Below, one piece after another: positions 1 through 64,000 of a stretch of DNA of 64,000 nucleotides. This stretch comes from Centroberyx gerrardi. Lineage: Eukaryota > Chordata > Actinopteri > Beryciformes > Berycidae. The notes under the pieces are model-generated. The model saw nothing but the letters and a program-made list of their open reading frames with translations. It had not been told where the DNA came from and did not search any database. Numbering within the stretch: position 1 is the stretch's first letter; every line of letters starts with the position of its first letter. Position numbers and translations under genes: made by a program. The DNA is taken from assembly GCF_048128805.1 (NCBI RefSeq), contig NC_136016.1, forward strand, positions 16,698,676 through 16,762,675, given 5' to 3'.

Positions 1-1836
1 ATTTTTCCCAACGTGTCAAGGGGCTACTGTAAAGCAGAGGGGAACATGTCAAAATGATGTATGGGGAAGATGCAAATAGAAAGAAATGGAGATGATGGCG
101 GTCTGGACATGTGCAACGTGTGTTAGGTGTGTGCGTTGGCAGCTGACATTCCAAAGTAACACAGATTGCAGTTGAGGTGCGGTGTATTATTACTCCAGGA
201 TTTGGGATTATGTAGCCCGATGGGGGGAGAGAAGGGAGAGCAAGAGGGGTTCCTGCAGATCCAGATCCAGTAGCATGTGGTTAATTGAGGAGCATTTTAA
301 TCAAGCTGGACTGAGTGGAGGAGGGTGAATGAGAGATAAGGGGGTTGGAGCTGGGAGATTATGTCCCTGCCATGCTGAGAGAGACACGCATGCAGGCGTG
401 CTGGGAGCGGGCAGGAAGGCAGAAGGTGTTGACACCTCCCAGTACAAGTCACTGGGTAGGATTGACAGGTGGGCTGGCCGGCTAGCTATTAAAAGGCTCT
501 CTCAATAGCCCCGGCTCCACTATGTGACCTTCAATAGAGCTTTGACACACTGAAACTCGGCACCATGCTACACCTTTCACTCTATCCATAACCGTTCTCT
601 CTATACCCCTCTGCCTCTCTCTCTCCATGTTTTAATCACATTCTTCCTCACTGATTTTCTTCAAATTCTCTCACTCAAATTCACACAATCTAATGCCCTG
701 ATCTTGCCCATACTTGTTTTCTCTTTATCACTCACCTTTCCACTCCTCTGGTTGGTCTCATTTCCAAAATGTCATGACTAAGAGTCATCACATGCAGCTT
801 TACCCTTTGGCGTCATTGGATTTTTTTTTTTTTTTTCATTCAGGGAGTGTATCGCTCTGAACATCATGACTTGAAGTGTCATCTCACTCTTACCTCTAAT
901 GTTTGCTCAACACAAAGCTGTTGTCAATATTCCCAAAGCCCAGGACAAAACCTGATGGTACTTAGAGAATACTGTCTGTGAACCATAGATTAAGCTTTTG
1001 TAGCGAACCCCATTTAGAACTAATGCCCTTAAGTGGTTTGTCTTTGATATACTGTATGTGCAGCGTTAGCAGTTTCACAATATGCTGCACATGTATATTT
1101 AAGTCGGTGAGAGAGAGAGAGAGAGAGAGAGAGATATGGATGGATGTAACTTGATGCCAGTGGCTGTATGTTACATATGTGTCTGGCTGGGGCATGCTGC
1201 CCCCCATGACCCCATTTAGCTCAACAGTCAGAATTCATTCATTATATGTACCATTTAATAGCCAGAATACAGTAATATACAGTAACATACAGTAACATTA
1301 CCATTCATTCTTAACATGGTTTAACGTTTAGCTTTTTGTAACATTATGATAAATCAATCATTTGGCAACAGCTTTTCAAACTGAACAAAAAAAAGTATTT
1401 AAAATATGGATATAGTGTCACCCCCATGTAAACAGTGTAATAATTGAGTTTAAGTATCCATATCAATAGTAAAAAGCTAAAACCAAGTTCCACCAAGTTC
1501 CAGCTACCCGTTCAAAAGTGCAGCAAAAACGCTTTCCAAGACATATTATAGAATTGGCTAGTAAAATACATACAACATCATGCCACATTATAAATACAGA
1601 TACTTCCCTTTGTATTTGAGTACATTGCACATGTAAAGAAATATCAGTCTTTGTGTTTACGCAATACTGTAAAAAAAAAAAGTAGTGCCGGTTCCCTTTC
1701 AACAAATGATAAACATTACGGTTGGCCAACAGTAAGACAGCTGCTAGGGCGCGGTGTCATGGGAGCAGCCGAAGAGAGCGCTTCATTCTAGCCTTTTACT
1801 GAGCCTGAGTAACTGAAGGCGAACGTCAAGGTTGCA
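1..1836. other. 3' flank and presumed 3' UTR of trpm4
   Basis: No coding exon is supported here. The part nearest trpm4 is presumably its 3' untranslated region on the minus strand. A possible ATTAAA polyadenylation signal on that strand lies at 1254-1259. A (GA)n microsatellite covers about 1109-1134. The open frames are short, low in complexity and do not resemble known proteins. Confidence 0.5.
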
Positions 1837-4228
1837 TCAGGCAGAAGTGGAGGAAGAGGGGAATCCGTCTGGGGAGAAACAGAGTATGAGTAAGGGAGGG
1901 GAGCATTTGTTACTTGATCACAGGTATGAAGGGCTGGAGGCAAACACTGAGGCTAGATATTACGCAAGACAGTCAAACAAGCATCGTAAATACAAACCTG
2001 TGACATATTAACACGCAGTCTCTTTTGTATGGTTTCAAAAGTTATCTTCTCATTTCATAACTCATTAGAAGTACCTCTGAACGTAGGTGGAGAGCGAGAG
2101 GGTTTGACTGTGCTGCCTTGTGCCAACGTATCCACGATCCAGCTGAGGGCGTTGGAGCAATACTCCATCTGAGGAGGAGGAGGATCAAAAGAGCAAAAAG
2201 CTGTACAATGGCATACAGTAACGCCCAAACTCTCATTTAAACCACCTCTGAGAAGAGTGAATATTATTGTGGGTATACTAGGAGTCACCGCAGGAAGAAG
2301 ACCTATGTAGACCAGAGACACGCTTTGGTTTTACCTCAGTCTCCAAAGCCCTCAGCCTGTGGTCAAAGTCTCTGGATTCAGTCAGATGTTTCAGCACACT
2401 GTCCACTCTGCCAAAGAAAACATTCACCTCAATACAATGGAGCCAAATAAAGAAATAAGTAGCAACTAAAGCAACTGTGCCATAAGTTAGAAAAACATAA
2501 CTAACTGAGACAGAGAGACTGGTACAGTAGGAAGGCGTGCCAGCTTACTTGACAGACATCCGCTTGAGCCTCTCCGAGTCGCTGCCTCTCTGGATCTTGC
2601 TCTGGGCGGTCAGGAAGTTCTCCTTCTGAATGGTTTCCCATGTCATGAGCCGGTTTGCCGCTTTACCTCTCAACTCCAATACTAACCGCAAGGAAATATG
2701 TAAGCATTATTACTGTGTCTGTCTCAAAGGCGCTTCAGCAGGGCGGGTGCTTGCTGTCACAGGGCATTGACCCCAAACCTTCTGGTTGAAGCACAGTCTG
2801 TAATCCCTCCACCAACCTGCTACACCTGCTAGTAATTAACTAGTTAGTAATTAGCATGGCATCTTGGCTGGCAGAAACTGGGGTTGGGACAAAAGGCTTG
2901 GCCTCAGCTATTCCTGCAAATTAAAATATCACATTGGCAGTGACTAGATGACACGTGTGTAAACGATTCTGGTGTTCATGACCACGCTCATCATTCAAAT
3001 TGCACCTGACACTAATTTTACTGCCTTTATTTGACTCATTGACTTATCTGAAATTAGTGCTGCAACTAACGATTACTTTCATTATAGATTAATCTATCAA
3101 TTATTTTTTTGATTAATCATTTAGTTTATAAAATGTCAAAAATAATGACAAATGCCCATGACAAGTTACATGTCTTAAAATTGCTAGTCTGACCAGCAGC
3201 CAAAAAAATCCCTAAAATATAAATTTTATAATTATATGAAATTGAGAAAAGCAAGCAAATCTTAGCATTTGTGAAACTGTAACCAGCAAATGTTTGGTGT
3301 TTTTACTTATGACCAAAACGATGAATCGGTTAAATTTCTGTCGATCAACTAATTGATTAATCGACTACTCATTTCAGCACTCACTAAAACACTCCAGTTC
3401 AAATACTGACCAAAGTGGTGGATCTTGACAGAGGGCACCTTGCGGATCTTCCTCTTGATGAAAAGGAGGAGGTGGGAGAGGATGATGAAGGGCGGAGCCA
3501 GGGAGGGACGGGAGTGGTACTGAACGATCAGGTTGTAGCGCTGGAACTTCCAGTATACGTCGCTGTTCTCCTGCACCTTGGAAAAGGTGTGGCTGGACGG
3601 AGGGAAGAACAACAGAGGACAAAAGACAAAATTATGTTGTTTTGTCTCATTTACATCTAAACAACTGAAAAACAATGAGGCTTAATATGAGCGTGATGAA
3701 GACGGGGTTGAGGAAAGGTGTGACGGACAGAATGTGACAGAATGGAGAGAGAAAGGGATGGATGGACAAAGTGAATAGATAAGAGAGGAGACTACAGAGA
3801 CAGAAAGATGGAGAAACCCCCCTCCTTGTTCTCTACCTGAACATGGCGATGAGCAGATTGATGAGCAGTATATTGGTGACCAGCAGGTAAACGACCAGCA
3901 GAATTACCACCAGCCAGTTACCGTACTGGCTGCGGCACGGCTCAGCACCGCCCTGTATATCGGTCACGTTGTCTGTGCAGGGCATGTCCCACTGTTTCCC
4001 CACTGGGACGGACATAACGACACAGAGAGGATGAAAAGACGGCCATTCATTTCAACCTGGACGAATACTAGTTTCTGCAGTGAACTTTGAAGCATGGTTT
4101 AAGAATGGGATGCGATGGATGTGAAAGCAGGCCAGTGTAGGCTGCAGAAAAATACAATACACTTACATTGGCCTGAAACTAAAACAACTAAAATTGCAAT
4201 TTCTCCCCACATCCACAGCGCGCGCGCG

Positions 4229-4281
<53 letters not shown>

Positions 4282-7200
4282 TATACCATCGATCTCTTCC
4301 ACAGGGATCTGTCCAAAGATGTGCAAGTACGGTCTGTAGAAAACTCTGCGGAAGATGCGATCTGGACGGGGATCATAGGAGTAAATGAGAGCCTGATTGG
4401 CTACTCCATATGCCATTAGCCACACCCCCAGGAAGAAGAGGAAGAAGAAGACATCCTTCATCTGGACAGGGGGAAATTAGCGTTTTGCAGTTATTATAAT
4501 GCCAATATCTTGCTTAATAACTTTTTACTTATGCCGACTTCTGCCCATCTTTTGATATATCTCACCATCTTGCCGACAATGATGATTTTTGGCCCCAGTT
4601 GTTTGTGGATGGCGAAGATGTGGATAAGACGGAGGGTAAAGACCATGTAGTCCACACACATGGCAGCTCGGCCAAACTCATATGTCCACTCAAACATCCT
4701 GACACACAAGCAGAGGAAAACACATTTACTATGGCAATAGCACCACCCAGTGGTCAACTTGTAAAATTACTGTGCCTTGAAATACAAATACAAATTTAAA
4801 GACATTTAAAGATCACTACTATAGTATTGGTATTTACACACTGATTTCACATTCCAAAGGTGTTGTAAAGGGTTTGTCTACCTGCAGATCAGCCCTATGA
4901 TGAACAGGATGATGGCGGTGAGGTCACACTTATTCCACACGTCCTGCATGTACAGCCTTAACCTCTGCCGCCAAGTCATAGATCCCACAAAGAATGTCTT
5001 GGAGGAGAAAGCATCAATCAACTGATCAGTTTATAGCCATGTTGGTTAGTGTACTGGGCTGTTGAATCAGCTGTATGTCCTACACAAAGCACATATAAGT
5101 CAATAGATGAATAGTGCGTTGATATAAACAGATCACAGAGTCAGATCTAGCCAAAGACTAAAAAGATCAGTTCAGGAATGAGCCTAAATATTGACAAGGA
5201 AACACATTATAAAGTCATTATGTGCTTAGTCATATTTATCTGGTGTGTACACATATATGATGGATTTTTTTTAATTACTTATTCTGCTGTCTTGGTATTG
5301 TTGTATTGTTGTTCCTTGCGCTCCTTTTTTTTGTCTCCTTGCAGTGTTGGCAATATATATGATTTTACACTTATGCTACTGCTGCTGTGAGTCTCTCTAG
5401 ATGAGATGGTGAATGTTAGGCAGATGAAATGTAAAAATGTAAGCAAGAGATCTCTCTCTCTCCACCCACCTCCCGGATCTCCTCACACACAATGGTGAAC
5501 ACCCAGAAGTACAGCACGTACTCGGCGATGGCCGGGCCCGAGGGGGGCGGGGGCTTGAAGTCCACCAATAGCACGTAGGCAAAAAGGAGGAGGAAGAGGA
5601 AGTACATGAGCACGTTGCCCAGGAACGAGGTGACAGGCGCGAACCAGAACTGACGCCATCTTGACACGATGAACGGACGCTTGGGCGGGCTGGGAGCGCG
5701 GGGTATGCCTGTGAGGAAAGTGAATGGAACCGGATTGGAAGGTGATCACTGCAATATCACAAAACAATCATTCAATTCAATATCACAAATCAACAGCTGC
5801 ACCATAGCTCACTATGGACCTGTGTGTAGGAGCCACTCTAAAAGAAAAGATGCTTTGAGATATATTTGTGATTTGTAAATTTGAAATAATGAAAATAGTA
5901 TCAACTGAAGTACTAGTGATATTGAGTAGTTAATTTGTACTATAGTCATATTTGTTGATTATTACAGAACATTAGATTTTCCTATAGTTTCTTATGTATA
6001 ACACAGTTTTTTGACTGAGAAAAATGATTGCCAATTGATGAATCTTGTTGGTCTGTAACCTTTTGTTCTTCACTAAATGTTTTAAATCGAGTTACTAGTC
6101 TCGAGATTTATTCGCGTCAGACTCTTTGCTTTTTGCATGGACTTCTACTGAGTCGTTGCACATTTTGAAACACTGAAGGAGTGCCGCTACACTGTGCTAA
6201 TTATTTACTCAATTAGCCCTTAAGCCTCAAAAAAACATCGCAGGTCTGCTGTGGGGAGTAGAAGAAGAGGAGTTCAGAGTTGCTGGCTGTTAAACACGAC
6301 TCACCTTTGATAGTTGCTGATCTGGGACTGTTTACTCCCTGTGCATCAGCCTCACTGGAACAACAAATAATACGAATAATAAAACAAAAAGTACAACCTA
6401 GTGTGCGACAAACTGACGCTCTGTAGAAAGAACCATGTGTTACTGTATGTAGGAATATTACATGTGCTTGATGTCAGAGAAAGAGAAGATGGTGGTCCCG
6501 TAGAGGCTGTCGCTGTCCCGGCCCGGTGCGTCATCGCTTGGCTTCCCTGAATCCTCTTGCTGCTGGTCCTCATGTTTCCTGTGAGGTGGGGTAAAATGTT
6601 AAAATACAATATACACGACAGATGCCATTGTGTAGAGTGTGAGTGAGTACGGTGAAATGGGAATTATTGACAGTTCTGAAATCTGAAACTTCTGGATGCT
6701 AATGACAAGAAAAAAAAAAGAAAAAATCGCTGTGCTAAGAGCTTCTGGGAAAGAGAAAAGAGCAGAGTTGGCAGGTAGTCAGAGTGAGGATCATGTGGAG
6801 GCTGTGGACTAAACCTGAAGGAGATGAGGTTGGTGTAGCAGAGGACGGGGCAGAAGAAGGTGAGCAGGTGCTTCCACACCTCCGTGCTCCTCTTCATGTC
6901 GCCCCACCAGATCTGGGACAGCAGGGACTGGAGGAGAAGGGAATTACACCATTTTTAACACCTACAGTGTAATCAATCCATTGGCTTTATACAAAAGTGT
7001 ATGTATTTTTTTTTGTATACATCATCTTTTTTTTGTGTAATTTGTCATCTATTTACCTCTGATTCATTGTTATTATTGCTGTTATTTATTTACTTCTTAT
7101 TATTTTCTTTTTTTTCCCTTTCTGAGAATAATATTCAGAGAATATTATTTCAGATCCTAATTACAGATAGGCTTAACCAATAGCAGACTATGTATTTCAG

Positions 7201-10200
7201 GTCTGATTTATTGAATGCATTTCAGAGATACAAATGGAATCAAACAGTGGCCTGAAACTCCAGGGGGGAAAACTAGAGATACGGCAGAAAGATAATTTGT
7301 ATTATACTTGATTTATTTGATAACTGTTCAAGGAGATTAAGCATAAATAAAATCGACGAAGATGCCACAAATTTCATTCCGCTGTCATCTTCAGACAGTC
7401 AAGACAGAGTGACACACCTGTACTCCGTCGTGGCTGAAGAAAAGGCGTGCGTCGGCGGCCATGCCCATCTGGAGGCAGGTGGTGCCGCCCCAAACTGGAG
7501 ATTTCCTGATCAGCAGGGTGAAGGAGCGAGTCTCATTGCTCTGATAGCAAGAGCTGAACACATCTGAGGGGAGGGAGAGCGCATACAAGGCAAGTACACA
7601 GTCAGTTGGGAGTTTCTTTAGATATTCACCATTTGGGAAAGAAAAATGGAACCAAAACATTATGTACAAATTTGTACTTTTTGGAGCATGTAATTATCTG
7701 TATATCTGTACTGTAGTTTAGACGTAAACAAGGAGATATCACTGAGCAAGTCTGTGGAGAAACAAAACGTCCGCTCATCTATTTCTGCATGCATTGTATG
7801 ATTTATTGTTGTAATTGGTGGATGATGGATTCAAGGTCTCACCGTGTGCCAGGTTCTCAAACCGCTGTGCCAGCTCTTTCATGGACAGCTTGGTCTCCGT
7901 CTCGCTCTCCAGCTTGGACAGCTCCCTCAGCATCTTACAGCCGCTCAGAGCACTCAGCACCGACTCCCCCGCCTGAGAGAGACAGGGAGGAAGACAGGAG
8001 TAGGACTGAGTACAAACTCCTTCCACACTGTTAGGCCAGGTTTATACTCTGCTCTATGAAGTCGTTAGTCAGCTGAAAAAGTACATGGTTCATTCTCTTC
8101 ATACGATTTTTCTTCATGATCAGAGACGCTTTCTGTAGAGACTCATAGCTGAAATTGTCGGTAGTCACACCATGTGGAAGTTGAGCAATCACATTTATCC
8201 AGTCAGTGGAAAAATGAACACAATTGGATTGAACTGTATCAGATCATAACGGTCGGTGTGAAGTGGCCAATCACCTAAATAATCAAATTGATGTTCATCG
8301 CATTGAACTGAATGCCAATGTTAGTTGTGATGTCAAACAAAACTTTCAAATGAATACATTTAAAATAATATTCCTTAAAATGTTTCATACCTCATTTTGT
8401 CAGACTATTTCAATAAAATGTGCTTGTTATCATCAATTTAGACAACAGAATTGTGTGTCATGATATCCCTTATCAACATATCATCACAATATGATTCCAC
8501 TGAAAGACGATTGACGATAATATTGAATAAGTGTCAGCAGCTGTACCATCTCCCAGAAGAAGACGGCCATCTCGCTGCGGTTCTGCAGGACAGCCCAGAT
8601 GAAGAGCGAGGCCCAGGGGAAGAGGCAGCGCTGGTCCCGGTACAAACAGTCTCCACGCAGCAGCTTACTGGCCCGCTAGGACAGGGGAAGGGAGGGAGGG
8701 AGGAAGGGAGGGAGGGAAGAAAAGGTGGAATGAGCCAGAAGAGTAAGCAACAGACAGGATAAAATACAGGATATGAAATTGGTCTAGTGAAGTTTGGGCT
8801 GCACAGCAACATAGTGGGTAAGAAATACTGCAATGGGAGATATGTGGAGAGCTGAGGAATACCCTGAGAGCCCTCCTCTTGGAGGAGATGTGCTCCAGGC
8901 CCAGGGCAGAAAAGTAGAACGGATGGCACACGTCACCTATTAATATCTCCAGGACCCGCGACACCTGGGGAGACGGGGAACAGAGGCAACAAAGACAAGA
9001 GAGTGGGCAAATGCATATATACATATTATTTCTGATTCTACATGAGTAAACCTATTGCAAAGGCTTTTGCCAGCTAGTAGGGACACCAAGTTTCTTAACA
9101 TACATGTGTTGTGCGCCATGGTTAGCAGTCAATTTACTGTCAATTTATTCAATTCAGGATGAAGTCTTCAAAATCCCCCAAAAGATTGTTATTTCTAATA
9201 AAATTATTGCAAATAAATGTTCTATTATAAACCAAAGAATAACAGATTGGCTTTTAATTTTGACCTGCAAGTGAACTGATCCCAACCCTGTTACATACAG
9301 CTCATAAAATAAGTATAAGTATCCTTTATATCCCAGAGGACATCTCTCCCTAAATCCCACCTCAAAAAGGCTGAGCTCCTTGGCCGGCCCGCTCTGTGTG
9401 TTCCCCGCTGTCGCTTTGGCAGTTGAGTCCAGCAGGTTGCCCAGCGAGTGGACCGAGCCCGAGGTTCCCTGCCGCTCCGCCAGGCGGCGCTGCAGCAGCT
9501 GGTAGGCCAGCGTGCCGTCGGCCACCGAGCGGTAGAGGCTTTCCAGCCGGCCGTAGGTCAGGTAGTCCAGGATGTTGAGGCCGTTCTCAGTGAAAAGACG
9601 CACAAACTGAGGCTTGTTGTTGACCAGCGCGTCCGTCATGGAGTCCTCCAGGTCTTCATACTGTTGGGTGGATGAAGGTGACGGGTTATTCTGATGTTTT
9701 TTAATATGTAATTCAATAGCAGGATGATATTTCTATGGAATTGTACTATATTTACATTTATTTCATATAAACAATTCAATTGCACCATGTAGCAATTGTG
9801 GAAATCTTTACTGTAAAAACAACAGGTTATCTGTGTCGATAAACGGCTGATTCCAGGGTTAAAACTGCTGAAAAAAACATCATGTACAGTATGCATGTAA
9901 AGCAAGTGCACCAATTTCTGCATTTTGTGTGATAGATATGATACAATACACTTTCAGAACACATCTGTACTGGTAATACATCATTCCCCCCCTCACCCTC
10001 CAGTGGATGTCTCCATTGAAGAGTTCACTCTTGGCAATGTCTACTCTGTTCCAGGTGACAGCGAGCTTCAGCTCCTCAGTGTAGGGGCTGGCGTCGACCG
10101 ACATGCGCTGCTTACTGGCTGAAACACACACACACGCACACCAAAATAAGGAAGTGATGTAACCTGTAATCTTTGCAATATTTATGATAGAGATTAGCGG

Positions 10201-11296
10201 CATGTACCTCCCACCAAGGCCTTGAGCAGGACTGTGTCGAAGTCATCTGGCCCCTCCTGTTCTCCATAGTAGACTGTGATCAGGTCTTTGTTCTGGTAGA
10301 TGCTCAGAGCCTGGAGAGCAGAGAGAAGGAGACACAGGATGCATCAACTGTATACAGGAACTTGATATGACGACAATACTTTTTTGGGGGGCATTTTTGC
10401 CTTCATTTGATAGTCTAAAGGGAAGAGAGACAGGAAAGATTGGGGAGAGAGAGAGTGTAGTGTATTTATGCATATTTAAGCTTCTTTATTCAACAGTACA
10501 CAGTAGAGAACAAAAGATCGGAGGGGGGGAGGGGAGAGAAAGAGATAGAATACAGAGATAGACAGAGATGGAGAGTGTGGATTACTGTTAAAGTACTGAA
10601 TTGAAATGTTGTTAAATGGCTTTTGATTATATTGTTGTTGCTATATTTGTTAATATTCATGTATTATTGGTTATGTACTGAAAACTGTTAATGCCTCAAA
10701 AGTTACTACAATTGAAGCACTGTATTGCTTCAGCAACATAGGTCTCTTTCTTGTCATGCCAATAAATCTGATTTGAATTTGAATTTGAGTGTGACGTGAC
10801 AAAGGGAAACCGATCAGACTCAAACCCATAATGCAATTCAACAGCCTCCCCATGCCTGAGGCACAAAAACCTCATCAGGGTCTTTGAAGTTGAGCACCAA
10901 ATGCATGTAACAAAAAACATTCCTGTCCGTGTAATTGGCTAAATCTACAGGACACACAGGTTCTAGAAAGGCCGCGCTTTGTTGATGTTGAGTTGACGAT
11001 GACTTAACGATGCATCTCTCTGTCATCTGGCTCTTACCCGTTCAACTAGTTTGTCTGTCTCCGCTTCGGCAGGAAAGTGCTTCCTAACCCGTTCTGCCAC
11101 TCTGTCTTTCAGGTCGACGCTGGGACCCGCCTCACCGTCTCCCTCAGCGGAGGACGGGACGACGGGGGCAGAGGACAGGTTCTCCAGCATGTCACTCAAG
11201 AAGTCGGCCACGCCTCCTGAACCAGCCAGCACCAACCAGGGAATGGAGCTCTTCAGAGAGAGATCCACTCTCTGAGGAAACGGGAGGGAGGAGAGG

Positions 11297-11368
<72 letters not shown>

Positions 11369-13933
11369 GAGAGAGAGAAAGACAGACAGAGTACTACTTT
11401 TATTACTGCTATCAATTATTATTGTTCCTGTTTGATGTACTGTAATTTAAATGCTTTAGCAAGACATATACTGTATGTCATGCTAATAAAGCTCATTGAA
11501 TTGAATTGAATTCATTTAATTTAATTTAATTCAATTTAATTGAGAGAGAGAGAGAGATTTCTTTACTCATATCTTTCTATACTAGGAACACATAAATATG
11601 TTACATCTGACTATGGGGCACTGTGGCTTTTTAAGAAAAACTAATAAATAATAAGGAAGGTTTGTTGACGCCTCTCACTCTTTCTAACTTTCTGCCTGAC
11701 TCTTACCTTGTTAAGGTTGACCTAAATATAATGTAAATCTCACTGAGTGAGTGACGATTGAGATAAAGAGCAGAGTGACTGTACCTCCAGCATAGTTGCC
11801 TCTCCTGATATCAGCATACAGAGGACAGGGATGTCAATGCTGCCGCTGCCTACAAGAATAAAAACAACAAATTCATAAAATCATAACCCTCTCTTGAAAA
11901 TAGTTCTTCAGTATATTGACTTCACATTATGACTTTGCAGAGCTTCAGCTAACATACTACACATTTTTTTCTTTTCACCCAACAGCTGAAACAAAGCATC
12001 TGAAAAAGCACCCTATTGAATTTTTGACATCTCCCTGCTTGATTTTACATGTTGAAGAACTCAGTCTAGGATTCATGCAGTGACATGTAATGGATTTCGT
12101 CAAGCGGATGCCGAAGGATAAACTTATCATCACACCGATCTACATGCAGTAATAAAGAATCACCACAAGATGGCTAAAATTATTAGAAATAGACTGTATG
12201 CCCAATGAATGGTGTTTGTGGTTGTAGGAATATTACAGTTTGAAAACCATAACCACTGCAAAGAAAGACATAAAGATTCATTAAATAGACTTATTTTTTC
12301 TTGATATCTTATTATTAATATCTAAATAAGAGCCTATTTTCAAGCACAACAGGTAATGGAACTCATGCTTTTACTCCCTCTCTCTTTCAAATAGTAATAA
12401 TCAAATAAATTATTGTTGCTTACTTCCCTCGATAAATGATCAATACCCGTGAATATTGTGATTCTAAAAATGAACAACAAAAAAACTACACTCAGGTCTA
12501 CCCTCTCTCACCCCAGATGCCCGTGCGCTGGTGGGAGATGTAGTCCTCCAGCTTGGCCCTGAAGCCCGTCTCTCCTCCTCTGCGGCCTACACTCCCATCA
12601 TCCACCAGCAGGAAGGCCTGGTAGTTGTTGTCCAGGCAACAGGAGTCCCGGGACGTGTTCTGGACGTAGTACTTAGCGGGGAAGCTTCCCTGCGGGATGG
12701 AAGAATCCAAGAATAGGATAAGGCAGAGTTTCTTAAACTAAAGGTCAGGGGCCTTAATGGGTCAGGGGCCTGCTGCTGGGTGGATCCACTCCCCAACATA
12801 GTACTAGCATGTTTTAAAGAGCTGGTTGAAGAATGTATACTTTTAACTTATTTGGGGTACTTAAAGCTGCACTAGGCAAGATTTTCATGTAAAAATACAC
12901 CTGTCCTATCAGTCTATTCGCCTATTTGCCTAAATGAAATTCTAGTGTCGGGTTTGGACACTTCTCCACCCACAAGAAGTTATGAATCGAAACTGGAGAG
13001 CGAAATACAAAACTGACGCCTTAACAAAAGCGAGTGAGTGCTCCATTGAGAAAAAATTGAGAAAATATTTTGCCTCTCTGGTCCCTTTGGTATAAATTGA
13101 TCACTGAGCGTGCTGTGCGCAGTTTACTGACATCACATCATGACGATTTCTGGGTATTGAACTTCAATTTTGTCAAACAGCTTTAATTAAAATTCTTATT
13201 AGCAACACTGCTTCATCTACAGTATAAGAGACATTAATAGCACAGCTAGCAACCTTACTGTACAACAATGATCTAAATAAATCTAGAATTAAATCTAGAA
13301 TTAACACGAGACATGAGGTTAATATGTGGATAAAACTGATATAATCTTAAAAAAACAATAGTATAATTACAGTGACACTACTATGGCTGGGGGAAAAAAA
13401 AAAATCTGTGAGTGTTTGTGTGCAGGTGTGTGACCTGAGCGTTGACCAGCTGCTCTCGGTTGTGCACCAGGCCCCAGGGAGCGATGCCCAGCGCCACCAC
13501 CTTGTTGAGGGGGACCGACGAGGCTGCGGTGGCGTGATCCCTCACCGCCTCTCCTACACACCTCCCCACGCCTTCACGCAAGCCCGCCGTCAGGATCCAC
13601 GCTCCTGGGTGTGTGTGTATGTGTGTGTGTGTGTGTATGATTATGAAACGGTGAATGTGTGAGCAAGAGAGCGAAAGTGAGATAAGGTGTTTAGGTGTTA
13701 GAAAGAAAGAGAGAAGATGAATAGAGATGAATAGAGATGTCATAACTGTGTTTTCCTTAGTTCAAAGCTGGAATTTGATTATGTTTGAAAAATGGCAACC
13801 ATCAAATGTCACAATGACTTCTGTACTGATCAGTAAATTATCACTAAATCACTAAATCATACTGCATTAAACTCTTGAAATTAGGCCACTTGAGCAAACT
13901 TAATATCATAGCTGGAGTAAATATGATTCCATA

Positions 13934-13975
<42 letters not shown>

Positions 13976-13997
13976 CTCTCTCTCTCTCTATCTGTCC

Positions 13998-14055
<58 letters not shown>

Positions 14056-17000
14056 GAATTTCTCCAAGCATTTGTAATTTTGTTTCATATGTATCATTTC
14101 ATAATTAGGACTGGATTGGACTCTCCTAGCATTTATGGCCGATTCTGTATTCTGTTTAGATTCAAACCACAAATGTCCATTAATGTCGTGTCTCTCGATA
14201 CACAAGGTGCGTCTATATTTACTAGTTTCCGTGAATACAGAAAGGAAAGGAAGGGACAGGAAGGGAAATGAAAGGGACAACCACTGCTTTCTCACACTAC
14301 TGTACAGCATCCTCTGCCTTGCGCAACAACCATGAGTCTATGGCCAAAGCAGTAGCAGCCAGTGTGTGTGTGTGTTTATGTGTGTGTGACTGGATGTTTT
14401 TGCATGTGCCTATTTGTCTCTGCTCTTGATCTGGGGCCTCCGAGAGGACAGCTAGTTGGCGTGCGCTCAGACGAAGAGAGATCAGTACCGTGTGCCACCT
14501 GGCCTTGGCACAGCAGTCAGGAGGAAAAGGCCATTGTAGTACCAAATTAGGATCAGACCCCAAGGAGAGTGTAAAGCTACTACTACAGTTTGCAGCTGCG
14601 TGGCTTTTCCCGCCATGACCGACCTGAAGCAGCTTGTTTTCATTTCTTCCAAGAAACTGTTGATTCATTATTTCATCAACCAATTTCCTTAGAAATGTTG
14701 TGACATTTGAAAGATTTATTTTTTGGGCATTTTTATGCTTTATTCGACAGAGTTAGTGAGAGATGCAGCAAATAACCGCGGGCCGGATTCGAACCCGGGT
14801 CGCTGCGGGAAGGACTGAGCCTTATGGTACGCGCTCTACTCGGTGAGCCACCGGGGCGCCCCATGTTGTGACATGGGGTGAGCCACCGGGGCACCCCATG
14901 TTGTGACATGGGGTGCCCCATGTTGTGTTTAGTTGGGTTGGTAGCTCAGGTTCGTTCATAACATTAAAGTTACACAACTGCAGTGACATAATCTGTAGGC
15001 TATTGATTATAAACCACAACTTATTAGGTTACATTGCTACTGTACTGATGAAAAAATATTGCTCATGCTGATGTCTTGGGCAATCGCATGCATGCCAATA
15101 CACTTTTGACCTACATATAGTCACTTCTAAGAAAAGGGAAGCTGGTTGTTTCCCCATAACTGAAACTTTAACGATATCATCAGCATTCCCGCAATACAGA
15201 GATTCAGCTCTTGCCAGTCACAATATGACTCCCTCTGTTTTGACCTCCAAGCATATTTTAAATCCCACTCTACTTTCAATAGAATAATCAGGAAAATGGA
15301 AACGGCGGTTCAGAAAGAAAGGGGGATAAGTCAGTAGTGCTTCAAGAGGACTGGGTGTAGTGTAGGAAATTACTGATCGACGTCACACCCACCTGTACTC
15401 TGTGAGGCTTTGACCAGCCCCTGCCTGAGGACCTCCCGTACCCAGGTCTTGACCTTCGCCCTGCCTTCCCCGCCCACCACAGAAACCACCAGGTTGGGCG
15501 ACGGCAGACCCCAGTGGGCTGTCATCAGGGTGTAGGCCATGGAAGGGGGGGTGTCCCATGATAGACGCAGGTACTACGGGGACCCAATGAGAGACAGAAA
15601 CATGACAGCTGATTTATTAACAGAAACATAAACACATGCTTATCTCAAAAGCGGCATTGTGAGCCTATATATAGACAAGCTAAGGCCAAGGACTTCAAAG
15701 AGTATAGGATTGTGATCATTTTAGTATCAAGAAACCCATAGAAAACAGACAGAACACATGCTGATACCATACATACCTAATTTTGTTTATAACAGTGCAG
15801 AGGAGGAGCTGCTCATTAAAGATGTGTAGTTTGGTCATATATTCATGCTAGAGAAGCAAAGGACTGACTGTAAGATCGCCAGAATAGATTCCTCAACCAG
15901 CTGGAAAGATCTGGGCAAATGAACAAGAAATGCTCTGTCCTCCCTCAACAAATACCATCAAAGGCACTTACTGGACATGTAAGAGAGGGGTTGCAATGAG
16001 GGAAACCCAGGAGTGAGTGTATGTATATGTGTAATCTTCCACTCCTACCCAGTAACTCTTCCAGACTAGTCCTATTCATAGTACTCTGTTACAGCACCAC
16101 ACGGCCATCTTAGTAGGAAAATAACGGGTGATTGTTATAAATGAACAGGTGATTATAATCAAATGACAGCCACAGCCAATGAGTTACCATGTTGGTAGGA
16201 AATGCGTGTGACATCATGGGAATACTATGAATACTGTAGATAAGAATGAAGTCGCTCAAATTAGGGTTGAAAACTGTTTTTGTTTGCAGCTTTTGATTCA
16301 TTTGGATCATTATTTGGCTCATCTTTAGAAGCCTCTGTCCTTCAAACGCTACCAAAAAAGCCTTAGATTTGAACCAAGACTCTACGGTTAAGAATGAATC
16401 ATGTAAAGAGCCAGATAGAGAACATTTACTGTATCAGACTGACAGAAAGGCACCCACATAGCTATGCCTCTTGCTGGCTCCTGCAAACTGCAGCTCTCCG
16501 AAGGCGTCGGTCGGGTACTCAGAGGAGTGCTGGGCGCTGTCCCAGTGGTTGACGATCGCCGTGCTGAAGTAGTCGCCGAGGGCCACCGAGGCGTGGGCGT
16601 CTCTCGCACCGCCACACTGGCACAGCCTGCCATTACTGAGAGAGGCAGTGGGACAATACATCAACTTGATAAACTCATCTCGATCTTCTTCCGCATCTCC
16701 ACAATTATCCAAATGACATTACAGATGTTATCAGCACTACTGCCTCAACTTTGTCATATTTTTTTCAGTATTTTCAATGTTTGGCACCTCCAGTTTAGGC
16801 TTGGCATAGTTACCTGAAAGAATCTTCTACAAAGGTGGTGCACACTCTTTTCTTGATGATTTTGGGAATCCAGCTCTGAAAACATTTTACACACACAAGT
16901 TATTGTTTATTACCTTGTCATTTGCAACATATCCCTGTCTTATGTGCGTAATAATTCAAACACAGCCTGTTACTTTTTGGGGACTTGGAATACCACATGG

Positions 17001-18383
17001 AAAGATAAGACCGAAATTCATATGACTGCAGGGTTTTTGAACTTGTGCGAACTGTTGACTTTGGCACAGAGGAATAGCAGGGTGGGGTTTTTGTGAGCAG
17101 AGTTGTGCCTAAACGAGTGGCTGCCACTTCTGGCAAACTGCTGTCATTTTCTACTGTTGATGTTGTGGGACAGATGGTCAGGAGGACACAGAGGCTATCT
17201 TTGTGGCACGTACGGCACATTCGTTATAATATTTGTAAAGATGTAGTTCTCTTTCGGTGTCTTTACTGTTATAGACTGCGCACTAAGCGACTGTATGGAT
17301 GACTCAAGAAATCAATGTTTACCACTGAATATACTGACACAGCGATAATCAGTGGTTAAGAAAGTCAGCAAAACTCCAGTTGAAGTAAATTAAATGTGCC
17401 ATGCATGTTTACTGCGATTTGTTTCACATAGCGAGGCTGTTTTTCAAGATAACGGAAAAATAGCCTGTATGTGCTTTCTGAAAATGTACAGTTACATTAT
17501 CCAATTCAATATGCGTCGGCATGCATACATCACTAAAACTACAAAATATGCTTAATTTTTTTTCCCTTTCCAGAGGGTAAGGGGGTTGAATTTTGTATAG
17601 CTGCAAGCACATGCTTTTCGCCAATTAGATAGTTTTATCTACCTCAAATGAACAGGTTGATACAAGAACTGCTGTCAGTAGGCTAATTAATGACAGCTGC
17701 AGTTATTTCTCCTTCGATGTTAGCTTAAACGCTTGGTACGACGTTGCTCATGCTAAATTAGTACGTGAAAGTGCTCTCAAATTCACTTTTACAACCAGGA
17801 TGCGTTAGAAAACGGCCCACTGAGTCTGTTTGATAGTCTAATAAGTGATGTTGGATAGCTAATTCGCCGTAGTACAGTTAAGTTGAAAAACTGTCGAATG
17901 TGCCGTTCCCGCACCAAAGTTATCTTCCGCTGAGTTCACACTACTGTATCGCAATGTAAACAAACCAGCAGGAAGTTGGCACGTTTAGACACGACACCGG
18001 CGGCGGTTAAAGCTTCATCGCCTTTGTTTTTCCAGGAATACTGGCTGAGGTTATCGTATTGTATTTCTGCGACCATCGGCTACGTGCTGTCTTTCCTAAG
18101 TAGGCTGCCTCCCGGTAAGCCACCGTGACTCATGTCTCTTCATTTCACAAGCATACAAAAGCCCGAACCTCACATCGCTGACAGCCACAACATACTTCCC
18201 ACCGTCTGGATTCCTTTCTTTTTCGTGTTGTTGCAGGCTTCACCAAAAAAAAAAAAATCACAGTCTTACGTGTCATTACAGTATGGGCCTAAAACTTTGA
18301 ATGACACCCACCTGGTCCTTCTCAGATTTAGACAATTTCCCTCCGCCGCCGCCGCCGCCTCCTCCTTCGTCCGTGCCGCTCAT
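1837..18383 (-). CDS. trpm4: TRPM4: Ca2+-activated monovalent cation channel
   Basis: TRPM4 opens on intracellular Ca2+ and passes Na+ and K+ but not Ca2+, depolarising the plasma membrane. Coding exons, 5' to 3': 18383-18312, 16875-16814, 16635-16458, 15573-15393, 13604-13435, 12689-12512, 11849-11785, 11271-11038, 10310-10208, 10118-9997, 9660-9361, 8964-8863, 8675-8547, 7972-7843, 7563-7418, 6927-6815, 6578-6462, 6354-6305, 5708-5470, 4997-4882, 4698-4566, 4461-4287, 4002-3837, 3592-3411, 2681-2549, 2407-2335, 2168-2075, 1868-1837. Every junction is GT-AG, and the total of 3795 nt gives 1264 aa (human about 1214). The TRPM4-type start SWIPKI follows a nine-glycine run. The N-terminal TRPM homology region ([19 protein letters not shown]) comes first. 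S1-S6 lie at roughly 830-1090, with the FGQ filter at 1029-1031 and LLIAMF ending S6. A TRP segment and a C-terminal coiled coil follow. Some C-terminal stretches resemble the sister TRPM5, but the N-terminus and the linkage to irf3 and prr12 favour TRPM4. Confidence 0.93.
3055..3384. mobile_element. hAT-like MITE in a trpm4 intron
   Basis: The left end reads TAGTGCTGCAACTAACGATT and the right end is the inverse of TGAGTGCTGAAATGAG. The interior is AT-rich with repeated GATTAATC words. This matches a very common non-autonomous hAT-type element of fish genomes, recognised from memory. It sits just upstream of the exon encoding the TRP-domain region and has no coding capacity. The target duplication could not be fixed. 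Confidence 0.65.
4219..4280. repeat. (GC)n(AC)n alternating purine-pyrimidine tract
   Basis: About 62 bp of uninterrupted alternating purine and pyrimidine: a GC run of about 18 bp followed by an AC run. It begins six bases beyond the 5' splice site of the trpm4 pore exon (donor at 4286), so the pre-mRNA carries a UG repeat at the start of that intron. Such tracts can adopt Z-DNA. Confidence 0.9.
10640..10790 (+). mobile_element. LINE 3'-end fragment in a trpm4 intron
   Basis: The segment ends with CATGCCAATAAATCTGATTT followed by a short tandem TTGAA-type tail. That is the usual 3' terminus of fish non-LTR retrotransposons. It is inserted antisense to trpm4, and no reverse-transcriptase frame survives. 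The left boundary is approximate. Confidence 0.5.
11290..11390. repeat. (GA)n/(GACA)n microsatellite
   Basis: About 100 bp of GA dinucleotides interrupted by GACA units. It starts roughly 20 bp beyond the 3' splice site of a trpm4 exon (11271), so in the trpm4 transcript it forms a CU-rich stretch just ahead of that acceptor, where the polypyrimidine tract belongs. Confidence 0.9.
11410..11535 (+). mobile_element. second LINE 3'-end fragment
   Basis: The sequence includes CATGCTAATAAAGCTCATTG followed by degenerate ATTGA and ATTTA repeats. It has the same layout as the tail at 10640-10790 and the same orientation. No coding remnant is seen. Confidence 0.5.
12856..13190. mobile_element. MITE-like element with inverted ends
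   Basis: The left end is TTAAAGCTGCACTAGGC and the right end is CAAACAGCTTTAA. They are inverse over roughly the first dozen bases and both carry TTAA at the border. The interior has no coding capacity. It lies in a trpm4 intron. The family is uncertain; a TTAA-targeting or similar MITE is possible. Confidence 0.45.
13934..14052. repeat. (TATC)n tetranucleotide microsatellite
   Basis: Two blocks of CTAT/TATC repeats are separated by a short CT-rich piece. The tract is in a trpm4 intron and likely polymorphic. Confidence 0.95.
14707..14862 (-). mobile_element. tRNA-derived SINE with target-site duplication
   Basis: Read on the minus strand, the element opens with GGGGCGCCCCGGTGGCTCAC. It then has an A-box-like segment (TGGCTCACCGAGTAGAGCG) and a perfect B-box core (GGTTCGAATCC), the internal promoter of RNA polymerase III. 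It ends with an AATAAAG-type A-rich tail. The 12-mer ATGTTGTGACAT flanks it on both sides (14695-14706 and 14863-14874), which fits a target-site duplication. Two further copies of the head/duplication border follow to about 14935. Confidence 0.8.
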
Positions 18384-18660
18384 GTTTTGTTTTTGTTCCC
18401 GTTGTGACTCAAAGAGAAATCGTAAAAAGAATTCAAGTTTTCTTTCTGACCATTTTCCAGTTAGGTACAGGAAACTATCAAAAATGCCATTTTTTAAATC
18501 CTCGCTCCGCAGTCCCAGTCGGAAACAAGGTGCAGAGCAGGAACAGGTGAGGGTGTGGTTTTGTTTCAGCAGGCTGACAGAAGAGGGAGAGAAACCTGAC
18601 CTAAAAGAAAATCCTTTCAAAGTTTGAAAATAGGAGGGGCCATCTATAACGACTAGACGT
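18384..18660. other. 5' flank of trpm4
   Basis: This stretch lies upstream of the trpm4 start codon and presumably contains its 5' untranslated region and proximal promoter. I see no clear TATA box. The GGC-repeat encoding the N-terminal glycine run lies just inside the coding exon. Confidence 0.4.
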
Positions 18661-19560
18661 GTAAAGTCATGGAAGGCATGATAACAGATAGGGCTAGAGA
18701 GCAAGGGATTAATATCATCATACCAGAGTGGATTTAGGAAGAAAAGGTGTGATAAGGAGGCTCAGGTCAAGAGAGAAGCAGTGATTTTCTTTGATGTGGA
18801 GAGGGGAGTTGCTGATTAAACATTCAATGGATTAGAGATTTCTTGTTTGGGAGATCTATTCAGGTTATTGATTCAGCTTTATCTGGTAAATACATAGTGG
18901 AAAATGGTACTCTTCAATGAATGTACTCCTGAATGTGTGATAAATCCTTTACTCTTTTCTATTATGATTAATAAGTCTTCTCTGGAGTGAAACTAGGTGT
19001 TGGAGACAATGGGGCCATTTTGAAAATAAAATTTACAGTAGGTGACAAGGAAAATACAAGTTTCTGATCAGAAGTTAAAAATGATAAAGCAGGGCATAAA
19101 TGGCAGGACAAGTGGGACAGAGAAATAAAGGGGAAAGACATCTATATCAGTTTCAATGTAAGGTTAGTGTAAAAAGGACATAAAGGTAGAAACAGAATGG
19201 GAAGATCAGACTCCAGCTGGGGCATAGTGGGCTGAATACAATTTTGCATAGGCTATTCCAGGGAAACATCCAACAGGGTTGTGTGAATATTGGCAGGAGC
19301 AGGAAATAGTTGAACATGTTTTACTAGAGAGAGAGAGAGGTGTGGAAATTGGGGGATAGCGGTTTACAATGGAAAGAATGATGCAAGGAAATGTAGGATT
19401 TTGCCAGATTTTCGGAAAGACAGGGGTTTATTAGAACGGATTTAATTACAAGTAGTCTTATAAAACATGATTAGTAATTTATGAAACCAGTAGATGGCGG
19501 TAATACAACAAACGAGGATGTAAACCGCCGGTAAAAAGATAACCACAGAGGTCTAGACTT
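18660..19560 (+). pseudogene. Decayed LINE (I/Nimb-like) reverse-transcriptase remnant
   Basis: Broken plus-strand frames show recognisable non-LTR retrotransposon pieces: a QSGF-like segment near 18725, an FFDVE-type segment near 18790 (the LINE motif before the first catalytic aspartate), a LLFSIMIN-like stretch near 18955, then WQDKWD and HKGRNR segments typical of the C-terminal region at 19110-19200. Stops and frameshifts are frequent and part of the catalytic core is missing, so it is inactive. It fills most of the space between trpm4 and adm5. Confidence 0.6.
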
Positions 19561-19764
19561 GTAGACAGTGGTGTTTCTGAGTCAACTTGTGCTACTTAGT
19601 GATATCAGATGAGGTAATGTTTGGTTGCATGAAAACCTGCATAGCCTTCTCTTGGCCCTTGACGGCATAACAGGCTTGTGCAATAATCAACATTTTTTAA
19701 TTCAGTCATGTTCGCCTAAAAAAGGAGACAGAACTCCACACCCTCGTTCAGTTTATATTAAATA

Positions 19765-19770
19765 TTTATT
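19765..19770 (-). terminator. Polyadenylation signal of adm5
   Basis: AATAAA on the minus strand, about 200 nt downstream of the adm5 stop codon. Confidence 0.6.
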
Positions 19771-19972
19771 TTACAATGCATTTAAATATTGAAGCATTTA
19801 TATATTTCTTTAAAAAAGTCTCATGATTAGGCATTTCACTCGATATTCAAACATCCATAATGAGTACCAGTCAGTCAGTTAAGTAGACATATTTGGTGTT
19901 AAATAGATAAAGACTATATTCAGAAACTCTCTCCGCCTCCTCAGTCCATCACTGTAGTCCGTCCTCCTGTCA

Positions 19973-20883
19973 CTATCTGCCGTATCCCTGCGGGTCGTGC
20001 GCCTTTTTCGACTCGTCCTTCCCGCTCGTTTTGCCAATTTGATACAACGTGTTGGCCAGGTTGTGAAGCTGGCACGTGCCGAGCTGGCATCCGTGAGGCG
20101 CGCGCCTGGGACGGGACTTCACTGCGATGCTGTCAGTGATGAAGAGGAGAAGGGACAAAACAGTTAGGGTCAGTCTTTTTTTTATGTCCATTTTATTTGC
20201 CCTTTTTATACAGTAGAAGTCGACTTTCATGCATGTATCCTGAATCAATACTGCCGATATTTTCTTCAATATACAGTAGAATCAAAATAAATAAAAACAC
20301 CAAACTGTAGTCTAGTGTTTTTGTGCTGTCTAGTTCAGCAAGCGTGCAGTAAAAAGCAGGACTATAGCTTCCTATTTACAGCCACTCCCAGTATGTGGTG
20401 ACTGGTTCCACTCTTCTGTCTGTACCTGTTTTTCAGGGCATCCATGTCTTGGTGTTTGTCTTCTGAATGAAATGGGATGATCCTCAGCTCTGGAGCGTGA
20501 CCCTCCTGTGTGACCTCTGACCTGTTGACATCTGATGCCTGGACATTGGTCCCCGGGGGAAAAGAGTCTGTCTGTGTCCTGTGGATCCAAACAGAGTGAG
20601 GCGTTGATTACTAATGAGCCAAACAAGTATGAACACATCTGAATTTCAATGTTCTAACATGTATTATAGTGTGATCCAATATTTTTTATTTTCCTATCAC
20701 TTTTGAAGCAGATTTTTTCAATGTTCCTTTCACAGATAAGAACTGATGGTGTGTTTATGGTCAGTGTGTCTTTTGTATGCTGTGTTGTTGTTGTTGTTGT
20801 TTGTTTACTGACCTGCGTGTTGGTCTGAGTGGAGAGGCAGCAGTCAAAGGCACAGTCAGTAGCAGCAGTACAGCTATCTCCAT
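19973..20883 (-). CDS. adm5: Adrenomedullin-family peptide precursor, probable AM5
   Basis: Adrenomedullins are secreted, C-terminally amidated peptides acting through CLR/RAMP receptors on vessels and osmoregulatory tissues. Coding exons are 20883-20813, 20578-20426 and 20129-19973: 381 nt, 126 aa. The start gives a clear signal peptide (MEIAVLLLLTVPLTAAS). The propeptide follows. A furin-type RPRR site (81-84) precedes the mature region. That region has the disulphide ring C89-QLGT-C94, an amphipathic stretch (QLHNLANTLYQ), and PQGY-G at the end, where Gly125 would supply the amide of Tyr124. The frame stops after a single Arg126 instead of the usual RRR extension. Family membership is certain. 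Calling it AM5 rather than another adrenomedullin paralogue rests on the ring sequence and on linkage with irf3, prr12 and trpm4, as for human ADM5. Confidence 0.85.
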
Positions 20884-21249
20884 ACTGCATTGGCCTGTGG
20901 CGGAGGGAAAAAAAGATTAAATGTTGAGGAAAATATACTTTTCTGACAGCACATCAGAGATTATCCATAATAAATGCTCTTTGAATCTCAGTATTAGCCT
21001 TAATTACATAGGAAAACAGCATTTTTGACAAGCGAAGTCAATAAAAATACCAATTATGCATTTCTATTAAGACATTTTCTGATCAAAAAAACAATAACAT
21101 GAATCCAGGATGAAACTCACCGCCAGGAAAATGCAAAATCCCACTGTGGCTTTTTGAGTAAACCATCAATCCTGAGGTTCAGCTGTAGTCTCTTGCTGAT
21201 TGCTAGGTGTCCAAGTGTAGCATCCCTCTCCTCCCCTGGTCCTTTATAC
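20884..21249 (-). promoter_or_regulatory. adm5 promoter and non-coding first exon
   Basis: A TATAAA box on the minus strand lies at 21243-21248. About 30 nt downstream a non-coding exon would begin near 21215, ending at the GTGAGT donor at 21120. The matching acceptor is at 20895, followed by 11 nt of leader before the start codon. A single TATA promoter fits an inducible peptide-hormone gene. Confidence 0.55.
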
Positions 21250-21486
21250 AGTCATGGTGGGGTGAAGGGGGCGTGTCTGGAAGTTAGTCACTAGACCAAC
21301 TCCCACGCTTACAATTAATCATTTGTCGTGGCAGTTTTATTGTCTATTTACAGGTGCTGTGATTGTAACGAAAACAACCGTTTACCAACAGAGGCCAAGT
21401 CTCCAACATAACATTGTACTTAAACTTACAGTGACCTTGTACCTTCTGTGATGTTTACATCGATTCATTCTTACGTTCAGCCCACT

Positions 21487-21546
<60 letters not shown>

Positions 21547-22555
21547 CCCCCTTCTTCTCATCCACATCCTCCTCCCTCCTTCTCCTCCCTCACTCCACTT
21601 GCTGCTGAGCAATTGTTCCAGAAATTATTCTTTCATTTCCATCACCTGCAGGAAACCCCCAGAGCCCAAAATAACCCCAATTCTCCTCCAGGCTTTTCTT
21701 TATCGTCCCATTTTTCCTGCCCCTTTTGCCGTCACCATGTTTGTTCCTGAAACGTCCTTCACACACATCCACCCCCCCCCCCCACATACGTGTATCAAAA
21801 ACAACCCCTTCATCAGGCCCCCTTGCAATTTCCCACAAAATAATTTAAAAAAGTGCAACTCTCAGGATTGCGTGTAGCCACATAGTAACACCCTGATTAC
21901 TCTCCTTACAATTTCAGACAAAAATAATAAATCACATATTAGAGATATTATTATGATAATTTTCAGGATTGGCACGTAGCCACATAGTAAAATCTTTCCA
22001 GGAAATCATCCCATAATCCTTTATCTTTTAATAACAGGTCCATGGCCAATAGCCATGTCCAATGTCACGTTTTAATGTTTTCCCTCTCCCTCTCCCTCTC
22101 GCTCACTCGCAGCTTCCCCTCTAGAGTCTATTGTGTACTTTTCCTGTGACTAACATCTGGGCATGTTTTGCCGTGAAAATAGTGCGTTGAATCATCATCG
22201 GCGCGCGTGCACACAAGCACATTAACAGCCAAATGATACGGCAGCCAAGCAGATACATCACAGAGCGCCTTACGAATTTACCTGATGATTAAGGCGTGGG
22301 GTTGAGTTTGACACCATGTGTTGTTTTACACTGAAGCTACAGCTCAGAGCGTGAAGGCAGGAGTTACGTGCCAATAGACCACGCCATGAAAACAGCCTCT
22401 CTGCTCTGAATGACTCTGCACTCCCAGTGACCAGTTCCTGTACACCTGCTGCCTTGCTTGTAGCAAATCGATCATTTGGACAATAAGAGGCGGGAAAATA
22501 CCGCCATAGAAAACATGGTGACCTTTTAAATTACAGGCCATTAATTACATACCGT
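21250..22555. other. Intergenic, microsatellite-bearing
   Basis: There is no gene in this stretch. It contains an (AC)n microsatellite of about 27 units at 21492-21545. Nothing else recognisable was seen. Confidence 0.6.
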
Positions 22556-23026
22556 AATAATGACTGGAAATAACTAGGTCATTTCCAGATCAAATACATG
22601 TACACTCAAGTAAATACATGTATACATGTACACTCTTTATAGCATTAGAGTGACTGGTAACTATTGGGTAATATACAAGTAAAAAGGTGCTTTTCACCGG
22701 GCTAGGCCCATTCTGGGGTTTCTGTTGTTTTCTGTTATTTGTGTAGAGTTACTATGGAGTGTGTTTGTATACCTATGTGCGTATTGTACATAGTCAGTAT
22801 TGGTATATCTTTTCTAAAATATATAATGTGTTATTGTATGTATTCTACATTATAAGCAAATGAAAACCTAATGAAAAAACATTGAAGTTAGTGCCACTTA
22901 TCTACTACAATTACTGGTAAAAGCACCTTTTTTATTTTTATTACTCAGTACCAGTCATTGTAATGCTATAAATAGTTATTCCATCTATTTTACTTGGCTA
23001 TTACTTGGTTATTTCCAGTCATCATT
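22556..23026. mobile_element. Long inverted-repeat (foldback) element
   Basis: The arms begin with AATAATGACTGGAAATAAC on the left and end with its near-inverse on the right (GTTATTTCCAGTCATCATT). Similarity continues inwards through TTATAGCATTA and AAAAAGGTGCTTTT for more than 100 bp per arm. The centre is about 200 bp and non-coding. It is a long-armed MITE or foldback transposon between adm5 and the RIC8 gene. Confidence 0.7.
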
Positions 23027-24897
23027 GTGTAATTAATTAACGTTTGTCACTGCTGCTGTCATATCGCTGTTGTTGGGTGAAAACATTTTACCCCCAAAAT
23101 GTAAACTTTAAAGGGAGCTAAGAAAGTCAGCCTTGTTTTGAGCTTGACCACAATGCATTTTTGATTTGATCTAACTGGTTTTGAAAAAGTTTTATACCAT
23201 AGAAGAGCATATAATCATGTAGTAGGAGGCATGTAATCATCATGTAATCATATAATCAAGCATGTAGGAGGGTTTCCCAACCCATAGAGGAGCGTGTAAT
23301 CCTTCAACTGAAGTTAAAACATGAAAATCATCAAAATTGCAGTTACATGGTTTTCACCAGACATGCATTCTCTAGTCAGCAGCCTTTTTACTCTTCATTC
23401 AGTAAGGTCTTTTCTCATGGCCTCATTCAGAAAACTTGATTAAGGTCAGCGAGACCATTTAGAAAATGTGTTATTCACCCCTCTTGGAGAATATCAGGAA
23501 CTGTTTCTGTCTCTCGCAATACAATCTGGAAGTAGTTAGGAATCCATATGGAGCGCAATTAGTGTAATGCCCTCATCTGTCCCAGGCAATCAGATTCTCA
23601 TTTAAAATTGCTGAATTGATCTTTGAAAGCCTATAGAGGTCATTTGGGTTTAGGCTACATCTTGTGTTACAAGTGTTATGACAGCTTCTAATGATGTTAG
23701 TCTGAGTCTGGGTGAAGCAGATAGTGCTGGACTGCATACGTCAACGGCAATGACTGTTTTCTCCGGCTCTTTTCCTCTGAGGTCACTGTCGGTCATTACT
23801 CTCTCTCTCTCTCTGCTCTGACTTGTTGATATCTCGCATCTCAAGTATCTAATGCATCTTGAAGGAATATGCATTTAGTTGCATGAGAGCACTTTGTCAG
23901 GCCTCCGCTGACTTTTCTCCCCCTATCGCTGACGCAGTGTGCATCCTGTTGTTCAAAGCCTGCACTCACCAGCCCGCCGCTCCAGCCTCCCGGCCTTGCT
24001 TCCTCTACCCACTGGGCACAAGAGTGAGCATCCTGCCAGGAAAGGCCGTCACTCACTTCCATGTCATCTTCTCACATGCTTCCTTCATCTCCATCCCCGG
24101 GGCACAGAGCAGTTCGAGTGTCTCCCGGGGGACTCAAGGCACATTGCAAGTGTGTAAACTTCAGTGGGGCAGCAAAGTGAACATGATGGCCGAAAGTAGG
24201 TTAAAAGGAAAACAGGAGATTTATTGGGGAAATGTGTTTACTGTAAAAAAAAATGTGAATGTCAACACTATATAATACGTATGTTTGGCTGTCATCCCCT
24301 GCTTTAGATTGGTTTCCGTGGCAGCTGTTCGTGTTTAGATTAGCTGCATCTGTAGCTTATGTTTCAGAGTATAATTTAAAAGTTTGCATTTGAGAGAAAG
24401 ATTTTACAATGCACACCTGTTAAGTAACATACAAGAAATAAAAACATCCACTGGGTGAGTTGGCTCCATCTTGTGGGACTGAGCATGAACAACAGAGTAT
24501 AAAGTGCACAAACATGTAATTTATCTTTTCATTTCTGTGAATTGGAATAATTTAATAATTGGACACACAGGTATTTTATGCTGTAACAGCTGAAAAATAC
24601 TGAGGTTATCTCAGGTGACTCTGCAGTAGCTGGAATAGCCACAGTGTGATTATGCAAGCTAAAACCGGGTAATATCAACAAAATCTTGATGGTTGTTTTA
24701 GTGATTGCCGAGCTATTAAGAGATTTGAGTGAAAGGTTGTGGAAATGCTGGCGAGAGCGAGAGAAAGACAGAGCTGCATAGCACAGGTCTGGAAAACCTG
24801 TAAAAGGTCAGAGGGTCAGCACTGAGAGATATAGGCTTAAAGTCCATTAGTGGATTATAACCATAACCACTCCATGGGTCCTGCATCTCTCGAGGAT

Positions 24898-24934
<37 letters not shown>

Positions 24935-25481
24935 TCAGCTTGAGTGCAGGAGAGTGAGTGGAAAGCACATCGTTGAATTGAGTGAATTTGAAGGGAGAGC
25001 GGCAGCACGGTGTGCATATGAGGACGGGACACTGGGAAGCAAGTTGAAGCACAACTGGGACAGTGACAGCACCTTGTGGCCGCCAGACCGATATCACCTG
25101 GGTAAGGTAAGGTGAAACGAACGCATGGGCTGACAGTGAAAGTGTGCATAATCCTGATAATCTGTCTGTTGTCTTTGGTTATGTGTGCATCCTGACGAAG
25201 TGCATTGATTTAGATTAGATTTAAATTCAGCTTTCATAAAACAGGAAATATTTATCAGGGTAATAGGAATTTTTTCTAAATGTTTATCATTTCTGCTCTT
25301 TTTTTTACTGGTTTAATTGGTTTAGACAGAATCAATTACGGACCAAAGATGTAAAGTGTATTAATGACGCGTTTTTTGTCATTTTGCACTTAATAATGCA
25401 TAACCTCTGTCATTATCATCACCGTTGTGTAACGTAATTTTGTTATGACCTGAATGCCTCTTCCTCTGCCCCCTCCTATCC

Positions 25482-25483
<2 letters not shown>
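23027..25483. other. Intergenic, 5' flank of the RIC8 gene
   Basis: No coding exon is supported. The coding exon at 25531 follows a 3' splice site, so a non-coding first exon must lie upstream. A CCTGGGTAAGG-type donor near 25100 is one candidate. A (GA)n repeat lies at 24899-24932. A GC-richer patch at 23890-24160 has an open frame with no recognisable domain. Confidence 0.4.
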
Positions 25484-25522
<39 letters not shown>

Positions 25523-25523
25523 T
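25484..25523. repeat. (TG)n tract before the first RIC8 coding exon
   Basis: Sixteen TG units followed by ATGTGTGTAG. The repeat occupies the place of the polypyrimidine tract and ends at the AG acceptor (25524-25525), eight to nine bases before the start codon exon boundary. Confidence 0.9.
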
Positions 25524-25530
25524 AGGAAGC

Positions 25531-25625
25531 ATGGACTTGGACGTGGAGGGGATTATCCACTGCATCAGGCAGGGGAATGACAAAGGTGTTCAGGCACAGC
25601 TACAGGAGTTCAACAAAGAGGTAAC

Positions 25626-25658
<33 letters not shown>

Positions 25659-27252
25659 TACAGTCTTAAGTCCTCATGTCTGGACAATACAGCGCTGGTT
25701 ACTACAGTCGCCGACCATTTATCATGTGGTGTGTTACAAATAACGTGTAATATCTCTTTCCCATAGTACGCCCAATGCTTCTTCTTTGATGCAGAGGAGA
25801 GGGACCGAAGGAAAGTAAGTAGTTTTACTTGCTACGCCCCTCAACCAAAAGAGAGTTTACTACTAGACCATTACCCTAATTCCCTCATCTGGTTGATCAT
25901 TCCTGGACATTGGCACCTATAAATATCCTCACCCATCCACCCCTCCTCTCTCCACCCCTCCCCCTCCCACAGACTGTCTGTGATTAGTAGTTCTGCTGTA
26001 TCAGTTGTCCCTGATCCTCTCTCCTTGCTGCTCAGGCAGATTGAGCCCAGGTGGTGTAATTGAATAATGAACATACTGCATGCTAATCTATTCAACGCTG
26101 TCGGCTCGGTCTGTCTGGTAGCTGCTTGCTGAACGGCAGATCTGATTTATGGTGCTGTCATTTATCTTTGCCTTGTAAACGTGTACTGATGTTGTTTTGT
26201 CTCTCTCTTCCAATTAATCAATCACTGAAAATGGACTGTCCGCTTTCTATAGCAAAAAGAGCTAGAAGAGGTACAGTACAGCATTCGTTTGAGTACAGCT
26301 ACAACTCACTCAGTATGCAACAAGTTGCAAATGTCTCACAGTGCAGATATAGTACATTGTATTCCACCTTAATGTAATGAATAAGCTTTAATGAGAGATT
26401 TAATCTGAATCTTTGCCTTGCTGTACCAGTTCAGGAAGAATAAAGTGAGGGAGTACGCCGATTCAGACTCCGACTGTGATGAGTACTGCCAGGATCGTGG
26501 CCTCATCCTCAGACAGGTACCTGACGATGTCACTTCCTTACTACAAAGATCACTGATTATTGTACGTTTTTGTTAGTTGTTCCTTTTTACAATGATATCA
26601 GTATGTGTCATTTTTCTCTGTCCCTGTCCTTAGAATTTAGCTGCTGTCCTGGTGAGGTTCATCCGTACGGGAGCGAAATGCCGCCTGCTGAGAGTTTGTC
26701 TGCGCACCCTTCGGATCCTCTCCAGGGACAAAAAGGTGCTGGACCCCTTGGTGACCGACAACGCTCTCCTAACTGTGGCCAAGCTGGCGGGGCTGACCAC
26801 CAGCGACGCCGCCGAAGAGCCCGCTGACCTCGACTCTGAATTTTACGATGACATCATCGCCTCCCTGGCCGAGGCCAAAGTGTTGCACAACATTGTGGAA
26901 GACGAAGGCGAAGTTGACGTCGACGACCACGACGAGGAGACTTCTGCGGTCGACGAGGACGCCAAGAGTGACATTAGCAATACCAACAGCGGGGACCTGG
27001 ACGGCAGCGGCGGGTACGGGAGCCACAGGGCCAGCATCAACGACATGTACAGGGGCGCGATCCACCACAAGGTCCTGCAGCGAGGGAGGAGGGACCGCAG
27101 GGAGAGCAGGATGGACGTGGAGGAGGAGGAGGAGGAGGGGGAGCTGGGAGACGAGGCGCAGAGGAAGGAGGCCATGAAGGTGCTGTGTAACGTGGTGTAC
27201 AACAGCTCCTGGGCGCAGGAGAGGTTCAGCGCTCTCAGGTGGGCTTATGGGA

Positions 27253-27291
<39 letters not shown>

Positions 27292-30200
27292 ACAGAACAG
27301 CACCGACGTTCAACAATCATACAAGGAGAAATCCATCGTAGAAGAGGCAGAGAAACCAATTTCTCCACCAACAGTAGCCTCAATAGACCAGAATGCAATG
27401 CAGCCAGAAGACATGTCACAAGCTGATGTCTAACAGTGTATCCGAGTGTGGATTTTTCTTTTACATACATACATACATAGTCATTCACACATACTTGCTC
27501 TCTCACACACACACCCCTGCACACACACACATTCACACTTTCAGCTAACCTGTTGTCCTGTTGGTCCTCAGGCTCATGTGCGGTCTGACAGAGCGTCTGT
27601 CCTGCAGTGCCAGCTGCCTGTCTCCCTCCAGCGGACAGTTTTATGAACTTCGCCTCATGTTCCTCATCACCGCTCTACGGCCAGAGCTGCGCGTTCAGCT
27701 TCAGCAGGTGACGGGGGATATAGATGAGACTGTTGATGCTTCACCTGCGTACTCTATTATACTAACTTACCATATTAAATATAAAGTGCTATACTTATGA
27801 TGATATATGATATATTATTTACCAATACACAGGTTCTGATGTAACTTTCCACTGAGCTATATCTCTTTTTCTTTATTATGTCAACTGGGAAACAACTGGA
27901 AAATCTAAGGATCACAAAAGTGCACTATATAGAAGATAAATATATTAATATTGAGCAAGTGGGTGCAATTAGGAATTTTATTTCTCTACATCACTACACC
28001 AGCAAGGAATTTTCTGTGATTTGATAGAAGTGCAGTTTTTATTTCAGAATTGCCTCAATTACTGCACGGCCCACCTCAGTATTCTTGGTCTATGCATCCT
28101 CTGGGTCTGTTTTCTCGTTCGTCCCCCAAGCACTTGTTAGTGAACTGGCTTGGCTTGCTGCTTCACCCTTGATTTCCTCTGTGTCTCCTCTTGCAGGAGG
28201 GAGGAGTGTCCATCCTCACAGCAGCTCTGGAGTCTTGCCTGGAGGTGCAGTGGAAGGACCAGTATGAGGTGGCGCTGGACCCGGCAGCGCCCCCTATCTC
28301 CCTGGAAGCCTCTCAGCGCACTATAGAGATCCTCAAAATCCTCTTCAACATCACCTACAGCGCTCACAGGCAGGAGCCAAATGAGGTCAGTGGATTTCTA
28401 GGAGCGTAAACCTGGCAGCCTTCAGGTTTGATGTCAGAAGCTTTACACCAGAGGAAACTGTCCACATGGGAACTTTACTTCTTCCAGTTTAGAAACTCTG
28501 GGTTTGCATTACAGCTGGTCTATTAGTATACCTTAACTGTGTGGCCAACAAATTAAATGGCTAGGAAATATAAGATTGTTTTCAGCCCCATCTTCTCTGC
28601 TCCTTTTTTGAGGAAGGAAAATTAAGATCTACTAAAGGATAGGTTAAATCAAACCCTACCCCAAAGTTAAACTGTTAAGTGGCTGTATATAGAGAAATGA
28701 ACTGTATGTGCGCTCTCCCCCTCAGGATGATGCAGCTCTCTACCGGCACCTAGTGGCGATCCTGCGTCCCTGCCTGATGAGGCAATGCCTGTTGGTGGAC
28801 GACACTGATGAACTGCAGGGGTGAGAATTAACACAACTTAGGCGGGATAGACACAGAGGAATGACTTTGACAATGATACATATGCATTCGAACCCTCTGG
28901 AGTCACGCTCTTATCTTCCTATTTGCTCTCATGCATGCTTACTTACTCGCCTCTTCTCCCCTTTCATCCTTTTTGCCCCCTCCGTGTCTCTGTTCCTCTG
29001 CGTTCCCCTGTCCGATCCCCCCCCCGCCCCCCCCCAGCCACACGGTCAACCTGCTGTCGGCGCTGCCTCTCCAGTGTCTGGACGTGCTGCTGTCCGTCCC
29101 CGTGGAGCCTGGCTCCCAGCAGTCCCAGGGGGTCAACATGGACTGTGTCAACACCCTGCTGCTGTTCATGGAGAGACGCCTGGACTCGGTGAGGGCAGGG
29201 AGAGAGAGCAGAAGGGATTGAGAAGGGAGACAGAGGCAAATGAGCGAAGAGCATGAATAAAATATTGAATATGAATCAAATATTTTACTTAATCATCGCT
29301 TATTAACATCAACTACGGTGTATCCCAGTGTTTTGCAGATCACAGGAGTTATTCCTTGCATTAGTTTTTCTGTGCTTGCTCTTTTGCCACATCTGAGAGA
29401 CCATGGGATCATGCTGAAATAATCTGAAGGAGTGTTATTTGCTTATTTGTCTGCATCTCAGGGTGATAAGATGAAAGAGAAGCTGACCCCAGTCCTCAAT
29501 CTGCTGACGGAGAGCTGCCGGGCGCATCGGGAAACACGCCAGTTCATCAGGAAACATGTAATAGAGCCAAAACCAACTGCTTGTCCCGTTGTTGGTCATT
29601 ACTGTATTTTGGTGCTTATTCTGATATCTTAACACAGAGGGAAGATACATGAGACTCTCTGAAATGAAATCAGATCAGGTAATATTTCTGCTGCTATCCT
29701 AACCCGTCTCCCCTTCATCAGATCCTGCCCCCGCTGAGAGACGTGTCCCTGAGGCCAGAGGAAGGCTCCACAGTGAAGAGCCGTCTGATCCGCCTCATGA
29801 CCCACTTCGACACCGACCTCAAACACTGCGCCGCCGACCTCATCTTTGTCCTCTGCAAGGAAAACGGTGAGACCAGACACCATCGCTCTCTCTGGATTCG
29901 TGGGGAATGATCTAAAGTTCCCCCCCAAAACCTCAGTATCCAAAAAAAAACAATCCACTGGACTTAAAATGTTGAAGATGATGATGATGAAGAGTGGTGA
30001 AGTCTTCATTCAACTCTTCATTTTAAGTCCAATGGATTTTGTTTTTATTTTTTTGACATCTTACTACCTGGATGACTGAAATGATCATCTTGGTATACTC
30101 GGGGTGACTGAAGGGGAATGTGCAAATATTATTAATCACAGTCTCCCATGTTAAATTTGAACACATCAGATAGGACAGTCGATGTCTATCTATGGCATGA

Positions 30201-31793
30201 TGTTATTATAAAATGAGTGTACACCACCAGTCAAAAGTTTGTACACACCACATTTTTGTTTATTTTCTACATTTTAGAATAACAGTAAAGACATCAAAAC
30301 TATGAAAGAACACAAATGGAATTATGCAGTGACCAAAAAAATGTTAAACAAATCAAAACTATCTTATATTTTAGATTCTTTAAAGTAGCCGCCCTTTGCC
30401 TTGATGGAAAGGCAAAGGCTTTGCAAAGAAATTCATACATAGGATCAACTTCACTATTTATATTTGTCTAGGAAACGAATTTCAATCATGGCTTTTAAGA
30501 TAATGAAAAACATTCAATCAGGTATGTCCAAACATTGATTGGTAGTGTACACACAGGCCTGTAAAATGAGCTTATGGATGCCAAATTGGGGAAAAAAATC
30601 ATTTTTGTGTATATAATACTTCTAATCTCCATCCTTCCTCCAGTGAGCCGTTTCGTCAAGTACACGGGTTACGGTAACGCGGCGGGCCTGCTGGCCACCA
30701 GGGGCCTGCTGGGCGGCTCCAGCTCCGGGGCGCAGTACTCCAGCGACTCGGACTCCGACACCGAGGAGTACCGGCAGGTCAAAGGTCTCGTCAACCCGGT
30801 GACGGGGCGGGTGGAGGCAGAGCAGCACGACCCCATGGAGGGCATGACGGAGGAGGAGAAGGAAGAGGAGGCCCAGAGGCTGATCATGCTCTTCAACAAG
30901 CTCTCCAGGTCAGCATGATGAGGAAGAAGTGCAGTCATAGGTTTGATTAAAGGGATTTGATTAAAGGTGTTAAAGATATAGGATTGTCAGGTTGGTTTCC
31001 TGCACAGAAATATCACAACTGTCCACTGAAAATAGAAGTACTATAGCTCTATTTTCCAGGTTATACATACAGTATATGAAACAAGAGGGCTGCCAATATT
31101 CATACTTTCACTACTGTTTTATGTACACCTGTAGGCCTAATATAGATCCATATCATGTATTGAGTCCTTATGTAACAAAATGGAAGTTAGTACTTCCTTT
31201 TAACAATGTCGGAGGGGAAGCATCATGATATGGGTGATACGATACGAAACAATATGAAATTTCCCCACATGGATCATTGGAGTCAGGTTTATTTGCATCG
31301 CCCTTAATCACAGTTACAGTCACAAAAGGCTTTACAATGCACACTTTTTGAAATAATTAATGAAAACGACACCCACCCAACCTTAGACCCTCAGTGAGAA
31401 CAAGGAAAAACATAGAAGAAACCTTGGGAAGAGCAACACAAACAGAGGGATCCTCTTTCCAGGACGGTCAGGAGAGCGGACAAAGATTAAATGCCGATAA
31501 CAAAACGAAGACAAACAAAATACACAGAGTAAACAGAATACAAAAGTCGAAGTTCCATCTTATCTCTAAAGATCGAACTGTGCTGTTTTTTTGGGGGGTT
31601 TTTGCTGTTTTTTTCTTTTACACCTGATTTTGTGGACTGTTTGCTTTCCAGAGACGACATCATCCAGCCCATGACAGTGGATGCAGAGGGGAAGCTGGTT
31701 CCCATGACCGGACTGAGGGACACGTCCCTCGCTGAGGAAGGGGAGTCTGGAGCCGAGAGTGACGCAGCGGCAGAAGAAGGAGAGCTGGATTGA
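25531..31793 (+). CDS. ric8a: RIC8-family G-alpha chaperone/exchange factor (synembryn), RIC8A-like
   Basis: RIC8 proteins are cytosolic helical-repeat proteins that fold nascent G-alpha subunits and catalyse their nucleotide exchange. Coding exons: 25531-25620, 25767-25814, 26253-26270 (an 18-nt microexon), 26430-26516, 26634-27238, 27572-27707, 28197-28385, 28726-28820, 29038-29188, 29462-29557, 29722-29866, 30644-30908, 31652-31793. All are in phase, 2067 nt, 688 aa. Hallmarks are [16 protein letters not shown] (~104-119), [33 protein letters not shown] and [13 protein letters not shown]. These are followed by an acidic Ser-rich strip ([12 protein letters not shown]) like the CK2-phosphorylated segment of RIC8. 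At 530-560 aa the family is shorter; the excess is mainly an acidic insertion at ~165-260. DDAALYRHL and NPVTGRVE favour RIC8A, but VQWKDQYE looks RIC8B-like, so the paralogue call is tentative. Confidence 0.88.
25627..25656. repeat. (AC)n tract after the first RIC8 coding exon
   Basis: Fifteen AC units start six bases into the intron, immediately beyond the GTAAC donor at 25621. They are complementary to the (TG)n tract on the other side of the same exon. Confidence 0.95.
27255..27287. repeat. (AC)n microsatellite near a RIC8 donor site
   Basis: About sixteen AC units, 16 bases beyond the 5' splice site at 27239, in sense orientation to the RIC8 gene. Confidence 0.95.
30220..30549. mobile_element. 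Tc1-type MITE in a RIC8 intron
   Basis: The left end is TACACCACCAGTCAAAAGTT and the right end is the inverse of TACACTACCAATCAATGTTT, bordered by TA. This is the terminal pattern of Tc1-like fish transposons. No transposase frame remains, and the internal part is AT-rich. Confidence 0.8.
31262..31500 (+). repeat. Widespread teleost interspersed repeat
   Basis: The sequence contains TTTATTTGCATCGCCC, GGCTTTACAATGCACA, GAAACCTTGGGAAGAGCAAC and CCTCTTTCCAGGACGG. I recognise this order as a very common dispersed fish repeat. It has no coding function and lies in the last RIC8 intron. Confidence 0.55.
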
Positions 31794-31886
31794 AGTGTTT
31801 GAAATTAATGCGCTCTATTTATTTATTTGTAAATATTCCATTTGTAAAGGTCCATATTGCATTAATATCTGCAAAACTATGGATGA

Positions 31887-31892
31887 AATAAA
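31887..31892 (+). terminator. Polyadenylation signal of the RIC8 gene
   Basis: AATAAA about 95 nt downstream of the stop codon. A second AATAAA follows near 32087 and may be an alternative site. Confidence 0.65.
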
Positions 31893-32601
31893 AGAAAGTG
31901 ATGTAGTCCTGAGTACACACAAGTTAAAGTATAAAATGCTGTTTTTTTTTTTGTGTTTGTTTTGTTTCTTTGGATTCAGAATTATGATGTAGAGCAGCAA
32001 TAAGATCAGAATAATTACATGATAAAGTGGTAGTTGATCCTGAGAGGGTATTGAATGTCATGGTAACAAATGATCAGAAAATATTTAAATAAAGTTATGA
32101 AATGCTATTCTTTGCAGCGCTGTGTTTTTTTTTTTTTTTTTTTTAAATCTTCTCTATAGTTCTGCATTGTAACTTACAGCAAATTCCAAAAAGGCTAAAA
32201 TTCATGCTGATAATCAAACTGATAAAAGGTTAGACCCGATCCTTAAATATAACAGATGAAATAAACATCTGTACAGCTTCGTCTCTGATGTGTGGAGGCT
32301 GTCTGGACTGAGCTCAGGTGTACACTGGGCTTTTTGTGTTCACATTTGTGTCTCATGTGACACATCAAAAATGTTAAGGTTTTGATGCTCATAGTCCATC
32401 TGCTCCCTTAATCCAACTACAATTTGATGCTTCAGTTTGATTGTATACTTAGCGGTAGCTGGAGAGTTTTTTGTTTTTTTTGTGTATTTCAGGTATTGTT
32501 ATGATAATTTAATATTACTGTTACACAGGTTTGTGGTATTTCTGTTCTGCTGAGTGGGTCTTAATCGAGCAAGAAGTGCATTCCTTCATTATATCTGATT
32601 G

Positions 32602-33155
32602 TTAAAGGTGCTACATGTAGAATTTTAATATCAATCAATCATTACCACGTTTTGAGACATTAATATAATCACTGTAAACAAACAAAAACAAAAGACCATC
32701 AGCAGTAAGACTGGCAGCCTCTACTGGCCTCTGCACTGCATTTTACATTGTGCACCACATTGCTGGATTGCGAGGGAAATCTGCTGGATTGCTTTACGGC
32801 ACAAAATAGGAAGAAGGTCGCTGTTCTTCCAGTGCAAACAGAGCTGAAACTTTCAGAGTTTCTCTCAATGGCAGAGGGTGGAAGGAGTGAAAGGCAGATG
32901 GAAGAATCACTTCCAACATGTTTAAGGCAAAAGAGAAAACCTTCAACCAAAGAAGCTCTTTCCTCTTTGCGACAGAAAGCAACAGGGTTTATGGGAAATG
33001 TGGTCTTTTTCAGAAACACTAGCATTTATAATACTGCTGGCATGAAATAGAGGCTACCAATCTTCTCAACCATGGTCTCATATGTTTACCAAATATCACA
33101 GATAATTTGCCAATTATATATTGATGGTTGAAAGTGCTGCACATAGCACCTTTAA
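32602..33155. mobile_element. TTAA-bordered MITE between the RIC8 and irf3 genes
   Basis: The left terminus is TTAAAGGTGCTACATGTAG and the right terminus is the inverse of TTAAAGGTGCTATGTGCAG, an approximately 19-bp terminal inverted repeat. TTAA at each border fits piggyBac-like target choice. The interior has one 100-residue open frame that does not look like a transposase. The right end lies 18 bp from the irf3 polyadenylation signal. Confidence 0.65.
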
Positions 33156-33173
33156 TATATTTGTTTTGATCCT

Positions 33174-33179
33174 TTTATT
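33174..33179 (-). terminator. Polyadenylation signal of irf3
   Basis: AATAAA on the minus strand, about 210 nt beyond the irf3 stop codon and just short of the TTAA-bordered MITE. Confidence 0.55.
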
Positions 33180-33386
33180 TTACAGCACTTTACCAATGTA
33201 GTTATTAACATTATTATTAATTTATCTATTCTCAGGTGCTGAACAAGAGATAAAATACTCATAAAGCATGTAAACATGATGACTAATGAAGAGTTCAAGG
33301 GAAGGGGAAGGGCTCCTAAAAACAATATAGACATTAATTGTACACTTGTCCGATGCATTAAGTTTGTTCAGGCGCAGCGAAGAGCT

Positions 33387-36300
33387 TCAACACAACTCCA
33401 TCATCTCCTCTAGGGAAAGCTGCAGTTCCACAGACTGCAGGGAGGAGGCGCCACCTCCCACAGCCAGACACTTCAGTATCTCCAGTGATGTTAGGACCAC
33501 CTGAGACAGAAAACAAAGAGGGGACACAAGTTAAGACACAGTGTCAAGAGCAAAGGGGACGAATGTGAGCTTGAAAGCAGCTGTAAACGTCCGGGGAACT
33601 GAGCAGTCTTAGTTTCTTAAAGTAACTTTTTTTTTTATATAACCTTTTTCACTTCTCAGCACGTGCAATTCTATAGAAACTCAGGAGCAGAAAAACTTCT
33701 AACACCTGAGGGATCAACTGTCACCACCGGCATTCAGGCCTTTTTTCCCCCGCAGCGCTTTAAATCAATACGGAGACAAAATTACTTCTTGAAAAGTGCT
33801 GCTGACTACAGCTCCCTCGACTGGGCAATTTTGGAGGCTGATCTTTCATGAAATCTGAGGTATATAGAAGAGGTATGTGAGTGGGAAAAAACAATTCTCT
33901 GACAAAGTGAAATATGGCTTTGAGCTCAACACCCTGTCTCTGCATTTTTAATACAAAGGTTTCCTCACCTCCACCATGATGAGTTTCTTCTCCCATGGCC
34001 TGTTGTGTGGGTCGGGCCACTTCTCCCCCAGACAGAAGAACAGCGAACAGGAGGGACACTCTTTTCCACTAATGAAGTCCAGTATTCCTACAGGGACAGG
34101 AGAGCTATGTCAATCCACATTACACTTACCCACGTTACTGTGATTCAATACCTTTTTTGTGTACTTGTACTTTTTTGAGTATTTCAGTCAGTAATTTTAC
34201 TTTACAGGTTTACCTAAGTATTGTACTTCGCCACAGTTTAAATCACATTCGTTACAAAGTACACATTTTGTGGCTCTGCATAAGAAACAGAAACTGGACC
34301 AACGTAAATAAACAAATTGTGGAGCCATTCGCAGTGAACGGTCAGTCAGCTGAGAAGAGGAGAGTAATCTGCCTTTACTTTGTTTGTGCACTTTATTGTG
34401 TAATTTCCAAATGTTCCAGTTAAAATAATCTAGTTTGAACTCTGTCCTCTCGTCCTTTTAGAATGGAAAAAAATCACATCTAACAACGTTCTCTTCTAAA
34501 ATATAAGTAAAATATCAGCAAAGTAACAGTACTTCTACTTGAGTAGGACATTCTAGTACTCTTGCCACCACTGCCAATCCAACATACAAGATGCTGCTCA
34601 TGTATTAACAAATGCACAAACCACACAGTTCCATTATTATTCTCTTCCTCTCACCTCGCACAAAGTCCTTGAACAGATAAAGAGGCTGAGGCTCTAGTTT
34701 GGAGACTTCCCGCGGCTGTCTGCTGCGGTCAAACTTGCAGAGGCTCCAGAAAGCCTTGATTTCACCAAGGCGCTGGCCGTAGACCACGGGGCCGGACACC
34801 CCCACCTCCAGACCCTCTCCCAGCTTGTCCAGGATGCGCTGGGTCAGATTGGCCTGAGTCTTGTCTAGCATGGCCCCGGGTCTTGGCAGGGTTACCACGG
34901 ACAGGCCCGTGTCACGATCCAGGACAGGCTGGGTGAGTTCAGGCCTAATGTTGAGACAATATGACTGCATTTAGAATAGATTCACATTTATATAGCTGGT
35001 TACATGTCTGGCAGAGTCCTGAGCAACGTGCATGCTGAAGCTTAACGGGGGATAATGGACTTTTTCTTTGGTCTGTGGTTTACTGTAATGTTACCTGTAG
35101 ACTAGGCGGAGTCCAGCTTCATTCTCAATCAGCTGCTCAGACACCATCACCCCTCTGTAGTACACCGACACCCTGAACTGAGTCTCTGACAAATCAGAAA
35201 GAGGAAAAACAAAATGTTTTGGAGGAAGTGACAAGCCTCATTCTGTACTGTGTTCCTCTTTAAATGCATTTTCAGTCCCATTGTGGTAAGTCAGAGATGA
35301 TATCATTCATATTGGCACACAGATTATTTTGAATGGCTTATGAAACATGTATGAGTCAATTTTAATATTTTGGGAGGGATACAGACTGTCATTTTTGAGT
35401 TTGGGTAAATGCCTCGTTGGATTTACAACATCCAATAATATGATGGCAGTAACATCCACAAACTTACTGAAATGATCTCCAACCATGGTCTTGGACATGA
35501 TTTCTCTGAACTGCTCCACCATCTGCGGATCGCAGGCTCCTCCTACAGCTCCATCTATTGGATATGCTGGTTGCTCAGGCAACACAACTCCACCGGCTGC
35601 ACCCTCGAATGCTACTGGATACTGCTGTTGCTCAGGCAACACGTGTCCACCAATCACACCCTGACTGGGTTGTTGTTGTTGCTCAGGAGGAGGCTCGAAA
35701 CCAGCGATGCCCTCTATAGAAAAGTTGGAATAACTGAATAACGATTTCTAGGAAAGTACCTTGGATATACAGCTACTGTCTCACAGGAGAAGGAAATGAT
35801 AAGCTCTGCTGATAGATTTACCTGTTTCAGGCTTAATGTTCAGTCCCTGCAGACACTCCTGCAGAATATCATGGTCAATGGTGGATTCTGCTGACAGATA
35901 TTGATTGGTTTATATGATGTTTAGAAATATCAAGAAAAAGACAGCGATTGCACATTCCTAATTATCCAGTTGATTACACTTTCTGAGAAAGACCCTTCCA
36001 AGATACAAAAACTCATGACAAGAAGAAATAAATGAGCAATAATAGCAATAATCTTGAGAGGGACTGCCTTACCTGTAAAAGTGTCATCTGGCAGAAAGAT
36101 ATTTTCACCAAAACATGGGACAACCTGGCTCTAAGACATCAGAGAGAGGTATTTCAGTGAGTTCATAATTTGAGTACATAATTACACTTCATCTTTTGGC
36201 ATCCCCCAATATATTAAACCCTGTATTTCCACTTCCACTTACTTCTTGATTAGAAAAGGAAAGCTCTTCAAACAAATCAGGCTCCTCTTGGTCCTGGGAT

Positions 36301-39300
36301 CCAGCAGAAGAGCAAGCTTTGAGAGGGAAAGCAAAGAGCTCAGTTAGCATCTGCTATTAGCTATGTATTGTTAATTTATTCTCCTCAAAAACACATCCTG
36401 TTAATCTATTACCCCTTTGTAACTGGCATTGACTTGCATCTTGTGCGTTTGGATTTTATCTAGACAGAGGTTAACCACAGAAAACTCCAGATGTACAGTA
36501 AAAGTATCCAACATGTGCTGAAGATGGATAGTAATCTGATCATCCAAATCAGGTCAGGAGGGGGTCAGAGATTAATTTAGCCACATTGATACCGACGTGT
36601 AAATGTAATATCATTTCAAATCCAAACACAACCAACATGCAAGCAGAAACAAACACTGAAATAAGTAGCATCTGCGGTGCACTTTGCTGTACGGCCTGAT
36701 TCTTGTATTTGTCTCCTTTACAATAAAAAATATTGGACTTGTGGAAGAAGAACAATAATGTACACATGCGGTTTCTGTCTTCCTTATCCAATAGTACTGA
36801 AATACATAAGACCAACTGATGCCTAGTGAATTATGCAGAATGCAGTATTACAGCCTCCATCCTGTGAGATTCTGGTTAAAAACACACAAGATGAATAATT
36901 TTGCATTAACTGCAAGAGAAAGTGATCAGCTGGCAATGCGTATTTGCATTTTGGAAGGGAAAGAGCAATCTGATTCTATGTAGATGCATTTTTACTGCCA
37001 GGTGCTACAGCAAAATACAGGTAGGTCACATCTGGATACTCTCTGGATACGAGGCACATTTTAATTCAAGATGTGAAGAGACTGTAATAACGGAGAACGG
37101 CACTCAGCTGAAGAATTAACCATTAATTATACATGGGTCCAAGAATAGTCCAATCAGTATTTGTGAGCATGAGCAGACTGTCTCAGTAGGAAAAGAGCGA
37201 TACGCACTTCCAAGTCTTTCTCTGGTGCTGGACAGTAATCAAGATAAATCCGTACAACAGCCTTCTGCTCCACAAAAATGTTTATTTACTAGACAAGACA
37301 AACAACGTTTCGACCTCAGTTGGTCATCAGGTGTGAGCAACTCTCTCCCAAAACCAGAGAAACTCGATTCTAATATGTTCTGCCAACATAAAGCCTGCAG
37401 CTGCTGCATTGACAGTTAATGGGAAGCAGACAGACAATTACTGGGAGAGTCTGTGAACCGATACAGTGTTTGTCTGAATTTTGATATCCAACTGGGCATT
37501 ACATCACAGCAGAGCTAACAGATACAAAACAGAATATATGTCCTTATTGCCAGAAAATCATCTTTTCCATTTTTGTCATTTTTTAAAGTCCCTATGAAAT
37601 GAACTTCCATTACTTTTACTTCCTGGAAAACAGAGTATCTTTAATGGTGACTTCATGCTACATTAGAAGGCATAAATAAAAATTACAACCAATAAAACGA
37701 TCACAGATTTTTGAACAATCCCGCCCCTCCACCCCTCCCATCAAATAAAACTGCATTTCTCTTCCTGACTGGTATTCCACTGATTTACACTTTTCAATGG
37801 AAAGTGTAAACCACACCAACTCCAAGTCAATGGGACCACAACACAACTTCCCACTCAAAATATAAAGTCAATAAATAATAAAGAGGTTATGGTCTCAGTA
37901 GCTAATGTCACTTCTTCTAATGTGTCTCCTTATGGTGATTTTCAAAATAATTGTGTCATTAATGGGATATAATGCATATAAAACAGGGTTGTTTTCCTAG
38001 GGATTGACAGCTCGCCTGTCCAGTGATCAACAGGTCGCTGATTACGGGCCAATAGCAGGCGGAGCTGCGGACAACCCTCCGCCTCGCTTTGGCTGCTCTG
38101 GCTCCAAAAAATGCAACATGGCGGTGATTGTAAACCCAATTTTTAGGCTTCAAAACGGCCCTTCAGAAACCTATGAGTGACATCACACTCACTACGTCCA
38201 TCTTGTTTTACAGTCTATGGTGTGTATAGTCACAAGTTGATGGTGATGGGGGGGTGGGGGGGTTCCCCTTTAACTTGCCTGTTGTCCACTATCCTAAAAG
38301 CCCAACAGGAGACTGTCTGTCTATGGATGTCCGGATGGATCCTCACCTCCTGAGGGCGCCTTGTCCGGCCAGCAGAACACTTTGTGGGGGTCCGCGGCGT
38401 CGTTCTTGTTGTCGGATAACATTTTGAAGCCTTTGGCTCGGAGGGCGCTGCGGAAGTTCCTCTTCCAGACGGACGGGTCGCCGTGAGCCCTGCCGCTTCC
38501 ACTCACCTCTGCCCAGGCCTATGGGGGAAAGACAGGACCAAGACTGTATCGGAGTATACAGTATGCAAGTATCTGAACGAACATGCATGACAGGTCGACT
38601 AAAGGAAACATGGCATATTTGTTTCTCAAATACAGGGGAGGTAATGTACAGAAGGACAAAGAAGAATCAAACACTGTAAAATATTTACACACACACACAC
38701 ACACACACACATCCAGAGAAACGAAACAGATTTGTTCTTTGCTGATTTTATTTGTTTCTCAAATACAAGGGCGTTAATGTACAGAAGGACAAAGAAGAAT
38801 CAAGAACTGTACAATATTTACACAAAGACTTCTTTTTTTCCTTTTTTTATGGAAAATGATATTGTTTCCAAAATAAGTCATAATATGAACAAACATCAAA
38901 ATGATAAAAATGAAATTACTATTTCCTCTTTAAATATTACTTATTTATACTCCTTCCTGTGTGGGAAATCGAGAGAGTTTATTTCCTTCTTTGCACCTGC
39001 ATGAGGGGCCTAGTGACGGGACTTTCAGTTTCCTTTTTCACTGTGTGAGAACACCATGAACACAAACTATCCATGTATAATGATTAAGCACTTTATTGCT
39101 TTGCCATTAGTAGCATTACATAGTATAATGCTGTAAGAGAAAATAACTACCATGTGTTTAATGATGACCCTGCATGACAGTAAATGTACCTTGAAGATGA
39201 GCACGTCGACGCTGGAGGAGTCCTGCCTCAGAGCGTGTTTCCACGGGATGGAGAACTCCGTGTGCTCCGGGTTCATCCAGGAAACCCCCGGGTATCTCCT

Positions 39301-39354
39301 GCTGTCGATCTGGGCCCGCAGCCAGGGGATGAGCAGGGGCTTTGAGTGAGACAT
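33387..39354 (-). CDS. irf3: Interferon regulatory factor 3
   Basis: IRF3 is the latent cytosolic factor that TBK1 phosphorylates downstream of RIG-I, STING or TLR signalling; it dimerises and induces type I interferon genes. Coding exons: 39354-39190, 38518-38347, 36316-36243, 36130-36073, 35890-35822, 35713-35468, 35185-35095, 34944-34655, 34087-33969, 33500-33387. All are in phase, 1398 nt, 465 aa, as expected for fish. The DNA-binding domain shows the five family tryptophans (11, 26, 38, 57, 73) and KRNFRSALRAKGF. A Pro/Gln-rich linker follows, then the IRF association domain (TQFRVSVYYRG, KECPSCSLFFCLGEKWPD). The tail keeps GGASSL (444-449), the counterpart of the human Ser385/386 site, and an ELQLS motif (453-457) of the pLxIS type. 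It ends soon after, without the longer mammalian serine cluster. Confidence 0.96.
34150..34573. mobile_element. hAT-like MITE in an irf3 intron
   Basis: On the minus strand the element begins CAGTGGTGGCAAGAGTACTA and continues with CTACTCAAGTAGAAGTACTG. The opposite end shows related TACTTGTACTTTTTTGAGTA words. This is the layout of a common fish MITE with CAGTGGTGG ends. The distal boundary is approximate. Confidence 0.55.
36317..38346. other. Second irf3 intron, 2.0 kb
   Basis: No exon is supported inside this intron. A piece at 37225-37345 (CAAACAACGTTTCGACCTCA, GGTCATCAGGTGTGAG) resembles a dispersed fish repeat. The rest shows nothing recognisable. Confidence 0.45.
38598..39004. repeat. 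Duplicated block, copies C and A, in irf3 intron 1
   Basis: Copy A (38711-39004) is nearly identical, by eye, to copy B at 40502-40808: both run from AGAGAAACGAAAC through TTGTTTCTCAAATACA, GTACAGAAGGACAAAGAA and CTTTGCACCTGCATGA. A partial copy C (38610-38700) sits in tandem with A and carries the same TTTGTTTCTCAAATACAGG segment. A CA repeat precedes A and B. Confidence 0.85.
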
Positions 39355-40092
39355 TCCTACAGGGTCAAAAAGATCAGAAAGAAACATCATCTGATCAATA
39401 TCAAGTAGATTCTGCTGCAGGTGCAATATGGACTTTAAAGTAAAACACCCATTCTTTCCCTTTTAGGCTCTTATCACCCTCACCACACCTCCATTTAATA
39501 TCAGCCATAGATCATCTGTCATAATTTATGGCTTTTGAATAGAACAAGGAATAGTCACGTGACGCTCAGCTCACACACAGATCGTCTTTTAAAAGAGCTG
39601 CAGAGCTGAACAAACAATATTCAGTTCACTCTAAATATTCAGCCAGTCGCAGTTTACAGTGATCAAGTCCTGTTGTGCCTTTTGATTCAAATGCTACACA
39701 TGTCGGGGGACTGAACATCTACACACCATCCAAACCAACCCGAACACAGGTTTTCAGCTGGAAACTTTTTTTGGAGTTTAGCTACTCTTTAAGAAAAATA
39801 GTCTTATTAATTTAGACTTTACTCCTTTACTGACTCTCCGATCCAGTGACTTGCAATGAGCGTAACAGTAAAAGTAGCAGAAAGTGCTGAAGACGGAGGT
39901 AAAATTGTTCAACCATGATATAGTATGTAGGCTGAATGTTTATGTTTTGCAAAGGCTGCTCAGAACGACACATTGTTGCATGCTGCAGGTCTGCTAGCAA
40001 GGAAACTATGAAATCGTGTCAATATTTTAATTCATTCAAAAGATTCAGACACTCTAGTTAGCTAACTATAATAAAAACAATATTTTTGCTAC

Positions 40093-40275
40093 CTGACGTT
40101 GACGAGGCTACGCCCAGCAGGTCCGTGTATGAGTCGAAGTGCGGTCGTTGTCAGTGTTAAAAGTCAGAAATATTATGCCAATTGAATGTACAAACTGAAG
40201 TTGTTTGACAAACTGTCATCGAGTCATCGCTGGGTAACTCCTTAAATAACAAAGAGCCAAACTGCTTCCTGCAGC
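40093..40275 (-). other. Non-coding first exon of irf3
   Basis: The coding exon begins two bases after an acceptor at 39357, so a leader exon must lie upstream. A GTAGCA donor at 40092 (minus strand) ends the best candidate, which reaches back to the promoter cluster near 40285. The start of transcription is not fixed. Confidence 0.5.
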
Positions 40276-40284
40276 AGCTGTCTT

Positions 40285-40328
40285 GGGAAACTCCGAGTCC
40301 CTAGTTTCGTTTTCCAGTTCTGACGTCA
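40285..40328 (-). promoter_or_regulatory. irf3 proximal promoter: CRE, ISRE and kappaB cluster
   Basis: Read in the direction of irf3: a perfect palindromic CRE/ATF site TGACGTCA (40328-40321), five bases, an ISRE GGAAAACGAAACT (40315-40303, core GAAAACGAAACT), eight bases, and a kappaB site whose plus strand is GGGAAACTCC (40294-40285), a full match to GGGRNWYYCC. The cluster lies just upstream of the presumed first exon. It would let IRF, NF-kappaB and ATF/AP-1 factors drive irf3, fitting the interferon inducibility reported for fish irf3. Site identity is from sequence; occupancy is inferred. Confidence 0.7.
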
Positions 40329-40355
40329 TCTGCAACTTTCAAGTCCACTAGGTGG

Positions 40356-40501
<146 letters not shown>

Positions 40502-40808
40502 AATCTAGAGAAACGAAACGCATTTGTTCTTTGCTGATTTTATTTGTTTCTCAAATACAGGGGAGTTAATGTACAGAAGGACAAAGAATTTCGTCAAGAA
40601 CTGTACAATATTTACACAAAGACTTTCTTTTTTTCCTTTTTTTTATGGAAAATTAGATCGTTTCCAAAATAAGTCATAGTATGCACAAACATCAAAATGA
40701 TAAAAATGAAATGACTATTTCCTCTTTAAATATTACTTATTTATACTCCTTCTTCCCATATGGGAAATGGATAGTTTATTTACTTCTTTTTCTTTGCACC
40801 TGCATGAT
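40502..40808. repeat. Duplicated block, copy B, upstream of irf3
   Basis: This is the partner of copy A in irf3 intron 1. On the minus strand it contains an AATAAA (plus TTTATT at 40538-40543), so it could be the distal 3' UTR of prr12. Confidence 0.8.
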
Positions 40809-41747
40809 TTTGATGATTGAACTGAAGCACAACAATGTTAAGTTTCAAATATACTTTCCCATTCTCTTCTTTTTACACCCATACTGTATTTGATACTATA
40901 TTTCTGTCTTGACTTTTGCTCTTTTGTATAGAGGGGAAGACAAGTTGGATATGTGGGTTACGATTGTATATTTAACCTGTGGAAAATAAAAAGTATTTAA
41001 AATGTTAGGGCAGCAACCCAGCGCTTGTGAGAGTTTAAGTTAAAAACCTCCTCATATAAATAATAAAAATGTGTTTATATATTATCACATAGCTAACTGG
41101 TGCTGCCCCTCACGTAGCACAGAATGAGGGAGAGCGTTAATTAACACATTTCATGTTTCTTTCCGTGGACGCGTCCATGTTCACACTGCTCACGGCACAC
41201 TCTACACGCAGTTTTAAAAAGCATTCTCACCCTCTTCCACTCTTTTCAAAAGCCAACAGCGGATGTTAGTCTTTTCAAAAAAATAATTTATGTAAAAACT
41301 AAGCAGTAATAGTTTCTCTTTGAACTATTGTCTTCTTGACACACAGTTACATGATGTCAGTGGCTCCTCTGTGACTTGGCGCGGCTCGGCTCCTCTTCTG
41401 ACCTCCACCCTCATGTCTCTTCCTTTCAGAAATGGTCAATTCCCTCTTGACCGGCCGCGAGTGACCCCCTCGATCCAGTGGGGTCCCCCTTCTCACAAAG
41501 TAAGACGTTTCTTTATCATAGTCATTGAGCAACAACAACAGGAAAAAAAAAAAAAGAGGTCAGTGTCTAAGGTCACATGAATAGACTCCTTGTGTTCCTT
41601 GAGGGCCTTGCAAATTCTTCCTCAGATAAAAAGACTTGAAGAGGGTTGGGGGCTGTACAGCAGGGTCCGTCTCTTCCTGTGTTCGGTTTTTTTGAGTCCT
41701 CTTGCTTTGTTTCACTCCCTCTCTCTCTCTCTCTATCAGCGGTCGAC
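40809..41747. other. 3' flank and presumed 3' UTR of prr12
   Basis: No coding exon is supported. It follows the prr12 stop codon on the minus strand and probably holds its 3' UTR. A plus-strand run near 40980 (GGAAAATAAAAAGTATTTAA) resembles the 3' end of a LINE. Confidence 0.4.
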
Positions 41748-56456
<14,709 letters not shown>

Positions 56457-57360
56457 TTATGTGATGTGTGTATAACGAGGACGAAAGCAACGAGCAGTCG
56501 CAACAGATTAGGGAAAAAATCCCGTCTTCCCCGTTCTCGGTTTTAGGCTATTTTCCCCGGTTTCATAAGCAAGTCCTCAGGAGTGGAAAACAGCATATTG
56601 AAAGAGAAATGGAGGGGAGGAGGAGAAAGCTGGATGAAAAAAGAGGGGGGTCTACGGGGTTATAATCCAACCACCTCCAAAAAAATCAGTCTTTCTCCTT
56701 TTCCTACTCTTTCCCCATCTATCATTTCCACGAATGCAGATTTACTCCAAAATCATGCACGGTCATGATGAAGATGCCACGGATTTGGCCGGTGATGGGT
56801 GAATTGCTGATAAACATTTGATTTGAATGCGTCCTTTTCACCGTCTCTCCTCCCCTTTCTTTAGGCTAGTTTTGCTACACTGCTAGCACTAGAAAGATTG
56901 CAATCGATAGGCCACGTTGGTAGCAATCATTCCCCATAGATGAGCAAAGAAATCCCCAATATCATGATTATTTTTTTTTTACATGCAAATCGTTCCCACC
57001 CCCCTCCAGAATTGTTGGCTAGCAGATGCTAGCTGTCCGTAACGACGCATCAAAATAAAACAGGGCTGCTATTATTTTCCTAAATGCTCGCTCCCCATAT
57101 TTCTTCTCCTTTTAGCCATTCAGTAAAAGCAACGACGAGTTTGCCCAGAGCTGAGAAAATACGGTCACGGTGCAAAAACCGAACGAGGAAGCGTAAAGAA
57201 AGCAGGCCGCGTTTTTATATTTTTAGTCATTTTCCTCTGAAGACGCCATTTTTGAAGGCGGCTGGTCGCTCTCCGTCATCCCTCTCCCTCTCTCTCTCAC
57301 CGCTGAGACTCACTCACTGTCTGCGGTGACCTCCATTCACCGGCCCTCAGTCTGCCGCTC
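56457..57360 (-). promoter_or_regulatory. 5' UTR and candidate promoter of prr12
   Basis: This is the region upstream of the prr12 start codon, which has no nearby acceptor and so is probably in the first exon. A YY1-like AAAATGGCGTCT occurs on the minus strand near 57240-57251, a motif often placed close to the start of transcription in TATA-less genes. The transcription start is not determined. Confidence 0.35.
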
Positions 57361-59862
57361 AGTCCTGTAGGCTGTAGGTTAGGAAGTTATAACCGTATTA
57401 TTATGCTATTACTAATTTAGACTACATTTTACAAGAACAAAATATTCAACTGTCAGTTCCAACCGACCAATGCGATTGGTCGAGACGCATTCTACCAACT
57501 GCCAAAATCTATTATTCGAAATAACAGGCAGATTTATACACTCTTGGGAGGCCTATTGTGGGTGAACCAAACGGGGGGTACATTTTCAAATCACATCCAA
57601 ATTTTGTAGCCTATTTGAGAAACTGCCCTTTCCTACTTTCACCAGATTCTTCATTAAATAAAATTATATTCAATTGGGAAATGCAAGTTTGGGGCTACAG
57701 TATTTTATTCACTATAATTACAATTGTCCAAAACAGTAGATTCTTGAAACGGCCAGATTTGTATTATGTGGACACTACTAGGCCTAATTTTATTATTTGG
57801 ACAACCTGTCTGCCAGACCCCACATGCATTTGAATTCAACGCCAGCAGATGGCACACTCAATTTCATGGTCATATAAAAGGAGGGATCACTGAGGAAAAA
57901 AAAAAGAAAGAAAAGATTTCGCTGTTATATTTATTTATGGTGTTTTGGCGTTGGGCCTGGCCACGGTTTTTGGGAAACTTCTTGGCTTGAAGATCACATC
58001 AACCTGTTATGTCTATATATCTCCAATTTACACACAGCAGCATTTACAGATATGGTATTTATTGCATTAGAAATGTCGTCTTGTTAAAAAAAAAAAGGCG
58101 AAAGCATTTGGACTAGTTACAGGATGTAAACATGACTCTTTGATTATACGAAGTATTAATGCACATAGGTAGGCTGGTATTTGTACAGAAATTGGCTTTC
58201 AGCATTGTGTTGGGTATATGGTCGGTTGTTGCCCTCTAGTGGTGAAAGTAGGGAATGGCTAAAATCTTAATTTACCAATGACTACAGTATTATTATATTC
58301 AATTACCATTTTAACATATTTATGCTGATGTATTCAAATAAGTTGTATTAATTGTAACATTTAGAGCTATGGCCAAAATCTACATCTTCATTCAAAAATT
58401 CCACAAACCTCAGGTCAACCTTAGATGATGTTAATAAAATTATTTTTTGCTGCAAAATAATGGGGCACAGATTGCCACATGAAAAAGAGGTGTGTTATAG
58501 GGAAATTATCCTCCTACTTTTAGGCCCCAACACATCTCCCTAAATTTTAAGAATTAGTCTTGTCTTACATGGTCTCTTGGGAATATCTCACTGTTGGATG
58601 GGATTCATGTCAACCAGAAAAGAGTAGCCCAGGACAAATTATAGGACATCTTCTCACCTCCGTAGGTATCTAGTCATAAATGTTGATGTTGATTAATTGA
58701 TTACATATGATGTTTTCCCTTATTTTGTGTTCTTTGCTTTTTGAGCGTCTTTCATATTGTCTCTTTTTAAATATCCATAGTATTTCCATTACTTTACTTC
58801 ATCAACATGGTCAGTATTCAGTTTGAGAAGCAAGCTGTACCTGTAAAACTAGCGTGTCATAACAGAGTTATTTTAACTTTATGTGTCTGCAGGGAAAACA
58901 GCAAAATAGTGTTTGGTCAGCCTTGTCCATTAACAAAAACAATGGTGGTTTGTCACCCGGTGCTGTAAATGTATTTCTCAAATGTGTGTTGTATTTATGC
59001 TGTCAGGTCAGTGTGAGCTGGATGTCAGACATAAGAAACCAATGTGTCCCAAATGAGATTAACCTTAGAATTGCTACCTTCCTTCGCTTTCAAAAAAATC
59101 TTAAAAAGCCACAAAATTCAGGTTTAGTTTCAGGTTATTAGTTGCATCAATTCTAATGGCATGTTAAATCACGTGTTAATTCAACGTTTTATCAGTTAAC
59201 CAAGAGCTACAACTCTGCACTCAACCTTTTAAGCCAACAAAACACTGTTAAACAAAAACAAGCTCCCCAATCTCTATTCAGGAAAAACTACTGTGGCAGC
59301 TCCCCTGTAGTGAGTATTTTAGATGCATTATCACGTCTTTGTAATGCATACCGGGTGACTCAAAAGGTCATCTGCATATTCATGAGAGACAGTAAGACAA
59401 AGGACAGGAATTAAAGAATTTGAAGAATACCTTTAATTACGTAGGATGCTGTACATGGATGGGACAGAATATCAGAGGGAAAGGGAAGTCCAGAGAAAGG
59501 AGTGAGGGTGAAAGGGTGAAACAGGACTTCAGCCATGGCTGTTGTGTCATCAGTCATTACTTAAACATCCTGCAAAAAGTAGGAAAGTAGGAAAGTCAGA
59601 CTGGAAACGAGATCAAACTTAAGTTTCCCGAGCGATCCTGTTGCATATGTTTCAGTCTTTCATATATTCTCCTTGATGTCTCCCTCTTGCCAGCTTATAT
59701 GCTCTCACTCTCATACCTCCCCCCTCTCTCTCTTCCTCTCTCCCTTCCTCCCCCTCTCCCTCCCTCCCCTTTCCTCCCATCTCCATAATCAAGCGTTCTC
59801 CCACTTGACTGTAGCTCTTGCAGCGGCAGACTTCCACAAACTCCAGCTTTCTTTCTGTCAAA
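57361..59862. other. Intergenic between prr12 and the COX17-like gene
   Basis: No exon, transposon end or RNA gene could be recognised. A pyrimidine-rich tract at 59715-59775 lies about 90-150 bp upstream of the COX17-like start codon and may belong to its promoter or leader. Confidence 0.4.
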
Positions 59863-61223
59863 ATGCCAGACTCTGATGCAGCTATGCCAGCACCTTGCCA
59901 GGTCATCAAAGAGGATGTGGACAAATGGTGAGTTCAGACAGGTACAATGTAAAACTATAGATGTTGAAAATGGTATTTATCCTAGTGTGTGTGTATTCAA
60001 AGTCCTGAATGGAATCGTTTAATTTGCTGCAGCCAAGTTATGCGTAACAATCCCTGGTGAGCGTTGGTGCCACATGCCTCTTTCCCTGAATGTCTTTGTA
60101 TAATTGAGTTCCTTTGAAGAGGATTCATGCGCTGTGTGTTTGGGCTGCAGCTAAAGAGCGGATCACTTCCCATCCAACTCCACATGACCGAAAATGCTTT
60201 TGCTATTCCCAGTCACAACTCGTCGACTTCTATGCGTGACATCCAATTTATTCACATTAACTTGTCATCTGGGCTCGACTTGTTAAGAGAGTCTGTGGGG
60301 AGATCATTAGCTCTAATGAGGGTTAGTGGAGAATACATGTTCACGACTTTCAGAAAATCCACTTTACAACGCAGGGACCAAGTGGAATGGCATTTACAGG
60401 TGGCCCTTATAGTAACATATATGTCCTGTGTGGCATAAATAGACCTGAGGTTTAAAATAGGCAGAGACTTGGCACATTCCAGGCAGTTGGGTCGTGTTAC
60501 GTGCGCTTTTGCAGAAGTGGACATTTGGTGTACGTCCACGTGCAGCAGTGATTACTGTGAGTGCAGTTGCTACACAGATTACCCACTGCTGCATCTCGTA
60601 CATCGCTTAATACACAAGCAGTCGTTGTGATGGTTTAAACTGAAATAAACTCTTTTCATGCTGGACTGCAGTAATCCCTTTCATGCATGTGTAGATTAAG
60701 TTTAGAGACATCATTCCATGTGTCACCCACACAAATTCAAGTGCCACAACTTCTCGAATGTTGGTGATTTACTGTTTATGTCTCTACAGTTATATCATAA
60801 CTTGCACTGAAATCCTCTTATGTCCCTTAAGCACTTCAATGAAGAGTGACAACTGTATTTAGCTGCAGTGTGTATGTAGCTGTGTGTGTCTAGTGAACTA
60901 CCTCACTCCAGCAGTCTCATCAGCAATGTTATACAGTTTTTAGTATCGCTTTTGGTGCTGTATGTGCACGTGGTAATTTTTTGTCATTTGTTTTGTGTTC
61001 TTTGCTATGTATTTTGTGTGTTATATGTTATGTGAACCCTGTCTGCAAACTGACCTCACAGGATAATAAAGAACTGATTGACTGCATGTGTAGAGATGTG
61101 GTTAGTGTGTGGATTGTAAATCTGGTTTTGTGTTTCAGTGTCAGAGAGAAAGGAGAAGAGAACTGTAAGGATCTGATAGACGCCTTCCAGGCCTGTATAA
61201 AGACCCTGTCCGAGGGATCCTGA
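59863..61223 (+). CDS. Small twin-CX9C protein, COX17-like
   Basis: Two coding exons, 59863-59927 and 61139-61223, joined through a split cysteine codon, give a 49-residue protein. It has C12-X9-C22 and C31-X9-C41, the twin CX9C pattern of intermembrane-space proteins oxidised by MIA40 into a helical hairpin. The stretch C-VREKGEEN-C-KDLIDAFQA-C closely follows the COX17 core (EKGEE, C, LI-A, C, then hydrophobic). COX17 hands copper to the cytochrome c oxidase assembly factors SCO1 and COX11 through a Cys-Cys pair just before the first CX9C. Here that position reads Ala-Pro-Cys, so the copper site is missing. At 49 residues it is shorter than COX17 (about 63). It could be a divergent functional paralogue or a degenerating copy. 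Gene structure is supported by GTGAGT and TTTCAG junctions and an AATAAA downstream. Confidence 0.65.
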
Positions 61224-61886
61224 ATTGTGAGAAAATGGATCTTAAGAGAGTGTATGTTCACATTATTGATTATCATTCATATTTGTTGATTTCTTTCAGA
61301 ATACCACGTGAAAATCCATCCTAAAATAGAATTCATGCATTTCCTGTGACCTCACACAGATCAATCAATGTTTGAATCTTTCTAAGCTAGAAAACAGACA
61401 ACCAAGGTTCTCATCGGTGATGTCATAAAGAGACAAACTTGAAGCCGCTCCATTTAGAACAAATTAGAGACTGACTGGACACTAAAAACTGTCCAAAACC
61501 ATAAGATTTCTGTTTTAGGCTGGATTTCCCTTCCCTTTAATCCAAATGTTCTTACTGTATTTTGCATGCATTTTAAAGATTTTAAATCACATATTATGCG
61601 TAAACTATTGCAATCGCATAACTTTTCCCATCTTTGGTTTTCCTATCACAGCTTCACTTCCTCAAGGTCCTCCACCTTCCCAGCATTCCCCTCCTTGCAC
61701 ATTTCACTGGACTGAACCATCTGAAAAACTGGAGAAGGGGTGATGACAGCTATAGATATGCATTCTTTGAACCTGAAATGTTAGTTGTTTTTTTTCATCA
61801 ATGTTAGATCATAATGTGCTGTAACAGACACCTGATTATGAATGTACTGTAAATTATCTATGCACAGAAAAATATACATATTTTAC

Positions 61887-61892
61887 AATAAA
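61887..61892 (+). terminator. Polyadenylation signal of the COX17-like gene
   Basis: AATAAA about 660 nt downstream of the stop codon on the same strand. Confidence 0.45.
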
Positions 61893-62107
61893 GGCAAAGT
61901 TTGTACAGTTACTGTATTCCCTTCATCCCTTGCCCTGCAACTGACAAACTGACTTACATGTACAAACGTAAATATGCCTCTCTGTAATTCAATTTACAGT
62001 GCAAGGGGCATTTGTTTCCTTGTATGTGTTGATGACATATGTTTGACAATCAGTTAAGATAAGTAATTATTATGATTGTTTATTGACAGACAAAATTATA
62101 TAAGAAA

Positions 62108-62656
62108 CAGGGTTGGGACCATCCACAAATTGAATTGAGAATGCATGGTAAATTTCAATTCAGTTCCTGAAGTTGGAATCTGAATTAGAATGTCACCCAG
62201 CTCTAAGGAAACAGAATTGGAATAGAATTGGAATGACAGGAAACAGAATTGAATGCCATGAAATTCCATAAAATTCCACTTCTAAGAGAGTTTGTCTCAA
62301 CTTGCTAAACATTCTAAATCAAACATTATGAATCAAATAAAAGACAGTTAAACAAATCAAATATGTATGGATTATGATTACATGTTATGCATCAAATACC
62401 ACCTGAAAGGTACCTTTAACATTTTATGATATTCTGTATTGATAATATATAACACTACATGTAATATCAGATATGTGGAAAGAGAAAACAAAAAAACATG
62501 GAATTTCATAGAATTTCACGGAATTAAATCCAACTTCCTGAAATTCCAATACAATTCCAATTCTGTTTCCTGTAAGGTTTTTTTTTCCAATTCCAATTCC
62601 AATTCCTCAGCTGAAATGGAATTGATGAGTTTATTCTTGAATTGACCCCAGCCCTG
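62108..62656. mobile_element. hAT-type MITE with 8-bp target duplication
   Basis: The ends are CAGGGTTGGG on the left and the inverse of CAGGGCTGGG on the right. Inside, both arms are rich in GAATT/AATTC words that pair with each other (GGAAACAGAATTGGAAT against ATTCCAATTCTGTTTCC). Flanks ATAAGAAA (62100-62107) and ATCAGAAA (62657-62664) form an eight-base target duplication with one mismatch, the hAT signature. It has no transposase. Confidence 0.8.
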
Positions 62657-62964
62657 ATCAGAAATGTTGGTTACTGTCTTTTATAATGTTTAAATGCTAT
62701 GGTTATTTGGAACTCTCCATGGTGCTGATCGGCCAGGTGCCAATACAGAGTTTTTACTCCTAGAAGAAATAAAAAGAACTTGTTAATCTCTATTTAACCC
62801 TCGCATTAGTACCTGCACATAGGCCTCTAATGTCACTTTTCCAGAGCTCTGATAATGGGCGTCTCCTCCTTTGTTATGCTGGAGATTATGGGAAGGATAG
62901 GAGGAGGGGCCTGGAAAAATGTTGTTCTCACCAGGGATTGGAGATGGTAGGAGCCAAAGGGATT

Positions 62965-63175
62965 TCTTTGTAATAATATAATAATAATAATGAACTTAAT
63001 TTGTATTGCCCTTTTCAAAAAGCTGAGTTTGCAAAGTGCTTTACATAAAAAATTAAACAATAAAAACAATACAAACGGTAAGCAATGCAAGAACCAAAGC
63101 TGTTTACAAAGTGCTTTACAGAAATATTAAATAATAAAACATAGACACAATAAAACTGTAAAAAAAAAAAAAAAA
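62965..63175. repeat. Interspersed repeat with AAAGTGCTTTACA motifs
   Basis: AAGTGCTTTACA occurs twice, about 70 bp apart, next to TTTGTATTGCCCTTTTC and an A-rich end at 63160-63175. This matches a common dispersed fish repeat type. The family is not assigned. Confidence 0.45.
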
Positions 63176-64000
63176 GCTAGCTTTGTAGCTGGTTTTCCAG
63201 AGTGACCTCCTCTGTACTTCTGGACGATAGAGAAGGCCCTGATGCTGTGAAATAGAGCTTAACGAAAGGCTCAAAGGATCACAGACAAGCATCCAAAATC
63301 TCTGCTTTAATGTAAGATGGACAAAGTTCATATGGAGAAAGGTTGTTATCAGACTGTCAGCTGTCAAAAAAACAAGGTATATTTTTGGCTGCAAGCTTAT
63401 GAGGCAAAGTTACAGCAAATCACATTTCCTTCTGTCCTCAAAACCTTACAGTTGATAACTGGGAAGTTTTGTCCTCATTCTTCTTCCCTCAGCTTTGCTC
63501 CATGGACTCCCCTGCCTCCTCAGTTCTTTCTTTCAAATCCTGCTTGTGGGGCAACCAGACACTGTAACTTCTACCAAGTTCCTCATTTAAAATGTATTTG
63601 TCTGACAGATACACTTATTTGGTATTTTCTCCTGGGGTAGGCAGCGCTGACTGCTGTCTTCCATGCTACCAGTCAGCTTCATTAGGACTTTATCTGGTTT
63701 CTTCTGCAGGGTGAGTGTGTCTTTGACAGGAAGACAGCGAAGGTCCCCTCAAGTCTGGAGAACAGCTCTTCCCTGTAGCCCTGGACCGGGCCTACTTGTT
63801 GCTTTCATTGCTTCTCAAGTATTTTGACCTCAAGAGACCGAGCCTGCCCCGTGTGAACGAGCCGGAAAATAGTAGGATGAGTATCTTTTCGACATATTTC
63901 TGCTCCATGGCTGCCTTGTGGCTGCATGCAAATCAAGCAGTTAAGCACAACTGAAACTGGGCTTTGGGGAATTATCCACCCACACACAACATTTCAAATT
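63176..64000. other. Unassigned right end of the window
   Basis: Moderately GC-rich sequence near 63640-63850. No exon, RNA gene or repeat could be identified with confidence. It may belong to a gene that continues beyond the window. Confidence 0.3.

What the first reader, a model, noticed from the sequence alone, without database searches (positions are those of the whole stretch)
40285..40328. irf3 promoter has the site order of the interferon-beta enhanceosome
Within 44 bp, reading toward irf3, there is a perfect CRE (TGACGTCA), then an ISRE (GAAAACGAAACT), then a full-consensus kappaB site (GGGAAACTCC on the other strand). The mammalian IFNB1 enhancer has the same order: ATF-2/c-Jun site (PRDIV), IRF sites (PRDIII/I), NF-kappaB site (PRDII). 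IRF3 is itself a subunit of that complex, so this would be a positive loop in which irf3 is built to answer its own enhanceosome. The sites are seen; cooperative assembly is inferred.
Basis: partly seen in the sequence, partly recalled or inferred. Interest (0 to 1): 0.78.

Follow-up and report, generated by a model that had tools for sequence, protein, structure and literature searches.

The report
Interferon-responsive promoter of fish irf3
The control region of a fish antiviral gene carries a textbook interferon-response switch flanked by two other immune and stress switches in the same order as a famous human interferon enhancer, but its detailed layout differs, so it is most likely an ordinary interferon-inducible promoter and not a copy of that enhancer.

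Summary
The three sites are real and where stated: CRE 40321-40328, ISRE 40303-40314 (minus), kappaB 40285-40294, upstream of irf3 and probably just above a TATA-like box. The cluster exceeds local chance. Of 32 places in the 779-Mb genome with this CRE-then-GAAANNGAAA pair within 25 bp, only irf3 has a kappaB site within 40 bp, though about 1.4 were expected by chance. Of 40 exact copies of its 13-bp ISRE, only irf3 has a CRE or kappaB site within 80 bp. Order and outer span (44 bp) match IFNB1. The rest of the enhanceosome grammar does not: gaps of 6 and 8 bp instead of overlap, two IRF half-sites instead of four, a reversed kappaB site, a symmetric CRE. The ISRE fits the ISGF3 consensus perfectly and misses the published IRF3 consensus at one base. 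Fish irf3 is already reported as an interferon-stimulated gene with promoter ISREs. Best reading: an ISG-type promoter with NF-kappaB and CREB/ATF inputs. A true irf3 enhanceosome is not excluded but unlikely. Conservation could not be tested and the transcription start is not mapped.

The parts
40321..40328 (.). CRE / ATF-CREB palindrome TGACGTCA
   Evidence: only perfect copy in the window
40303..40315 (-). ISRE GGAAAACGAAACT, exact fit to the ISGF3 consensus GGAAANNGAAACT; two in-phase IRF half-sites
   Evidence: consensus from PMC1618399; 40 copies of this 13-mer found in 779 Mb
40285..40294 (+). kappaB site GGGAAACTCC (GGAGTTTCCC reading toward irf3, so reversed relative to PRDII of IFNB1)
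   Evidence: orientation compared
40241..40248 (-). TATA-like box TATTTAAG, 36 bp on the irf3 side of the kappaB site
   Evidence: functional role inferred
40093..40215 (-). possible non-coding exon 1 of irf3 (start approximate, donor CAG|GTAGCA after 40093)
   Evidence: inferred; donor score only moderate and three higher-scoring donors exist at 39484, 39489 and 39727
39190..39356 (-). irf3 exon with the start codon (ATG at 39352-39354), first half of the DNA-binding domain; ends read from splice consensus
38347..38518 (-). irf3 exon with the second half of the DNA-binding domain; ends read from splice consensus
34605..35237 (-). region of irf3 exons of the IRF-association domain (Pfam IRF-3; span of two open frames)
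   Evidence: 38.9 bits for 34605-34970; 20.3 bits, below the 27-bit cut-off, for 35091-35237
39021..39032 (-). second IRF-type site GAAACTGAAAGT inside an irf3 intron
   Evidence: function not tested

Best explanation
This is the proximal promoter of a teleost irf3 gene organised as an interferon-stimulated-gene promoter. The ISRE is the core: after interferon signalling ISGF3 (STAT1/STAT2/IRF9) binds it and raises irf3 transcription, which refills the pool of IRF3 used to make more interferon. The kappaB site adds a direct input from pattern-recognition and inflammatory signalling. The CRE gives basal or stress-dependent CREB/ATF drive. The three sites act as loosely spaced neighbours (a billboard), not as one rigid enhanceosome. 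Shown here: the sites, their geometry and their rarity in this genome. Taken from the literature on other fish: irf3 is interferon-induced and fish irf3 promoters carry ISREs. Inferred: which factors bind, and where transcription starts in this species.
For: The ISRE equals the ISGF3 consensus GGAAANNGAAACT (PMC1618399, passage) and fits the IRF7 consensus GAAWNYGAAANY but not the IRF3 consensus at one position (PMC4430024, passage). There are 0 such ISREs in 233,614 background bases; that background includes the 10 kb upstream of the DNA-binding-domain exon of ten other irf loci and 30 kb around an interferon gene, in which no ISRE of the slightly looser forms GGAAANNGAAAC or GAAANNGAAACT occurs either. 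[quoted passage not shown] irf3 is interferon-induced in fish but not in mammals (PMC5127012, passages; PMC3296712, passages); flounder IRF3 mRNA rises after poly(I:C) (PMC3519686, passages). The cluster lies in a locally CpG-richer stretch (500-bp windows from 39751, 40001 and 40251: observed/expected 0.79-0.89) and 36 bp above a TATA-like box. Human IRF3 promoters also carry NF-kappaB motifs, with moderate NF-kappaB ChIP signal in 4 of 10 cases (PMC4430024, passages).
Against: The transcription start is not mapped. The splice donor supporting an exon 1 here scores only 4.4 bits; three donors at 39484, 39489 and 39727 score 7.4-8.4. No other fish could be aligned, so selection on the CRE and kappaB sites is untested. 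Loose kappaB sites occur in 96 of 2,216 stretches of 104 bp (4.3%), so that site could be chance. GAAANNGAAA with a loose kappaB site within 80 bp also occurs upstream of 2 of the 10 other irf loci scanned (L037, L038; no CRE there). Induction data come from other fish, not this one.
Confidence: 0.72

Rival explanations
1. A true irf3 enhanceosome: ATF2/c-Jun, IRF3/IRF7 and NF-kappaB assemble cooperatively on the 44 bp, so irf3 answers virus directly through its own product, as IFNB1 does.
For: Same site classes, same order, and the same 44-bp distance from CRE start to kappaB end as in human IFNB1 (human sequence from PMC4743414; this means 35 bp centre to centre in both). Ungapped identity is 20 of 44 (0.6% of base shuffles reach this), though the two outer sites account for part of it. 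Position just above a TATA-like box. Only place of its kind by the tests used. In large yellow croaker, interferon promoters are reported with predicted IRF, NF-kappaB and ATF-2 sites (PMC5013148, passage).
Against: Gaps of 6 and 8 bp where IFNB1 sites overlap; two IRF half-sites where IFNB1 has four; kappaB site reversed; CRE symmetric where PRDIV is half consensus. Spacing and orientation are reported to be critical. The ISRE misses the IRF3 consensus at one base.
Confidence: 0.08
2. Only the ISRE is functional; the CRE and the kappaB site are chance neighbours of it.
For: Across the genome CRE-IRF pairs show no enrichment. Of the 32 pairs, 1.39 loose kappaB neighbours were expected and 1 was found. 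The papers seen on fish irf3 stress the ISRE alone.
Against: Given the ISRE, a perfect CRE and a kappaB site both within 25 bp is rare: 0 of 39 other copies of the same 13-mer have either within 80 bp. NF-kappaB and CREB inputs are common in immune promoters (general knowledge).
Confidence: 0.17
3. The cluster, read on the plus strand (kappaB, ISRE, CRE), is an MHC class I-like enhancer A / ISRE / X2 module, perhaps of a divergent transcript.
For: Plus-strand reading gives GGGAAACTCC, then AGTTTCGTTTTCC, then TGACGTCA; MHC class I promoters hold enhancer A, ISRE and an SXY module (PMC3837245, passages; PMC6797598, passages; their order and the X2/CRE likeness are recalled).
Against: To the right lie a microsatellite and the 3' end of the next gene in the opposite sense; no gene start was seen there by eye.
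Confidence: 0.03

Closest known systems
Human IFNB1 enhancer (PRDIV-PRDIII/I-PRDII enhanceosome)
   Same: Site classes, order and 44-bp outer span
   Different: Separated not overlapping sites, two not four IRF half-sites, reversed kappaB, symmetric CRE, ISG-type ISRE
ISRE-driven promoters of fish interferon-stimulated genes, including reported fish irf3 promoters (large yellow croaker and others cited in PMC5013148)
   Same: ISRE in an irf3 upstream region; interferon induction reported
   Different: Whether those promoters also have the CRE and kappaB beside the ISRE could not be read: the sequences are in a supplement or in papers not held
Mammalian IRF3 promoter
   Same: Same gene; NF-kappaB and IRF motifs reported (PMC4430024)
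   Different: Mammalian IRF3 is constitutive and not interferon-induced (PMC5013148); it adjoins BCL2L12, while here the upstream neighbour is the 3' end of a prr12-like gene
MHC class I promoter (enhancer A, ISRE, SXY)
   Same: kappaB, ISRE and a CRE-like element together, order reversed relative to transcription (order recalled)
   Different: No MHC gene here; S, X1 and Y boxes not looked for

Membership tests
IFN-beta type enhanceosome | Order ATF/Jun site, IRF sites, NF-kappaB site toward the gene | tested here: met
IFN-beta type enhanceosome | Outer span from ATF/Jun site to NF-kappaB site (44 bp) | tested here: met
   human sequence
IFN-beta type enhanceosome | Contiguous, overlapping response elements | tested here: not met
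   gaps of 6 and 8 bp; definition PMC3116919
IFN-beta type enhanceosome | Four IRF half-sites for two IRF dimers | tested here: not met
   GAAA at two places; a third GAA triplet is out of phase for AANNGAAA; definition PMC7411613
IFN-beta type enhanceosome | kappaB site oriented with its p50 half next to the IRF sites | tested here: not met
   GGAGTTTCCC toward irf3, GGGAA half distal; definition
IFN-beta type enhanceosome | Asymmetric ATF2/c-Jun site | tested here: not met
   perfect palindrome; definition
IFN-beta type enhanceosome | Cooperative binding of ATF2/c-Jun, IRF3/7, NF-kappaB and HMGA | not testable with these tools
   needs ChIP and mutants
Interferon-stimulated gene promoter | ISRE fitting GGAAANNGAAACT | tested here: met
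   consensus
Interferon-stimulated gene promoter | ISRE close to the transcription start | tested here: inconclusive
   TATA-like box about 55 bp away, but start not mapped and higher-scoring donors elsewhere
Interferon-stimulated gene promoter | Gene induced by type I interferon | not testable with these tools
   reported for irf3 of other fish, not for this species
MHC class I type promoter | A gene start on the plus strand behind kappaB-ISRE-CRE | tested here: not met
   only a CA microsatellite and the 3' end of an opposite-strand gene seen to the right
MHC class I type promoter | S, X1 and Y boxes of the SXY module | not tested
   not looked for

The most novel reading that the evidence does not exclude
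Some teleosts have put a variant enhanceosome on irf3 itself: the CRE-to-kappaB distance of IFNB1 (44 bp) is kept while the middle was rebuilt as an ISGF3-type ISRE. The same DNA could then be read first by virus-activated ATF/IRF/NF-kappaB and later by ISGF3, making irf3, not the interferon gene, the coincidence detector.
Probability: 0.07. Interest if true: 0.7.

Novelty: new member of a known kind. Interest (0 to 1): 0.33.

Why it matters
Mammalian IRF3 is constitutive while fish IRF3 is interferon-induced, and in the papers I could see the cis-elements behind that difference are only loosely described. This promoter gives a compact, testable candidate: one perfect ISRE with a CRE and a kappaB site within 44 bp. 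If the flanking sites work, irf3 would be tuned by virus sensing and stress as well as by interferon, which would help explain why fish interferon can amplify itself.

Tried and rejected
Conservation: no fish relatives are held (one search states it), and a scan of viral contigs with most of the start-codon exon of irf3 gave 33 pattern matches, none a relative. Paper searches for fish irf3 promoter layouts (listings seen) led to papers that describe the ISRE but print no irf3 promoter sequence in the passages I saw; one search found 0 papers. This is no proof that none exists, since figures and most subscription papers are not held and supplements were not available. Other interferon genes: two further interferon-like exons on C7 (39% identity, E 0.015) gave no recognisable proximal promoter within 1.5 kb, so only one interferon promoter was compared. 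The idea that the nearby repeat is a transposon carrying an ISRE was dropped: it matches only this locus (3 places). MHC-like and divergent-promoter readings were considered and set low. The ten other irf loci were scanned only over 10 kb upstream of their DNA-binding-domain exons, so promoters behind longer introns may have been missed; one further irf match on a small contig (C94, same scores as C1) was not scanned. Counts from the genome search may be lower bounds, as the tool says. No tRNA gene lies in 36000-46000, and passages of PMC12220609, PMC9933344 and PMC13030082 added little; the last mentions that IRF3-promoter reporters exist for large yellow croaker.

Full report
What is there. 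The window lies at C20:16698676-16762675 of a 779-Mb genome with 278 contigs, a teleost by its genes (inferred). irf3 runs on the minus strand. Its DNA-binding-domain exons match Pfam IRF at 53.7 and 34 bits, and downstream exons match Pfam IRF-3 (38.9 bits, and 20.3 bits, the latter below cut-off). The joined DNA-binding domain gives 102.8 bits to solved IRF3 chains and 69.1 bits to a separate IRF7 chain. To the left, on the other strand, is a Ric8-family gene. To the right is a prr12-like gene on the same strand as irf3 (weak DUF4211 match below cut-off; the name is recalled). Its last open frame ends near 41750, and AATAAA signals in its sense lie at 40775-40780 and 40539-40544. So the cluster lies between the end of one gene and the start of irf3.

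The three sites are exactly as described. Toward irf3 the strand reads TGACGTCA, 6 bp, GAAAACGAAACT, 8 bp, GGAGTTTCCC. The ISRE has one more matching base on its 5' side, GGAAAACGAAACT, which is the ISGF3 consensus GGAAANNGAAACT as given in PMC1618399 (passage seen). Against the consensus sequences printed in PMC4430024 (passage seen) it fits IRF7 (GAAWNYGAAANY); for IRF3 the two bases after GAAA should be C or G, and the first here is A.

Is it more than chance? In 233,614 bases of background from this genome (two window pieces, thirteen 10-kb loci and 30 flank pieces), the CRE occurs 2 times, GAAANNGAAA 38 times, GGAAANNGAAACT 0 times, and the loose kappaB pattern 125 times. In 5,000 shuffles of 252 bp of this promoter the trio never arose. 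Genome-wide there are 32 places with a CRE followed within 25 bp by GAAANNGAAA (reversed-letter control 94, which lacks the CpG) and 49 with the IRF site turned round, 14 of them one repeat. The pair itself is therefore not enriched. I read the flanks of 31 of the 32 as fetched loci, plus irf3 in the window: only irf3 has a loose kappaB site within 40 bp, where 1.39 were expected by chance. Taken alone, that shows no genome-wide enrichment of the trio. The 13-base ISRE was found 40 times (reversed-letter control 80), 15 of these in one repeat family. All 40 were read with 80 bp on each side: only irf3 has a CRE, and only irf3 has a loose kappaB site. So the company of sites at irf3 is unusual given its ISRE, but the sites were picked after reading and the statistics must be discounted for that.

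Comparison with IFNB1. Using the human sequence printed in PMC4743414, the distance from the first base of the ATF site to the last base of the kappaB site is 44 bp in both, and 20 of 44 ungapped positions agree (0.6% of base shuffles). Against it: IFNB1 elements overlap (PMC3116919, passages), include four IRF elements (PMC7411613, passages) and tolerate little change of distance or orientation (PMC4743414, passages). Here the middle has two IRF half-sites, the kappaB site is flipped so that its GGGAA half points away from the ISRE, and the CRE is symmetric, so by itself it would not orient an ATF2/c-Jun dimer the way PRDIV does (inferred). Order alone is weak evidence, as only six orders of three sites exist.

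Comparison inside this genome. The type I interferon gene on C20 (Pfam Interferon, 30.4 bits) has a compact promoter with one GAAAGTGAAA and a TATA box, and no perfect CRE, AP-1 or loose kappaB site in 480 bp; an ATF-like TGACATGA lies 100 bp upstream of the IRF site. The 10 kb upstream of ten other irf DNA-binding-domain exons show no strict ISRE and no trio; two of them have a GAAANNGAAA with a loose kappaB site within 80 bp. This scan can miss distant promoters. So, from the one interferon promoter and ten irf loci seen, there is no sign that an enhanceosome layout is a shared device. Against this, PMC5013148 reports predicted NF-kappaB and ATF-2 sites beside IRF sites in croaker interferon promoters (passage).

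What is known. [quoted passage not shown] PMC5127012 and PMC3296712 also call fish irf3 interferon-induced in the passages seen. PMC3519686 (passages) reports that flounder IRF3 mRNA rises after poly(I:C). The ISRE of this promoter is therefore expected. What may be new is the tight CRE and kappaB company; I did not find it described in the searches, but most such papers and all supplements were out of reach.

Mechanism. I favour an interferon-stimulated promoter with loose extra inputs (0.72), over an ISRE with chance neighbours (0.17), a true enhanceosome (0.08) and an MHC-like module (0.03). Direct IRF3 or IRF7 binding to the same ISRE is compatible with this. The weakest link is the unmapped start: the TATA-like box at 40241-40248 and a donor at 40093 suit a first exon here, but higher-scoring donors lie at 39484, 39489 and 39727.

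Noticed in passing
window 40507-40790, 38715-38992 and 38616-38691: A stretch that looks like the end of the neighbour's 3' untranslated region is duplicated into an irf3 intron (90% identical, plus an 88% partial copy); a genome search found it nowhere else. The intron copy carries AATAAA in irf3 sense at 38747-38752, a possible premature poly(A) site.
   Followed up: partly
window 39021-39032 (minus): A second IRF-type site GAAACTGAAAGT lies in an irf3 intron.
   Followed up: no
window 40232-40241: A second kappaB-like word GGGTAACTCC, one base different from the first, overlaps the edge of the TATA-like box.
   Followed up: no
G000:C12:2083022-2083042 (L051, L069): A CRE directly abutting an ISG-type ISRE (TGACGTCAGGAAAGTGAAACT), with a TATA-like sequence behind it, stands in front of an XPG-domain gene that looks like aste1 (gene name recalled). 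This abutting layout is closer to PRDIV-IRF of IFNB1 than irf3 is.
   Followed up: partly
L091, L092 (C12:2111174 and 2127786): Two near-identical stretches with the exact ISRE word, 17 kb apart and close to the aste1-like gene; perhaps a tandem cluster of interferon-stimulated genes.
   Followed up: no
L055, L062, L063: Three similar stretches share a CRE followed by GTGAAAGTGAAA-type arrays.
   Followed up: no
L073-L078, L083, L088-L090, L094, L095, L097, L102, L105: A repeat family (15 copies seen) carries the exact ISRE word GGAAAACGAAACT, a possible source of dispersed interferon-responsive sites.
   Followed up: no
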